A DNA stretch of 64,000 nt from an uncultured Ardenticatenia bacterium (GTDB lineage Bacteria > Chloroflexota > Anaerolineae > 4572-78 > NAK82). Positions within the stretch are counted from its first letter, which is position 1. Each line of letters opens with the position of its first letter. The notes below the pieces were generated by a model. The model had not been told where the DNA came from. It saw nothing but the letters and a program-made list of their open reading frames with translations, and did no database searches. Made by a program: the position numbers and the translations under genes. The stretch covers positions 268,943-332,942 of the forward strand of contig CAKZLO010000035.1 in assembly GCA_937127125.1 (NCBI GenBank), in the 5' to 3' direction. Positions 1 to 64,000 of this stretch are shown in pieces.

Positions 1-2
1 AC

Positions 3-95
3 CTGCGTGTGGTATTCGTCCACAAGGATGGCGTCGTCTGGGAATTTATGGAAAGCAAAGTGGGCAAGGACTGGCACAAAGCTGGACAGTCATAA
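3..95 (+). CDS. 3' end of an unidentified protein (partial, truncated by window edge)
   Basis: Open frame reads ...LRVVFVHKDGVVWEFMESKVGKDWHKAGQS* ending at TAA 93-95, co-directional with the next gene. Confidence 0.5.
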   Translation: MRVVFVHKDGVVWEFMESKVGKDWHKAGQS

Positions 96-160
96 TGTGC
101 GACATCTTTGTTCACCTTGCCTCTTGCATTGAAGCTCTCTACACAAGGAGGTGATTCGCT

Positions 161-1174
161 ATGCCGAAAGTCAAATATGGTATTATCGGACTGGGCTGGT
201 TTGGCGAGTATCACGGAGAGGCGCTTGCCGGTCTGCCCAACGTGGAACTGTACGCACTGTGCACACGGACCGAATCACGCCTTAAGGAACTTGGTAAGAA
301 ATTTGGCGTGAGCAAGCTCTACACCGATTACAACGAGATGCTAGCCGACCCCGAGCTGGAGGCAGTGAGCATTACCACAATGTGGGATCAGCACACGGCC
401 CCAACGCTGGCTGCGATCAAGGCGGGTAAGCACGTCTTCCTCGAGAAGCCAATGGCTTCTACTGTGGCGGATTGCCGCGCTATCGTGCAAGCAGCCAGGA
501 CATCAGACAAGTACTTCATGGTGGGTCATATTGTGCGCTTTAATCCGCGCTATGCCGCCGTAAAACGCGAGATCGCCGCCGGTAAGATCGGCAAGATCGT
601 CTCCCTCTACGCGCGCCGCAATGTACCGGTCTCCATAGGCGCTCAGGTGCTGCCCAAGATCGGTCCAATCATAGGAGACGGTGTGCACGACACCGACATT
701 ATGCTCTGGTACACTGGCGCCAAAATCGTGAGCGCCTATGCCCAAACCCTCAACGTCCATGGGCACAAGTATCCCGACATCGGGTGGACGATGTACCGCT
801 TCGACAGCGGAGCCATCGGTGTGCTGGAAAATGTCTGGTGCATGCCGGACCACAAGGGATACTTCCCCGACGAACGGATGGAGATCATTGGCACGGAGGG
901 TGGAGTCTACCTGCAAGAGACCTATCCGCCTGTGTCGGTGGTGGACAAGAATGGTGCCTATACCCCAGATCCAACCTACTGGCCTGAGATTCGCCCGGGT
1001 GTGCGCGGCGGTGCGTTGGCAGAAGAGCTGAACTACTTTATCACGTGCATCCTCGACAAGACGCCACCGACCATTATCACACCTGAAGAGTCGATGGCTG
1101 CTGTGCAAGCATGTCTGGCTGCCGAGGCCTCCGCCGCCACAGGAAAGGTGGTATCTGTGCAGGATTTTGAGTGA
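161..1174 (+). CDS. Gfo/Idh/MocA family NAD(P)-dependent oxidoreductase
   Basis: N-terminal Rossmann pattern (YGIIGLGWFGEYHGEAL), EKPMA motif; AAGGAGGTGATTCGCT Shine-Dalgarno upstream of ATG. Confidence 0.93.
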   Translation: MPKVKYGIIGLGWFGEYHGEALAGLPNVELYALCTRTESRLKELGKKFGVSKLYTDYNEMLADPELEAVSITTMWDQHTAPTLAAIKAGKHVFLEKPMASTVADCRAIVQAARTSDKYFMVGHIVRFNPRYAAVKREIAAGKIGKIVSLYARRNVPVSIGAQVLPKIGPIIGDGVHDTDIMLWYTGAKIVSAYAQTLNVHGHKYPDIGWTMYRFDSGAIGVLENVWCMPDHKGYFPDERMEIIGTEGGVYLQETYPPVSVVDKNGAYTPDPTYWPEIRPGVRGGALAEELNYFITCILDKTPPTIITPEESMAAVQACLAAEASAATGKVVSVQDFE

Positions 1175-1194
1175 TGCTCTGACCAATGCATATG

Positions 1195-1238
1195 TGCTCT
1201 CACCCCTGCGCCGCAGACAGCGGAAAGGGGTGAGAGCA
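1195..1238. terminator. Hairpin between convergent genes, probably bidirectional terminator
   Basis: Perfect 13-bp inverted repeat TGCTCTCACCCCT / AGGGGTGAGAGCA with nested CCGC/GCGG stem, located between convergent stops at 1174 and 1244. Confidence 0.75.
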
Positions 1239-1243
1239 TACCC

Positions 1244-1933
1244 CTACGTGTCTGCCTCTCGAAAGATGGCACGGCACGGCGCGCCGCTGACACCCTCGGC
1301 ATGCAACGGCAGCGCAATGAGCTCGCCTCGCTCTGTCGTCACCTGCTCCAAGTTAACCAGCGGCGCAAGCAACAATACCCCTTTCTGGAAAATCGGTAGC
1401 AGAATATTACCTTCATAGCGACTGCCGTCGGGCAACGGATAAGGTGCTTGGATGCACGGCACATCCACGCCCAGAATGCTGAACGGCTGCGCATAGAGCC
1501 ACTCTGCACAATCGGGATGGTAGGCAGGTCCATCACTCACGAAGTTGGGCGAGCGCCATTGTGTTCCCCAGCCGCATTCGATCAGTAGCGCATCACCCGG
1601 GCGAATCGGCGGGCAGTGTGCTTCGAGCTCGACGCGACGGATCAGCTCACGCGCTCCCTTACGTGGCAGATGACACACCACAGCTGGGCGTATGAAATCT
1701 GCGACGTTGAAGTCGGATAAGGCTGGCCCCCCTTCGACGAGGTGGCCGGCGGTCTCCAAGTAGGTGCCCGAGAGGCTACTCAACACATAGCGCAGCGACT
1801 CGAAACCTACTTCGGCAACGCGAAACTCTTTTTCCACCTGATACTCGGTGAGCGGACGCGGCAGTCCACCCAAGACGTTGTAGCTCCACATCCCGACAAA
1901 CAATGGCCCGGACAGATCGATCCAATGACCCAT
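1244..1933 (-). CDS. Cyclase family protein (kynurenine formamidase-like fold)
   Basis: Length and pattern of the cyclase family; the usual HxGTHxDxPxH segment is replaced by SGTYLETAGH. Confidence 0.75.
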   Translation of the reverse strand: MGHWIDLSGPLFVGMWSYNVLGGLPRPLTEYQVEKEFRVAEVGFESLRYVLSSLSGTYLETAGHLVEGGPALSDFNVADFIRPAVVCHLPRKGARELIRRVELEAHCPPIRPGDALLIECGWGTQWRSPNFVSDGPAYHPDCAEWLYAQPFSILGVDVPCIQAPYPLPDGSRYEGNILLPIFQKGVLLLAPLVNLEQVTTERGELIALPLHAEGVSGAPCRAIFREADT

Positions 1934-1967
1934 TCCACCACCTCACGCCACTTGAGGATGAACAGTT

Positions 1968-2231
1968 CTACTTAATGAGACGCTCGTATTCGTTATGGTC
2001 ACCAATCCAAAACCAGGTGATTGTGTCTTCCTTGAGCAATCCTAGAGCTCGATAGCCCAGACCGATCCGGATCGAGTACAGCGGCCAACTCTCTTTGACT
2101 CGCTTGAAAAAGAGGCTCGGATGTGAAGGATTATCGCGCCATAGCTTGTAGGCTTGTTGCGCTCTCCGGCGAACCTCTGGAGGCAATGCCCAGTAATGTC
2201 TCTAGAATGAGCGGGTCACTTGTGACTTCAT
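1968..2231 (-). pseudogene. ParE/RelE-like type II toxin with in-frame amber stop at codon 10
   Basis: From ATG 2231 the frame reads MKSQVTRSF*RHYWALPPEVRRRAQQAYKLWRDNPSHPSLFFKRVKESWPLYSIRIGLGYRALGLLKEDTITWFWIGDHNEYERLIK; ATG overlaps the antitoxin TGA (ATGA); TAG at 2204-2202. Confidence 0.75.
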
Positions 2232-2524
2232 TGACGCTCGACAAATTCGCCACGCTCATCAAACATCGGTAGCGTCTCTCCTTCTTTGATTTCAGATTCC
2301 ACAGAGGCAACCAACTTTGCCAATTTCTCATCATCCGTAGCTGCAAACTGGGTATCCCATAACGCCTCGTCTGCTGCAATTTCATTAAGTGTTTCTTCAG
2401 TGGGCAAAGGATGCGACTGGAGAAACAGGGCAAACTCGTAGAGCTGCAGCCTGCGTGCCAATGGAATCGTCGCCGCAATATCACTAATCGCTTTAACCAA
2501 ATCCGCTGGGACTTGTGTCTTCAT
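2228..2524 (-). CDS. Putative antitoxin of a type II TA pair
   Basis: 98 aa acidic protein immediately upstream of, and 4-nt overlapping, the RelE/ParE-like frame. Confidence 0.6.
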   Translation of the reverse strand: MKTQVPADLVKAISDIAATIPLARRLQLYEFALFLQSHPLPTEETLNEIAADEALWDTQFAATDDEKLAKLVASVESEIKEGETLPMFDERGEFVERQ

Positions 2525-2666
2525 ACCAACCTCTCCTAACAGCTATACCTTCCCACCACTTCTTCCGTGCTCTTGAGCCGCTCAATGGACTATATTTCCA
2601 GACGGTACCACCTCCATCCGTCGGCTAACCTGGCGTGCAAGCACGCTCACCAGTACTTTACGATGG

Positions 2667-2935
2667 CTTAAGCGGGTTGCGTCTTTCTACTCATTGTATC
2701 CCCCCTGATCGCCGAGAACAACTCAGCCACCGCTTTGCCATCCAGTGTAGTCACATCCCACTTTGCGCATAGTATATCGTTTGCATCGCCACACTTTGGG
2801 TATATTGCCCACCTCGGCGATGTGGGACTCTTTCTGCACATGGTACTTGGTGAGCGGCCGAGGCAAGCCGCCCAAGAAGTTACAGCTCCACATCCCGATG
2901 AGAAGTGATCCGGAGAGTTAGATCCAACGGCTCAT
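2667..2935 (-). pseudogene. Truncated cyclase paralog (5' ~128 bp) joined to the 3' tail of an unrelated ORF
   Basis: 2935-2808 reads MSRWI*LSGSLLIGMWSCNFLGGLPRPLTKYHVQKESHIAEVG, aligning to MGHWIDLSGPLFVGMWSYNVLGGLPRPLTEYQVEKEFRVAEVG of the 1244-1933 gene; continuing in another frame is AIYPKCGDANDILCAKWDVTTLDGKAVAELFSAIRGDTMSRKTQPA*. Confidence 0.7.
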
Positions 2936-4224
2936 TCTGCCACTCCGCACCAGTCGAAGATAAACAGCAGCAGGGTCTCGAGGAAGGCAAACAGGCTCTC
3001 CACTTCCACATATTCATCTGCCGCGTGGGAATTGCCCCCCGTCGGTCCAAAGATCACAGCAGGCATACCAAACAGACGGTGCAGCGCCCATATGTCACAA
3101 GAATAGGGTGCACCCTTGATGACCGGCTGGCGCCCCAGCACCTGCGCAGCACACGCAGCCAGCCCAGTCACCAGTGGATGCGTAGGGTCGGTCTGGCTGG
3201 GATACATCCAGCGCAACTTCTGCTCAATGCGCGGCGGCTTTGGAAACGCTTCACGGTGACGTGCCATAACGCTTTCCAGCCACTCGTTGAACTCTTGCCA
3301 ACACGCCTCCTTCTCTTCACCGGGCAGCGTCTGTGCAATCATCTCAACACGCACTTCGTTAGGCACCGCAATGGGCACCTCACTGCCCCAGCCGCCGCCA
3401 TAAACCTTGGTCACCTGGACCGGAACCGGATCAGGGTAAGCCTGATAAATAGGTGGCACAGGATGGCTGCGCCGCTTCTGACGCAGCTCGTCGAGGTGGG
3501 AGAGGAAGATGCCCAGCTGAGCGACCGCATCCGCTGGTTGTGCCTCCTTGCCCACGTCGAGCCATGTGCCGGCACCGCTAAAGTAGATACCCAAGATGAG
3601 CGCTCCACGTGCAGCCGGATAGATATCCAGACCGGTCGCTTCGGGTAGAATGGCAGCGTCCATCACCCCATCACGGAGGCGGCCAGCAATGGTAGCGTTC
3701 ACGCCACCTTCCTCCTCATCCACCACCGACTCGAACGCGAGGTCACCGCGCAGCGAGATGTCCTGTTCGGCAATCGCCTTATAGAGCACCAGCATAGCAG
3801 CCATCTGACTCTTCATGTCCGAAGCACCCAGCGCGTACATCTTGCCCTGGTGTATTTCAGCTGCGAATGGAGGGTGTGTCCACACATTCTCGCCCAGTGC
3901 AACAGTATCGCAGTGTCCGGTCAACAACAAAGAACGCCCTCCACCCTTGCCCTTCAACTTTGAAGAGAGGTTAGGACGGTTGGTGTAGTCACGTCCGGGC
4001 CAGAACTCAGGGTGTTCACGCATACCAGGCACTAGGTCAGGCTGGTAGAGTTCCACAGGCAGCCCGGCACGCGCCAGGTAAGAGGCCATGAACTCCTGTA
4101 CCGCTTTCTCCTCACCCATGGGTGGCTTGTTCTGCGAAGGAATGCGCAATACATCCGTGACGACCTGAATGACCTCATAGCGGTAACGTTGGACAATCTC
4201 TTGTGCCAATTTGCGATGATCCAT
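2932..4224 (-). CDS. M20 family metallopeptidase (ArgE/DapE/ACY1-like)
   Basis: LLLTGHCDTVALGENVWTHPPF, GASDMKSQMAAM, VVDEEEGG metal-site motifs. Confidence 0.93.
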   Translation of the reverse strand: MDHRKLAQEIVQRYRYEVIQVVTDVLRIPSQNKPPMGEEKAVQEFMASYLARAGLPVELYQPDLVPGMREHPEFWPGRDYTNRPNLSSKLKGKGGGRSLLLTGHCDTVALGENVWTHPPFAAEIHQGKMYALGASDMKSQMAAMLVLYKAIAEQDISLRGDLAFESVVDEEEGGVNATIAGRLRDGVMDAAILPEATGLDIYPAARGALILGIYFSGAGTWLDVGKEAQPADAVAQLGIFLSHLDELRQKRRSHPVPPIYQAYPDPVPVQVTKVYGGGWGSEVPIAVPNEVRVEMIAQTLPGEEKEACWQEFNEWLESVMARHREAFPKPPRIEQKLRWMYPSQTDPTHPLVTGLAACAAQVLGRQPVIKGAPYSCDIWALHRLFGMPAVIFGPTGGNSHAADEYVEVESLFAFLETLLLFIFDWCGVAE

Positions 4225-4263
4225 TGTTTGATCTCCCTCGACCAGGCGTCAACCCCGAAATTG

Positions 4264-5430
4264 CTATAGCTCGATGATCTCACGACGGTAGGAGGTCAGT
4301 TCCTCAAGCCCTGTTTCGGTGACCACAATGCCATCTTCATAGCGCAAGCCGTATTCTCCGTCGTTTAGCCAAATGTCGATGTTGAATTGCATGCCTGGCT
4401 GAATGACCAGGTCACTGCCCTTGCCCAGCCAGAGTCCCTCAACTTCGGAGGAACCGGTGCCGTGCGCCGGGCCGTACAGAGTGAATTCCTCAAAACCGTA
4501 GCGCGCCAACGTCTTGTGGTAATTCTCAAAGACCTGTTTGGCTGTCGCACCTGGACGGATATCACGCAGGGCGCCCTCGAACGCTTCCAGCGCCACGCTC
4601 ATCAGCGTACGTGCCTTTTCGGGTACCCTGCCAATGGCAAATGGCCGGCACATGTTGCCGCAGTAGCCCATGTAACGTGCTCCAAAGGTTAGCTGCACTA
4701 ACTCGTTGCGTTTGATGCGGCGGTTGGTTGAGCGGCACAGGCTCTGGCGCGTGTTAGGGCCTGAGCACACCCAGATGGGATACGAAGTACCCTCCGCGCC
4801 CAGACGATGCATCGTGGTATGCGCTATCGCTTCGATCTCCCACTCGGCCATCCCCTCACGCACGGCGTTGAGCGCATCGATCATTGCCTGTTCCGTGATC
4901 CAATATGCTTTGCGAATCACAGCTATCTCATAGGGCGATTTGATGGCTTTTACGCGCAACAATACATCGTCGGCTGGTACGATCTCTGCACCGCTGGCGG
5001 CTTTTTGTAAGTCGAGAAAGATGGCATAGGGGAAGATGTTCCAGTCTGCCACCCCAATACGTCGTGGCGGCCGAGGGCATACCGACTTGAGAATGCTGCT
5101 GAAATCCTCATATTGCACCGGTGGCACCCAGTCAGGCGCCGAAGTTTCTACGAACATGGGGTGGATGTGAATGTTTTTGATCCGCGAAAACTGTCGCGCA
5201 AATTCAAACGACTCAGGGCCGCCAGTGATCAGCGCTGCGTCGCCCTCGCGTGGCACCACCACACCAGCGAAGTCGAAGAAAGGCCAGAAGTCAGCTAGAT
5301 AGCGGCTGCTGGCTGGTTCTGACTCGGAGGAATAGGTCACCAGCACATCCAGGTCTGCTTTCGCCATCTCCTCCTGCAGGCGTGTAATACGACGCTCGTA
5401 ATCGCTGTCGGGAATCATGGGGGTGCGCAT
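4264..5430 (-). CDS. M24 family metallopeptidase (Xaa-Pro dipeptidase/aminopeptidase-like)
   Basis: C-terminal pita-bread pattern (GHGTGSSEVEG-like segment, NIDIWLNDGEYGLRYEDGIVVTETG); start chosen at ATG 5430 preceded by AGGAGG rather than the longer ORF start at 5556. Confidence 0.88.
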   Translation of the reverse strand: MRTPMIPDSDYERRITRLQEEMAKADLDVLVTYSSESEPASSRYLADFWPFFDFAGVVVPREGDAALITGGPESFEFARQFSRIKNIHIHPMFVETSAPDWVPPVQYEDFSSILKSVCPRPPRRIGVADWNIFPYAIFLDLQKAASGAEIVPADDVLLRVKAIKSPYEIAVIRKAYWITEQAMIDALNAVREGMAEWEIEAIAHTTMHRLGAEGTSYPIWVCSGPNTRQSLCRSTNRRIKRNELVQLTFGARYMGYCGNMCRPFAIGRVPEKARTLMSVALEAFEGALRDIRPGATAKQVFENYHKTLARYGFEEFTLYGPAHGTGSSEVEGLWLGKGSDLVIQPGMQFNIDIWLNDGEYGLRYEDGIVVTETGLEELTSYRREIIEL

Positions 5431-5534
5431 TCTGAAAAGCCTCCTTTCAGGATGTGAAGTCGTGCTAGACAAATCGGTGCACTCAAAGACACCAAGCTCT
5501 GTGACAGATATTTGCGGAATGAAATTATAGCATT

Positions 5535-5969
5535 CTAGCGCATCCGCGCGCAACACTCACGACAAAGACCACCAACGGAAAGTGAGTTCACATCCACCTG
5601 GAAACCGTATTGTCCTTGCATACAAGAGACAAATGGTTCTAGGCTATCGATGGCTGCCTCAAGCACCCTACCGCATAAGCGACACACTAGGTGTACATGC
5701 GGGGCGTGGGTATGAACCAGCTCGTAACGATACTGTCCATCGTTTCCTTGGAGACAGGTAACTATCTGGAATTTTTTGAGCAGCTCCAACGTGCGATACA
5801 CTGTTGAGATATCTAGATGGGGAGATTTCCTCTGCGTGTATTGGAAGATCTCCTCCGCCGTGGCCAGCTGATCCAATTCGTGCAATGCAGAGAGAATCTC
5901 CTTCCGCTGTGGGGTTAATCGCAACCCCTTCCCGTGCAACGATTTGAAGAAACCTTGTTCACAGCTCAT
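5535..5969 (-). CDS. Fur family transcriptional regulator
   Basis: RLTPQRKEILSALHEL, DISTVYRTLELL, HVHLVCRLCGRV, paired Cys motifs CRLC/CRECC; start at ATG 5969. Confidence 0.93.
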   Translation of the reverse strand: MSCEQGFFKSLHGKGLRLTPQRKEILSALHELDQLATAEEIFQYTQRKSPHLDISTVYRTLELLKKFQIVTCLQGNDGQYRYELVHTHAPHVHLVCRLCGRVLEAAIDSLEPFVSCMQGQYGFQVDVNSLSVGGLCRECCARMR

Positions 5970-6019
5970 AGACGACACTCTACCCAATTGTTGCAGCACT
6001 GGTAATTGCAGCGACAGAT

Positions 6020-7090
6020 TCACGGCGACGGATCGATAGCGGTCACGTCGCCCAGCTGGTTTACTCGCAGGATCCAACGGCTGCCTATTGTACAGCGACT
6101 AAACAGGTCGAGACTACGCGTGCGATAGGTGTAGACGGGACCGTCGGTGGCGAAGATGATCTCGTATTGTTCCGATCGATTACCCAGCCGCTCGCTACCA
6201 TCTATTTGGGGTTCCGGCCAACGTGGCGCGAGGTCATTACCATCCAAGGTTTCCACTCGCACCGGCTGCCATTCCATCACGGCGTACTCGCACCACTCGG
6301 CGTACACCTCATAGACACAGTCCTGCACCACTTGTCCGTAGCCGCTGCCTGTGTCTTGAACGTAAGGCGTACCACACACCTCTCTGCTATTGGGAGCAGG
6401 GGACTCCTGGGTGTGATGCAATCTCAGCGTGCAACGCCCCAGCTCAGCGTCGTATGGCACCTCCTCGCGCCAAGTTTGGTAAGTAGCAGGCAGCAGAGTC
6501 TCTACTGTGATGCTGCGCATCCAGCTCACACTTTGTACCGTACCCAGCACGTCACTGGTCTTGGTAATTAGGAAGAGTAGCGCGGCAACAATGCCCACCA
6601 GTGTGATGCCACCCACGAGCAAAAATACTCCAGCACCTCGCCCTGGAGCACCCGCTTCAACCGCTGAGCTTGGCACTGGCGCAGCCATGGCACTGCCACA
6701 GCGCGCACATTTAAGCGCGGTCGCCGGGTTGAGCGTCCCACACGATGGGCACACTCTGTCAGGCTGTGGCCCAGGGCGAAAGGCACCCACCACCTGCCCA
6801 CTCACACGCGCCGTCGCTTCACTAAGATCAGCGCCACATTGGGTACATACTTGCGCATCAGCTGGATTGCGCGCGCCACAATAGGCACAATGGAAGTCTG
6901 GACCCACCTGAGCGCGGCGAACCTCATCTTCGCTCTGCACCAGCTCTTCCTGAGCTGCTTGCTCGAATTCCACGTGGGCCGGCTGCGCCGCGCCACAATT
7001 GGCACAGGTTTTCTGTGGTCCTGGATTGCGACTGCCACAAGCAGGACAGGTCCACTGCAGTCTGACGTAGCCGATTGTTTTTTGTGTCAT
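6020..7090 (-). CDS. Membrane protein with three N-terminal zinc ribbons and an extracytoplasmic domain
   Basis: Three CxxC-x(n)-CxxC modules (CPACG/CANCG, CAYCG/CTQCG, CPSCG/CARCG), then a single TM segment GVFLLVGGITLVGIVAALLFLI. Confidence 0.85.
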   Translation of the reverse strand: MTQKTIGYVRLQWTCPACGSRNPGPQKTCANCGAAQPAHVEFEQAAQEELVQSEDEVRRAQVGPDFHCAYCGARNPADAQVCTQCGADLSEATARVSGQVVGAFRPGPQPDRVCPSCGTLNPATALKCARCGSAMAAPVPSSAVEAGAPGRGAGVFLLVGGITLVGIVAALLFLITKTSDVLGTVQSVSWMRSITVETLLPATYQTWREEVPYDAELGRCTLRLHHTQESPAPNSREVCGTPYVQDTGSGYGQVVQDCVYEVYAEWCEYAVMEWQPVRVETLDGNDLAPRWPEPQIDGSERLGNRSEQYEIIFATDGPVYTYRTRSLDLFSRCTIGSRWILRVNQLGDVTAIDPSP

Positions 7091-7196
7091 AAGATCCTAT
7101 CGTGACCCCACTTTCACCGTGACGCTGGCATCGCTGCCCACAGAGTCCGCTGGACAGAGCCGGCAGGTCAACAAGCCATAGAACAACCGGGCAAGC

Positions 7197-8408
7197 TCAA
7201 GACACCGGTTTCATACGCAGTATCTTCGCCTTGTCCAGCGCGTCAGTCGAGAAATAGATGTAACTGTCTGGGCCTACCGCGATATCCCGCAGCCGGCCAT
7301 ATGTATTGTTCACCAAGATCTCTTCCTGGACCACCTCTTCGCCATCTACTTCGAGCCGGTATAGCCGCCCTGTCTTCAGGGTTACAAAGAATATGTCGCC
7401 CTGCCATTGGGCAAAAGCGCTCCCAGTATAAAACACCAAATCTGAGATGGCGATGGTTCGGTCAGAGTAGAATTCTCTGACAGCTGGTTCGTAATTCGCT
7501 ACAGAGCAAGTCGGTTGTACACCCAAGCAGATCGGCCAGCCATAGTTCTCGCCTTTCTTAATGATATTCAGTTCGTCACGGGTGTCTGGCCCATGCTCGG
7601 TAGACCACAACCAGCCTGTGTCCGGCTGGAATGCCAGCCCTTGCGGATTGCGATGACCTAGTGTCCAGATAGGGCTGCCGGGAAAAGGGTTGTCGGCAGG
7701 AATGCTACCGTCACGGTTGATGCGCAAGATCTTACCGCTGAGTGAATTCAAGTTCTGGGCACGATCATCTTCCGCGGCATCTCCCATCGAGATGAATAGG
7801 TAGCGTTCATCGGGCGAAACGAGCACCCGACAGCCGTTGTGCCGTGGCCCGTGTGGCATTGTGAACAACACCTGCTCGTCGCGCAACTGGGTGCCCGACA
7901 GCACCAAGCGCGACAAACGATTGACTGCAAGATCGGAAGTAGCAGGCCATGCATGCGCTACAGCGGTAGTATTAAGTGCTCTGATAACCGGCAGATACTG
8001 AGTGGCCGTGGAATAGCACACGTACAGCACGCCAGTCTGGGCGAAGTCGGGATCCAGCTCCATGCCGAGCAATCCACCTTCACCACCCGCACGCGCCGGC
8101 AACCGCGGTGTGAAGGTGACCAGATCCCCAGTAGTCACGTCCAACGCGTGAATCTCACCAGTGTCGCGGCTGGTGAAGAACAGACGGCCATCCGGCGCGA
8201 AGTTAAGACTCCAGGGCAAATAGACATTTTCCTTTACCACCTCGATCTCAAACTCTTGAGCGTGGACAAGTGGCAAGCCAAAGGAGGTGACACCCAGCAT
8301 CATTGCCAACAGCGCACCAATTACTAACAAACGACAACACACCCGATCGATAGACACAGTACTATGCTCCTGCACAAGTTTATGATAAGTCAGTCCCCAT
8401 ACGAACAT
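7197..8408 (-). CDS. PQQ-dependent (glucose/sorbosone) sugar dehydrogenase-like secreted beta-propeller
   Basis: Signal peptide; LPWSLNFAPDGRLFFTSRDTGEI, GMELDPDFAQTGVLYVCYS, ISMGDAAEDDRAQNLNSLSGKILRINRDG, GHRNPQGLAFQPDTGWLWSTEHGP. Confidence 0.92.
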   Translation of the reverse strand: MFVWGLTYHKLVQEHSTVSIDRVCCRLLVIGALLAMMLGVTSFGLPLVHAQEFEIEVVKENVYLPWSLNFAPDGRLFFTSRDTGEIHALDVTTGDLVTFTPRLPARAGGEGGLLGMELDPDFAQTGVLYVCYSTATQYLPVIRALNTTAVAHAWPATSDLAVNRLSRLVLSGTQLRDEQVLFTMPHGPRHNGCRVLVSPDERYLFISMGDAAEDDRAQNLNSLSGKILRINRDGSIPADNPFPGSPIWTLGHRNPQGLAFQPDTGWLWSTEHGPDTRDELNIIKKGENYGWPICLGVQPTCSVANYEPAVREFYSDRTIAISDLVFYTGSAFAQWQGDIFFVTLKTGRLYRLEVDGEEVVQEEILVNNTYGRLRDIAVGPDSYIYFSTDALDKAKILRMKPVS

Positions 8409-9260
8409 GCCAACACACTGAGCGTGTCTCGCAGCTCAGATCTACTATGCCTATCATACCACAGCCGCTTAGGCATCACAATCCTATCCCGTGACGCGCC
8501 AAATCTTCGAGGGGGGACTGACGAGGATCTAACCTCTCAGTGATGCTGGACATGCCGCTGCCGGAAGGGAGCACCGAAAGACTCTCTTATATAAATGTGT
8601 AAGTATCAGGCTATCCGGCCTGTCGCAGTGAATCTGCCGGAGTAGCGATTCGACTCTACCGAGGCCGTCTACTCATACGTGACCATTCAATATTCGGTGA
8701 GCCTGAATAAGCCCATGCACCGAGCACAGTTCAGACAATCAGCGGCGTCAGGTTAGTCCCACCGCGCCCCAGGCGGCTACCAACCCACGCGCGTAGAGGC
8801 GAGACACTGATGGCGGAACAAGTGCGGGCGACACTTTGCTCAGGTTGACGGGTGCGGATTATCTGAGCACCGCCGATCCCGGCACTCGCTTGGACATCTG
8901 CGCGCGCCCCATACCCCGGCGGATAGGCGCGAAAGATGGCCGACGGAGCAGACAACGCTACCGGTGCGCCAGTACCAGTTCGTCTGAGCGTACAGCCGGT
9001 ATCTTCATCGCCAGACACATAACTCACCTCACATCCCCTTTTCCCATTATTCTATGCCCTTTCCTACAGCTACAATCACCACCCGATTTCTACCGCGGTC
9101 GCTGCGCGGTTGTCTGTCGCCTTGCGCCAGGGGATCAGCGCGGTGAGTCTGCGTATGGGGCTGTTACATTCAGACAGGCAACCAGCAGGTCGGAGAGCAG
9201 GCCGGCAGCGGACAGGGCAGCAGGTGGCTCTTATCTTAATCGTCCCCTTTCTTATGTGAA

Positions 9261-9289
9261 TTGACAAGCAGTTCAGAGAGGTGCATAAT
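9261..9289 (+). promoter_or_regulatory. Sigma70-type promoter for the TPR gene
   Basis: TTGACA - 17 bp - CATAAT, 49 bp upstream of ATG 9338. Confidence 0.65.
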
Positions 9290-9337
9290 ATACTGGAGTG
9301 ACATCGCTCGGTGCCACCAGCGCAGAGACGGCAGACA

Positions 9338-11833
9338 ATGGATCAGGTCAGTTTGCGAGAATATCGTGAGTGGGCAGCCACGCTTATCGAAAGTGGCCAG
9401 CCGCAAGCTGCTCTGCGTCTCGCTCGGCACATTCTGCAGCACTTCCCCCTGTCTCTGCGTGACCACTGCCTGTTGGGCCACGCGTTGTTGGGTCTTGGGC
9501 GCACCCATGAGGCAGCCGAGCAGTTCCACCGGGTGCTTGCTGCTGACCCTGAAAACGTGGAAGCGCGTCTTGGTCTGGCTACAGTATACGAACGCACAGG
9601 GGATCGGCAACGCGCCCGCGATCAATTACAATACGCCTTCGATCTCTTCCCGGGCGACAGTTCCTTGCGCGCGCGCTTGAACACACTTGCCGAAGCGCTC
9701 TCCTCACCTGAGGCAGCCGCTCCGGTTGGCCTCAGCCGCGCGGCGCTGGCTCGCATCTATGCCCGCAATGGGCTGCGTGCCAAGGCGATCCAGGAATTGC
9801 GCGCAGTGCTGATGCAGCAGCCTCAGCGTCAAGATGTGCGCCTGGCTCTGGCAGAAGCTTTGTGGCAAGAAGGCCATCTAGTGGAAGCGATCGAGGAAAG
9901 CGAGCGTGTCCTACAAGCGCTTCCGGAAGCGCTGAAAGCAAGTCTGATCATCGCGGCGGTCTGGTCGGAAAGCTCCCAGCCTGAAAGAGCTCAACCTTAC
10001 TTGGCACGTGCGCGCGCGCTCGATCCGGAGAACGAGCTGGCATGCGCTTTGTTCGGCACGCGTTCTCCCCTGCCGTCTGTCAACCCTATGCTGGACAGGT
10101 TAAAGGATGAGGCAGGCATACTTCCCCGCGCTGCAGTGTCCGCCCCCGCCAGCGTTGCCAGGCAGGCTATGGATCATTTAGTCGGAGTGTCTGAAGAAAA
10201 GGAGGCAACACCCATGAGCGAGCAGTCTCCATCGGAGGAAGCGTTCGAGATACCCGATTGGCTGAGAGGGCTTGGCGACGAACTGCTATCCAGGGAAGAA
10301 GAAAAGGGGAAGGAGACATCCGAAGCGGCTGAAACGACTGCGACACCCGCGGAACCTGCCAGTGAGCCGCAGCTGCCCGAGTGGCTGCAGGCGTTGATTG
10401 CGCGCGCTGAGGCAGGTGGAGCAGGAGCGGCAGCCGCCTCTGAAACTACCGAGGAGCTACCCGCATGGTTGGCGGAGACCCCTGCCGAAGAGACGAGCGC
10501 TGCAGCTCCTTCGGGCGAGCCCCAGCTCCCCGACACAGAGGAACTGGCCTGGCTGAGCGAGGCGGCACAGATGCCCGAGGAGTCGCCTCCCCCAGACACA
10601 GAAGTGGAGCTGCCCGAGTGGCTGCGCGAGATCCAACGTGGCAGAACGCCCCAATTCGCCGAGAAGGCAGAGCAAGAGGCGGAAGGCGACCTCACCTCGC
10701 TCCCCGAGTGGCTGCGCGAGGATGCCATGGCTGCTAGGGTGGCGCCAGTACAGACAGACGAACTGCCCGACTGGTTGCGCGGGGAACCGACTGCCGCCGA
10801 GACAGCACCACCCACCGCTGAGGAAACACCCGAGTGGCTGCGCGAGGATGCCATGGCTGCTAGGGTAGCGCCAGTGCAGACAGATGAACTGCCCGACTGG
10901 TTGCGCGGGGAACCGACTGCCGCCGAGACAGTACCACCCACTGCTGAGGAAACACCCGAGCAGCTGCGCGAAGCAGCTGAGCCCACCGTCTCCTTGGAAG
11001 CGCACCCTGCTCCACCAGCCGCGGAGTCGGTCTGGCTAACCGAAGAAAGCGCAGAAGTTGCGTTGCCCGCCGCACCCGCTGAAGTGCCTGCAGCAGCAGC
11101 GATGCCTTCTGAGGAAGAGGCGCTCCTCCCGGAGTGGTTGCGTGAGCTGCGCGCCGCTGCGCCGGAGCAGCCAGAAGAAACACCCACAGAGCCCGAAGGA
11201 GAGGCGCCGTTGCCAGACTGGCTGTATCGACTGCGCGCCGGCCTCGCGGAAGAAGCACCCCCGCTGGGCACTCGCGAGCTGGAAGCCGACTTGGCCAAGC
11301 TGTCAGTCATCCCACCTGCCGAGACCGAAGAGACACCCCCTACCCAACCAGAGGTCACGCCTGAGCCAACGCCGACCGCCGAAGTGGCAGAGGAAACACT
11401 CCCTGAAGTGGCGCCAGAAGCACCTGTCGAAGTGGCAGAGGCCGCAGCGCCGATGGAAGAAACAGCGCCCGAAGCAGTGCCCACCGCCGCGGTGGCAGCA
11501 GAGGCCCCTGTCGAAATGATGGAGACGGCACCTGCCGCCGAGGTAGCCGTTGCAATACCCGAAACGCCTTCCGAACGTTTGGCTATGGCGCGCAAGGCGG
11601 TGGTGGCCGGCCAGTGGTCTCAGGCGCTGGAGCTGTACGCCTCGCTCGTTGCTTCATCCGAGCTGCTCGGCAGCGTCATCAGCGACCTGGAAGAGGGCAT
11701 CCGACGTCATCCGGATGACTACCAGGGGTATCAGCTGGTTGGGGATGCTTATATGAAAGAAGGGCGCCTGGCTGAAGCACTGCGTGCCTATCGTATGGCG
11801 CTGAACAAGCTGCACCAGCAATATGCCGCGTGA
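9338..11833 (+). CDS. TPR-repeat protein with long acidic low-complexity linker carrying repeated [LIT]P[DE]WL motifs
   Basis: N-terminal and C-terminal TPR helices (LLGHALLGLGRTHEAAEQFHRVLAADPENVEARLGLA; YQLVGDAYMKEGRLAEALRAYRMAL); linker rich in A/E/P/T. Confidence 0.9.
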   Translation: MDQVSLREYREWAATLIESGQPQAALRLARHILQHFPLSLRDHCLLGHALLGLGRTHEAAEQFHRVLAADPENVEARLGLATVYERTGDRQRARDQLQYAFDLFPGDSSLRARLNTLAEALSSPEAAAPVGLSRAALARIYARNGLRAKAIQELRAVLMQQPQRQDVRLALAEALWQEGHLVEAIEESERVLQALPEALKASLIIAAVWSESSQPERAQPYLARARALDPENELACALFGTRSPLPSVNPMLDRLKDEAGILPRAAVSAPASVARQAMDHLVGVSEEKEATPMSEQSPSEEAFEIPDWLRGLGDELLSREEEKGKETSEAAETTATPAEPASEPQLPEWLQALIARAEAGGAGAAAASETTEELPAWLAETPAEETSAAAPSGEPQLPDTEELAWLSEAAQMPEESPPPDTEVELPEWLREIQRGRTPQFAEKAEQEAEGDLTSLPEWLREDAMAARVAPVQTDELPDWLRGEPTAAETAPPTAEETPEWLREDAMAARVAPVQTDELPDWLRGEPTAAETVPPTAEETPEQLREAAEPTVSLEAHPAPPAAESVWLTEESAEVALPAAPAEVPAAAAMPSEEEALLPEWLRELRAAAPEQPEETPTEPEGEAPLPDWLYRLRAGLAEEAPPLGTRELEADLAKLSVIPPAETEETPPTQPEVTPEPTPTAEVAEETLPEVAPEAPVEVAEAAAPMEETAPEAVPTAAVAAEAPVEMMETAPAAEVAVAIPETPSERLAMARKAVVAGQWSQALELYASLVASSELLGSVISDLEEGIRRHPDDYQGYQLVGDAYMKEGRLAEALRAYRMALNKLHQQYAA
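10706..10957 (+). repeat. Two tandem copies of a 126-bp (42-aa) unit inside the TPR gene
   Basis: EWLREDAMAARVAPVQTDELPDWLRGEPTAAET[AV]PPTAEETP repeated almost identically; GATGCCATGG at 10721 and 10847. Confidence 0.9.
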
Positions 11834-11956
11834 GTTCTCCTTTTGACAGAGGTGCCTGGGGACAGATCACCGGAATAGCAGCGCAAGCCAGTCACATAGG
11901 ATGCGGATGCGCCTCGCGATCGGGGTCCTGCCGCAGCCTCGGCATGCCGCGTTCGG

Positions 11957-12673
11957 TTATCCCTTGAGTGCCATCGTCTGTGCAGCTATATGAGAACGGT
12001 AGCGGCAGCGATCTTTGACGGTGCAAAACTCGCAGTTTGAAGCGTTCTCCACCCCTACCGGCTGAGGGCCGCAACCCACTGCCAGCGAAAGCGACCAGAT
12101 GGGTTGCATCATAAAGTCGCTCAGGCTCACCCCGATCTGGGAGGTGTCCAGCAGAGAGAAGATCACTGCCTGGTCAGTGACAGGCCATAGGGATTCACCC
12201 GGAGATAGCGGCGCACTCACATGCAGCCCCTCGGCCTGCAACGTGTGTGACAGATACTGACATAGCTCCTGTCGCAGCAGTCCTACTGCCCACGTGCTCA
12301 TCTCATGTATCATCATCGCCTTGAACCACTGTTCCGCGCGGCGAGCTGCTACGATCAGATAATCCGGTTGCGCCCCAATGGTGCACACAGCCGGCACAAA
12401 CTCTGTGGCACCTGCCATTACGCGTGCTACTGGCCCGCCGCCGACGCGCGTGCCGTCGGCCAGCACGAGCTTATCGTGCTGGATTCCGCGAATGGGGAAG
12501 CGATCCCAACAAGCTCGCGGCTCAAGTGCCTGGCGCACTTCCTCCAGAGCCTGGTGAAAGGCGGCTTTCAGAGGAGAGCTCTCAAGCAGGCGTATGAACG
12601 AGTCGGGCTGGGTGCTCAGGAACTGTGCTTCGTCCAGTGTGATAGCCCAATCGGTCTTAATCTCCAGCGACAT
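11957..12673 (-). CDS. MetH reactivation (activation) domain-like protein with C-terminal Cys cluster
   Basis: WDRFPIRGIQHDKLVLADGTRVGGGPVARVMAGATEFVPAVCTIG pattern of vitamin B12-dependent methionine synthase activation-like proteins; C-terminus NCEFCTVKDRCRY. Confidence 0.65.
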   Translation of the reverse strand: MSLEIKTDWAITLDEAQFLSTQPDSFIRLLESSPLKAAFHQALEEVRQALEPRACWDRFPIRGIQHDKLVLADGTRVGGGPVARVMAGATEFVPAVCTIGAQPDYLIVAARRAEQWFKAMMIHEMSTWAVGLLRQELCQYLSHTLQAEGLHVSAPLSPGESLWPVTDQAVIFSLLDTSQIGVSLSDFMMQPIWSLSLAVGCGPQPVGVENASNCEFCTVKDRCRYRSHIAAQTMALKG

Positions 12674-12720
12674 GTCTTTCGAGTACGCGGACAAGATATT
12701 AAGATGATTGGAATACTTAT

Positions 12721-12749
12721 ATTATACCAAGTCTTGCTGATGTTAGCAA
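12721..12749 (-). promoter_or_regulatory. Sigma70-type promoter for 11957-12673
   Basis: On minus strand TTGCTA - 17 bp - TATAAT. Confidence 0.65.
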
Positions 12750-12855
12750 GATCCTTTGTCATGAGAATGTCCAGAAAAAGACCCAGTCTCCCGCGCGATC
12801 TTTGGCCAGCCGATGGATTGATACGGTGGATACCGTGGGCGCCTTTAGCCCTTCC

Positions 12856-12884
12856 TTGCACCCGCTATCAGGCTGGGGTAGAAT
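12856..12884 (+). promoter_or_regulatory. Sigma70-type promoter for the S49 protease operon
   Basis: TTGCAC - 17 bp - TAGAAT, 45 bp upstream of ATG 12930. Confidence 0.6.
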
Positions 12885-12929
12885 GCACGTAGAGCGTCCT
12901 GTTATGGGATGCGAAGGAGATGATGGTCT

Positions 12930-13841
12930 ATGCACTCAAGACTACGGCGCACTGCAGCCGAAATCGCCTTTCTGGTTATCTGCCTGGCGGTTGGAGTAGT
13001 GCTGAGCGAGCGCTTTGCGCCACGGCCCATTATCGGGACGATGCGATTCGAAGGGTTGATTGTGCCCCCGAGCGCGCAGCAGATGTGGAACATTATGGAA
13101 GCGGCGCGCCGCGACCCACGTGTGGCCGGCGTGGTCATTGAGCTCAGTTCCTTCGGTGGTGATGCCAGCAGCAGCGAAAAGCTCTACTACGCCATAGAGC
13201 GGTTACGCCAGGAGAAACCGGTGGTGATCGTCATCGACGGTGAGGCGACCAGCGGTGGCTATTACATGGCCATTGCTGCCAGCAAGATCTATGCACCTGC
13301 TGCCGCCGCCGTGGGAAACATCGGCGTCTGGATGTCACGCCCGGCCGACCCCACAATTGTGCCCGAAGTCCTGAGCACGGGCCCATACAAATTAGGCGGT
13401 GGGAGTCGCTTCGACAATATTCGCCAGCTGGAGATGGTGAAGGACGCCTTCGTCAACACTGTGCTCCATGAACGCATACGGTCGTCATACAACCCCATCC
13501 GCGTTGATGCTCGTGTCCTAGGAGAAGGGCACATTTACCTAGGCAACGAAGCGTTGGCATTAGGTCTGGTGGATGCGTTAGGCGGGCTGAGCGACGCCAT
13601 CCCTGATGCTGCTGCGCTGGCCGGCGTGGAAAAGTATGAGGTGCGTGACCTGACCGAGTATCTGGGCTTGCCCTTCCAGCCTGTCGATCCCTTCCAGATG
13701 CTTGCCACGCTGCGCGACACACTGCCCGGCGAGGTCTTGTTGGTGGACACGCGCTTCATCGCGCTCGCCAATTCCCCACTCGAGGTGCCATCGGGCGGAA
13801 TCGCTGATGACAGAGCGTTCACAGGAGAAAGACATCCATGA
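12930..13841 (+). CDS. S49 family serine protease (signal peptide peptidase SppA-like)
   Basis: N-terminal TM; ELSSFGGDASSSEKLYYAI, EATSGGYYMAIAASKIYAPAAAAVGNIGV with SGGYY Ser motif, STGPYK Lys region. Confidence 0.9.
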   Translation: MHSRLRRTAAEIAFLVICLAVGVVLSERFAPRPIIGTMRFEGLIVPPSAQQMWNIMEAARRDPRVAGVVIELSSFGGDASSSEKLYYAIERLRQEKPVVIVIDGEATSGGYYMAIAASKIYAPAAAAVGNIGVWMSRPADPTIVPEVLSTGPYKLGGGSRFDNIRQLEMVKDAFVNTVLHERIRSSYNPIRVDARVLGEGHIYLGNEALALGLVDALGGLSDAIPDAAALAGVEKYEVRDLTEYLGLPFQPVDPFQMLATLRDTLPGEVLLVDTRFIALANSPLEVPSGGIADDRAFTGERHP

Positions 13842-16285
13842 GTAGCGTGCGCCGCTCATTCATCATTATCTTGCTAGGCATTCTGTTAATTGCGCTGCCG
13901 TTCGTCGTGCGCATTGCCCTGGTGGAATGGCGCACAAGTCCCTACCGACCCACCGAAGCCGGGCGCGCCGATCTGGCAGCAACACCTGAACCAACACCCA
14001 CTGCAGTCCCCGCGCCGCAGGAGCCTGTCGCAATAGCCTCTTATTTGCGCCGCGGTCCGGTGGTGGTCGATCTAGCTCACTTCAACATGGTGAGCCCGAG
14101 CCAGTTTCAGGCTCTCTCCGCGCAACTGGCGGCGCGTGGCATCGCCTTGCGTTTCTGGATCAATCCCACACCCGCCGCGAGTGTCGATAGAACCAACCTA
14201 GCCGGCTTGCCCGATCAGTCGGGCGACCTGACGACTCAGCTGCAGGATGCCAGCGCATTGGTGGTGGTCAGCCCCCTGTTCCTGTGGAAGGAGGCGGAGA
14301 TTGCTGTGGTGGAGCGCTTCGTCGCCGACGGTGGGCGTCTGCTCTTGATCAGTGACCCCGACATGCCCGAGGTGCCCGATCGCTTCTTGCGCGATCTCAA
14401 CCGACTGGCGGAGCGCTTTGGAGTCGTCTTCAACGATGACTATCTCTACGATCTGGTGCGCAACGATCGCAACTTCACCCATGTATACCAAGAGCAGTTT
14501 CTAGATCGCGCGGCAAGGCTGCGCGGCAAGACGATCGTTTTCTATGGGGTACGCAGCCTGAGTGGGCCGATCATCAGCCAGGTGCGCACAGGGGAAACGG
14601 CGCAAAGCAGCCTGCGCAGCGGGCTCAGCGGTTTTACCACGGTGGCCATTGCTGGGCTGATGGCCAATCGCAGCGCAGGCCGCGTGCTGGCCATGGGTGA
14701 CTTCGACGTCCTGACCGAGCCATATGTCAGTCGCCACGACAATCGGCTGATGCTGGAGTTCGTGGCAGATTTCCTGGCAGCGGCGCAACGCGATCAGACG
14801 CTGGCCGATTTTCCGGCTTACCTGGGCGCGCGGGTGGGGCTGACTTTCAGCAGTGATCTGCCACTTGATGCGCCGTTCCTGACCCAGGTAAGCCAGCTGC
14901 AACAGCTCTTGCAGACCAGTGGGCGCACGTTGGAGTTCCTCAGTCCGCGCAATGTGGTGCTGACCGCAACCATAACGTTTAGCGCGGCGGCGACGCCAGC
15001 GTTTGCCTCTGCCGGTGCGGCGCCGCTGGCACTCCCACCACTGAACGATCTGATCTATGTGGCATCCTACGAAGCGGCGGAGCGCGAGACCACCTTGCTC
15101 GGCGATGCTGGCGTTCGTCTGGCCGAGATCACCCCGACTCCCACCCCGACTGTGCCAGCTCCCACCACGCCGACCCCTACCGCAACCGCGACGTCCGCGC
15201 TTCTCGGTGTCGGTGCCCTATCGTCGTCAACAACCCAACCGACCATTGGCCCAGAGCGGGAGACACCTTCGCCCACTCCCACCCCAGAGGCAACGCCAAC
15301 ACCCACTCCCTCGCCGCAAGCTACCCGGGTGCTGGAGACCTCTTTCAGCCCGCTGCTCTTGGCTGATGAGAGCATCCTGATCATACGCCGAGGGTTGCCG
15401 GATGGCAGGCAGGTGACCGCTGTGTTGGGCAGTGACCTTGCAGCGTTGGACGGTGCACTGGGCCGCCTGGTGACACGAGACTTTTCCAATTGTGTCATCC
15501 GCGCCGATCTCCTGCTTTGTCCCTTCCAAGTCGAAGAGGGCGCTGCCCCTGAGCAGACTGCTCCTGCGTCCCCCACCCCTGAAGCAGCTGCTCCAGAAGC
15601 GGTCGAGACCCCTGCGCCAGATGAGACACCCTCTGCCCCCTTGGGCAGCAAGGGAGATGTACTGGTCGTGGATGATAATCGTACCGCGGCAGCGCAAGAG
15701 GCCAGCGAAGCAGACATCTACGTGCGCACGCTCCAGGAAATGGGGTACACCCCTGTAGTGTGGCGCACGGCCGGTGAAGGCGAGCCAACCGTCCAGGATC
15801 TGGTAGGCTACCGTTGGGTCATCTGGAGCCGGGGGGTCTACCGCGGTGAGCCTGCCAAGACGCAGACTCTGGCTGCGTTGGCGCTTTATCTGGAGCGTGG
15901 GGGGCATCTGACCATCAGCGGGCGCACCCCCATCCTAGGCGGCAGCAGCAGTCGCCCCGCTTCGGTGATTGCAGATGTTGTGTTGACCGATGAGATACCG
16001 CCTTTGGTGGTGGGGTTGTCCAGTTCAACCATCACCCTGCCGCCCGACTTGCCACCGGCTGTTCCGCTGGGTGACCAGTTGGGTGAGGATGCCAAAGTGG
16101 CTATACGCCGCGGCCCCAACAGCGCGGATGCTAACACACCGGTGATGATAGCTTTGGAGAGCGAGGACATACCCGAAGACACCGTACGGCGCGCGATCAT
16201 TCTGGGAATGGCGCTCAACTGGCTGACTGACACAGACGCTGCCCAGCTGGTGCGCAATATGGCAACCTGGATGCTCGGAGGGTGA
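13838..16285 (+). CDS. Membrane-anchored protein with DUF4350/GATase-like domains and TPTP-rich linkers
   Basis: N-terminal TM; LVVVSPLFLWKEAEIAVVERFVADGGRLLLISDPD; second domain KGDVLVVDDNRT...YRWVIWSRGVY...ALYLERGGHLTISG; ATGA overlap with upstream gene. Confidence 0.75.
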   Translation: MSSVRRSFIIILLGILLIALPFVVRIALVEWRTSPYRPTEAGRADLAATPEPTPTAVPAPQEPVAIASYLRRGPVVVDLAHFNMVSPSQFQALSAQLAARGIALRFWINPTPAASVDRTNLAGLPDQSGDLTTQLQDASALVVVSPLFLWKEAEIAVVERFVADGGRLLLISDPDMPEVPDRFLRDLNRLAERFGVVFNDDYLYDLVRNDRNFTHVYQEQFLDRAARLRGKTIVFYGVRSLSGPIISQVRTGETAQSSLRSGLSGFTTVAIAGLMANRSAGRVLAMGDFDVLTEPYVSRHDNRLMLEFVADFLAAAQRDQTLADFPAYLGARVGLTFSSDLPLDAPFLTQVSQLQQLLQTSGRTLEFLSPRNVVLTATITFSAAATPAFASAGAAPLALPPLNDLIYVASYEAAERETTLLGDAGVRLAEITPTPTPTVPAPTTPTPTATATSALLGVGALSSSTTQPTIGPERETPSPTPTPEATPTPTPSPQATRVLETSFSPLLLADESILIIRRGLPDGRQVTAVLGSDLAALDGALGRLVTRDFSNCVIRADLLLCPFQVEEGAAPEQTAPASPTPEAAAPEAVETPAPDETPSAPLGSKGDVLVVDDNRTAAAQEASEADIYVRTLQEMGYTPVVWRTAGEGEPTVQDLVGYRWVIWSRGVYRGEPAKTQTLAALALYLERGGHLTISGRTPILGGSSSRPASVIADVVLTDEIPPLVVGLSSSTITLPPDLPPAVPLGDQLGEDAKVAIRRGPNSADANTPVMIALESEDIPEDTVRRAIILGMALNWLTDTDAAQLVRNMATWMLGG

Positions 16286-16381
16286 CCGCCTTCACTTGGG
16301 GTGTTGAGAGTTGCCGGAGAGAGCGACAGGGTGCGATGCACTGAACTGGGTAGTTGGGCACTGAAAGGAGACCAAGACTCG

Positions 16382-16672
16382 ATGTCCCAGCCATTCATTC
16401 ACATCCGCACCAATGTGGGCAAGGCATTCCGTTTGAATGGCAGCACTATTGTGCCGATAGCGCGTTCGGTTTACATCCGCTCGCCGTTGTTGTCCGGAGG
16501 GCTGATCTGGAACCGCCCCATCGCTGTGCTGGTACGTCACGCCGACGGCTCGGAGTATACCCTGCCGGTACACGATGTGACGCGACGTCTGCAGCTGTTC
16601 GTGCTGACCGTCGGTGCACTTGGCGCCTTGCTTATATGGCTTATTCAACGTCGCAGACGTTTGCGCGGATGA
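16382..16672 (+). CDS. Small C-terminally anchored membrane protein, unknown function
   Basis: MSQPFIHIRTNVGKAFRLNGSTIVPIARSVYIRSPLL...LFVLTVGALGALLIWLIQRRRRLRG; AAAGGAG upstream of ATG 16382. Confidence 0.7.
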   Translation: MSQPFIHIRTNVGKAFRLNGSTIVPIARSVYIRSPLLSGGLIWNRPIAVLVRHADGSEYTLPVHDVTRRLQLFVLTVGALGALLIWLIQRRRRLRG

Positions 16673-16801
16673 TCTATCCTGGTCAGACTTTCGTCAATTG
16701 CCAATGAAACGGCGAGAGGTGCTTATCTGCTATTGTTCCTCACATCCTTGATAGCCAAGAGGCAGGATGCGAGCAGGTCATTTTCGGGGAGGTGTTACCA
16801 C

Positions 16802-17284
16802 ATGGCCAACAGAAAAACCGAAACAGGACAAGACCGTCTGCCCATGGAGAACATGGATGTGCAGCCGGCTATGGAAACCATCCAGGGAACGTTGAGCCGC
16901 TTTCTGGATACGGCCAATGTCAACCGGGTATATGGCGAGCCGATCCGCGAGGATGAGGTCACCATCATCCCGACCGCCGAAGTTCTTGCCGGGCTGGGGT
17001 TCGGGCTGGGCTTTGGCGCCGGCAGCGCGCCGGCCGAAGAAGGCAAGGAAGCTGGTGGCGAAGCGCCCGCAACCGGCGGAGGTGGCGGTGGCGGCGGAGG
17101 AGGCAAAACCTTCTCACGACCTGTAGCTGTCGTGGTCGTCTCACGCGGCAGTGTTTACGTTGAGCCAGTGGTGGACATCACTAAGGTTGCCCTGGCCACC
17201 ATCACTGCAGCAGGATTTATGATGGCGACATTGCTGGGCTTTCTCAACCCGCGCCAGATGGTCAAGCAGCTCAAAGGAGAATAG
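16802..17284 (+). CDS. GerW family (sporulation protein YtfJ-like)
   Basis: VYGEPIREDEVTIIPTAEVLAGLGFGLGFGAG...(G)10...FSRPVAVVVVSRGSVYVEPVVD pattern; GGGGAGGTG Shine-Dalgarno. Confidence 0.85.
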   Translation: MANRKTETGQDRLPMENMDVQPAMETIQGTLSRFLDTANVNRVYGEPIREDEVTIIPTAEVLAGLGFGLGFGAGSAPAEEGKEAGGEAPATGGGGGGGGGGKTFSRPVAVVVVSRGSVYVEPVVDITKVALATITAAGFMMATLLGFLNPRQMVKQLKGE

Positions 17285-17290
17285 CCACCG

Positions 17291-19546
17291 CTGAAGCTTC
17301 GCCTCGGCTGCGCACTGTTCGGTTTCCTTTTTGCCGTCTATCTGGTCACCTACAGCCCGCGCTTTCATTCGTCAGACGGCCTGGCCATGTTTTCGGCGGC
17401 CGAGAGCTTGGTGCGGCGCGGTGTGCTGCACATTGACCAGATACGCTGGATGGGCCTGCAGCAAGGCACCTTTGGCCTGGATGGCCACCTCTACTCGCGC
17501 AAGGGCATCGGCATGTCCTTGTTGCTCGTCCCGCTGGTCTGGCTGGGACAGCAAATTCCTAGCTGGGGCGGCGCGACAACAGCGCTTCTGTTCAACAGCC
17601 TGGTCACGGCTGCCACGGCAGTGCTCCTCTTCGTCGTGGCCAGACAGATAGGTTATGGCGAACGCGAGGCGCTGATTGGTGCTCTCGTATTCGGCCTGGC
17701 CACCCTGGCCTGGCCATACGCTAAGACCTGTTTTAGCGAGCCGCTGGCCGGTTTGTGTTTGTTGATCGCCTTTTGGGCGCTATTGCGGCTCCGCGAGAGC
17801 GCCAGCCCGGCGATCAGTGCAATCGGCGGCGCCGCCCTGGCGCTGGCAGTCGCCACGCGCTATGCCAACCTTGCAATGATACCCCTCTTTGGCGCATTCC
17901 TGGTATATGAAACATGGCGACGCAACATAATGCCTGGCCAGAATTCTCTTGCGTCATGGCGTGTTGTGGGCGCTTTTGTGCTGCCGCTGGCGATAGCTGC
18001 CGCTTTGCTGGCGGCGTATAACGTGGCGCGCTATGGCAATCCTCTGGACACCGGCTATCTGCCAGAGGAACGCTTTGATGGGAACTGGCTAGAAGGCGTG
18101 GCTGGCCTGCTGGTAAGTCCTGGCCGCGGATTATTTCTCTACGCTCCAGTATTGCTACTTGCCCTGCCAGCCATACCCACCTTTGTTCTTCGTCATCGTG
18201 CCATTGCCGTTCTGGCCTACAGCATCGCGCTGACGCACGTGCTGCTGTATGGCAAGTGGTTCATGTGGCATGGGGGCTATGCCTGGGGACCACGCTTCAT
18301 GGTGCCCACTGTGCCCTTCCTGGTGATCGCTCTTCTGCCTGTGATCGTGTGGATGCAGGGCTCCGCGCGCTGGCGAGGATTTTTTGTCCTGCTGGTTGTC
18401 CTCAGCATGCTGATTCAGGTGTTGGGCTTGAGCGTGCACTTTGAACTCTTCCAGACCCGTTTATTGGACACTGGACTTCCTCTCTTCGCGCCGTCCACCT
18501 TCTTCGATCCGCGGTATTCGCCGCTGATAGGGCAGTTTGAATTCCTTCGGCCTGAGCATCTCGACTTTGTCTGGGCGACGCAAGGTCGGGTGAGCTGGGA
18601 GTTGCTCGCCCTGTTGCTGACAGGCAGCGCCATAATGGGATGGCTGCTCCTGCAGGCTGCGCAGAAAGCATCTCTACGCCTCCCCGGTGCGATGAGCTCG
18701 GCAGTCAGTCTGGTGGTGTTGATGGCGCTGAGCGGATTCGTGCTCACTTCCGCGCATCAGCGCTGGCCGGAGGAGCTACGCCGCGCGGTGGAGATGCTAA
18801 ATCAGCATGCCAGCCCAGCTGATGCCATTATCACGGCAACGCCCGAAGAGGCAACAGCTTTTGCCGACCTGTATCGAGGCCGTGCTGAGGTGCTCGGCCT
18901 CAACGCTGGCGCACTGGCGCGCGATCAATATGGGCTGAAAGGCCTGGAACGCATCGTTGCGACCCACGAGCATGTGTGGTGGTTGCCCAACTGGTTGCCC
19001 CCAACCCGAAGCGATGTAGAGCGCTGGCTGATGGAGCATGGCTTTCGCGTCGAAGAACATTTCTTCTCCCGACATGCGGGATCAGCTGAGGGCAGAAGAC
19101 TGGCGCATTATTTCTTCCCGCAGCGGCCGCTGCGTCAGTATGCACTAGGAGACGTGCTGGCTGGAGAGGTTATGCTGCAACGCGTGGCCACGCTGGATGC
19201 CGTGTCGGTGGGTGCCGTGTTGCCGGTCGAAGTGTTGTGGAGAGCATTGCAAACGCCTGAGGCGAACTATCGTGTCTTCGTGCAGCTGCTGGATGCTGCG
19301 GGGGAACGCGTCGCCGGAGCTGATGGCGAGCCGGCGCTGTCCCAGCGGCCCACTTCCCACTGGCACGTGGACGAACAAGTGGCCGATCGGCACGCATTGT
19401 CGCTGCCGCCAACACTAGCAGCTGGTGATTACCAGCTGGTGGTGGGAATGTACTTGCCGGACAGCGGTCACAGGCTACGCACCCAGGACGGCGCCGACTT
19501 CGTCCTGATCACCACCGTTCACGTCACCACACCCCTTTCCCGCTGA
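17291..19546 (+). CDS. Dolichyl-phosphate-mannose mannosyltransferase-like (GT39/GT83-type) integral membrane glycosyltransferase
   Basis: Multi-TM; open frame extends upstream of ATG 17387 to CTG 17291 (LKLRLGCALFGFLFAVYLVTYSPRFHSSDGLAMFSAAESL) behind AAAGGAG; C-terminal beta domain VLPVEVLWRALQTPEANYRVFVQLLDAAGERV. Confidence 0.8.
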   Translation: MKLRLGCALFGFLFAVYLVTYSPRFHSSDGLAMFSAAESLVRRGVLHIDQIRWMGLQQGTFGLDGHLYSRKGIGMSLLLVPLVWLGQQIPSWGGATTALLFNSLVTAATAVLLFVVARQIGYGEREALIGALVFGLATLAWPYAKTCFSEPLAGLCLLIAFWALLRLRESASPAISAIGGAALALAVATRYANLAMIPLFGAFLVYETWRRNIMPGQNSLASWRVVGAFVLPLAIAAALLAAYNVARYGNPLDTGYLPEERFDGNWLEGVAGLLVSPGRGLFLYAPVLLLALPAIPTFVLRHRAIAVLAYSIALTHVLLYGKWFMWHGGYAWGPRFMVPTVPFLVIALLPVIVWMQGSARWRGFFVLLVVLSMLIQVLGLSVHFELFQTRLLDTGLPLFAPSTFFDPRYSPLIGQFEFLRPEHLDFVWATQGRVSWELLALLLTGSAIMGWLLLQAAQKASLRLPGAMSSAVSLVVLMALSGFVLTSAHQRWPEELRRAVEMLNQHASPADAIITATPEEATAFADLYRGRAEVLGLNAGALARDQYGLKGLERIVATHEHVWWLPNWLPPTRSDVERWLMEHGFRVEEHFFSRHAGSAEGRRLAHYFFPQRPLRQYALGDVLAGEVMLQRVATLDAVSVGAVLPVEVLWRALQTPEANYRVFVQLLDAAGERVAGADGEPALSQRPTSHWHVDEQVADRHALSLPPTLAAGDYQLVVGMYLPDSGHRLRTQDGADFVLITTVHVTTPLSR

Positions 19547-20772
19547 CTCACCTCGTGCCAGCGCAGTCCCTCTGCGGCGAAGGCCCACGCGCCAAAACCG
19601 ACCTCCGGCAGCGCCTGAGAAAGATGTATCAACAGAGAGCAAGCAGCTGCCTGCTCCATGAAGTCGTGCACCGGCGTGAGAGCAGCTGCAGCAAAGCTCA
19701 ACTGCAACGACAACACAGCCATATATTGCAGGATCCCAATTCCACCCGGCGCGCCAGGCACCGTGAGTCCCAACGCGACCAGAGCGGTGAGCAGAAAAGG
19801 GGTAAACAACGGTATAGGGGCACCGAAGTCGAAGGCCAATATAACTGGATAGAAAGACCAGCTGATAACCATCCAGGTCAATAGCGACTGCGCGCTGACC
19901 ACCACCAGCTGGCGCGTGTCGCGCAGCACATGGAGTCCATCCCCAAACGCACTCAGCAACGGCAGAACGCGCACTGACCATGCCTCCGGCAACAGTCGCC
20001 GCGCCAGCTGCAAGACCCAAACCTGGCGATGATAGAACAACAGCAGGCCGCCCATCATGGCCAGGTAAAAAGCACCCCCTAACGCGCCAATGGTGTGCAC
20101 CTCCTGGCTGTTCACTCCCAAGATCATCACCATCACAAGGATGAAAAGGATGGACAATCCGTCTAGAATGCGTTCCATCACCAACGTCGCAAAAATGGCA
20201 GTCTTGGAGTGGCCGGTGCGGCGACCCAACACATAAGCGCGCAGGAACTCCCCGGCGCGCGCCGGCAGCACCATATTGGCGCCGATGCCTATGCAGCTGG
20301 CACGAAACACAGCTGCATAGGGGATATCGCCCACTGCACGCAGCAGCCATTGCCAGCGCCAAGCGCGCAGGAACAGGCTGAGCACTACGATCACAAACGC
20401 AGGCAGCAGCACCCAATAGCTTGCCCGCGCCAGTGCCTGCCCCATCTGGGCCCATTCGATCTGGGCAAAGACCAGATCCAGGAAGGCGATGCTGATGCCT
20501 AAATTGAGCGCCACTCCCTGCCAGCGCGTCCCCAGCCGGGCGCGTGGCCTCTTTTCATCCGTCCCAAGAAGAACATCAACGGACGCCAGTATACTCAGCA
20601 ATACGAAAACACCTGTGACAACCAGGTGAAAGTGCTCGCCCAACGCCCAGGCACGGTAGGCAAAGAAGGCACCGATCACCAGAAGCAGTAGCGGACGTAT
20701 TGCCTGACGAACACGAACCATATGCGCGTTGTCTATCGTTTGCGACTTATCCACCCGACGAACCCTCTCCAT
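19519..20772 (-). CDS. Lysylphosphatidylglycerol synthase TM region / flippase-like (UPF0104) membrane protein
   Basis: Multi-TM; LFLRAWRWQWLLRAVG, GIGANMVLPARAGEFLRAYVLGRRTGHSKTAIFATLVMERILDGLSIL, PGAPGGIGILQYMAV. Confidence 0.9.
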   Translation of the reverse strand: MERVRRVDKSQTIDNAHMVRVRQAIRPLLLLVIGAFFAYRAWALGEHFHLVVTGVFVLLSILASVDVLLGTDEKRPRARLGTRWQGVALNLGISIAFLDLVFAQIEWAQMGQALARASYWVLLPAFVIVVLSLFLRAWRWQWLLRAVGDIPYAAVFRASCIGIGANMVLPARAGEFLRAYVLGRRTGHSKTAIFATLVMERILDGLSILFILVMVMILGVNSQEVHTIGALGGAFYLAMMGGLLLFYHRQVWVLQLARRLLPEAWSVRVLPLLSAFGDGLHVLRDTRQLVVVSAQSLLTWMVISWSFYPVILAFDFGAPIPLFTPFLLTALVALGLTVPGAPGGIGILQYMAVLSLQLSFAAAALTPVHDFMEQAAACSLLIHLSQALPEVGFGAWAFAAEGLRWHEVSQRERGVVT

Positions 20773-20798
20773 GTTCCAAAGATAGACGTTCGGTTTCT

Positions 20799-21629
20799 TT
20801 AATGTCCTACACCACGTGCCCGTGCGACAACCATGGCATTCCAGGTGTGTTCACCCAGTTTCCCATCCAGCTGCGCAAACGGGCAGAAGGCTTCCACTGC
20901 AAAACCTGTCTGCTCCAGGAAGAACTCCAACTCGGGGCGGAAAAAATAACGCATCAGATGCTCTTCCTCTGCCTCTTCAACCACTTCGCCGCCACGCAGT
21001 CGCAAAATGTGAAACGAGACTTGCACAAGGTTGTGCTCCACATCCAGGGCAGGGCGCGTAAGCCGAATCAACCTGTCAGCTCCCTCTTGGACAATCTTCA
21101 CCCGTTCGCTCGGTCGTTGTGTGAGCACAGCGGGACCATACCAGAAATCCGAGACGAAGAGCCCACCCGGCGATAAGTGGTTGCGTGCCGCGCGCAACGT
21201 GGCCCAGAGCGCTTCATAGCTGACCTGATAGCTGAGCACAGCAAACATGCAGATAACGGCGTCAAATGTGCGTCGAAGCTCCAGGGTGCAAATGTCAGCT
21301 ACTTCGAAACACACATTGGCCATCAGATCTATCGCTCGCAGCTTTTCGCGCGCGAGGGTTATCATCGGCGCCGAACGATCCACGCCACATACCTGATACC
21401 CACGTCGTGCCAGGGGAAGCGCATGTCCGCCCGTGCCACAGCCTAAATCGAGCACGCTGCGCACCGGGCCGCTGGCATATCGGCGGAAGACTTCCTCCAG
21501 GAAATCGCATTCCGCCTCATAATCCTTATCGCGGTACATCGCGTCGTAAGCTTTGGCGTATACTCGGCTGAAGTCGTTGTGTTCCGTAGGACACCCCGTA
21601 GAAGAAGTTACAAGGCAACATCTAGCCAA
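20799..21629 (-). CDS. Class I SAM-dependent methyltransferase
   Basis: SVLDLGCGTGGHALPLARRGYQVCGVDRSAPMI motif I and II. Confidence 0.92.
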   Translation of the reverse strand: MARCCLVTSSTGCPTEHNDFSRVYAKAYDAMYRDKDYEAECDFLEEVFRRYASGPVRSVLDLGCGTGGHALPLARRGYQVCGVDRSAPMITLAREKLRAIDLMANVCFEVADICTLELRRTFDAVICMFAVLSYQVSYEALWATLRAARNHLSPGGLFVSDFWYGPAVLTQRPSERVKIVQEGADRLIRLTRPALDVEHNLVQVSFHILRLRGGEVVEEAEEEHLMRYFFRPELEFFLEQTGFAVEAFCPFAQLDGKLGEHTWNAMVVARARGVGH

Positions 21630-22734
21630 GCATTAAGCTCTTGCGCACGGCTGCGCACACGTAGTCAATCTGTTCTTCGTTGAGTGTCAGACCGCTGGGG
21701 AGATACAACCCCTGGCGCGCCAAGCGTTCGGCGACAGGGTAACGTTCTCCGCGAAACAAACCCAGTTTGTGGAAAGCGGGTTGCTCGTGCATGCCCAGGA
21801 AAAAAGGGCGCGTCTCCACGCCATGCTCACGCAATCGTCGTGCCATCTCAGCAGCATCTATGCCGGTGTGCTCTTCCAACACGATGCCGTACACCCAGTA
21901 GACACTGCGCGCCCACGGTTCCTCCACAGGCAATATCAAACCAGGCAAGGCACTCAGTCGTTCCGTATAGGCAGCGGCAATTGCTCGCTTGCGCGCAACG
22001 ATGCTCTCAAGGCGTCGCAGCTGCGACACCCCCAGGGCGGCCTGCATATTCGTCAAACGGAAGTTGTAGCCCAATTCCTCGTGCAGAAAGCGGCGCGTTG
22101 ACTGGAAACATAGATTGCGCAGAGCACGGGCGCGCGCGGCAAGGTCGTCGCGCCGGGTCAATACCATGCCCCCTTCGCCCGTAGTGATCAGCTTGTTGGC
22201 GTAGAAACTGAAGGTGCTGATGTCCCCCAATCCGCCACACTTGCGCCCACGATACTCCGCGCCGTGGGCCTCGGCGGCGTCCTCAATCACTATCAAGTTA
22301 TGTCGTGCTGCCAGCTCCAACAACGGGTCCATATCCGTTGGATGTCCATAGATATGCACCACCATAATAGCCCGTGTGCGCGGGGTGATCTTGCTGGCCA
22401 CTTGCTGTACATCCATCTGCCAGGTGCGTGCGTCGCTGTCCACGAGTACGGGCACCCCACCCGCACGCACAATCGCCTGCGCGCACGAGATGATCGTGAA
22501 AGTGGGCATGATGACTTCGTCGCCGGGCTGCAGATTGAGCAAAGCGGCGGCAATTTCCAGGGCAGTGCTGCCATTGCTCACCGCAATGCCATGTCGCATG
22601 CCACAATAAGCGGCCCAGCCGGCCTCAAATTCTTCCAGGTAACGTCCCGCGGACGAGATCCAACCGCTGCGCACACAGTCTAATACCAACGCAGCATCTT
22701 CTTCGGTCAAAAGAGGCTCGCAAACAGGGATCAT
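21622..22734 (-). CDS. DegT/DnrJ/EryC1/StrS family aminotransferase
   Basis: PGDEVIMPTFTIISCAQAI, VIEDAAEAHGAEYRGRKCGGLGDISTFSFYANKLITTGEGGM with PLP lysine. Confidence 0.95.
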   Translation of the reverse strand: MIPVCEPLLTEEDAALVLDCVRSGWISSAGRYLEEFEAGWAAYCGMRHGIAVSNGSTALEIAAALLNLQPGDEVIMPTFTIISCAQAIVRAGGVPVLVDSDARTWQMDVQQVASKITPRTRAIMVVHIYGHPTDMDPLLELAARHNLIVIEDAAEAHGAEYRGRKCGGLGDISTFSFYANKLITTGEGGMVLTRRDDLAARARALRNLCFQSTRRFLHEELGYNFRLTNMQAALGVSQLRRLESIVARKRAIAAAYTERLSALPGLILPVEEPWARSVYWVYGIVLEEHTGIDAAEMARRLREHGVETRPFFLGMHEQPAFHKLGLFRGERYPVAERLARQGLYLPSGLTLNEEQIDYVCAAVRKSLMLG

Positions 22735-23157
22735 CTAGAACGTTTCCTTCTCGACCAGCCCGGTGTAGGGGCCCTGCTTGATCTCAAGGAAAACAGTGTC
22801 CTCCAGGCAGCGGAAGCCGTGTCCACCGGCAACCAGCAGGATGAGATCACCTTCTACGAGAATCCAGGTACCCAGCGAAGTCTTGTCCAACCCGAACAGT
22901 TCTACCTCCACTCGCCCTTTGCGCACAATCAGTGCCTCAGAAGTACCCACGAGGTGGCGCTGGATGGGCAGGTGCACATGCCGGCGTATCACTCCACCGC
23001 GCGGGTAAACCACGAAGCCAGCTTGTTGATGGTAACTGTCGGGGGTGACAAAAGTGGTCTTGTCTGGGAGATAATCGCGCCGAATGATGGTAGCAATGTG
23101 CTGACCGTGCCACGTAATGTGCTCAACTAATTCATTGCCGGGCGGCTTCGCATCCAT
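22735..23157 (-). CDS. Cupin-fold protein (WxcM-like/dTDP-sugar-associated)
   Basis: GVIRRHVHLPIQRHLVGTSEALIVRKGRVEVELFGLD...VEGDLILLVAGGHGFRCLEDTVFLEIKQGPY; adjoins DegT gene; start at ATG 23157. Confidence 0.75.
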   Translation of the reverse strand: MDAKPPGNELVEHITWHGQHIATIIRRDYLPDKTTFVTPDSYHQQAGFVVYPRGGVIRRHVHLPIQRHLVGTSEALIVRKGRVEVELFGLDKTSLGTWILVEGDLILLVAGGHGFRCLEDTVFLEIKQGPYTGLVEKETF

Positions 23158-23275
23158 GGACCCAACCTTCCTAGAATGGGCAGACGTTGGCGACGCGATA
23201 GTAACACAGACGCCCCGTGTCCGCAATCTGTTTTTGATCGGCACACGTTGCCATCTTGTATTATGTTACGGAGAG

Positions 23276-24574
23276 TCAGCGTGCGAGAGTGTCAACAATG
23301 TGAGACAGGTCCACTTCTCCACGCAGCTCGTCATCCGTCTCGGCGGTCAGATGTGTCAGGGTGATCGTGTTGTGCAGATCTTCTGCACTTAAAGTCGTTA
23401 CGCGAAGATAGTTGTCGGTCAGTCCGCTCCACAGCCAGACGCCTTGCGCTGGCCGTGCCGTTTCCCAGAGCACCTCCATCATGCGGCCGAGGAAACGGCG
23501 GCGAAAAGCGCGCTCAAGAGCCTCTCCAAGGGTGTGCATGCGCTGGGCACGCTCCGCCGCTACCGTTGGCGGCACCTGATCGGGCATAGTGTCAGCATGC
23601 GTGCCTGGGCGCGGGGAATAACGGAAGATGTGCAGTCGTGCAAATTGCATCGCCTCGACAAAAGCCAGGCTCTCGGCAAACTCGGCTTCGCTCTCGCCAG
23701 GGAAGCCCACCATAACATCGGTCGTCACGGCCAGGTCGGGGATGGCGCTGCGCGCAGTAGCCACCAGCTCGGCGAAAGCCTGTGTGGTGGTGCGGCGCGC
23801 CATGCGGCGCAGCGTTGCATCGCAGCCGCTCTGCAATGGCAGATGCAAGTGGCGCGCCAGTCGGCGATCTTCCCACAAGGTGAAAAAGTCAGGGACGATG
23901 TCCCACGGTTCCAGAGAGGAGATGCGCAGGCGTGCCAGATCGGTTTCATCCAGAAGGCGGCGTATCAGATGAAAGAGGCCATGCCGGTCACCCCAATCGT
24001 GGCCATAGGCACCCAGGTGCACGCCGCTGAGCACTACCTCGCGGTACCCGGCACGCACCAGCTGATGCACCTCCTGCACCACCTCGTCGAGCGGCCGGCT
24101 GCGCCCCTTTCCCCGTGCCAAGCGCACCACACAAAAGGTGCAGGCGTTGTCACAGCCATCCTGAACTTTGAGGAAGGCGCGCGTGCGCAACCCACGAGAG
24201 CAGACCGTCGTCTGCGTCGGCAGCGCCACTTCAGGCAGGCCCAGCTGTTGGGCAATTATTTCAAATAGATGTTCCTTCTGCTGGTTGCCCACCACCAGCG
24301 GTACCCCCATGGCCTTCGCCTGTGTTGCTTCCAGTTCGGCATAGCAGCCAGTGACCACCAACAGGGCCTGAGGATGCGCCTGCTGCATGCGGCGGATCAG
24401 TTGGCGCGACTTACGTTCTGCCAGGTGTGTGACCGCGCATGTATTAACGACACACACGTCACATGGCTCATCCTCGTCTACCACTTGATGGCCTGCCGCC
24501 CGAAAGTGGCGGGCAAGCTGTTCCATTTCGCTTATGTTGAGTCTACAGCCCAGGGTTGCCAGCCGCACCCGCAT
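23276..24574 (-). CDS. mtaB: tRNA (N6-threonylcarbamoyladenosine-C2)-methylthiotransferase
   Basis: MRVRLATLGCRLNISEMEQL, VVNTCAVTHLAERKSRQLIRR, radical SAM QDGCDNACTFCVVRLARGKGRSR, HLPLQSG. Confidence 0.93.
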   Translation of the reverse strand: MRVRLATLGCRLNISEMEQLARHFRAAGHQVVDEDEPCDVCVVNTCAVTHLAERKSRQLIRRMQQAHPQALLVVTGCYAELEATQAKAMGVPLVVGNQQKEHLFEIIAQQLGLPEVALPTQTTVCSRGLRTRAFLKVQDGCDNACTFCVVRLARGKGRSRPLDEVVQEVHQLVRAGYREVVLSGVHLGAYGHDWGDRHGLFHLIRRLLDETDLARLRISSLEPWDIVPDFFTLWEDRRLARHLHLPLQSGCDATLRRMARRTTTQAFAELVATARSAIPDLAVTTDVMVGFPGESEAEFAESLAFVEAMQFARLHIFRYSPRPGTHADTMPDQVPPTVAAERAQRMHTLGEALERAFRRRFLGRMMEVLWETARPAQGVWLWSGLTDNYLRVTTLSAEDLHNTITLTHLTAETDDELRGEVDLSHIVDTLAR

Positions 24575-24575
24575 G

Positions 24576-26603
24576 CTACCGCACATCCATGCGCCCGAAG
24601 GCCCAGTCTGGCCCGGGGTCTGCATTGGCGATGATTAGCCGCTGACCACTGCTGTCGGCGTTCATAATATAGATGCCCCAGCTGCCACTACGCGCGCTGC
24701 GAAAGATGATGCGTCCGTCAGGTGTCCACACGGGCAACGTATCCGGCCCGGGTGCATCGGTGAGACGGCGCACGTTGCTGCCATCGGCGTTCATCATGTA
24801 GATGTCCACGTTCTGACCCGAATCGCGGTGGAACGCGATCTTGCGTCCATCCGGCGACCAGCGCGGAAAGGCATCGCTGCCCTCGGCCGTGATTTGCATC
24901 CGACTCGAATCGTCACGATTCGAGATCCAGATGCCCTGTCGATTCTCACGTCCGGAGCGGTAAACCAGGCTGTTCCCATCGGGGGACCAGTCCGCTTGTT
25001 CGCCCGGGATCTCCACCTGATACTGCTGGTTGTCCGCAGTCCCGAGGAAGTAGATGCGCCAGTCGGGACCGCCTCGCCGTGCGTCGTAGGCCACCATGTC
25101 ACCGCGCGGTGACCACGCCGCCCACCGCGCGGTGGCCTCTCGCACATGCTGTCGCAACACAACTTTTGTCAGGTCTGGTGACCAGCTGGACACATCCATA
25201 CTGATGATGCCGTTGCTGATCCCTTCGAAGTGATAGGTGATCCCTTCGCGTTCTTGGCGATCAACCCCTTCCTGACCAGCAAAGATCAGATAGCGTCCGT
25301 CAGGTGACCAGGAGGGTCCGGAGGCGCGCTGGAGGAGGAATGTCTCCTTGCTCCCGTCGGTGCGGGCCAGGTATAGGTCGTGCTTTCCTCCATCCCACCG
25401 ACTGAAAACAATGGTGTAGAGTTGAACAGTTGGCGTCGTGGGGGTGGGGACGACAGTAGCAGTGGCAGCTGGCGTCGGAAGAAGGATCGGCGTGAGCAGC
25501 TGCGTCGCCGTGGAAGGGGGTGTAGGGGCCGGAGTCTGAATAGGCGCCTCGATGACACACTCTCCCTGTTGCAAGAGGTTACCGTCCGCATAGATCTCCA
25601 ATCGCCAGCGCCCACTGCCCAGCGGGCTGCCGCTAGCGGTCAGTGTCAGGTGGAACATTCCATCGCTACCCTTGTCCCACACACCTGTCCCCTTTGTCAT
25701 CTGCCGATCATTTAGGTACCAGCGACGTTCCCACGGTGTGCCGTCCACCATGTCACTATAGGTGAACACAGCGTGCAGTTCAATGATCTTGCCACGAAAG
25801 GTGTCACCTTCCAAGGTACGACCATCCTGAGTAAGGGCCGAGAAGGTGATCGGTCCCAAAACAGGTGCTTTAGGCGTCGCAGCCGCGATAATAATGTCCC
25901 CGCCTTCTGCCACTACCTGGACGGTCGGTGTAGCCGGCTGTGCTGGTGCAAGGGGTGGCAATGGCGTCTCGGCCGCCACTGGCAATTGCGTTGGTGTGGG
26001 TGCTTGTGTGAGCGTGGCCGATGGCGGTACAGGTGTCGGGGTCAGTGAGGGCGCTTGTGTCACCATAGCCACCTGGACAGGTGACGGCAGGGACAAGGGA
26101 GTCGCTGTCTGTGTGGGCAATACGGTGGGCACGGGTGGCGATGCGGGCACTGTTGCCGGTACCGATGCAGGTGTAGTTACCACAGTTGCAACGGTTGGTA
26201 GTGCTGAGGCTTCGACCACCACCTCAGGGGACAGGGGTAGCTGGGTTGTGCCAGGCAGGGTGATAACCTGTGACGCCGTGATCACGAAAGCGGGCACAGG
26301 TGTCGCAGTCTCTGAGATCGCCGACGCTCGTGGTGCTGCTGTCAGCGCGACTGCTGTCAGGCGTGCATATATCGTCTGGAGCGTGCCGGGACGGAGAGAA
26401 ATGACCACAGCAGCCACACCGACCAGACACACCAACAGAAACAGGCCAACAATGATGAACCAGACGAGCCAGGGTGTTCCCCTTCGGCGCGGCGGTGATG
26501 GTGGCACGGGTTGGGCAGGCTGCGGTGGCCGCGCAATAATCGTAGGTTGATCTGCCGATCTGGATATTAGGGTCGCATCTTCGTCCTGAGGCAAACGAGC
26601 CAT
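24576..26603 (-). CDS. TM-anchored PD40/TolB-like beta-propeller protein with Pro/Thr-rich linker
   Basis: TM after PPSPPRRRGTPWLVWFIIVGLFLLVCLVG; repeated SPDG/WSPDGR blades; ATG 26603 preceded by GAGGAGG. Confidence 0.88.
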   Translation of the reverse strand: MARLPQDEDATLISRSADQPTIIARPPQPAQPVPPSPPRRRGTPWLVWFIIVGLFLLVCLVGVAAVVISLRPGTLQTIYARLTAVALTAAPRASAISETATPVPAFVITASQVITLPGTTQLPLSPEVVVEASALPTVATVVTTPASVPATVPASPPVPTVLPTQTATPLSLPSPVQVAMVTQAPSLTPTPVPPSATLTQAPTPTQLPVAAETPLPPLAPAQPATPTVQVVAEGGDIIIAAATPKAPVLGPITFSALTQDGRTLEGDTFRGKIIELHAVFTYSDMVDGTPWERRWYLNDRQMTKGTGVWDKGSDGMFHLTLTASGSPLGSGRWRLEIYADGNLLQQGECVIEAPIQTPAPTPPSTATQLLTPILLPTPAATATVVPTPTTPTVQLYTIVFSRWDGGKHDLYLARTDGSKETFLLQRASGPSWSPDGRYLIFAGQEGVDRQEREGITYHFEGISNGIISMDVSSWSPDLTKVVLRQHVREATARWAAWSPRGDMVAYDARRGGPDWRIYFLGTADNQQYQVEIPGEQADWSPDGNSLVYRSGRENRQGIWISNRDDSSRMQITAEGSDAFPRWSPDGRKIAFHRDSGQNVDIYMMNADGSNVRRLTDAPGPDTLPVWTPDGRIIFRSARSGSWGIYIMNADSSGQRLIIANADPGPDWAFGRMDVR

Positions 26604-26924
26604 TGCGAACCTCCTCTTCCGCTCGTCCATCGGCGCATAACGAGCCAGCTCCAGTTCAGCATATCACCTTCACATACGCAAGTCAAACGAAAATTGCTGG
26701 AGACGCAGATTGGCAGCTTCCGCTCCGGTCGGCATCAACACCAACCGGCGAAGAGCTCATAATCTGCCTGTATATCAGCTATGCCAATGGCAGCTGAGTC
26801 CGCGGAGGATCTAAGAGGGATGGACTTATCCCGATCAACGGAGCCCACTCGAGGCACCTCTTGTCAGTTACTGATGCGCGTTATCGACCCGGCCGATTCT
26901 CTTTGGGGCGCATACAGACTTATC

Positions 26925-27188
26925 TTAGCGAATAACAAAGGAGAGGGCGATCAACACCACAAACATACTAGCAGCGATAATGGCCATCTTGCGCAGGTCG
27001 CCAATGATGTAGTGGTATTCAGCAGAGAAGTCCACACGCTTGCCCCCTCCCGTCACTGGTGCGGCCGGCGGGACAGGTTCGCGCCGTGCTGCCGGTTCGG
27101 CGGCCTGAACGTGTGTCGCGACGGGTGGCCGTGGCCCAGGCTGCGGCCTGGAGGGACGAGAGCGGACGCGATGCGCTTTCTTGGGCAT
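26925..27188 (-). CDS. Small basic/Pro-rich tail-anchored membrane protein, unknown function
   Basis: 87 aa; VDFSAEYHYIIGDLRKMAIIAASMFVVLIALSFVIR C-terminal TM. Confidence 0.7.
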   Translation of the reverse strand: MPKKAHRVRSRPSRPQPGPRPPVATHVQAAEPAARREPVPPAAPVTGGGKRVDFSAEYHYIIGDLRKMAIIAASMFVVLIALSFVIR

Positions 27189-27239
27189 AAATGGTTCTCC
27201 CAGACGTTGTGAATTAATTCAATAATACCACAGCAAAGG

Positions 27240-28193
27240 TTATTCTACCAATTCGCCAATCACGACCAGGCGGTGTGTGTCAACCAGATAGGGGTAACAT
27301 GTCTGCAACGTGGCGATAGGTTTGGTGGAAGGGAGCATCACACTCACATCAGTGGGGTCGATGATACGCTTGGCAGTGACCTTATACCGGAACTGCTGGC
27401 TCCCGCTGTAGACAGTGAATTCGTCGCCCAGCTCGAGCTTCTCCAGGTCGCGGAAGATCTCGCCGAAGATGTCGTTGTGGGCCGCCAGATACATGTTCCC
27501 GCGCTGGCCGGGATGGGCCGAGCCAGGCAGATGACCAACACCTTTCTTAAGGTCTTCCCATGTCACTCCCTCGACGATGGGAGCATCCACCCCGATGGCA
27601 GGGATGACGATGCGTGTAGGCTTGCCCACGCTGGGAGTAGGCACTGGTTGCGGAGGAGCAGGCTGCACCCACTGTTGCAAGTGCAGGGGCACATCGGGCG
27701 CTGTGCCCCCCAGCTGGTTAGGCGGCGTGTGTCCCCCAGGCAAGCGCTCAAAGTGCACCAACGGCGTCGGTGTCGGGACAGGCACCTCCTGCCCAGCTGC
27801 TCGCGCAGTGGTCACCTCCTGATTCAGTGTGCGTAGCGTCTCATAAGTGCTGATAAAAACGAAGAGCAAACCAGCAAGCGCCAGGATCTCAATACCAAGC
27901 AGGATGTGATCGCGCAGACGACGCCCTCGGCTCGGCGCGGACGCGGGAGATGGGGCTGCAGCGTCTAGAGGTCGCATCTGAACCGCAGAAAAGCGCCTGC
28001 CAGGATGCCCAGCGGCCCCGCGACCTGGGGTGGGAGCGGGCGCTTGTTCCAGCGCCAGCGGATTCACTTCGACCACGCGTCCTTGCGTAGCCAGCTGGTG
28101 CAAGCGCTGCATACGCGCTTCACGCCGCTTGATGATCAGCAGCTGCTCCAGCTCCTCGAGTGAGAGCTCGTCAACCGTCCTGCGATCGGCCAT
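27240..28193 (-). CDS. Sortase family transpeptidase
   Basis: N-terminal TM; IVIPAIGVDAPIVEGVTWEDLKKGVGHLPGSAHPGQRGNMYLAAHND, catalytic TLQTCYPYLVDTHRLVV (Cys + Arg). Confidence 0.93.
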   Translation of the reverse strand: MADRRTVDELSLEELEQLLIIKRREARMQRLHQLATQGRVVEVNPLALEQAPAPTPGRGAAGHPGRRFSAVQMRPLDAAAPSPASAPSRGRRLRDHILLGIEILALAGLLFVFISTYETLRTLNQEVTTARAAGQEVPVPTPTPLVHFERLPGGHTPPNQLGGTAPDVPLHLQQWVQPAPPQPVPTPSVGKPTRIVIPAIGVDAPIVEGVTWEDLKKGVGHLPGSAHPGQRGNMYLAAHNDIFGEIFRDLEKLELGDEFTVYSGSQQFRYKVTAKRIIDPTDVSVMLPSTKPIATLQTCYPYLVDTHRLVVIGELVE

Positions 28194-28238
28194 AGGGCTT
28201 CCCCTTTATACCGGCAACCGAGATGTTTACCATAACTT

Positions 28239-28267
28239 ATTATAGCGGGGAAGCCTGATTAAGTCAA
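28239..28267 (-). promoter_or_regulatory. Sigma70-type promoter for the sortase gene
   Basis: On minus strand TTGACT - 17 bp - TATAAT. Confidence 0.75.
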
Positions 28268-28297
28268 GTAGGGGCGAGATGTGTCGCCCCTACTTGA
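28264..28297. repeat. Perfect palindromic hairpin overlapping the sortase -35 box
   Basis: TCAAGTAGGGGCGA GATGTG TCGCCCCTACTTGA, 14-bp perfect inverted repeat, 6-nt loop, 42 bp downstream of the Gly/Tyr-rich gene. Confidence 0.85.
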
Positions 28298-28338
28298 TGG
28301 GTGTCTATCCTGGCGGTGGAGTATCCGGACACCGCGAG

Positions 28339-28662
28339 CTAGTAGCCGATGTAGCTCCAGCCGCTGCTGTAAGGGGTGACTCCGTAACCCCCTCCGAAGC
28401 GTTGATAGGGACCGTAAACGTAGCCCCCTCCAAAGCGGTTATATGGAGGAAAATAGCCCCCACCAAAGCGATTATAGGCTCCGCTGCCGTAACCGGGGAA
28501 TGGATAAGCATACCCGCCGGGATAGGCGTAGTAATAGTTCTGTAGATAGTACGTCTGGGGCACATAACCATAATAAGGCCATGGCCCCTGTGCGCTCGCA
28601 ACCCCACCGAGTACGAAGACCGCCAAGGTTGCCAGCAACAATGCCAACACGATTATCCGCAT
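28339..28662 (-). CDS. Secreted Gly/Tyr-rich repeat protein
   Basis: Signal peptide MRIIVLALLLATLAVFVLGGVASAQG; three [NQ]RFGGGY repeats; ATG 28662 behind GGGAGGA. Confidence 0.75.
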   Translation of the reverse strand: MRIIVLALLLATLAVFVLGGVASAQGPWPYYGYVPQTYYLQNYYYAYPGGYAYPFPGYGSGAYNRFGGGYFPPYNRFGGGYVYGPYQRFGGGYGVTPYSSGWSYIGY

Positions 28663-28846
28663 GCGCAATCCTCCCTTACTTGCTCTGACGTTTTATTTAT
28701 TCTCCTATGATGCATGGGAGCTCAGGCCGGGACTGAGCTCTCTTGCACCCATCGTAAACTGCTGGTAGCAGAAAAGGACCCCCAGGGTGGGAGAACGGGG
28801 TCGCCCCCGCCCTCCCAGTGGGACCCATCCGGTCACGCCCGTTCGA

Positions 28847-29173
28847 CTACCATCCGACGAAGTAGTAGCCGCCATAGTAGTACCCGCCGTAGTAGGGCGG
28901 ATAACCATACCAGTACGGATAGTAGTACGAGGGGTAGTAACCCGGATAGGAGCTGCCTGTCCCGGCGTAGTAGCCATGGCTGTAGCCAACAGAGTACCCG
29001 GTACGATAACCGTCTACGTAGCCGGCGTAGTACCCACTTCCCGAGTAGTAGTACGGGTAGTAGGCGGGATAGCCGTAGTAGTAGTACGGATACGGGTACT
29101 GTGCTGCTGCCACTCCCACCAGCAGCAGTGAGGCAACCAGTGCTAACGCCAGGCCAACACCAATCCTTTTCAT
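28847..29173 (-). CDS. Secreted extremely Tyr-rich protein
   Basis: Signal peptide MKRIGVGLALALVASLLLVGVAAAQ followed by YPYPYYYYGYPAYYPYYYSGSGYYAGYVDGYRTGYSVGYSHGYYAG...; ATG 29173 behind AAGGAGGTAG. Confidence 0.75.
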   Translation of the reverse strand: MKRIGVGLALALVASLLLVGVAAAQYPYPYYYYGYPAYYPYYYSGSGYYAGYVDGYRTGYSVGYSHGYYAGTGSSYPGYYPSYYYPYWYGYPPYYGGYYYGGYYFVGW

Positions 29174-29751
29174 CGCTACCTCCTTGGCCTGCTCGACTGC
29201 GGGACCTCTCATACCATCTGCAGAGTGTCGGTGCGAGAGGGCGGTCCCGGCTCCCTCTTGCAACACGGCACCCGCAACGCCTGACGTCCCACCGGATGCA
29301 CTGCGAGACATGGCGTGTTGCAACATCCGACAACAGCGTAGGGTCATCACTCCACGCTATCGGCCAGCTCGCACCTCTTTCCAGCGCTGCACCGGCATCG
29401 GTGACGATGCGCGGGCTGGCGATGTCTGTTCTCACCTCCTTTCTCCGCCTGAATCCGCCGCACCACCACAGCGAGCCGTGTGGTGACACCGCCGGAATCA
29501 GCCTGAGCAACCCCTGCCGGACAGCTGCCTCACACCTATGTCACACCGTCGGCAGGAGACAGACGCCCATCTTGCAGAATTCACTTCTGGTGACCAGAGA
29601 ATCTAGAAATCTCTGCTCACCGGGTGAGAATCTTCTCACTTTTATTATAGCTGTAGTTGTCGTGACCCTTCAATGATGACAGCGCTGATCGCACCATCCG
29701 CAAAAGCACGGTCAACGCCTCTGTGCTAACACGCATAACATAAGTAAGTTC

Positions 29752-29780
29752 TTGACGTAATGTTAACACCCTGTTATAAT
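29752..29780 (+). promoter_or_regulatory. Near-consensus sigma70-type promoter for hutI
   Basis: TTGACG - 17 bp - TATAAT, 31 bp upstream of the TTG start. Confidence 0.8.
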
Positions 29781-29811
29781 AGGCATAGCACGCTATCGGA
29801 GTCTGAGAGTA

Positions 29812-31098
29812 TTGGTACACAAGGTTGACCTGCTAATCTGCCACGCCGATCAATTGGTCACCTGCGCCGCACCGCAGGGCGCCAGGCGTGGGCCTGCTAT
29901 GGCTGAATTGGGGATTGTACCTGATGGTGCCGTGGCGGTGGATGGCGAGTTTATCGTGGCTGTGGGGCCCGCGAAGGAGGTGTGTGCCGAATACGTGGCA
30001 CGCCGGCAGATCGATGTTCATGGACACGCCGTCTGCCCCGGCTTGGTGGACGCTCACACCCATGTTATCTACGCGGGCAATCGGGTAGAGGAATTTGAAC
30101 AACGTCTCCGTGGAGCGACCTATCTCGAGATCTTGGAAGCAGGTGGTGGCATCCTGAACACGGTCCGGGCTACACGTAAGGCATCGCTGGAGGAACTGGT
30201 CTCCACGGCGAGGGCACGGCTCGACACCATGCTGGCGCTAGGGACCACCACCGTCGAAGTGAAAACGGGCTACGCGTTGGACACTGCCGGGGAATTGAAA
30301 ATGCTGGCGGCAATGGCAGCGCTGGCAGGAGCTGACAATGCACATCCAGTGGAGCTGGTACCAACTTTTCTGGGCGCCCATGCAGTTCCTCCCGAGTATT
30401 ATGGGCGGCCTGATGAATATCTGGACATCGTGGTCGAGGAAATGTTGCCGGCAGTGGCAGCGTGGTATCACGATTCTCCATTTGCCCACCGGAAGGTACC
30501 TCTTTTCTGCGATGCCTTCTGCGAAAGGGGGGCTTTTGACCGTCAACAATCGGAACGTGTGCTTAGAGCAGGCTTGGCTCTAGGGATGCCGGTCAAGATT
30601 CATGTCGATGAGTTCACCTCGCTGGGAGGCGTCACCCTTGCGGTCGAGCTGGGAGCCGTCTCCGCAGACCATCTGGATGTGACCGTGCCGGACGAGATTG
30701 CCCGACTGGCCGCATCCCAGACGGTAGGCGTGTTGCTGCCAGCGGTCAACTTCAACCTAGGTGGCCACCATTTCGCCCCTGCCCGTGCTATGATTGAGGC
30801 CGGAGTGGCTGTTGCGCTGGCGACGGATCTGAACCCTGGTTCTGCCCCTTGCCCTTCCCTGCCTCTCGTTATGGCGATCGCGTGCCGTTACCAAGGATTG
30901 TTGCCAGCCGAGGCTCTCAATGCCTGTACCATCAATGCTGCTCATGCGCTTGGGCTAGGCGACCGGATCGGGTCCATCGAAGCAGGCAAACAAGCAGACA
31001 TGCTTATTCTAAAGCAACCGGACTATCGTTATCTGGCTTATGAGTTTGGCACCAATCCGGTAGCTGGGGTGATCAAACGCGGGCAACTTGTCGTATGA
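29812..31098 (+). CDS. hutI: Imidazolonepropionase
   Basis: CPGLVDAHTHVIYAGNRVEEFEQRLRGATYLEILEAGGGILNTVRATRKAS, TTVEVKTGYALD, HVDEFTSLGGVTLAVELGAVSADHLD, ATDLNPGSAPCPSLPLVMAIACR; TTG start. Confidence 0.95.
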   Translation: MVHKVDLLICHADQLVTCAAPQGARRGPAMAELGIVPDGAVAVDGEFIVAVGPAKEVCAEYVARRQIDVHGHAVCPGLVDAHTHVIYAGNRVEEFEQRLRGATYLEILEAGGGILNTVRATRKASLEELVSTARARLDTMLALGTTTVEVKTGYALDTAGELKMLAAMAALAGADNAHPVELVPTFLGAHAVPPEYYGRPDEYLDIVVEEMLPAVAAWYHDSPFAHRKVPLFCDAFCERGAFDRQQSERVLRAGLALGMPVKIHVDEFTSLGGVTLAVELGAVSADHLDVTVPDEIARLAASQTVGVLLPAVNFNLGGHHFAPARAMIEAGVAVALATDLNPGSAPCPSLPLVMAIACRYQGLLPAEALNACTINAAHALGLGDRIGSIEAGKQADMLILKQPDYRYLAYEFGTNPVAGVIKRGQLVV

Positions 31099-31144
31099 GA
31101 GAAGGTCTTTCCTATGGAGTATAGCTCCCTGAGGAGGTGACGAT

Positions 31145-33343
31145 ATGATCGCGAGCGGCGAGTCCGCCTTTCTATTTGGCATCCATGATCGCGGCGGCGA
31201 AACCCTGATGGCGAGTGTCGGGCGCAAGGGATGGGTGCTCATCCAGGAGGTGATCGGACACGATCCAAAGGACACGAGGGCAAATTCTTACGAAGACCTG
31301 TCTAAACAGGGCTTCGGTGTAATCGTGTTGTTGGAGAACGGCCATACCACCGCGGGCACCATTCCGCATTCTGCCCTATACGACGATTTCGCCGCACGAT
31401 GCGCCAGCTTTGTGCGACATTCCTCAGGGTGCCATATCTGGGTGATCGGCAACCACCCTAACGCAGCCCTGGCGCGACCGGGGTACAATTCGCCTCAGGA
31501 AGAGGTGATCACCCCCCATCTCTATGCGCGTTGTTACAAACGTTGCCGCGATGCGATCCGCAGTCAGCCAGATCATCAGGACGACATGGTGCTGCTCGCC
31601 GCTACGGCGCCTTTTTGTGCGGACACAGCTTACCCGGGCAACCGACGCGGCGACTGGGTGCGTTACCAACAGGATGTGATGTTGTTACTTGGTCCAGGCA
31701 ACTACGACGGTGTGGCCATCCATGCCTACACGCATGGTTGTGACCACGCGTACATCGTCTCTGACGAAAAGATGGAACCACCTTTTTCAGATCGTCACGC
31801 TCAATTCAGAACATATCAGGATAGCATGGCAATCATTCCGCCTCGGGTACCTGTTTTCATCACCGATGCACGCCCGTTGCCAGATGAAGCCAGCGGCACG
31901 GCAGGTTGGCCAGATGGTAGCGTCGCCAGCGCATGGGTTCAAGCGGCTTATGGCGAGATCGAACGCTGGAACCAGCAGTACCCTGACCGACAGATTCGCA
32001 GTCTGATTCTCTATCGTTGGGATGGGCCGGAGGACGAGGCAGAACGCTGGAGCATTCAACGTCATCCTGCCGTCATCGAGGATTTTCGCCGTGCTCTGGC
32101 CAACGATTATCGTTGGCGCTTGCCGATGCGCCCCGAATATCGGGCCACCTTTCTCACTCAAAACACACCGGGCAAAATGGTCGCTGGTGAAACCATCTAT
32201 GTGCCGACGCGATTGCGCAATGAAGGCACCCGCACCTGGTTAAGCGGCGGTTCCAACCCTTTCTGCCTGGCTTCGCGTTGGTATGATGAAGACAATCGCG
32301 AAGTGCTGGTGCCGGTCGCTTATCACAACCATCTTCCTCACGACGTGCCAAGTGGCGAAGAGGTGGAGCTGCTGGCGCGGGTGATGTCGCCTGCAACAGC
32401 AGGTCGTTATCGCTTGCGTTGGGAAATGGTGCACGAGGGAGTCACATGGTTTGGTCGTCAGGGTGATTCAGGGCAGACCGTGTCGGTAGAAGTGCTGCCC
32501 GCTCCCCTGCCGCGCAAGCCCCCCATCGAAGAAATAATGGATACATTGGCTCAGCACCCCTCGCGCCGCTATCCCAGACGCGCGCGGGAGACAATCAAGA
32601 GCTTGGTGGTTCATCACAGCGTGGTGCCCCCTTCTGTGGATGCACGCCTGATCGCCCGATATCATGTAGAACAGAAAGGATGGCCCGGCATCGGCTACCA
32701 TTTCTTTATCACTCCAGAAGGGCATATCCAGCAAACGCAACCTTTGGAGATCATCTCCTACCACGCCGGCGAGCTAGGCAATCAGGAGGGCGTCGCTATA
32801 TGCTTGTCGGGCAACTTTACCGATCAGCCACCTCCCGAAGCCCAAATCAACGCTACCGCTCAGTTGCTGGCCTGGCTATTGAGCTCTTTGCACCTTCCTC
32901 TGGAAGCCATACGCGGTCACTGCGACTACCGCAACACGCAATGTCCCGGCCTGACATGGGCAACGGTGTGGCGTGCTCCTCTGCTCAAAGCAACCGAGCG
33001 AATCCTGAACAGTGCCAATCCAGGTGAGCCAACGCCAAAGGTGCTTTATCACTATCTCCTGTTCTGGCAGACTGAGAGTCATTGGGCAGTGGAGGAATGG
33101 CGTGCTGCTGAGCGCTATGTAGGTCAGTTCCGCGTCACGATGGGATTCTCAGTCGACGACGCTATGCATGCCGAGTATGTTACTATCGTCGGTGGCCCCG
33201 ATCGCATCTCAAACGACATAGAAGCGCGATTGCGTGCCGCCGGCTGCAAGGTGGAACGCATCCCAGGCCAGACCCCGTTTCAAATTGGGGCGATACTGGA
33301 TGAAATGGCAGCCCGTCGGCAGCGTTTTCTGAAGCTGGAATAA
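31145..33343 (+). CDS. Cell-wall hydrolase: N-terminal TIM-barrel-like domain plus C-terminal N-acetylmuramoyl-L-alanine amidase (PGRP) domain
   Basis: SLVVHHSVVPPSVDARLIARYHVEQKGWPGIGYHFFITPEGHIQQTQPL...HAGELGNQEGVAICLSGNF...IRGHCDYRNTQCPG. Confidence 0.88.
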   Translation: MIASGESAFLFGIHDRGGETLMASVGRKGWVLIQEVIGHDPKDTRANSYEDLSKQGFGVIVLLENGHTTAGTIPHSALYDDFAARCASFVRHSSGCHIWVIGNHPNAALARPGYNSPQEEVITPHLYARCYKRCRDAIRSQPDHQDDMVLLAATAPFCADTAYPGNRRGDWVRYQQDVMLLLGPGNYDGVAIHAYTHGCDHAYIVSDEKMEPPFSDRHAQFRTYQDSMAIIPPRVPVFITDARPLPDEASGTAGWPDGSVASAWVQAAYGEIERWNQQYPDRQIRSLILYRWDGPEDEAERWSIQRHPAVIEDFRRALANDYRWRLPMRPEYRATFLTQNTPGKMVAGETIYVPTRLRNEGTRTWLSGGSNPFCLASRWYDEDNREVLVPVAYHNHLPHDVPSGEEVELLARVMSPATAGRYRLRWEMVHEGVTWFGRQGDSGQTVSVEVLPAPLPRKPPIEEIMDTLAQHPSRRYPRRARETIKSLVVHHSVVPPSVDARLIARYHVEQKGWPGIGYHFFITPEGHIQQTQPLEIISYHAGELGNQEGVAICLSGNFTDQPPPEAQINATAQLLAWLLSSLHLPLEAIRGHCDYRNTQCPGLTWATVWRAPLLKATERILNSANPGEPTPKVLYHYLLFWQTESHWAVEEWRAAERYVGQFRVTMGFSVDDAMHAEYVTIVGGPDRISNDIEARLRAAGCKVERIPGQTPFQIGAILDEMAARRQRFLKLE

Positions 33344-33480
33344 AACACGCCATAGGGAACTGAGTCCTCAACCCGACTGTGCGTTTCTATATGGCACTGC
33401 GGTGTGGGACTTATGGCTGCTCAGCATGCCTGCGTCCCGTCAGATGGGATTTATGTCTGGCGACACCGACCTCGTGCATC

Positions 33481-36276
33481 TCAAGGGACAGGCGTCGGTG
33501 TGGGTGTTGATGCCGGTTCCGTCAGCTCTACCAGCTGCTTGATGAGCTGTCTGACAGCGTTCATCTCTTCTCCGTAGCCTGCCCAGTCCCCGCGCTGCAG
33601 AGCAGCTTGCGCAGCGGTATAATGGGCATCTGCCTGACGCGCCAGCTCATATACCTGCTGTTCTATTTCGCCTCTCGCCTCCGCGCTTCGGGGAGAAGTC
33701 ACTTCCGCTGGACCGCGCACGACTGCGCTTGGTGCTCTTCCTACCAGCTGGGCCAACGCTTGATTCAACGTTTCATTCATCACAATGCGGTCCCCCGAGG
33801 CAACGATCACACGCTTTAGCTCTGGGATCTGCCCTTGTTCCGCTTGCAAGTAAAGCGGCTCCACGTACAACAGCGCGTTCCCTAGCGGTATGATCAACAG
33901 ATTGCCCCGGATCACGCGTGATCCGCGTTGCCCCCACAGCGACAGCTGAGCAGAGATCTCCGGCACTTGGTCAATACGCGCTTCGATCTGGCGCGGCCCA
34001 AAGACCAATTCAGTCTTGGGGAAACGATAGACAAGCAGCTGACCGTAGTAGGGGTCGTCACTGCGCCCGGCAGCCCAGGCGATCAAATTGTCCTTGTTAG
34101 CAGGCGTGAAGGGCTGGATGAGCATGAACTCCTCGCGCGATTCCCCTGGAAGTCGCACCGTTACATAATAGGGCTCAACCAGCTGTTCACGTTCCGCGAA
34201 AAGCTCGCGTGGAATGTTCCATAAATCTTCCTTGTTGTAGAAGACATTCACGTCCCGCATGTGATAGGTGCGATACATGGCCACCTGGACGTTGAAGAGC
34301 CCCTCGGGATAGCGCAGGTGGGCACGCAAACCTTGTGGCATCATCTCAATTGGTGTGAAAAGTCCTGGGAAGATCCCGGCATATGTGCGTACCAGAGGAT
34401 CCTGAACATCAACCATATAGAAGGTCATACTGCCATTGTAGGCATCAGTGACCACTTTGACCGAGTTACGAATGTAGTTTATCTCCTCCGAGATTGGCTC
34501 GGAGTAGGGGTAACGATCGGTGATGGTATAGGCATCGTGAATCCAGTAGATTCGTCCGTTCCAGATTACAACATAGGGATCTGTGTCATAGCGCAGGAAA
34601 GGCGCAATAAGCCTGACACGCTCCTGAATCCGTCGGTTGATCAACAGCCGACTCTGTGAGGTGATGTATTCGCTGAGCAACACATTGATATCAGCGAGGC
34701 GCAGCGACCATGCAAGCCGCTTGAAGTAGGAATCCAAAAGGATGCCGCTCTCCTCCTGGTAAGTGGTGTAGACATTCTCCTCTCCACGAGGATAGTCGAA
34801 CTCTTCAATAGTGGTATTAACAAAAACGTAATTGTCGGTCAGCTCGCCAAAATAAATTTCAGGCCGCGTGATGGTGATAGGCACAGTTATTGTAGGGGGC
34901 AGGTCCTTGATCCAGAGCGGTGGCAATCCCTCTGGCAACACCTCATTGATTGGGCTCATCACCACGCCGTAACCATGGGTGAATTGCAGATGTTGGTTCA
35001 CCCATGTGGGGGACTGCAGGCGGGATTGATCCAGCTCGCGCGCAGAGATAATCACCTGGCGATACTCACCATCGATGTGGTAACGCTCTATATCCAGATC
35101 GTTGAAACGATAGTATGGACGAATCTCCTGAATCTGACGATAGGTCTCGGCGAGGGGACGGTAGTCCCACAAGCGCACGTTCTGCAGAGTGGTCTGGTTC
35201 TCAGACAAGATCTCGGCAGTCAGTGGCACGATGCGGTCGAAGTTGCGCTCCTCGACGCGATCTAATCCATACGCCTGACGCGTGTAAGCAATGTTATAGG
35301 CGATATAAGGTGCCTCCAGGCTCAGCTCGCTCGGCTCGACCACGTAACGCTGCACGAAGCTGGGGAGTATCGTGAGAGCGAGAAGCGCCAAGATCATCCA
35401 GGCAGCTGCGCTGATAATAGGCCACCACAGGCGGCGCAAGTACACGTTAACCAGCAACATAAGCGCGATGAGGAGCGCGATCCAAAACATGACGCGCAGC
35501 GCGACCAGCTCTACGTGCACATCGGTGTAGCTCGCGCCAAAGGCTACCCCGCGCGCCGAATAGACCAGATCGTACGCTGCCAGGCCATGCCCCCATGCAA
35601 TGGCGACGAAAAGCGCTGCCCCAAGGGCTGAGATGTGCAGGCGCACGTGAGGCAGGATGCTGGCCGTGCCGTCGCGCAGATGGGGCACCTGAGCGATAAA
35701 GTAAATGAAAGCAACCCCAATAAGCGAGAGCAGCAGCACAGTGATCAGCCAGCCCTGCAAGAATTGGTAAAGCGGCAAGCTAAAAACGAAAAAGCTGATA
35801 TCCAGACCGAAGAGAGGATCAGCAACATCGAAGGGCACTTGGTGGAAGAAACGCTGGAAGTCCAGCCAACGAGGTGCAGCGGCCAAACCCACAATTAGTC
35901 CCAGGAGCAAGGCGCTGATCCAGATCAACCAGCCGAAAATAGGTGCATCGAGTGCACGACGCTGACCACGGTAGAGGGGTTGACGTGTGGACAGGCGGCG
36001 CGCCAGAAGCATATTACCCAGGAAAATAGCCACGAACGGGATGGCAGCACCGAGGAAGACAAAGAGCTGGCTGCTCAGCGAAATAAGGAAGACGTTGGAG
36101 AAGCCTACACTACGGTACCATAGCCAATCCGTATAGAAAGTGACCCCATTACTGAATACGAAAAGTACCAGTAGTAAGAGGATCAGCAAAACCCACAGGG
36201 GCAACCCTCTGGCAGGCCTAGGGCGGTCTGATGTATACGACGATGTGGATGTATATGATGTCCTGAAGCGATTCAT
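33481..36276 (-). CDS. UPF0182 family (COG1615) large membrane protein
   Basis: Seven N-terminal TM segments; NGVTFYTDWLWYRSVGFSNVF, NIAYTRQAYGLDRVEERNF, TWVNQHLQFTHGYGVVMSPINEV, KNDNLIAW-type segment (NKDNLIAWAAGRSDDPYYGQLLVYRFPK). Confidence 0.95.
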   Translation of the reverse strand: MNRFRTSYTSTSSYTSDRPRPARGLPLWVLLILLLLVLFVFSNGVTFYTDWLWYRSVGFSNVFLISLSSQLFVFLGAAIPFVAIFLGNMLLARRLSTRQPLYRGQRRALDAPIFGWLIWISALLLGLIVGLAAAPRWLDFQRFFHQVPFDVADPLFGLDISFFVFSLPLYQFLQGWLITVLLLSLIGVAFIYFIAQVPHLRDGTASILPHVRLHISALGAALFVAIAWGHGLAAYDLVYSARGVAFGASYTDVHVELVALRVMFWIALLIALMLLVNVYLRRLWWPIISAAAWMILALLALTILPSFVQRYVVEPSELSLEAPYIAYNIAYTRQAYGLDRVEERNFDRIVPLTAEILSENQTTLQNVRLWDYRPLAETYRQIQEIRPYYRFNDLDIERYHIDGEYRQVIISARELDQSRLQSPTWVNQHLQFTHGYGVVMSPINEVLPEGLPPLWIKDLPPTITVPITITRPEIYFGELTDNYVFVNTTIEEFDYPRGEENVYTTYQEESGILLDSYFKRLAWSLRLADINVLLSEYITSQSRLLINRRIQERVRLIAPFLRYDTDPYVVIWNGRIYWIHDAYTITDRYPYSEPISEEINYIRNSVKVVTDAYNGSMTFYMVDVQDPLVRTYAGIFPGLFTPIEMMPQGLRAHLRYPEGLFNVQVAMYRTYHMRDVNVFYNKEDLWNIPRELFAEREQLVEPYYVTVRLPGESREEFMLIQPFTPANKDNLIAWAAGRSDDPYYGQLLVYRFPKTELVFGPRQIEARIDQVPEISAQLSLWGQRGSRVIRGNLLIIPLGNALLYVEPLYLQAEQGQIPELKRVIVASGDRIVMNETLNQALAQLVGRAPSAVVRGPAEVTSPRSAEARGEIEQQVYELARQADAHYTAAQAALQRGDWAGYGEEMNAVRQLIKQLVELTEPASTPTPTPVP

Positions 36277-36339
36277 TGCAGTGTCCTTGCTCCCCTCTCC
36301 TCAGAACATGGCACAAAGGTCTGGATAGTTCCGGGAAAC

Positions 36340-38531
36340 CTAGAGGTCACGCAACTTGATCAGGCGCGGCAACGCTTCTTTCAAGAGCAACTCGCGCGCC
36401 CGACTTAAAAGCTGTGCAACATTGGTCCCCTGTTGTGCTGCCTCAATCTGGCGCACTGCCTCTTCGATATACCACACGCTCTTGCTTAATGCCAGCTGAT
36501 ACTCTGAAGCACCCTTGTCGGGCAGCCTCACAATGCAGGGATCGGTGAACAAGATCTGCCACTTGCTGATACAAGCACGCAGGTAAACCAGGGAATCATC
36601 TGCCAACAGGTTGTCTCCCAAGGGATAGCCACCGTAATAAGCACACAACGCTCGCTCCAGTGGAAATGTGCTGCTCTTGTAACGTTCACAGTTGCCGCTG
36701 TAGATCCTGACCATCCACTGGATGTTGGTCTCCGGATCGAGCAATTCCGCCTGGCTGGGACGGTTGGCAAAAACACCCCCCGCCTCACGTGGCATAATCT
36801 GTCCTAGACCGGTGGCCTTGGAGACTGGGTTGATGGCGTTGGGATCACCACCGCTCTCGACAGCGATGATGGTCAGGAAGAGTCGTGGGTCGAAACTCCC
36901 ACTGTACTTCTTGACCAGGTTCTCCCATCGCATCACCGCTTCTTTCAGCGAAGGCTTCGGCGCAGGGGAAGGCACAGCCGGGCTCTCGATCAATTCAAAC
37001 GTGGGCACATAGCAGATCGTGTCCGGGAGAAGGATGCCCATCCCGGATAACACATCTGTTCCTTCGCCAGCTGAAGCAATCCAGAATTTGTTACCCCCTT
37101 TTCCGGGGCTGACAAAGTCGTCTGACCCAGCCGCAAATACAGCCTGGGAGAAGCTGCCCTGAGGAGCGACAACGAGCTCAACCTTGGTGGCAGCTTCTGA
37201 CGGCGCGGGCACGTCAGGTGGCTTGACACCTCCGGGCCAATTGTTTGTGGCTTTTAGATGATAGCGCCCTACCGTGCGTGGAGAGTTCCCCGCTTTGACG
37301 ATAACTGTGTAGTTCCTTTGTTTGATGGCGCGCAATCCTGTGATGACCCAATTCTTACCGCCTGTACGCCGCAAGGACCTGTCGATAAAAATGCCTGTCT
37401 GGTTTCTGAGCCATCTCTCATCACGCACAGCACCCGTGATATCGATGACAGGGACGCTCGGTGATGGGGGCGCGGGGACTGAGATCATTTCCGGCGTCCA
37501 CACGCCTCCCTGACTGGCAATATAGGGCAATAGAAAGTGTTCCATAAATGTGCGCTCGCGCACGTTAAAGGTGGCCCATGGGTGGCTGAAGTCATAGGTG
37601 AATGGCATGGCCGAGAGAACACGATCATCCTTGCATAGCTCGGAGTCGTACCATTTAGTTGTTCCATATAAATGCGACAGGCCTGATCAAAATTAGAACT
37701 CAATCCGTGGAAGCCAAGGTGGTTCAGGCGAGCCGCGGCGACAACATCGGGATTGTGGCGTGTTGCTATGAACATCACATAATCATCAATCTCCCATTCC
37801 GCCGGGGCCTGCGCCGCATCGATCTCTTCATCTGCCAGATGGCTTACGCCAGGGGCCACTGCGTCGTCCAATCCACATTCACCGATAATGATGGGCACGT
37901 CCCATGGGCACTGCAAGTAGCGACCGCACAGCCAACGCCATCCATATTGCGGACCAGCCATAGGGTGATATTCGTGCAGGCCCAGCACATCTCCCACAAT
38001 CATTGCTCTGCGCACACGCTCGTAAGGCGACCAGATAGGAGGCGCATCCTTGATGCCCCCATTGCCCGGCCAACCAACGCCGAAGTTAAGCACCATGCCA
38101 TTGAGACCTGCTTTGTGCAGCTCGTCGAGGAACACCTGATAGTAGACTGCTACCTGCTCAGGTGGCTCTGTGCTCCATACTTGTGGTTCGTTCAGACCTG
38201 TCCACAAGAGCTGATTGGCGCGAGCTTTGTAACGATCGCGCGCGATCGGCCAGAGTGTGTTGATGATGAAGGCGGTATGCCTTCTGGCAACATTTGTGGC
38301 AGTCGTGTTGTCCGGCAGGGAACGGTTGCCATAATTCTCCGACAAAGGGTGGTGACGTACAATCACCCTTCCCTTAGGATGGAGATACTTGAGCGCTGTA
38401 TCCAGACCAGGAATATCGTTGTCAGCACCGGTGATCACTTTGATGTGAAGAGGGCGCCATTGGGATAACCATCGGTCATCGTCTTGAGAAGGTCGCGTGC
38501 GCTGCCAATGGCAGCTCAGTTTGCTAGGCAT
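36340..38531 (-). pseudogene. Frameshifted gene: TIM-barrel glycosidase-like domain + SLT lytic transglycosylase domain
   Basis: ORF 37485-38531 (GLNEPQVWSTEP...IIIGECGLDDAVAPG...ACRIYMEQL) continues in the frame of ORF 36340-37608 (KWYDSELCKDDRVLSAMPFTYDFSHPWATFNVRERTFMEHFLLPYI...FLTIIAVESGGDPNAINPVSKATGLGQIMP); one added A in the AAA run (TTT 37654-37656) restores MEQLKWYDSEL. Confidence 0.8.
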
Positions 38532-38604
38532 TTTTGGCTCCTTTCTCCTCCCACGCCCTTCTTTGGTGGAGACCGTCGGGAAGTGTTTGCTTTGTGGGTG
38601 ACGG

Positions 38605-39822
38605 TTACTGAGCAGGTGTCATCTCAGATGTCTCCGATGTGGCGGGCGTGACAACAACAGGTTTTTCGTCACCACGGATGATCACAAAAGTGGTTGCCTG
38701 ATCGTATACCGTCACTGAGCAGCTGTACAGCCTGCCATCGAAACGTGTTTTCACCAGGTATGCACCCGCTGGCACGTCGCTAAAAGCGAACGTTTCGCCC
38801 CAGGCTGGATCCGATTTGAAAAGGTTATCAGGGTAGGTGAACGTCTCACGCCAGTAGTGATCGGGTTCTTCAGCATGGTACAGCAACACCAGCTGTTGCG
38901 GTACCACATAACCGCGCGCATCGATTATCCGTCCAGCCACCACGCCAAAGCCGGGATCTGGCCTGATCCACAACGCTGGATTGCGCGCATCGCGATAGTC
39001 CGGGCTGCCCACTCTTACTTCGAGGTGCAAGTGTGGTCCTAATGCGACACCACCCTGACCTACCTCGGCGATGACTTGCCCCGCTCTCACGCGCGTCCCC
39101 TCGCTGCTTAGCACTTTGGAAACATGCCCATAGAGCGTGAACACGGGCAATCCGTTCCACACAGTGTCGTGCTGAACAAGCACAGCTTGCCCAAAGAAGT
39201 TGGGGCGTGGTCCATACAATTGTCGATCATCCGGGCCGGCACGCAACACAACCCCATCGCCGACCGCCAAAATGGGTGTGCCAAAGGGATTCTGAATATC
39301 TATACCATAGTGCCAGAGATACTGTCCCCGCGCGTTCGTCCCGAAGGGATAGTAAGCGCTACCCCATGTGGCGAATTGCGGGTCAAACGGGCGGCCAAAC
39401 CAGAAGTGATCCTGTGCCTGTGTAGCGTCTGGCAGGTTCAATGTGCTGGCCAGAACTGTGCGCGGAACCGGTGTGGGCGTAGGTGTAGGAGTGCCCAGGA
39501 CAGGGGTAGGGCGCGGTGAACGGGTGGATTGTCTGCGCGGTGTGGCAGAACTGAGAGCAGCGGGGGGTAGCGTGGGCGTTGCGGTGTGTGTAGCTGTCGG
39601 TGTCGGAGACGGAGTCGCAGTGGGAGTAGGCGTGTAAGTAGCTGTCGGCGTTGACGTCAGGGTCGGTGTGTTGGTAGGAGTAGGTGTCCCCAACAGCAGA
39701 GCCGTTGCAGCCTGGTACCGTATCGTGAACGCTGCCACTCCGATGAGCAGCGCTCCCCCCACCGCAAACGCAAAGAGGCGTAGACTGACAATCACTCCGT
39801 TCGAGAATTGGTGCGTGGTCAC
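38605..39822 (-). CDS. M23 family (LytM-type) metallopeptidase, membrane-anchored
   Basis: HYGIDIQNPFGTPILAVGDGVVLRAG, VFTLYGHVSKVLSSEGTRVRAGQVIAEVG, GPHLHLEVR; TP-rich linker. Confidence 0.93.
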   Translation of the reverse strand: MTTHQFSNGVIVSLRLFAFAVGGALLIGVAAFTIRYQAATALLLGTPTPTNTPTLTSTPTATYTPTPTATPSPTPTATHTATPTLPPAALSSATPRRQSTRSPRPTPVLGTPTPTPTPVPRTVLASTLNLPDATQAQDHFWFGRPFDPQFATWGSAYYPFGTNARGQYLWHYGIDIQNPFGTPILAVGDGVVLRAGPDDRQLYGPRPNFFGQAVLVQHDTVWNGLPVFTLYGHVSKVLSSEGTRVRAGQVIAEVGQGGVALGPHLHLEVRVGSPDYRDARNPALWIRPDPGFGVVAGRIIDARGYVVPQQLVLLYHAEEPDHYWRETFTYPDNLFKSDPAWGETFAFSDVPAGAYLVKTRFDGRLYSCSVTVYDQATTFVIIRGDEKPVVVTPATSETSEMTPAQ

Positions 39823-39836
39823 GTGAATACGTCCCG

Positions 39837-42035
39837 TTACGGTCCCCAGTCGATGCGTTCTTCGGTCCAACCGCGCGAGTTTTGGATGTCGATCGCCACC
39901 ACGCCATCTACTGAGCCCTCCAGTTCAAAGAGCGGACGCTGATCATCGCCATCCGCGTCCATCACCCACATTTCCCAGATGCCATCCCGGTTGGAGACGA
40001 ACGCTACCATCTTGCCATCAGGCGACCAGACCGGCAGACCGTCATCTGCCTCATCAGTGGTCAGCTGTATCAGATTCTCTCCATCGATGTCCACGCGGTA
40101 GATGTCCCAGTTTCCCTTGCGACGTGACATAAAAACCACCTTTTGTCCGTCTGGCGAGACATCAGGGTTGGTATCGCCTGGATCTTGGGTAATCTGCTTG
40201 GGAAAGCTTCCATCCAGATTGCTTATGATCAGCCCACACGCAGATCCCAGACATCCCTGATAGACAAAGCGGTTGCCATCCACCCAATCTGGAGATTGTC
40301 CCTGGATCGGTGCACCCTCGCGACGCAACACCTCGTACTGTGCACCGACAGTACGATAGACCGCAGCCGGTTCGCCTGCCTCACGGGAATGGAACAGAAA
40401 CATCTGACCATCTGGAGCAAACACAGGCCGTGCTGCTTCGAAGTGCGAATTGAAACGCCATTCGGGGCCACCGGCAACAGCGCGCTCGATTAATCCTCGA
40501 TTGTCGTGTCTCCAGGAACGAAAGACGATGCGCTGACCGTCGAAGTTTACGTCGGGTTGGCTGGCATATTCGGCGATCAACTCGCGCCCTTGCCCATCCG
40601 GCTTCGCAGCATATATATGATATGTCTGCACCTTGGCATCGAAGACAGGGAAGAAAAAGCGCCCTTGCAAGGGTATCGGGTTGCGCACCTGCGGCAGGTC
40701 ACGTGATGTATACTCTGGCAGCTGGGGCGGCGTCGGAGAATTTGCAGGTGTCACCACGACAGCTGTGGCGCTGGGCGTAGGTGCTTGCGCGACAGATTCT
40801 GTAGTGGACACCTCCGGTGTGGGCAAGGGCGTTGCAGATCCACTTACCACAGTTGCAGGTGGCGCGCCCGCGCGAGTCGCCGCAGGCGTTGGGATCATGG
40901 CGATTGACTCACCGCGAGGAATCCACAGCTTGATGTTGTCAAAACTGACCACCAAATTGGGCTCTGAGAACGTGTTAGCAAAGAAACCGAAGTTGCCGTG
41001 CGACAATGAATCGTCCGTGACCTGTCCCAGCTCAACATCGTTAGCGAACACTCGGATGCGTGTGCCGAGCGCTTCCACCATCAATTTGTTAGTTGCCTGG
41101 CCGACATTCAGTGCAGGAGAGGGTGTCCAGGGAATCAGAGTGGTCCACTCGCCACGGTAAAATTTGCTGAGCAGAAAGTAACCCTCGCCAGAGACGTCGA
41201 AGCGGTAGTAATTGTCGCGGTCTTGAAAGCGGAACAATATGCCATAGCCATTGTTGTTCGGCCCAGACTCTTGGGTAGCTTCCACTTCAAGCCGGAAGTT
41301 TGCCACATCGCGGTTGGCCAATCCCCATGCGACCAGATTACTGGTCATTACCTCGATATAGTACTTGTTATTCCCATACTGTTTGATCGTGTAGCGGTCG
41401 AATGCGTCGTCCCACCCACTACTGTGATCGCTAAAATCATCCTGATAAGCCAACACAAAATCACCTGATACGAGATCCACCGAAACAGGGGCTAATTCGG
41501 GGATCAGCTCTGCCTGCTGCTGGTTTCGCGTAGCGATAAAGATCACAAATAACAACAGGGCCACGCTGATCAGGCCGCCTAGCGCGATCCAGAGCCAATT
41601 CCAGCCTGGCAGGCCAGCTCTTGGATGCGGGCGTGCTGGGACAGCCTCCGGAGGACGCAGCATGGTAGCAGGCTCAACCTGTCCGCCCACGCCCACCCGA
41701 GAGGGCTGGAAAACCATTTCTGTATCCCCTATTTGGATATGGTCGTCAGGATGGAGCACCTTCCCAGCGCTAATGCGCTTTCCATTGACAAAGGTGCCGT
41801 TGGCGCTGTTCTGATCGCGGATAACCCATCTGCCATTGTCCAGCTCAATAACAGCATGATATCTGGACACGCGCGGATCGGTAAGCACCAGCTCGTTGTC
41901 GCGTTCTCGTCCCACGCGTGTCTTGAGCTTCAGCCGGATGATGCGCCCCTGCTCATTTCCGCGCACAATTTCCAACAGTGGGGTCGCGGGAGGTCCCGCG
42001 ACGGTAGATTCCTGATCTCGGATAACCTCGCTCAA
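39837..42035 (-). CDS. FHA domain protein with TM, laminin-G/LamG-like (DUF1080-type) and PD40 beta-propeller domains
   Basis: RVGRERDNELVLTDPRVSRYHAVIELDNGRWVIRDQNSANGTFVNGKRI (FHA); SPDGQKVVFMSRRKGNWDIYRVD (PD40). Confidence 0.9.
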   Translation of the reverse strand: MSEVIRDQESTVAGPPATPLLEIVRGNEQGRIIRLKLKTRVGRERDNELVLTDPRVSRYHAVIELDNGRWVIRDQNSANGTFVNGKRISAGKVLHPDDHIQIGDTEMVFQPSRVGVGGQVEPATMLRPPEAVPARPHPRAGLPGWNWLWIALGGLISVALLLFVIFIATRNQQQAELIPELAPVSVDLVSGDFVLAYQDDFSDHSSGWDDAFDRYTIKQYGNNKYYIEVMTSNLVAWGLANRDVANFRLEVEATQESGPNNNGYGILFRFQDRDNYYRFDVSGEGYFLLSKFYRGEWTTLIPWTPSPALNVGQATNKLMVEALGTRIRVFANDVELGQVTDDSLSHGNFGFFANTFSEPNLVVSFDNIKLWIPRGESIAMIPTPAATRAGAPPATVVSGSATPLPTPEVSTTESVAQAPTPSATAVVVTPANSPTPPQLPEYTSRDLPQVRNPIPLQGRFFFPVFDAKVQTYHIYAAKPDGQGRELIAEYASQPDVNFDGQRIVFRSWRHDNRGLIERAVAGGPEWRFNSHFEAARPVFAPDGQMFLFHSREAGEPAAVYRTVGAQYEVLRREGAPIQGQSPDWVDGNRFVYQGCLGSACGLIISNLDGSFPKQITQDPGDTNPDVSPDGQKVVFMSRRKGNWDIYRVDIDGENLIQLTTDEADDGLPVWSPDGKMVAFVSNRDGIWEMWVMDADGDDQRPLFELEGSVDGVVAIDIQNSRGWTEERIDWGP

Positions 42036-42038
42036 GGT

Positions 42039-44906
42039 TTATGGCCCCCAAGAGATGCGTTCGGTCGTCCAGTCGCGTGCGCCAGTACCCCACCCGGGAA
42101 TGTTGATCGGGAGCTGGACTGCCTCTCCACCGTTGCTGGGCACTACCCACACACTCCATTGACCGCTGCGCGTTGAGACAAACGCGACCCAGCGACCATC
42201 CGGCGACAGAGTGCCCAGTCCATCCTCTGCAGGGTGGTTGCTCAGATTAACAACAGGACCACCAGTAATACTTGTCACATACACTTCCCAGTTGCCTTCC
42301 TTAAGGCTCATAAAGATGAGACGATCGCCCTTGGTGTCCGTCGGGATGTCGTCATTGCTGGTCAGCTTGGCAGGAACGCTGTAGCCGGTGGCGCCAGCGG
42401 TTGCCCAGCTGGGTGTACGCCAGATGCCGCATGTGCTGCCACCGCTGCCCCCAAGCCAGATGTCGCAGGCGCGGAAGATAATATAGTCGTCCGCTGCCCA
42501 AAGTGGAAAAAGTGGTTGATCGCGGAACACATCCCCTGCTATGATCATCTTGCCGGCCACTATCGATGTGTCAGGCTTCGCCAAACCGTTCTGGACGAAG
42601 ATGTGCCATTCGGGGCAATCACGCTTGGCGCACACCATCTCGGGATTGTCATACACAATCCCATTTCCATCAAACTTCCAGAAGGGGTGATGGTCATTCG
42701 GCGATGCGGAGATCTCGATTCCTCCGCTGCCGTCAACATTGTATCCCCATACATTTTCATTTCCACCTGCCTCACCGTTCACAGCGAGGAAGCCATCTGC
42801 ACGAAAGTTGGGTTGCCGCGCGCGCGGGATCTTGCCCACCACCTCAGCCTGTGGCAGCTGGTAGATGAGCACATCGTAATGACCCGCGCCGTCGTCAATG
42901 GGGATTGCCAATTTGCCAGACAGGGCAGGAGCTTGCGGCAGAACTGGCTGTGCTGTCTCCACGGCCGGCGGCTGCGGAGGCACAGGGCTTTCCGGCGTGG
43001 CCTCTTCCGCTACCCCACCCGATTCGATCGGCGGAGCAACAGTGTTGGTAGGCAGCGGTGTAGGGGATGGGAAAGGCGTGTAAGTCGGCAACGGGGTATA
43101 GGTCGGCAGCGGCGTGTAGGTGGGCAAGGGTGTGTAGGTCGGCAACGGTGTCGGCGTGGCGGTCGGCAGCGGTGTATACGTCGGCAGCGGCGTAGGTGTG
43201 TGGGTTACTGTCGGCGTAGCAGTCGGTACCGGAGTGAATGTATTCGTTGCCACCCGCGTGGCTGTATTGGTCGCACTCGGCGTTGCCGTTGGACGCGGTG
43301 TATAAGTCGGTGTGGGCGTAGAAGTGTTTGTCACAGCTGGCATTAACGCGCTCGCCACGGCAGCCACAATTTGCAGCGTATCCGTTGCCTTGGGCGTGTG
43401 TGTTGTTGGCGAGGTCGGCGAGTGAACTAGCGTAGCACTCGCCATCAGCACTACTACGTCCATTTCTGTTGCTGCGCTGCCTGGCGTAGTAGGCGTCGTT
43501 GTCAACATAGGAGGAGAGAGCTCGGTGGCAGGAGCTGTTGCCACTTCTGCTGTAGCCTGAGCTGATATCGGGGTGTCGCTCGGGCGCGCAGTGGCCGATC
43601 CTAGCGGAGTGGCTGTGGCGGTGGGCGTTGCCGATGCTACCGCAGAAGTGGCACTAGTGGTGGATGGTACGCCTGTATCTGCGATCATTTCAGTCACTGG
43701 CAGCAATGTTTCCACCTGTGTGACTGTCACCCCTTGCTCGGGAGACGGTACCATTGGAGTGAAAGCGACCAACGCAGCAGGAACAGCCGCTGTCGGCGGC
43801 ACAAGGACCGAGTTGCGCAACACATAAGGTATCAACAGTGCGAGGGCAGCGATGCAGACCAATGCCACCAGGCCACCCACAATGGCCAATAGCAAGACCG
43901 GGATCTTCTGTTTCGGCGTTGTCAATGTGGTCGCGGCAGGCTGTTCCGCCGTAGACGGTACAGCGGCAACAGGTCTCTCAGGCATCCTGAACGCCTGGGG
44001 AGCAACTTCCCCAACGCGTGGTGGAAGGGCAATGGTGGTGATGGGAGCGATAGCTAACGTGTCGTCGGCGCTCAGTCCCACTGCTTCGCGCAACGCCTGT
44101 GCCATATCACCCGCGCTGGGATAACGGTCGTCTGGGTTCTTGCTGAGCGCTTTGAGGACAACACGCTCAATCTCCTCTGGCAGTTTGGGGTTCAACGTGC
44201 GCGGGAGCGGCAACGGGTCGTGAATGTGTTTCATAATGATAGCCAGGGGGGTGTCAGCATCAAACGGCACCCTGCCAGTTACCATCTCATAAAGGATCAC
44301 ACCCAACGAATAGATGTCGCTGCGCTCGTCGCCATGCTGACCCTGACATTGCTCCGGTGACATATAAGCTGGAGTGCCCGAAATAGCACCAGTCATAGTA
44401 AGGCCACTAGCCCCTATGATGCGCGCAATGCCAAAATCGGTAAGCACTATTTGCCCTTCTTTAGTGAACATAATGTTAGCGGGTTTGAGGTCGCGGTGTA
44501 CCATACCCCGCGAATGGGCATAGTCTATTGCACTCGCCAGTGCGCAGAAGATGCGCGTCGTCTCGGCCAGACTGAAGGGCTGCCCGCGGATGCTTCGTTC
44601 TTTCAATTCGGCTTTGAGCGTGGGACCCTCGATGAATTCCATCACCATGTAGTACAGGTCTCCCACGATGTCGAAATCGTAGACCTGCACAATGTTGGGG
44701 TGGCGCAGGTTAGCTATGGCCGCCGCCTCACGCTTGAACCGTCCAACGAAATCTCCCTCTTCGGCCAGATGGCCATGCAATACTTTGATGGCGACATAGC
44801 GGTCAAGACCGGCCTGATAGGCCTTGTACACCTCTGCCATGCCACCGCGCCCGAGTCTTGCCACGATGCGGTATTTGCCCAAGGTCCTGCCGATCAGGTC
44901 ATCCAT
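42039..44906 (-). CDS. Serine/threonine protein kinase with TM, TP-rich linker and extracytoplasmic PD40 beta-propeller
   Basis: LGKYRIVARLGRGGMAEVYKAYQ, VHRDLKPANIMF, LTDFGIARI, GTPAYMSPEQ; start ATG 44906. Confidence 0.95.
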   Translation of the reverse strand: MDDLIGRTLGKYRIVARLGRGGMAEVYKAYQAGLDRYVAIKVLHGHLAEEGDFVGRFKREAAAIANLRHPNIVQVYDFDIVGDLYYMVMEFIEGPTLKAELKERSIRGQPFSLAETTRIFCALASAIDYAHSRGMVHRDLKPANIMFTKEGQIVLTDFGIARIIGASGLTMTGAISGTPAYMSPEQCQGQHGDERSDIYSLGVILYEMVTGRVPFDADTPLAIIMKHIHDPLPLPRTLNPKLPEEIERVVLKALSKNPDDRYPSAGDMAQALREAVGLSADDTLAIAPITTIALPPRVGEVAPQAFRMPERPVAAVPSTAEQPAATTLTTPKQKIPVLLLAIVGGLVALVCIAALALLIPYVLRNSVLVPPTAAVPAALVAFTPMVPSPEQGVTVTQVETLLPVTEMIADTGVPSTTSATSAVASATPTATATPLGSATARPSDTPISAQATAEVATAPATELSPPMLTTTPTTPGSAATEMDVVVLMASATLVHSPTSPTTHTPKATDTLQIVAAVASALMPAVTNTSTPTPTYTPRPTATPSATNTATRVATNTFTPVPTATPTVTHTPTPLPTYTPLPTATPTPLPTYTPLPTYTPLPTYTPLPTYTPFPSPTPLPTNTVAPPIESGGVAEEATPESPVPPQPPAVETAQPVLPQAPALSGKLAIPIDDGAGHYDVLIYQLPQAEVVGKIPRARQPNFRADGFLAVNGEAGGNENVWGYNVDGSGGIEISASPNDHHPFWKFDGNGIVYDNPEMVCAKRDCPEWHIFVQNGLAKPDTSIVAGKMIIAGDVFRDQPLFPLWAADDYIIFRACDIWLGGSGGSTCGIWRTPSWATAGATGYSVPAKLTSNDDIPTDTKGDRLIFMSLKEGNWEVYVTSITGGPVVNLSNHPAEDGLGTLSPDGRWVAFVSTRSGQWSVWVVPSNGGEAVQLPINIPGWGTGARDWTTERISWGP
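43075..43198. repeat. 18-bp minisatellite-like repeat encoding (PTYTPL)n linker of the kinase
   Basis: Consecutive units GGCGTGTAAGTCGGCAAC / GGGGTATAGGTCGGCAGC / GGCGTGTAGGTGGGCAAG / GGTGTGTAGGTCGGCAAC. Confidence 0.8.
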
Positions 44907-44986
44907 AGTGCGCAACCTGCCTTCCACCCGGTGGGGAGGGGGAAAAACTGTTCGTGAGCGGATTATATACCCCTGATAAATGGGCG

Positions 44987-46048
44987 TCAACGAGGATTTA
45001 TCAGACGCGGACCATTCGGCGTGTCCTGAACGTGCCACCCCAGAGCAGCTATCCGCGCCCGCAGAGCATCCGCCTCCTGCCAATCCTGTCGTGCACGGGC
45101 CGCCTCGCGTGCTTCTACTAACTTGATCACCTCATCCGGTGGTACCGGAGATGCTGGCACTTGCTGAGCTGCCTCTTCGATGCTCCGCCAGACATACTCG
45201 GGCACTCCGCTACGTAGAGGCGGCAAGCGGAAGTCACCCAGCTCGGCCAAGGGGATAGTATCTGAGCGCGAAAATGTGATGAGCTCTCCAGCACGTATTC
45301 GCGTGACACTGCCGCGCCCCATCACCTGACAGTGGCCGGCGGCGATGTCGAAGATCAGAGCAGTATGTTCATCAATGCCAAGTACAGTGACGTCGCGGGG
45401 CAACAGCTCCAGCAATCTTTCGAAGCGTTCACGCCCCATAAAACAACGACTGGTGTCCAAGGTTGCGCCTCCCTCATGGTTATCCCAGTGTGGGATCAAC
45501 ACCAATGGCAGGCCAAATGCCCCAAACAGATCCAGACCGGGCACCCAATGCAATTCGGTTCCCACTTTGTAGATTTCATAGACAGGCAGCGCGTAGGCAC
45601 CTGCTGCAATTGTTGCCGCGCTTGACAACACAATCGCTCCCCCCAGGCGATGGCGTGCCACCAGCGCGTGCCAGGCCAAGCTATCCCGCAGCTGACGCAC
45701 TGCATATGTGGGACTGCCAGGCCCCAGAAAGATCACATTCGCTGTCAGCAGGGGGGCCACGATCTCAGGCGTGTTAGGGCTGTAGGGCGTGCCACGCTTG
45801 CGTGCCGGCACGACAGTCACCTCCGGTCGATAATTCTGCAGCCGCACACGCAAGAACTGCGCAACCTCCTCGGCCACATAAGCAGAGTTGGGCTGAAAGC
45901 CAGCCGGTGTCTCCAACACGGCCACCCGAATGGGTAGCGTAAGCTGCCTGAACAACCAATCATAAACTTGCCGCCCAGTGCTCGAGATCTCCCCCGAACC
46001 GAGGAACACAATCAAACCTGGTCGCCACGTCATCTCAAGGGGTGCCAA
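44987..46048 (-). CDS. Peptidase S51/cyanophycinase-like protein fused to a cysteinyl-tRNA synthetase C-terminal-like domain
   Basis: FLGPGSPTYAVRQLRDS and GGAIVLSSAATIAAGAYALPVYEIYKVG (S51-like); tail LVEAREAARARQDWQEADALRARIAALGWHVQDTPNGPRL (CysRS C-terminus-like). Confidence 0.75.
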   Translation of the reverse strand: MAPLEMTWRPGLIVFLGSGEISSTGRQVYDWLFRQLTLPIRVAVLETPAGFQPNSAYVAEEVAQFLRVRLQNYRPEVTVVPARKRGTPYSPNTPEIVAPLLTANVIFLGPGSPTYAVRQLRDSLAWHALVARHRLGGAIVLSSAATIAAGAYALPVYEIYKVGTELHWVPGLDLFGAFGLPLVLIPHWDNHEGGATLDTSRCFMGRERFERLLELLPRDVTVLGIDEHTALIFDIAAGHCQVMGRGSVTRIRAGELITFSRSDTIPLAELGDFRLPPLRSGVPEYVWRSIEEAAQQVPASPVPPDEVIKLVEAREAARARQDWQEADALRARIAALGWHVQDTPNGPRLINPR

Positions 46049-46053
46049 GTCTC

Positions 46054-46995
46054 TTACCTCCCGGGAAGCGTAACCGTGAGCTCACGCATTTCGATGAAAC
46101 GACGTACATCTTCTAATGTGGGCAAGGAGGGCTGGGCGCCCAACTGCGTCACAGTTAATGCGCCCACGACGTTGGCAAAACGTGCCGCCGCCACGAGGGC
46201 CATCCTATGAGCTAATGCCACCCCCAGCGCGGCACAAAACGCATCTCCTGCGGCGGTGGTATCCACGATCTCCACCGCTATTCCGTCAATCCGATGCTCC
46301 GATTCGGGAGTGACCACCAGAGCACCCGTGCCTCCCAGCTTGACGATGACCCCCCGGCGTACATGCCGCAATAGCTCATATGCAGCCCGACGCGCACTAT
46401 CCCAGTCTTCCACCACCATCCCTGCCAGAGTGCCAGCTTCAATTCGGTTGGGTGTGATATAGTCAGCCAGTCTCAAGATGGTCTCCGGGCATCGCTGTGC
46501 CGGGGCGGGGTCCAATATGGTAATCACACCCGCCGCCCGCGCAGCAGCCAACGCTGCTTCTACCGCTGTCAAAGGCACCTCCAGCTGGCACAGCAGGACA
46601 TCCGAACGGGCAATAGCGTCTTGAGCACGTCGTACATCATCGGGCGTGACCTCATCGTTAGCACCTCGAGCGACCACGATGGTATTTTCGCCCCGCACCA
46701 GCATGATCACTGCCACGCCTGTGGCTGTGTGTGTCGCTTCTCCCAGGCAGGTCAGATCAATACCCTCTGCTGCAAGTCCGCGACGAATCTGTGCGCCGAA
46801 GGCATCGTCACCCACTCTTCCAACCAGAGAAGTGGACGCCCCCAATCGCGCTGCCGCCACCGCCTGATTAGCTCCTTTGCCACCCTGAGCATACGTGGTA
46901 CGACTACCCAGCAACGTCTCACCCGGAGATGGCAATCGCTCTAGCGTGATAATGAGATCCATGTTGACGCTGCCGACTACTGTAATGTTGACCAT
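46054..46995 (-). CDS. rbsK: Ribokinase (PfkB family)
   Basis: VVGSVNMDLIITLERLPSPGETLLG, GGKGANQAVAAARLG, DTTAAGDAFCAALGVAL. Confidence 0.9.
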   Translation of the reverse strand: MVNITVVGSVNMDLIITLERLPSPGETLLGSRTTYAQGGKGANQAVAAARLGASTSLVGRVGDDAFGAQIRRGLAAEGIDLTCLGEATHTATGVAVIMLVRGENTIVVARGANDEVTPDDVRRAQDAIARSDVLLCQLEVPLTAVEAALAAARAAGVITILDPAPAQRCPETILRLADYITPNRIEAGTLAGMVVEDWDSARRAAYELLRHVRRGVIVKLGGTGALVVTPESEHRIDGIAVEIVDTTAAGDAFCAALGVALAHRMALVAAARFANVVGALTVTQLGAQPSLPTLEDVRRFIEMRELTVTLPGR

Positions 46996-47106
46996 TGTTA
47001 CCTCACTCGATGCTGTTTGTGGCTGGATTATGACGGCCCGGAATGGCCCACGATTCATTCAGACTAGTGCCAGCCTGTGGCATGCCCTGTACTGCCACGA
47101 GCAGGA

Positions 47107-47496
47107 CTAGCTCTCTACGATGACCTGCTCACCGTCAACACACACCCGGTCGCCCGTGCGAATCTGGGTGATGTCAACCTGGTCTACCATCGGGATACCA
47201 CTAATGATGGCTCCAACCGCAACGATAGGGTCACTTTCAGCGTTGATAATGGCAGCAGGTGCGTGGCCTGCTTTGGCAAGCCGGTACAGGCTATAGCTGC
47301 CCACTGTGCTCCCTTTTCCAGTTGGGAACACCAACACCCGGCCGCCGATCTGCTGCCCGGCTAGGGGATGGCTGGCTTCAATCACCCGGCCTGTTTCGGC
47401 ATCTACCATGCCAAAGAAACTGATCGGTTCGGACGAAACCAACGCAATGCCGCTCGCTCTTCCGTGCTTGATCACTCGGCCTGTCAGTCGCTTCAT
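47107..47496 (-). CDS. Aconitase X swivel domain / small subunit (DUF126)
   Basis: GQQIGGRVLVFPTGKGSTVGSYSLYRLAKAGHAPAAIINAESDPIVAVGAIISGIPMVD. Confidence 0.92.
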   Translation of the reverse strand: MKRLTGRVIKHGRASGIALVSSEPISFFGMVDAETGRVIEASHPLAGQQIGGRVLVFPTGKGSTVGSYSLYRLAKAGHAPAAIINAESDPIVAVGAIISGIPMVDQVDITQIRTGDRVCVDGEQVIVES

Positions 47497-48731
47497 ATCC
47501 CGCCAGACCCCAGCCACCGCCCTGTAACAGCTGCTTCTACGCAAGCCTGCGGTGAGTCGAAGTGGACTGCTATGCCGGAGTGGGCTGGTGCATAATAGGC
47601 CCCTTTTGCACACGGAGTGGCCATACAGCGAAAACCCAGTCCCTCCATCGGTGCCACCACCAGGCAGGTATCTGCTACGACGTGTCCCCCCAGAGCCTCG
47701 AAGCGTTGTAACAAGCCACTGCGTGCCGCTTCATCCCGGAGCGAGCGCGCCATGGTGACCCACAACGGTACCTTGCACTTCCGTCCGTCCAGCAGTCGTA
47801 CGACTTCTTCCAGCTCGGCCAATGAGGCATGTGGACAGCCGAACCACACCAGGTCAATCGAGACACCCTCGCTATGATTGAGAGCGTAATAGCCTGGCGC
47901 TAGATCTGTGATCGTTACTTGTTCTGCATTTGGCGCAATTATGTCAGGGTCACTGCTCTCCGGCGTGACCCCCTCGATATGATACAGGGCCACAGCACCG
48001 CTGGCGGCCATCGCAGCACCCAACGTCTTCAGCAAATCAAGCCCCACCGGTTGAGAAAGGCGTGCTGCATCCAGCCCGCGCAAGTAGGGCACACGATTGC
48101 GTACCTGCTTCCCCACCAGGATGCCCAACGCGCCAAAATCGGAAAGAGTACGCACCGGGCAACGCACATCAATGATCAGCTGCGCACGACGGTGGACGTC
48201 CAGATGTAGGCCGTAGCGTGCTGTGCGTCCGACGATAGCGGCTGCCAGCGCGCTCGGTCCCCCTTCGCGGTTGGTGCGCGCTCCCAACACGCTATTGGCA
48301 AAGCTGACAGCGCTTGACTCGGCCCAGGCGACGTGTTCTCCACGTGCCGGCAGGTTGCCCACCAGGTATGGTGTACACGTGCAGCTAGGAGGGATGCCCA
48401 TTGCAGCGAATGTGTCGATGACGCGCTGCTGCTTGGCGGCAAAATCGGCATCGAAGCCCAGCGCGCGCCAGCTCTGCAGATCCAGTCCTGCCGGGTTGAG
48501 CGTAGTCGGCACGCGCACACGGGCGCCCTGTGCGCTCCAATCGCTCAGGAACTCCAGGCCGGCTTCGCCCAAATTTTTATAACTCACTCCGGCAACTTGC
48601 GCACTGCTTATTTCTACAAGGTCGTGAGCGCCATAAATGCGACCCAACGCCACGACGATCTCCATCGCTTTCTGCACTCCACGCCCTTCAGCGCCTTCCA
48701 GCAGAGATTGCTCATACGGGGTCAGCTTCAT
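47493..48731 (-). CDS. Aconitase X catalytic domain / large subunit (DUF521)
   Basis: MKLTPYEQSLLEGAEGRGVQKAMEIVVALG, SCTCTPYLVGNLPARGEHVAWAESSAVSFANSVLGARTNREGGPSALAAAIVG; 4-nt overlap with small subunit. Confidence 0.94.
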   Translation of the reverse strand: MKLTPYEQSLLEGAEGRGVQKAMEIVVALGRIYGAHDLVEISSAQVAGVSYKNLGEAGLEFLSDWSAQGARVRVPTTLNPAGLDLQSWRALGFDADFAAKQQRVIDTFAAMGIPPSCTCTPYLVGNLPARGEHVAWAESSAVSFANSVLGARTNREGGPSALAAAIVGRTARYGLHLDVHRRAQLIIDVRCPVRTLSDFGALGILVGKQVRNRVPYLRGLDAARLSQPVGLDLLKTLGAAMAASGAVALYHIEGVTPESSDPDIIAPNAEQVTITDLAPGYYALNHSEGVSIDLVWFGCPHASLAELEEVVRLLDGRKCKVPLWVTMARSLRDEAARSGLLQRFEALGGHVVADTCLVVAPMEGLGFRCMATPCAKGAYYAPAHSGIAVHFDSPQACVEAAVTGRWLGSGGI

Positions 48732-50013
48732 ATCGCACCTTTTGGAAAGCGGTCCGGTCAGCGCCCCAAGGTATTGTGGCGTCCAGACCCATCTTGGCTG
48801 TACGCGTCTTCTGCCCGGGTTGGTGTGTTGCCGATGGGTCCAGGCTGCTGCCCGGCTGATCATATAACACCACCAGATCGCGATCCGCTTGGAAACGTGT
48901 GGCAATGGCCCATTCTACCTGGTTCATATCGAAGGGGTCGATATCAGTATCCACCACCACCACATGCTTGAGCGAACCATGTCCCTCGAACGCAGCATAG
49001 ATCGCTTTCCGACCATCCTCGGGGGATCGCTTGTCAATCTGCACTACAGCATGTAACCAGCTGGTACCACCTGGTGTAATGACCGCGTTGGTGCACCGGC
49101 ACACCCGATTCACGGCTGCCAGTATGGTGGGCTCTTTAGGGATGCCCATCAGATGTTTATGTTCCAGACCGCCCGGCAGCAGCGCGTGGAAAATAGGATC
49201 ACGCCGGCGAGTAATACAATCAATCTCCACCACTGGCCCAGGCCGCACAAAGTCTATGGTCTCGGTCAGATCTACAAACGGGCCTTCCGGCGCGAGGGCA
49301 TGGGTCAAACGTCCCTCCAATACGACCTCACAATCGGCAGGCACATAGAGCGGAACAGTTTTGCATGCCACCACGGGTGTGTCCGCTAATGCATTCGCCA
49401 CCTCCAGTTCGCTGATCCCAACCGGAGCGGACATGGCGGCCGCCAATAAGGTAGACAACGCATTCCCGATGCAGATGGCCACTGGAACATCCTCTCGCGC
49501 TTTCCGCCAGGCCATATCTGTGCCGCGACCCTCCACGACACGCGTGGCAAAGCGGCGATCATCCAGCTGCATCAGGCGGTGGAACGCTACATTGGTGCCG
49601 TGATCAGGATCGTTCAGGATGAGAATGCCAGACGTAATGTAGCGACCACCGTCAAAAGAAAAATGGCGTAGAATCGGCAGACGCCCCAAGTCCACATCCT
49701 GCTCGACCACCTCCTGACAAGGAGCACTTTCCACGATGGAACAGGGCCTAGGATGTGCCAGGGCCTGCGCCAGGACGTGCACCAGCTGATCGACGGGAAC
49801 GCCCAGAGCATCCGCAAAGTAGCGACGCGCCGAGGCGATGCCCGCTATCACCCGCCATCCAGGATATCCCTTTACAGCAGTGAAGAGCACTGGTCGCCCA
49901 TCGTCCTCATGGATAATGCGCGCCATCTCCAGATGGGGACTGACCGGAGTGCCCACCTCGAGCAGGTAACCACGGCTGCGCGCATGCTCTATGAATCTTC
50001 GCAATTCCATCAC
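48712..50013 (-). CDS. UbiD family decarboxylase
   Basis: LRHFSFDGGRYITSGILILNDPDHGTNVAFHRLMQLD, PVAICIGNALSTLLAAAMSAP, AEIVLEG-like segment, LPGGLEHKHLMGIPKEP; 20-nt overlap with AcnX large subunit. Confidence 0.93.
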   Translation of the reverse strand: MMELRRFIEHARSRGYLLEVGTPVSPHLEMARIIHEDDGRPVLFTAVKGYPGWRVIAGIASARRYFADALGVPVDQLVHVLAQALAHPRPCSIVESAPCQEVVEQDVDLGRLPILRHFSFDGGRYITSGILILNDPDHGTNVAFHRLMQLDDRRFATRVVEGRGTDMAWRKAREDVPVAICIGNALSTLLAAAMSAPVGISELEVANALADTPVVACKTVPLYVPADCEVVLEGRLTHALAPEGPFVDLTETIDFVRPGPVVEIDCITRRRDPIFHALLPGGLEHKHLMGIPKEPTILAAVNRVCRCTNAVITPGGTSWLHAVVQIDKRSPEDGRKAIYAAFEGHGSLKHVVVVDTDIDPFDMNQVEWAIATRFQADRDLVVLYDQPGSSLDPSATHQPGQKTRTAKMGLDATIPWGADRTAFQKVRYEADPV

Positions 50014-50080
50014 GGTGCATTCTAATACAAATTGTCATGGTTGTCACTTGGGGTCCGTTGCCGTGTGTTCCAAAATCTGC

Positions 50081-50109
50081 TTGCACAGCAATTTGCAAGC
50101 TGCTAGAAT
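50081..50109 (+). promoter_or_regulatory. Sigma70-type promoter for the TSUP transporter gene
   Basis: TTGCAC - 17 bp - TAGAAT, 57 bp upstream of GTG 50167. Confidence 0.6.
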
Positions 50110-50166
50110 GGCAGCTGGTCAGATCCACTGCTCCAGCATAGAGATCACCGTGACAGGAAGGTCGCC

Positions 50167-51027
50167 GTGAAAGAAAGATCACCAGAGCTCCAGCTTGCAG
50201 ATAGTCCCGCAACAGTATCCACACTTGCAAGCAAATCCATCAGCCTTTGGGGATTCGCTTGGGGAGCACTGATTGGTACGCTGGGAGGCCTAATCGGTCT
50301 GGGCGGTGGTGAGTTTCGCATGCCTGTCCTCTTGAGCTTCTTTGGGTTGCGCCCCATGCACGCTGTGATCCTCAACCTAATGACCAGCTGCGTGACGGTC
50401 ACCTTTTCACTTCTCTTCCGCACAGGGCTTGGTTCGTTGCAACGCCTCACACCCTATGTACCCATTGTGCTCAACCTGCTATGTGGCACGCTGGCCGGGT
50501 CATTTGTCGGTTCCCATATTGCTGCCAAGACGCGAGAAGGCACTCTAGTGCGCGTTATCGCTGTGTGTCTGATTATCCTGAGCTTCGCCCTGATTGGCCA
50601 TGACTTCATTTTCCAGATTGAAACAGGTGGTATGCCACTTGCACTCCAGTTTGGTCTAGGAATCGCTGCAGGGTTCGTGATTGGCCTCTTTAGCAGTATA
50701 CTGGGTGTGGCAGGTGGCGAGTTAATCATTCCTACCCTTATTCTTCTGTTCGGTGTCGAAATCAAGCTGGCCGGCAGCCTTAGCCTGTCCGTCAGTCTTC
50801 CCACTCTGTTGCTTGGGCTGGTACGTTACAGCCGTTTTCCGCAGTTTGCTGAGACGAAGCGACACTTGCCCCTATTCCTCTGGCTGGCGATGGGATCAAT
50901 CGCGGGCGCCCTAACAGGGAGCTTGCTCCTCCAGCATGTGTCTGGGTTCATACTGACCATCCTTCTTGGTGTTATCCTGCTCATCTCGGCCGTACGCTTG
51001 CTGATTCACAAGCCAGCATCCGGGTGA
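50167..51027 (+). CDS. TSUP family (TauE/SafE) sulfite exporter-like permease
   Basis: WGALIGTLGGLIGLGGGEFRMPVLLSFFGL and GLFSSILGVAGGELIIPTLILLFGV duplicated half-repeats; GTG start. Confidence 0.9.
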   Translation: MKERSPELQLADSPATVSTLASKSISLWGFAWGALIGTLGGLIGLGGGEFRMPVLLSFFGLRPMHAVILNLMTSCVTVTFSLLFRTGLGSLQRLTPYVPIVLNLLCGTLAGSFVGSHIAAKTREGTLVRVIAVCLIILSFALIGHDFIFQIETGGMPLALQFGLGIAAGFVIGLFSSILGVAGGELIIPTLILLFGVEIKLAGSLSLSVSLPTLLLGLVRYSRFPQFAETKRHLPLFLWLAMGSIAGALTGSLLLQHVSGFILTILLGVILLISAVRLLIHKPASG

Positions 51028-53412
51028 GTGCCCGCTTCTATGTGCAGAGTCCTTCGCCCAATTCACCTCGTTCTGCTCAGCTCGATCCTTCTGCTGGCAA
51101 TGAGTCTACGTTTCTATGGCTTGGCAGCTCAGAGCTTTTGGTCGGACGAGGGCAACAGTGTGGCGCTGGCACGTGCCGGATTGGTGGAAATCGCCACGCG
51201 CACTGCTCTCGACATTCATCCTCCTCTGTACTACTGGCTACTCCACGGCTGGATGCGCTTGACTGGTGACAGCGAAGTCGCTGTGCGTTCACTCTCTGCG
51301 TTTACTGATGTTTTGCTGGTTGTCATCACGTATCGTTTGGCCCGGCACCTGTTTGGCCGTCGAGCTGGCCTTGTGGCTGCCTTTGCGGCAGCAATTTCCC
51401 CTTTTCAGATATATTACGCCCAAGAGGCGCGCATGTATGCGCTTCTGGCACTCCTGGGTGGATTGACTGCATGGATGGCCGCCGGGGCTGCTCGCGCGTG
51501 TAGTGGTGACGGAACATCAAATCGTGTGCCCTGCCTGCGCTGGCTCTCTGGCTACGTAGTCAGTGCCACGTTAGGCCTGTACACACATTATTCTTTTCCA
51601 GTGGTGTGGGGTGCCGTCATTTTGGCCGGGCTGGTGTACATCTGGAGTTGTCGGCACACGGTGCGTATCAGATGGCCGCTGAGCATCTGGCTGTGTTGCC
51701 AGCTGGTGCCTCTGATCATCTATTTGCCATGGATGCCCATTGCATTGCGTCAGCTAACCACATGGCCCGCCCCCGCTACAGTTTTCTCTACTCACACATT
51801 GGTCACAATCTGGAACACACTTGTTGCGGGTCCCCTTGGGACGCAGATGTCCCTGTTTTGGCCAATTGTGCTTGCGCTGCTAACAGCGATAGGCCTGGTG
51901 CGCCTGATTCTGACATGGTATGCCACACCACCTAAAGTGACTTTAGTAGTGCTCTATCTGGTTTTGCCCCTTGTGCTGACCGCTGTTCTCTTCAAGCCAG
52001 CTTATCTCAAGTTCTTGCTGGCAGCAGTGCCGGCATGGCACATCGTACTGGCAGTTGCTTTGGTCGGCGCGCGCGAGGTAGATTCATCTCGCACCCTACT
52101 CAGCCGAGCGATGCTGTGGATAGGGGTGCTGGTCTTGGTGCTGGCCGCGCGGCCTGTGCTGCTCGCCTACTACACCGATCCAAAGCTGGCGCGCGACGAC
52201 TATCGTGGCATTGCCCGCTACCTGGAGGCAGTCGCAACTCCTGAGGACACCATTCTGCTCAACGCGCCCGGCCAGCATGAGGTCTTCAGCTACTACTATC
52301 GTGGGAACACCCCGGTTCATCCTCTGCCACGCACCCGGCCGCCCGACGCAGAAGCAACAACCGCTGAGCTGGCGTCCATCGCAGCGCGCAGCCAGTACAT
52401 TTACGCTATCTACTGGGCCACTGAGGAGAGCGACCCGCAAGGACTGGTAGAAAGCTATCTGCAGGCACATTGCTTCGGGGCAGCACAATGGTGGGTGGGC
52501 AATCTGCGTGTGGCTTTATATGCCACGCCATCGCCGAGAGGGGAATGGACAGGGACAGAAATACATTTCGGTGACCACATCACCCTGACCGGTTACCGCG
52601 TGATTTTCCCGATCACCGAGGAGCCATCAGCAGCACAACCGGGAGACATTCTGGGCCTACAACTGCGCTGGCGGACCGATGCACCATTGTCATCGCGCTA
52701 TATTGTGTTCCTGCAAGCACTTGATAGCGCCAATCATTTGGTGGGGCAGCGGGATGCGCCTCCCGTGATACCTTCCACTATGTGGCAGGTTGGTGAGGAA
52801 ATAGTGGACCAGCATGGCCTGTGGATCCTGCCCGGCACCCCACCCGGTTCGCATCGCTTGATCGTCGGGCTGTACGACGCGGCGAGTGGTGCACGCCTGC
52901 CGGTTCTGTCATCGCAGGTGGACGCTACAGCCGACTATGCTATTCTGTCCACCTTTGAGGTCAAGCGGCCGGCAAAGCCTCTGCTCGAGGTGATGCCGCG
53001 AATGCGGCATCCCGCCTACGTCAGAGTTGGTCCATTCCGGTTGCTTGGGAGCGATTGTTTCAAACTGGGCCACGACTCCGACCCCGAGGCGGCGATTTAT
53101 CCCGGCGACCCCTTGCACATCGTCCTCTACTGGCGCGCCGAGGATGCGCTGCACAGCGACTGGCATATTCAGCTGAAGATAACAACCGAGAGCGCCACAA
53201 TACTTACCGGGCGAGATTATCCTCTCGCCGGCGTGGAGTATCCTACCTCGTTGTGGTCACCAGGCGACGTGGTGCGCGCCCAATATGACCTCTTTGTGCC
53301 GGTGGAAGCAGCGCCGACCACGTACCAGCTGCATGCCCAGCTGACCAATAGCCTGGAGACGATCGCGCTGCCTGCGACTATCTGCTCGTTCACAGTCCAG
53401 GCGATCCCATAG
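51028..53412 (+). CDS. GT39/PMT-like membrane glycosyltransferase with C-terminal beta domain
   Basis: SFWSDEGNSVALARAGLVEIATRTALDIHPPLYYWLLHGWMRLTGDSEVAVRSLSAFTDVLLV; multi-TM; GTG start abutting upstream stop. Confidence 0.88.
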   Translation: MPASMCRVLRPIHLVLLSSILLLAMSLRFYGLAAQSFWSDEGNSVALARAGLVEIATRTALDIHPPLYYWLLHGWMRLTGDSEVAVRSLSAFTDVLLVVITYRLARHLFGRRAGLVAAFAAAISPFQIYYAQEARMYALLALLGGLTAWMAAGAARACSGDGTSNRVPCLRWLSGYVVSATLGLYTHYSFPVVWGAVILAGLVYIWSCRHTVRIRWPLSIWLCCQLVPLIIYLPWMPIALRQLTTWPAPATVFSTHTLVTIWNTLVAGPLGTQMSLFWPIVLALLTAIGLVRLILTWYATPPKVTLVVLYLVLPLVLTAVLFKPAYLKFLLAAVPAWHIVLAVALVGAREVDSSRTLLSRAMLWIGVLVLVLAARPVLLAYYTDPKLARDDYRGIARYLEAVATPEDTILLNAPGQHEVFSYYYRGNTPVHPLPRTRPPDAEATTAELASIAARSQYIYAIYWATEESDPQGLVESYLQAHCFGAAQWWVGNLRVALYATPSPRGEWTGTEIHFGDHITLTGYRVIFPITEEPSAAQPGDILGLQLRWRTDAPLSSRYIVFLQALDSANHLVGQRDAPPVIPSTMWQVGEEIVDQHGLWILPGTPPGSHRLIVGLYDAASGARLPVLSSQVDATADYAILSTFEVKRPAKPLLEVMPRMRHPAYVRVGPFRLLGSDCFKLGHDSDPEAAIYPGDPLHIVLYWRAEDALHSDWHIQLKITTESATILTGRDYPLAGVEYPTSLWSPGDVVRAQYDLFVPVEAAPTTYQLHAQLTNSLETIALPATICSFTVQAIP

Positions 53413-53471
53413 CTGGGGATGTATCGTGTGTGATCTCTCTGAGCGGGTAGAATCTTGTGGCAGTGGTTCCC

Positions 53472-54071
53472 TCACACACCCAGTGCGCTTGCCACCATTT
53501 CATGGGGTGGTGCCCGAAAGGCACCCCACCCTGCCATCCGGCCGGAGAGTTGGCGCAGAGTCTGGGCAGTGTGGCGCAGCTGCTCCGGAGGAACAAAGCG
53601 GAAGTCACTGATATTTTCCTCGCTGTCTACCACAGCTGGAAGCACATCACCCGAACGAGCCAGCAACACATAAGAGACAAAGGGCATGCAACGCTCCCCG
53701 TTGTGAAACGTATAGGTCACCATCCCGACCATGCGCACAATGCACACATCGAAACCAGTCTCCTCCTTAGCCTCACGCATTGCACCGGTCAGCACCTTTT
53801 CCCATGGATAGACGCCCCCCGTTGGCAAGCGATAGATGTCGGCGGGGTAGAAGGACTTCGTGTGCAGCAACACGTTTCCGTCCGCGCGCTGGATGGCGAG
53901 CACAACCTCTCCACGCCGGTCGCGCTGTTGCACCAGCTTCTGCCACCAGTAATCAAAGTCTGATTCGGACATTGCAACTGGAATGTACACGCGGTGGCTT
54001 GGACCATAGCGGCTCATCAGCCAGGTGACCTCGGTCTCGTCGATCAGTTCGCTCAAACGAGGGACTTTCAT
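53472..54071 (-). CDS. NUDIX hydrolase
   Basis: LPTGGVYPWEKVLTGAMREAKEETGFDV (Nudix box). Confidence 0.93.
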   Translation of the reverse strand: MKVPRLSELIDETEVTWLMSRYGPSHRVYIPVAMSESDFDYWWQKLVQQRDRRGEVVLAIQRADGNVLLHTKSFYPADIYRLPTGGVYPWEKVLTGAMREAKEETGFDVCIVRMVGMVTYTFHNGERCMPFVSYVLLARSGDVLPAVVDSEENISDFRFVPPEQLRHTAQTLRQLSGRMAGWGAFRAPPHEMVASALGV

Positions 54072-54112
54072 ACCTTCAGCATCTCTACAAGGCTTTATGA
54101 GCTGGATAAGGC

Positions 54113-55192
54113 TTAATCTGTCCCCTTCAGCCGCGGATCCAGCGCATCGCGGAGGCCATCGCCCAAGAAGTTGAAGGCAAACATGACGGCAGCCAGTGCC
54201 AGTGCCGGAAAGATCGCTTGGTTGGGATAAGTGCGAATTGCGGAGGCACCATCAGCGATCATCGAGCCCCAGCTGGGTGTCGGACGTTGCACCCCCAGGC
54301 CGATGAAGCTCAAGAACGCTTCGGTGCTGATATACTGTGGGATGTTGAGCGTTTGCGCCACCACGATTGGTCCCAAAATATTTGGCACGATGTGTCGCCA
54401 GATGATGCGCCCGTCTCTAGCCCCCACCGCGCGTGCCGCTTCGATGAATTCCTTCTGCTTCAGGGAGAGAATCTGGCCGCGTGTGAGACGCGACATAGAC
54501 ATCCATGCGGTGACGCCGATGCCGACGAAGATAAAGAACATCCCTCCCATGGCGTTGTCAACGCCTGTCAGCACAGCGCGCAAGGTGCCGGCTTCCGCAG
54601 CACTTGTGGTAGAACGGAACAGTGCCATCAGCAGGATGATGAACAGCAGATCAGGGAAGCCGTACATGATATCCACAAAGCGCATGATGAGGTTGTCTGT
54701 GCGACCGCCGGCGTACCCCGCCACGATGCCTACGCTCACTCCTACTACCAGACTGACCAGCGGCCCGACGATGGCAACCGCTATTGACACACGCGTGCCA
54801 TAAATAATGCGACTGAGCAGGTCACGCCCGTTATAATCGGCCCCCAGGATGTATGTGTCATTGATCTTGGCGTAGCCGCCCTCCACGCCCACCGGCTTCA
54901 GGGTGGGAAACACGTGCGTCAGCCAGTAGGGAATGGCGTTGTTGTTTTCTAGGCTCTGCTTGGCGAAATGCCTCGGCGCCAAAAGCGGCTGTGGGTCACG
55001 GCCGGTGAACACGGCTACCACACTGTCGTCTGCGAAGATCGCGACCAGAAGAATCAGCACAATAATAACCAGACCCAACACCGCAGCCTTGTTCCTAAGC
55101 AACCGCCGCCATGCATCTGCCCACAGACTGGTAGGCGGACGGGTCAACTCTTTTACGCGCGGCGCCGCAGCCGCCTGTGATACTACTCCCAA
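54113..55192 (-). CDS. Peptide/nickel-type ABC transporter permease (DppC/OppC-like)
   Basis: GADYNGRDLLSRIIYGTRVSIAVAIV, EFIEAARAVGARDGRIIWRHIVPNILGPI EAA loop. Confidence 0.94.
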   Translation of the reverse strand: MGVVSQAAAAPRVKELTRPPTSLWADAWRRLLRNKAAVLGLVIIVLILLVAIFADDSVVAVFTGRDPQPLLAPRHFAKQSLENNNAIPYWLTHVFPTLKPVGVEGGYAKINDTYILGADYNGRDLLSRIIYGTRVSIAVAIVGPLVSLVVGVSVGIVAGYAGGRTDNLIMRFVDIMYGFPDLLFIILLMALFRSTTSAAEAGTLRAVLTGVDNAMGGMFFIFVGIGVTAWMSMSRLTRGQILSLKQKEFIEAARAVGARDGRIIWRHIVPNILGPIVVAQTLNIPQYISTEAFLSFIGLGVQRPTPSWGSMIADGASAIRTYPNQAIFPALALAAVMFAFNFLGDGLRDALDPRLKGTD

Positions 55193-55227
55193 CGCTCTAC
55201 CCCCTCACCCAAAGCTCAAGAATTTTG

Positions 55228-56232
55228 TCAATCATAGCGGATGCGCGGATCGAGCCAGGCATACAGCAAATCCACAACAAGGTTGGCAATGACGATCACC
55301 ACGGCAAATAGCAGGATGGTGCCCATGATCACCGGATAATCGCGATTAGTGATGCTGGTCACAAAATAGCGCCCCATCCCTGGCACCCCGAAAATTGTCT
55401 CCGTGACGAAGGTACCGGTCACCAGAAAGGCAAAGATAGGGCCCATCACGGTCACTACAGGGATCAGCGAATTGCGCAGTGCATGTCGGATAATCACCAC
55501 ACGCTCCATCAGACCTTTAGCGCGCGCGGTGCGAATGTAATCCTCGCGAATCACTTGTAACAAGCTGGCGCGTGTCAGGCGTGCGATGATAGCTGAACTA
55601 CCCAATCCTAACGCGATTGAAGGAAGCACCTCCGCCCGCAGCGAACCCCAGCCAGTGGGCAAGAATATCGGTATCCGAATGGCAAACAACCAGATCAGAA
55701 TCGGCCCCAGCACAATGACAGGCACCGAGACACCAAAAATGGCGATTGCCATAGCGAGGTAATCCACCAAGGTGTTTTGCTTCAGAGCTGCCACGATACC
55801 CAGCGGAATGCCGATCAGTGAAGCAACCAGGAAAGCATACAAACCTAGCTCAGCGGACACAGGAAGGTTCTCACGGAACACGTCGTTGACTGTCCGCGAC
55901 TGTGACTTGTAAGAAGGACCAAAATTCATCCAGCGTAAAGTGTACTCGCCCAGTGGAATGTTAATGAGATAATCCTCCAGGTATGAAGTGATTGGTTCAC
56001 CCTGGGTGATACGCGGGATGAAAATGCCCCCCATGTAGTCCACATATTGTTTCCACAGCGGATCATCCAGTCGATACTTCTCGTTCAGCTGCTTGAGAAC
56101 GGCTGGCGGCAGCTTCTTCTCGCGCGAGAAAGGCCCTCCCGGCACAGCGTGGGCGATCGCAAACGTGATCAGCGAAACCGAAAATATAACTACCAACAAC
56201 CACAGCAGACGACGTGCAATGTAACGTCCCAT
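55228..56232 (-). CDS. Peptide/nickel-type ABC transporter permease (DppB/OppB-like)
   Basis: MGRYIARRLLWLLVVIFSVSLITFAIAHAVPGGPF; DYIRTARAKGLMERVVIIRHALRNSLIPVVTV; start ATG 56232. Confidence 0.94.
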   Translation of the reverse strand: MGRYIARRLLWLLVVIFSVSLITFAIAHAVPGGPFSREKKLPPAVLKQLNEKYRLDDPLWKQYVDYMGGIFIPRITQGEPITSYLEDYLINIPLGEYTLRWMNFGPSYKSQSRTVNDVFRENLPVSAELGLYAFLVASLIGIPLGIVAALKQNTLVDYLAMAIAIFGVSVPVIVLGPILIWLFAIRIPIFLPTGWGSLRAEVLPSIALGLGSSAIIARLTRASLLQVIREDYIRTARAKGLMERVVIIRHALRNSLIPVVTVMGPIFAFLVTGTFVTETIFGVPGMGRYFVTSITNRDYPVIMGTILLFAVVIVIANLVVDLLYAWLDPRIRYD

Positions 56233-56267
56233 TTTCGTTTCCTGCAATCCCTTATCACAAGCGCAGT

Positions 56268-56307
56268 GCCTCCCTTCCCTCACAATGTGTTGAGAGGGAA
56301 GGGAGGC
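56268..56307 (-). terminator. Hairpin between the SBP gene and the downstream permease (attenuator/partial terminator or 3' stabiliser)
   Basis: Perfect 14-bp inverted repeat GCCTCCCTTCCCTC / GAGGGAAGGGAGGC with 12-nt loop. Confidence 0.75.
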
Positions 56308-56344
56308 AACATTGCTGCAAGACGGGATTGGTCTCTAACCCGCT

Positions 56345-58084
56345 CTACTTATTGATCTTCCACTTCTCGTAGTGCTCGTGGCCACCTATACTGTATGTGC
56401 GCGTCACATAGGGCTTCGTGACCTGGACACGCGTGTACCAGTAGATGGGGATGATGGCTGCGTCCTCTTCCACCAGGATCTTCTCAGCCTCGACGTACAG
56501 GGCGCGGCGTTTATCCAGATCGGTCTCGATGGCAGCCTGGTCCACCAGCTGGTCGAACTTCGCATTCTTCCAACGGGTATGGTTGTTGCCCGAGTCAGAC
56601 CGGAAGACACCGCGTGCAAAGTTGTCGGCATCGGGATAGTCGTAGCACCAGCCCAGCCGCCACACCTGCGGTGGATCGCTGTCCAGCGTGTCCAGGTAGA
56701 CTTTCCATTCCTGCGTGACCAGGTTGACCTTCACACCCAGTGCCTCCTGCCACATCTGCTGGATGGCCTCGGCGATCTTCACATGTGCTTCCACCTGATT
56801 GACCATCAGGGTGATTTCGGGCAGCTTGTCGGCGCTGCCATACTTAGAGGCAGCCAGAAATTCCTTCGCCTTGGCCGGATCGCCAGCAACGGGTGGACCG
56901 AAGTCATCTTTGGCTGGATCGGGCGCTGCCGTCAGGCCAGGGCGCGAGAACCAGCGTGCCGGCTCCTGACCACCCTTGGTCACGTTCTCCACGATGGCCT
57001 GGCGATTGACTGCCCACGAGAATGCTTTCCGTACATTCACATCATCGAAGGGTGGCTTGGTCACGTTGAAACCATAATAGTAGGAGCAGAGTTCAGGAGC
57101 GATGCTCAGCTCTTTCGAGAGCACCGGATCAGCCTTGACGCGATCCATTTCTGTGAGCGGCACTCCCGAGACATCTGCCAGGCCTGCTTCATAGTTGGCG
57201 AAGGAAGGTGACTCGTCCAGCATGGTGAAGTGGATGTACTTGATGCTGGGCTTGGGCACAGCTTCTGTGCCGGGCCAGTGGGGATTGGCCACTAGCGTAG
57301 CTGAGACATCGTGTGTCCAGTCGCCCAGGGCGTATGGACCATAACTCTGAATATTCTCAGCCTCAATCCATTTCTCGCCTTTCTCCTCGATCAACCAGCG
57401 CGGCTGCGCCCAGTTGATCCACATGCTGGCAATGCCAGGGAAGAAGGCGGCCGGTTGAGCGAGGGTATACTCGATGGTGTAATCGTCCACGGCACGCACA
57501 CCGATCTCGTCCACCTTGCCATACAGCGGGTCCTGATCGCCCAGCTCGCTGCCGCCGTTAACCGCCTGCGCATTCTTGATGATCCAGTTCACATAGGCAT
57601 AGTTGGAGCCGGTCTTGGGATCTAGTGTGCGTTTGACACCGTAGACAAAGTCGTGTGCGGTGACGTAGCGAGGATTGCCCTGCTCGTCCTCAACCACAAC
57701 CACCTCACCTGTACTTCGGTCAAAACGCACCCAAGGAATCCCCTTACGCAGGGTAAAGGTGTACACCAGCCCGTCGTCGGAGATCTTCCATTCGGTGGCC
57801 ATGCCAGGTTCCACCTCTGCGGTCTCCTCATTCAAGCGTGTCAGCCCGACAAACAGCTCCAGGCCCATCTGGATCGAAGTGGTGTCCTCGGCTAACGACG
57901 GATCGAGGGTGGGGATGTCACCCGCACCAAACAGTGCCGAGAAAAGTGTCTCCTTTGGGGGAAGGTTCTCAAAGTCTATCTGATTGTTGCCTTTGACAGG
58001 CGGCGCGGCGGAGACAGGTGCTGCTATCAGAGAGACTGCTACCAACAACCCCAACACGGTAAGCACAATATTTCTGGAGAACAT
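56345..58084 (-). CDS. Peptide ABC transporter substrate-binding protein (family 5)
   Basis: Signal peptide; GAGDIPTLDPSLAEDTTSIQMGLELFVGL, PFDDVNVRKAFSWAVNRQAIVENV, GWCYDYPDADNF. Confidence 0.94.
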   Translation of the reverse strand: MFSRNIVLTVLGLLVAVSLIAAPVSAAPPVKGNNQIDFENLPPKETLFSALFGAGDIPTLDPSLAEDTTSIQMGLELFVGLTRLNEETAEVEPGMATEWKISDDGLVYTFTLRKGIPWVRFDRSTGEVVVVEDEQGNPRYVTAHDFVYGVKRTLDPKTGSNYAYVNWIIKNAQAVNGGSELGDQDPLYGKVDEIGVRAVDDYTIEYTLAQPAAFFPGIASMWINWAQPRWLIEEKGEKWIEAENIQSYGPYALGDWTHDVSATLVANPHWPGTEAVPKPSIKYIHFTMLDESPSFANYEAGLADVSGVPLTEMDRVKADPVLSKELSIAPELCSYYYGFNVTKPPFDDVNVRKAFSWAVNRQAIVENVTKGGQEPARWFSRPGLTAAPDPAKDDFGPPVAGDPAKAKEFLAASKYGSADKLPEITLMVNQVEAHVKIAEAIQQMWQEALGVKVNLVTQEWKVYLDTLDSDPPQVWRLGWCYDYPDADNFARGVFRSDSGNNHTRWKNAKFDQLVDQAAIETDLDKRRALYVEAEKILVEEDAAIIPIYWYTRVQVTKPYVTRTYSIGGHEHYEKWKINK

Positions 58085-58276
58085 AGCGTTCCTCCCTTCT
58101 TGCAATCGAGTAAGATGCTTTCTGGAACCGAACTTGTCGAACATACTTGTCTATGAAACCCAACCTCTGTCGCCCTTGACTGAATCGCTCAAAAATCCGG
58201 CGCTCAGGACATTGCTGCCGCTGGATATCTGCGCGAGATAAGGGGCTTCCTCGACCACCTCCTTTCACTTGAGCTT

Positions 58277-59260
58277 CTAATACAAGTAACAGGCCACCCA
58301 GTGGTCGCCTCCCACATCCTTGAACGGCGGATCCTCTGTGTGGCAAATATCCATCACCCTGGGACAACGTGTGTTGAAGTTGCATCCTTTAGGTGGATTG
58401 GCCGGGCTGGGCACGTCGCCTTGCAAAATGATACGCTGACGACGCTCCTCGACGAAGGGATCGGGGATCGGTACCGCGCTTAGCAAGGCTTGGGTATAGG
58501 GATGCAACGGATTGTTGTACAGCTCATCCCGATCGGCTAGCTCCATCAGCTTGCCCAAATACATCACGGCGATGCGGTCGCTGATGTGACGCACAACGCT
58601 CAAGTCATGGGCGATGAAGAGATATGTCAAACCGAATTGCGCTTGCAGATCCATGAGCAAGTTGATGATCTGAGCCTGGATTGAGACATCCAACGCTGAG
58701 ATAGGTTCGTCGCACACGATGAATTCAGGGTTCACGGCCAATGCGCGCGCCACGCCGATGCGCTGGCGCTGTCCGCCCGAGAACTCGTGTGGATACCGGT
58801 TGACGAAATAAGGGTTGAGACCTACCACCCTGAGCAACTCTTGCACGCGCTCCTGGCGTTCTTTGCGCGACGGGTAGATATTGTGCACTTCCAGTGGTTC
58901 GCTGATGATGCTGCCCACCGTCATACGCGGATTGAGCGAAGCGTAAGGATCTTGGAAGATCATCTGCATTTCGCGCCGTTTGCGACGCAATGCCTCGCCC
59001 TTTAGCTGGGTGAGATCTTCGCCTTTGAAATAGACATGCCCGGCGGTAGGCCGATACAGCTGCAGAATAGCACGTCCGGCGGTGGATTTCCCGCAGCCCG
59101 ACTCACCCACCAGGCCTAGCGTCTCGCCTTTCTTGACCTGGAAGCTGATATCGTCCACCGCCTTGATATCACCCACGTGGCGTTGGATGACGATGCCACG
59201 GGTGATCGGAAAATACATTTTCAGGCCCTGTACATCGAGCAAGACTTTATTGTCGGCCAT
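58277..59260 (-). CDS. Oligopeptide ABC transporter ATP-binding protein (DppF/OppF-like)
   Basis: [17 protein letters not shown] Walker [16 protein letters not shown] signature, [14 protein letters not shown] Walker B. Confidence 0.95.
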
Positions 59261-59283
59261 ACGCACACAACCCCTCACCGAAT

Positions 59284-60267
59284 TTACAGCCGTGGCCGGC
59301 CCGTAGTCACGTCCACCCAGCACGCTGCTTTGTGATTAGGAGCTACCAGCTCCAGCGGCGGGTTCTCGACCTGGCAATGGTCAATACGATAGCTGCAACG
59401 TTCATAGAACGGACACCCCTTGGGCAGTTCGATCAGATCGGGTGGCAGCCCCTCTATTGAGGTCAATCGGCGTCTGCGTGCCTCGTCCAGACGAGGTAGA
59501 GAGCCCAAAAGCCCCAGCGTGTACGGATGACGGGGGTCCTTATAAAGATCCTTTACCTCTGCTTCTTCCACGATGTAGCCGGCGTACATCACTGCCACAC
59601 GATTGGCCAGCCCAGCCACCACTCCCAAGTCGTGCGTGATCCAGATGATTGCCATCCCGATCTCGTCGCGCAACTCTTTCACCAGATCTACAATTTGAGC
59701 CTGGATGGTCACATCCAGCGCTGTAGTTGGCTCATCGGCGATGAGCAACTGCGGATTGCAACTGAGTGCCATCGCGATCATGACGCGCTGCCGCATACCT
59801 CCACTGAATTGATGCGGATAGTCGTCCACACGCGACGCGGCCATAGGAATGCCCACCATTTCCAGCAGCTCGATCGTGCGCTGGCGCGCTTCCCGCTTGC
59901 TCATACCCATATGCAGCTCAAGTGCTTCGCTTACTTGGCGCCCGATTGTGAGCACTGGGTTCAGCGAGGTCATCGGGTCCTGAAAAATCATAGCAATCTT
60001 GTTACCACGCACCGAGCGCATTTCCTCGTCGCTGATGCGCATCAAATCGCGACCCTGAAAGAGCACCTGTCCATCCACAATCTTGCCAGGAGGCATAGGG
60101 ATCAGACGCATTAGCGAGAGCACTCCTACGCTTTTTCCGCACCCGCTTTCTCCCACAATGCCTAGCGTCTCACCCTCGTTCAGATAGTAGGAGATACCAT
60201 TCACGGCGTGTACCACGCCATCCTGGGTGTAGAAGTGGGTCCTCAAATCCTTCACCTCAAGCAGCAT
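59284..60267 (-). CDS. Oligopeptide ABC transporter ATP-binding protein (DppD/OppD-like)
   Basis: [55 protein letters not shown]. Confidence 0.95.
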
Positions 60268-60454
60268 AATTCAGCTATCCTCCTGACGTAAGACGGAGAA
60301 TTGATCCATCCAGGAACACCACAGACCCTGAAACCTTAGATAAGCTCTCTCAGGGCCAAGGTGAAATACAACATACCGTCAAGGGCGGCATGGCATATAC
60401 ACACATTCCCAGCTGGTACGCAAGACAGATCGATCGGTGCGATGGTGTGCGTCT

Positions 60455-62173
60455 TTAGCGCTCCAGGTAGTAGTATTGGAATTTCGGTGCCACCATAGGC
60501 GGCAGCCAAGCGTTCTTCACGTACGGCTTGACCAGCCAATATTGCACATCAAAGAAAAGTGGCACCCATGGTGCGTCGTTAACCACCTGTTGTTCCACCT
60601 GGCGGTAAAGCGACCCGCGCACCTTGGGGTCCTTCTCCACGGCAGCTTGATCCAACAGCTTGTCCACTTCTGGGTTGCAGTAGAAATTGTGATTCTGCTT
60701 GCTATCGCAGCGAAACAGCACATCCAGAAAATTATGTGGATCAGGGTAGTCGGCGATCCAACCTGCTTCTCCACCCCACATCTGATTGGTATTATTGGGA
60801 TCGTTCAGATCGCGCAGGTAGGTCGCCCAGTCCGTCTGTTGTACCTGAATGTCGATACCTAGATTCTGTCGATAAGACGTGACAATTGCCTCGATGACGC
60901 GTCCGGTAGTGCCACCTGCACCTAACACGTGAAAGGTGATATCGGGAAACTCGGTGACATCGCCATACTTCGATTCGCTGATTAGCTGGAGTGCCTTCTC
61001 CGGGTCATAGCGCAACGGCTGCAGATCAGGATTGCTGTAGTTTGGCATTGAAGGAGGGACGATCCCCCACGCGACCTGCCTGGTCTTCTTGTACACCAAA
61101 TTGATGATGCGTTCCCGATCCAGCGCATAGTTGAACGCCTGACGCACTTTCACGTCATCGAAGGGTGGCTGGCGGGTGTTCATCTCGATATAATAAACAC
61201 CCAGGCTCTCCACCAGCTGCAGTTCCCGATTGAGCGGATTGTGGGGATCTGAGACACGTTCGACGTCGATCAATCCAACCGGTGTCATATCCAGATCGCC
61301 CTGTTCATACATTACCATAGCGGAACCACCCGCCAGGACAAATTCAATCCGCTCTAAAAGCGGTTTGGGCTCGCGGTAGTAGCGCTCATTGCGCTGCAGC
61401 ACGATGCGCTCCCTCGGCCTAATTTCAGCGAGCTTGAAAGGCCCCGTGCTATTGGGCGAGGCAGTCCAGTTAGCACCTCCACGCTCGACGTTGTCCCGAT
61501 CCAGGACGAAAGCAGCTGGGAAGCTCATCTTGGATAGGAAATAGACGCGCGGCTGATCGATAGTGAGGCGCAGCGTGAAATCGTCGAGCACCTCGACACC
61601 CTTCACCTGGTCCGCCTGACCGCGCAGTTTATCCCTGCATCCGAGGATGTCGCCCAAATAGGTGTCCGCTGTGATGGAACGTGTCCGTGGGTCACAGGCG
61701 CGCTCAAAGGACCATTTGAAGTCCTGTGCGCGCACCGGTTTGCCGTCGTGGAAGGTGGCATCCTTGCGGAGGAAGAAGGTATAACTGGTACCCTGCTCAT
61801 TCACCTGCCATCGCTCCGCCAGGTCGGGCACCAGATTCAGGTCACGGTCGTAGGCCATCAGGCCGCTGAAGATCTCCACAATATACTCAGCAGAGGTGGA
61901 GTCGCCGCTCAGGTGTGGATCCAACGTGGGCGGATCGCCTCCGGGGAGGCGCAACACTTGCTTGCCCGGCGGAATCCCAGCTGATCTTCCACTTTCAGCG
62001 CCAGTCAGGGTCGATGGAGTCAAAACACGTTCAATAAACCGGGCGAACGATGCATCAGATGCTATCCGTTGCACCAAAGACTGCCCACCCAACACAACAG
62101 CTATGCACAAGGCAACCAGACAGATCATTGCGGCAACAGCTACAACAGGCACCCAACGCTTCGTTCGCGACAT
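60455..62173 (-). CDS. Second peptide ABC transporter substrate-binding protein (family 5)
   Basis: N-terminal TM/signal; LPGGDPPTLDPHLSGDSTSAEYIVEIFSGLMAYDRDL, PFDDVKVRQAFNYALDRERIINLV. Confidence 0.93.
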   Translation of the reverse strand: MSRTKRWVPVVAVAAMICLVALCIAVVLGGQSLVQRIASDASFARFIERVLTPSTLTGAESGRSAGIPPGKQVLRLPGGDPPTLDPHLSGDSTSAEYIVEIFSGLMAYDRDLNLVPDLAERWQVNEQGTSYTFFLRKDATFHDGKPVRAQDFKWSFERACDPRTRSITADTYLGDILGCRDKLRGQADQVKGVEVLDDFTLRLTIDQPRVYFLSKMSFPAAFVLDRDNVERGGANWTASPNSTGPFKLAEIRPRERIVLQRNERYYREPKPLLERIEFVLAGGSAMVMYEQGDLDMTPVGLIDVERVSDPHNPLNRELQLVESLGVYYIEMNTRQPPFDDVKVRQAFNYALDRERIINLVYKKTRQVAWGIVPPSMPNYSNPDLQPLRYDPEKALQLISESKYGDVTEFPDITFHVLGAGGTTGRVIEAIVTSYRQNLGIDIQVQQTDWATYLRDLNDPNNTNQMWGGEAGWIADYPDPHNFLDVLFRCDSKQNHNFYCNPEVDKLLDQAAVEKDPKVRGSLYRQVEQQVVNDAPWVPLFFDVQYWLVKPYVKNAWLPPMVAPKFQYYYLER

Positions 62174-62267
62174 AGTCAAACTTCTCTCAGTCTATATCTC
62201 CGGGGTTCAAACGGCCCAATAAATCTGTCAATGTTAAGCGATATTCTAGGCGCAAAAATCGCAAAAG

Positions 62268-63833
62268 TCAAGGTCTGTGTTCAGTGAGGGGCAAGGTGAA
62301 ATAGAAGGTGGAACCGTGACCCAGCCGACTATCCACCCACACACGCCCCCCGTGAGCTTCGACAACTGACTTGACCAGAAAAAGCCCAAGCCCTGCTCCC
62401 GGTGTCTGGCGCGTCAAGCTCGAGTCCACACGGCTGAAGGGTTCGAAAATGCGTTCTCGCTCATTTTCAGGAATACCAACGCCTTCGTCGCTGATGCTGA
62501 TCACCACTTCGTTATCTTGCACGGTGCCGTTCACCCGGATCAGACCGCCACTCGGGGAATATTTGATGGCGTTGTTGATCAAGTTGCTGAGTACTTCGCG
62601 GATGCGCTCGTAATCTCCTTGTACGGGTGGGAAGTCGGGTGGGAAGTCCACTGAAAAGGAGTGACGCTGCGTCTGCGCGCGCAATTTTTGTACCACTTTT
62701 TCCACCAGCGAAGGAAGGTCGAGGTAAGTGAATTGCAGTTTCAACCCTCCGGCCTGGAGACGGCTGGCGTCCAACAGGTTGTTGATCAGCTCGTTGAGTT
62801 TATCTGCTTCCTCTTCGATGATGCGCAGCCCTTCTGTCAAGGTCTCGCGATCCCAGTTGGCGTCTTGGCGGGCAAGGGTACCAGCATAACCTTTGATAAC
62901 GCTCACTGGTGTCTTCAGCTCGTGGGAGATCACGGACAGGAGCATGTTCTTCATTTCCTCAGCGTCGCGCAGTCGGCTGACATCGCGCACATTGGCGATA
63001 ACCTGAATCACATTGCCTTCGCGGTCGTATTGGGGTGAGTAGTTGTCAGCCAAGCTCACCTTGATGCCATCCGCCCGGCGCGTGTCACCTTCGGCGTACA
63101 ACCGGCCGTCTGGAGGCGGGTGCACCAATGGGCAAGCGGTGTAGCACACACTCACCCCGCGTGGAGTTTTCAAATCCAGCACCTCGTAGCAATGTCGTCC
63201 GATTGCCTCATCGACAGTCACTCCCGTCATGCTCACCAGCGCACGATTCCACGTGCGAATGGTACGGTCAGGATCCAGAATCATCACGCCGTCGCCACTG
63301 TTCTCAATGATAGCATTCAGCCGTGCGCGTTCCTCTTCCACCTGTTGGTAGAGTCGGGCATTCTGCACAGTGATCGCCGCCTGATCGGCAAAATCGGCCA
63401 GGAGCTGTCGGTCGTTAGGGGTGAAGTCTGCACCAAATGAGCGGATGACATAGATGATGCCAATGACCTCATCGCCGATTACCATAGGCAAGGCGACGAC
63501 TTGGCGCAACGGTACGCCCACTGCTGCAGATGCCAGACCAAGGCGAAACGACAGATCGGGGATCTGCCAGTTACGACTGTTGGTGTGGCGTGGCAGGTCG
63601 CGCCAGAGTGGTTCCAACAAATGGATTGCCTGCACTGCGAGACCATAGCTGGCGCGTGGATAGAACGAACCATCCTCGCGTCGCAGCACGATCAAGCCCA
63701 CCTGACCACTCAGCATTTCCACCGCGCTCTGCAGAATCAGCTTGAGCAAAGAGGGCATATCAAGCTGTGCTGTCATCGCACGGATGATTCGCAAGAGATA
63801 ATCGCGCTGTCGCAGGCGATAGTCAGGGAACAT
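62268..63833 (-). CDS. Sensor histidine kinase with GAF and PAS domains
   Basis: LLSVISHELKTPVSVIKGYAGTL (H-box), SNLINNAIKYSPSGG (N), SDEGVGIPENERERIFEPFSR (G1), GAGLGLFLVKSVVEAHGG (G2); upstream GAF and PAS segments. Confidence 0.95.
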   Translation of the reverse strand: MFPDYRLRQRDYLLRIIRAMTAQLDMPSLLKLILQSAVEMLSGQVGLIVLRREDGSFYPRASYGLAVQAIHLLEPLWRDLPRHTNSRNWQIPDLSFRLGLASAAVGVPLRQVVALPMVIGDEVIGIIYVIRSFGADFTPNDRQLLADFADQAAITVQNARLYQQVEEERARLNAIIENSGDGVMILDPDRTIRTWNRALVSMTGVTVDEAIGRHCYEVLDLKTPRGVSVCYTACPLVHPPPDGRLYAEGDTRRADGIKVSLADNYSPQYDREGNVIQVIANVRDVSRLRDAEEMKNMLLSVISHELKTPVSVIKGYAGTLARQDANWDRETLTEGLRIIEEEADKLNELINNLLDASRLQAGGLKLQFTYLDLPSLVEKVVQKLRAQTQRHSFSVDFPPDFPPVQGDYERIREVLSNLINNAIKYSPSGGLIRVNGTVQDNEVVISISDEGVGIPENERERIFEPFSRVDSSLTRQTPGAGLGLFLVKSVVEAHGGRVWVDSRLGHGSTFYFTLPLTEHRP

Positions 63834-63891
63834 AGCGTACTAACCTTTCGAACATGGGCAACGGCACAGGTCGGTTGCCACGTTTACGCAG

Positions 63892-63920
63892 ATTATACCA
63901 CAGTGATATTGTTCTCTCAA
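63892..63920 (-). promoter_or_regulatory. Sigma70-type promoter for the histidine kinase
   Basis: On minus strand TTGAGA - 17 bp - TATAAT, about 60 bp upstream of ATG 63833. Confidence 0.7.
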
Positions 63921-63943
63921 ATGAAAATGTTACCGAGGGAACG

Positions 63944-64000
63944 ATGTCCACTGGCGAAAAGATGACCATAGATGAACGTCGCAAGTATCTGTCCATGATG
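63944..64000 (+). CDS. 5' end of an ORF (MSTGEKMTIDERRKYLSMM...), possibly an integrase/transposase; truncated by window edge
   Basis: Open frame to window end; GAGGGA 3 nt upstream of ATG; N-terminus resembles some integrase-core transposases (from memory). Confidence 0.35.
   Translation, partial: MSTGEKMTIDERRKYLSMM

Follow-up and report, generated by a model that had tools for sequence, protein, structure and literature searches.

The window, i.e. the whole stretch of 64,000 nucleotides analysed here, carries on its minus strand a tight block of three genes (UbiD-AcnXL-AcnXS) that very probably (about 0.93 in our estimate) codes, in a bacterium of the phylum Chloroflexota, for the two reactions that distinguish the archaeal mevalonate pathway. 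In the proposed scheme, a heterodimeric [4Fe-4S] enzyme made of AcnX-L and AcnX-S would remove water from (R)-mevalonate 5-phosphate (MVA5P) to give trans-anhydromevalonate 5-phosphate, which a prFMN-dependent UbiD would decarboxylate to isopentenyl phosphate. The enzymes expected to act before these two steps (thiolase, archaeal-type HMG-CoA synthase, HMG-CoA reductase and mevalonate kinase) and after them (isopentenyl phosphate kinase, then type-2 IPP isomerase), as well as the UbiX that would make prFMN, are encoded elsewhere in the genome. This reading is based on gene presence, residues, phylogeny and synteny, all established by sequence, from which we infer substrate, cluster type and flux.

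The UbiD gene (48712..50013, minus strand like the four others; Pfam UbiD_N, UbiD and UbiD_C; TIGR00148, 375 bits) encodes a probable anhydromevalonate phosphate decarboxylase (AMPD). It is followed by genes for the large subunit of a probable phosphomevalonate dehydratase (PMDh) of type IIb (47493..48731; Pfam AcnX, 486 bits) and for its probable small subunit, a swivel domain (47107..47496; Pfam AcnX_swivel, 117 bits; NF003046, 169 bits for a cut-off of 163), then by those of a ribokinase-family PfkB kinase (46054..46995; Pfam PfkB, 227 bits; TIGR02152, 338 bits, above cut-off) and of an S51/cyanophycinase-like protein (44987..46048). All five open reading frames are present where the earlier note had placed them, and the start and stop positions give exactly the overlaps that it had claimed: UbiD ends at 48712 and AcnX-L starts (MKLTPYEQ) at 48731, an overlap of 20 nt, while AcnX-L ends at 47493 and AcnX-S starts (MKRLTG) at 47496, an overlap of 4 nt (ATGA). 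Its description of five tightly packed genes holds for UbiD-AcnXL-AcnXS but not between AcnX-S and the ribokinase gene, since about 111 nt separate the AcnX-S stop (47107) from the likely ribokinase start (ATG at 46995). Because of this gap and of the Shine-Dalgarno-like GAGG that precedes this start, the five genes are a tight three-gene block and a separate kinase/S51-like pair. The Pfam scores given above bear out the assignment of both subunits to the AcnX family, but the S51 call is only partly sustained: the cyanophycinase (S51) match is weak (25 bits, below cut-off), and the only clear domain is a C-terminal CysS_C (36 bits). Chance is no issue for the gene assignments because E-values range from 1e-34 to 1e-146 and synteny is conserved in relatives. 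It should also be mentioned that the pairing of an S51/cyanophycinase-like region with a cysteinyl-tRNA-synthetase anticodon-binding domain (CysS_C) at 44987-46048 is odd, and that the region directly downstream of the operon (39837-45083) encodes an FHA-like protein and a Ser/Thr protein kinase which, from their translations read by eye, both end in TolB-like repeats.

The host genome is a draft of 3.73 Mb in 85 contigs that is 95% complete. The genes sought following the earlier note, namely those of isopentenyl phosphate kinase (IPK; NF040647), HMG-CoA synthase (HMGS; TIGR00748, 520 bits), HMG-CoA reductase (HMGR; TIGR00532) and mevalonate kinase (MVK; TIGR00549), were all found above curated cut-offs, as were those of thiolase (NF004720) and type-2 IPP isomerase (IDI-2; TIGR02151). 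The genes of HMGR, archaeal-type HMGS and thiolase form one cluster located on the window's own contig, and that of IDI-2 adjoins a polyprenyl synthase gene. With PMDh and AMPD, the archaeal mevalonate gene set (HMGS, HMGR, MVK, PMDh, AMPD, IPK and IDI) is complete. In this 95% complete draft, no DXR was found (the only gene of the DXP pathway that was searched), and neither was any mevalonate-phosphate or diphosphomevalonate decarboxylase (PMD/DMD) using PF18376 and the PMD protein of a relative as queries. PF18376 (MDD_C) alone was rejected as a test for PMD because it is a weak detector: its matches extend over a fraction of the profile, and the diverged decarboxylases of one family of relatives (f3) almost escape it. 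The relative's protein was therefore searched as well. The genome thus differs from one having a complete DXP pathway and no IPK or mevalonate enzymes, a finding that the earlier note would have held against an archaeal-type branch. With no DXR and no mevalonate-phosphate decarboxylase detected, the cell probably depends on the archaeal branch alone for its IPP and DMAPP.

We consider it very unlikely that this branch only duplicates, as an accessory or a vestige, an undetected PMD or DXP pathway that supplies the cell's isoprenoids. Such coexistence does occur: three relatives of a second Chloroflexota clade (G063, G184 and G212) carry PMD together with AcnX/UbiD, showing that a cell with this branch can have another one as well, and the host genome is not closed, so that the absence of PMD and DXR could be a gap. 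However, no signal of either was seen in a genome that is 95% complete, and relatives of the class are also devoid of a strong DXR, their matches having E-values no better than 4.5e-7 compared to about 1e-10 to 1e-43 in genomes taken as having a real DXR. Furthermore, among the 300 genomes of the phylum that were sampled, HMGR is present in 46 of the same class, and outside family f3 all four of these that lack a PMD hit have a PMDh-type AcnX. Most genomes of the class carry PMD instead of the PMDh type. The PMDh-type AcnX was found in four of the eight HMGR-bearing genomes without a PF18376 hit compared to three of the 38 with one (Fisher p = 0.012, uncorrected for relatedness), which is suggestive of a swap between PMD and PMDh modules across the class. 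The four other genomes without a hit all belong to family f3, whose relatives G031, G233 and G292 have a diverged decarboxylase that PF18376 barely detects. Where seen, the only mevalonate-phosphate decarboxylase of this HMGR-bearing family is such a homologue, a 389-aa protein (L072:1326-2495) that scores 197 bits with NF040704 and 149 bits with NF040847, both below cut-off.

The assignment of the window AcnX to the phosphomevalonate dehydratase form (type IIb) is strongly supported, its substrate and cluster type being predicted from solved relatives. The best of these is the type IIb enzyme of Thermococcus kodakarensis, both for AcnX-L (7cnr, 355 bits compared to 250 for cis-3-hydroxyproline dehydratase, C3LHypD; about 49% identity to the T. 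kodakarensis large subunit) and for AcnX-S (7cnr_B, 125 bits compared to 61). The MVA5P contacts and cluster ligands of the T. kodakarensis enzyme are listed in PMC8184944 and PMC10040528. Its large-subunit contacts Gly48, Val49, Ser50, Asn53, Asn79, Glu129, Ser130, Lys361 and Tyr365 are identical in the window, as is Ser131, and all MVA5P contacts of structure 7cns (the first eight of these residues and Thr63 of the small subunit) are kept. AcnX-S retains the GKGSTV motif that includes the small-subunit Ser62, Thr63 and Val64, the first two of which are listed among the MVA5P contacts. The cluster cysteines Cys110 (site A), Cys283 (site 1) and Cys342 (site B) are also cysteines in the window, and site C is occupied by Val. 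A tree of 80 AcnX sequences, built by a quick method with SH-aLRT support and no bootstrap, places AcnX-L with archaeal phosphomevalonate dehydratases and away from hydroxyproline dehydratases.

The earlier note had left open that the window AcnX could instead be a cis-3-hydroxyproline dehydratase, an option that we rejected and regard as extremely improbable. The two enzymes have the aconitase X fold in common (structures 7cnp, 7cnq and 7d2r for the hydroxyproline enzyme), and AcnX-L does match the C3LHypD model NF051439, but with 324 bits for a cut-off of 700. The tree, the residues and the ranking of solved structures all favour PMDh, cluster ligands, substrate contacts and clade being different: the C3LHypD-specific cysteine of site C is replaced by Val and the hydroxyproline-contacting Ile206 position by Ser (the hydroxyproline dehydratase used in the residue comparison is 7d2r, an S449C/C510V mutant whose two mutated columns are to be ignored). 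In addition, the conserved partners of the window type are UbiD and often IPK or MVK. Two other AcnX groups with altered cluster or substrate residues were observed in Chloroflexota (18 sequences; L053-L058, L061-L064, L066-L068 and L077-L081). Many of the positions checked are altered in them, including the phosphate-binding stretch 48-53, and Cys283 is altered in most. In most members of one of these groups, Asp replaces the catalytic Glu and the site-1 cysteine is missing, and many have no small subunit detectable nearby.

The window UbiD is a probable AMPD. Its Arg146, Glu243 and Asp248 occupy the E(D)-R-E positions, and in the UbiD tree it is nested in a clade of UbiDs that archaea encode next to AcnX, apart from menaquinone-type UbiDs. 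The host's second UbiD is distinct from it and of the menaquinone type (TIGR03701, 598 bits). UbiX, whose presence had to be verified, is encoded near the latter (TIGR00421, above cut-off). Altogether, the trees of AcnX and UbiD, the residues, the presence of IPK, mevalonate enzymes and UbiX, and the lack of a detected DXR support the archaeal-type mevalonate branch that the earlier note had favoured.

Gene order in relatives points the same way. UbiD-AcnXL-AcnXS is followed by IPK in seven loci (L083, L086, L091, L094, L108, L059 of G127 and L211 of G522), with MVK just upstream in L086 and L091. UbiX lies within most operons of the second Chloroflexota clade, and archaeal AcnX loci have the same neighbours, even with HMGR-HMGS-thiolase in L111 and L143. 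In some Chloroflexota, the small subunit is encoded apart from the large one. The order UbiD-AcnXL-AcnXS-rbsK is kept in a genome of the same genus (G569, locus L200; 82-89% identity), but rbsK was found beside AcnX neither in any other relative examined nor in the 80 named loci, and no S51-like gene was found near AcnX in relatives. With no conservation outside the genus, both the ribokinase gene and the S51-like gene are treated as neighbours and not as parts of the pathway. A different dehydratase-decarboxylase pathway, in which the PfkB kinase would phosphorylate a substrate other than mevalonate, had also been envisaged and has hardly any likelihood left: the kinase gene is the next one downstream of AcnX-S and keeps this place within the genus, but its product is a clear ribokinase (NCBIfam), it has its own Shine-Dalgarno-like sequence after a 111-nt gap, it is missing near AcnX in 80 of 80 named loci, and every mevalonate-pathway partner is present in the host genome.

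The window AcnX-L belongs to a clade of 26 Chloroflexota sequences (SH-aLRT 99) nested within archaeal PMDh, with methanogen-like, Altiarchaeal and DPANN neighbours. Among named relatives, the MAG Anaerolineales bacterium bin12 (L082, CP070811.1) is the closest. The UbiD tree gives a matching Chloroflexota clade (95/89) located beside methanogen sequences and nested among archaea. In both trees, the second Chloroflexota group (G184, G063 and G212) branches with Loki- and Thorarchaeota, which points to at least two acquisitions from archaea, each as an AcnX-UbiD pair. Loci of this second type (L050, L051, L052, L212 and L213) have the order UbiD-AcnXL-AcnXS, with UbiX nearby in most; both trees relate L050-L052 to Asgard archaea, and L051 has a divergently adjacent PMD gene, so that both lower branches coexist. 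Type IIb AcnX-L/S with nearly all PMDh residues were also observed in two MAGs of Planctomycetota and one of KSB1 (L131, L150 and L122), for which contamination during binning is possible.

In one family of the phylum (f8, about 27 sampled genomes), large and small subunits are encoded, in this order, by a single reading frame of about 590-660 aa. Such genes, for example at L073:9815-11629 (P0001) and in L180-L199, encode proteins that are about 64-82% identical across these genomes. They are usually near a gene of an AMPD-type UbiD about 60% identical to that of the window, with which it groups in the UbiD tree (95/95). The fused AcnX forms a long branch whose placement in the AcnX tree is unsure. 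In 19 aligned members, the large-subunit PMDh positions checked are invariant, with N53T, S131N and a Glu at site C compared to T. kodakarensis. This fused protein may be a single-chain phosphomevalonate dehydratase. Its arrangement is the opposite of that of type I AcnX, whose domain order 4-1-2-3 corresponds to small then large (PMC10040528).

Taken together, these data lead us to favour, with some reserve, a scenario in which the ATP-using PMD and the pair PMDh+AMPD would be modules that can replace each other in Chloroflexota, both linking the same two intermediates. The pair would have been acquired at least twice, from a methanogen-like donor for the window's clade and from an Asgard-like donor for the clade that is mostly linked to UbiX and whose sampled members still have PMD, and one whole family would have evolved a single-chain PMDh with the large-then-small order, unlike type I AcnX.

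Candidatus Promineifilum breve belongs to the same phylum as the window host and has the same pathway, and is therefore a precedent for the whole claim; the two key enzymes were reportedly shown to be active for it in 2024. The archaeal mevalonate pathway of this bacterium is attributed to Kanno et al. (2024, AEM 90:e0110624) by PMC13001223. In Aeropyrum pernix, the archaeal pathway comprises PMDh and AMPD (Hayakawa 2018), and its PMDh is characterised in PMC10040528. It resembles that of the window in its enzyme families, cluster cysteines, substrate contacts and partners (MVK, IPK, IDI and UbiX), but the window host is bacterial and its genes UbiD-AcnXL-AcnXS overlap one another within a single operon. 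A haloarchaea-type mevalonate branch (PMD and IPK) is known from some Chloroflexota (Dellas 2013, as cited in PMC13001223). Like that of the window, it starts from MVA5P and ends at isopentenyl phosphate, which is then used by IPK, but it has one ATP-using decarboxylase in place of the AcnX/UbiD pair, and none such was found in the window's genome. The archaeal mevalonate route has therefore been known in the phylum since 2024, and gene content indicates that it is widespread among relatives; its breadth in the phylum, the two transfers from archaea and the single-chain enzyme may be new.

Overall, what had been reported for one bacterium would become a widespread trait among Chloroflexota of the Anaerolineae type, encoded in operons and with well-defined genes to test. 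In ATP-saving isoprenoid engineering, use of the archaeal enzyme is hampered by its oxygen sensitivity (PMC10040528), and the bacterial dehydratases, above all the single-chain form, may provide an enzyme that is easier to handle.
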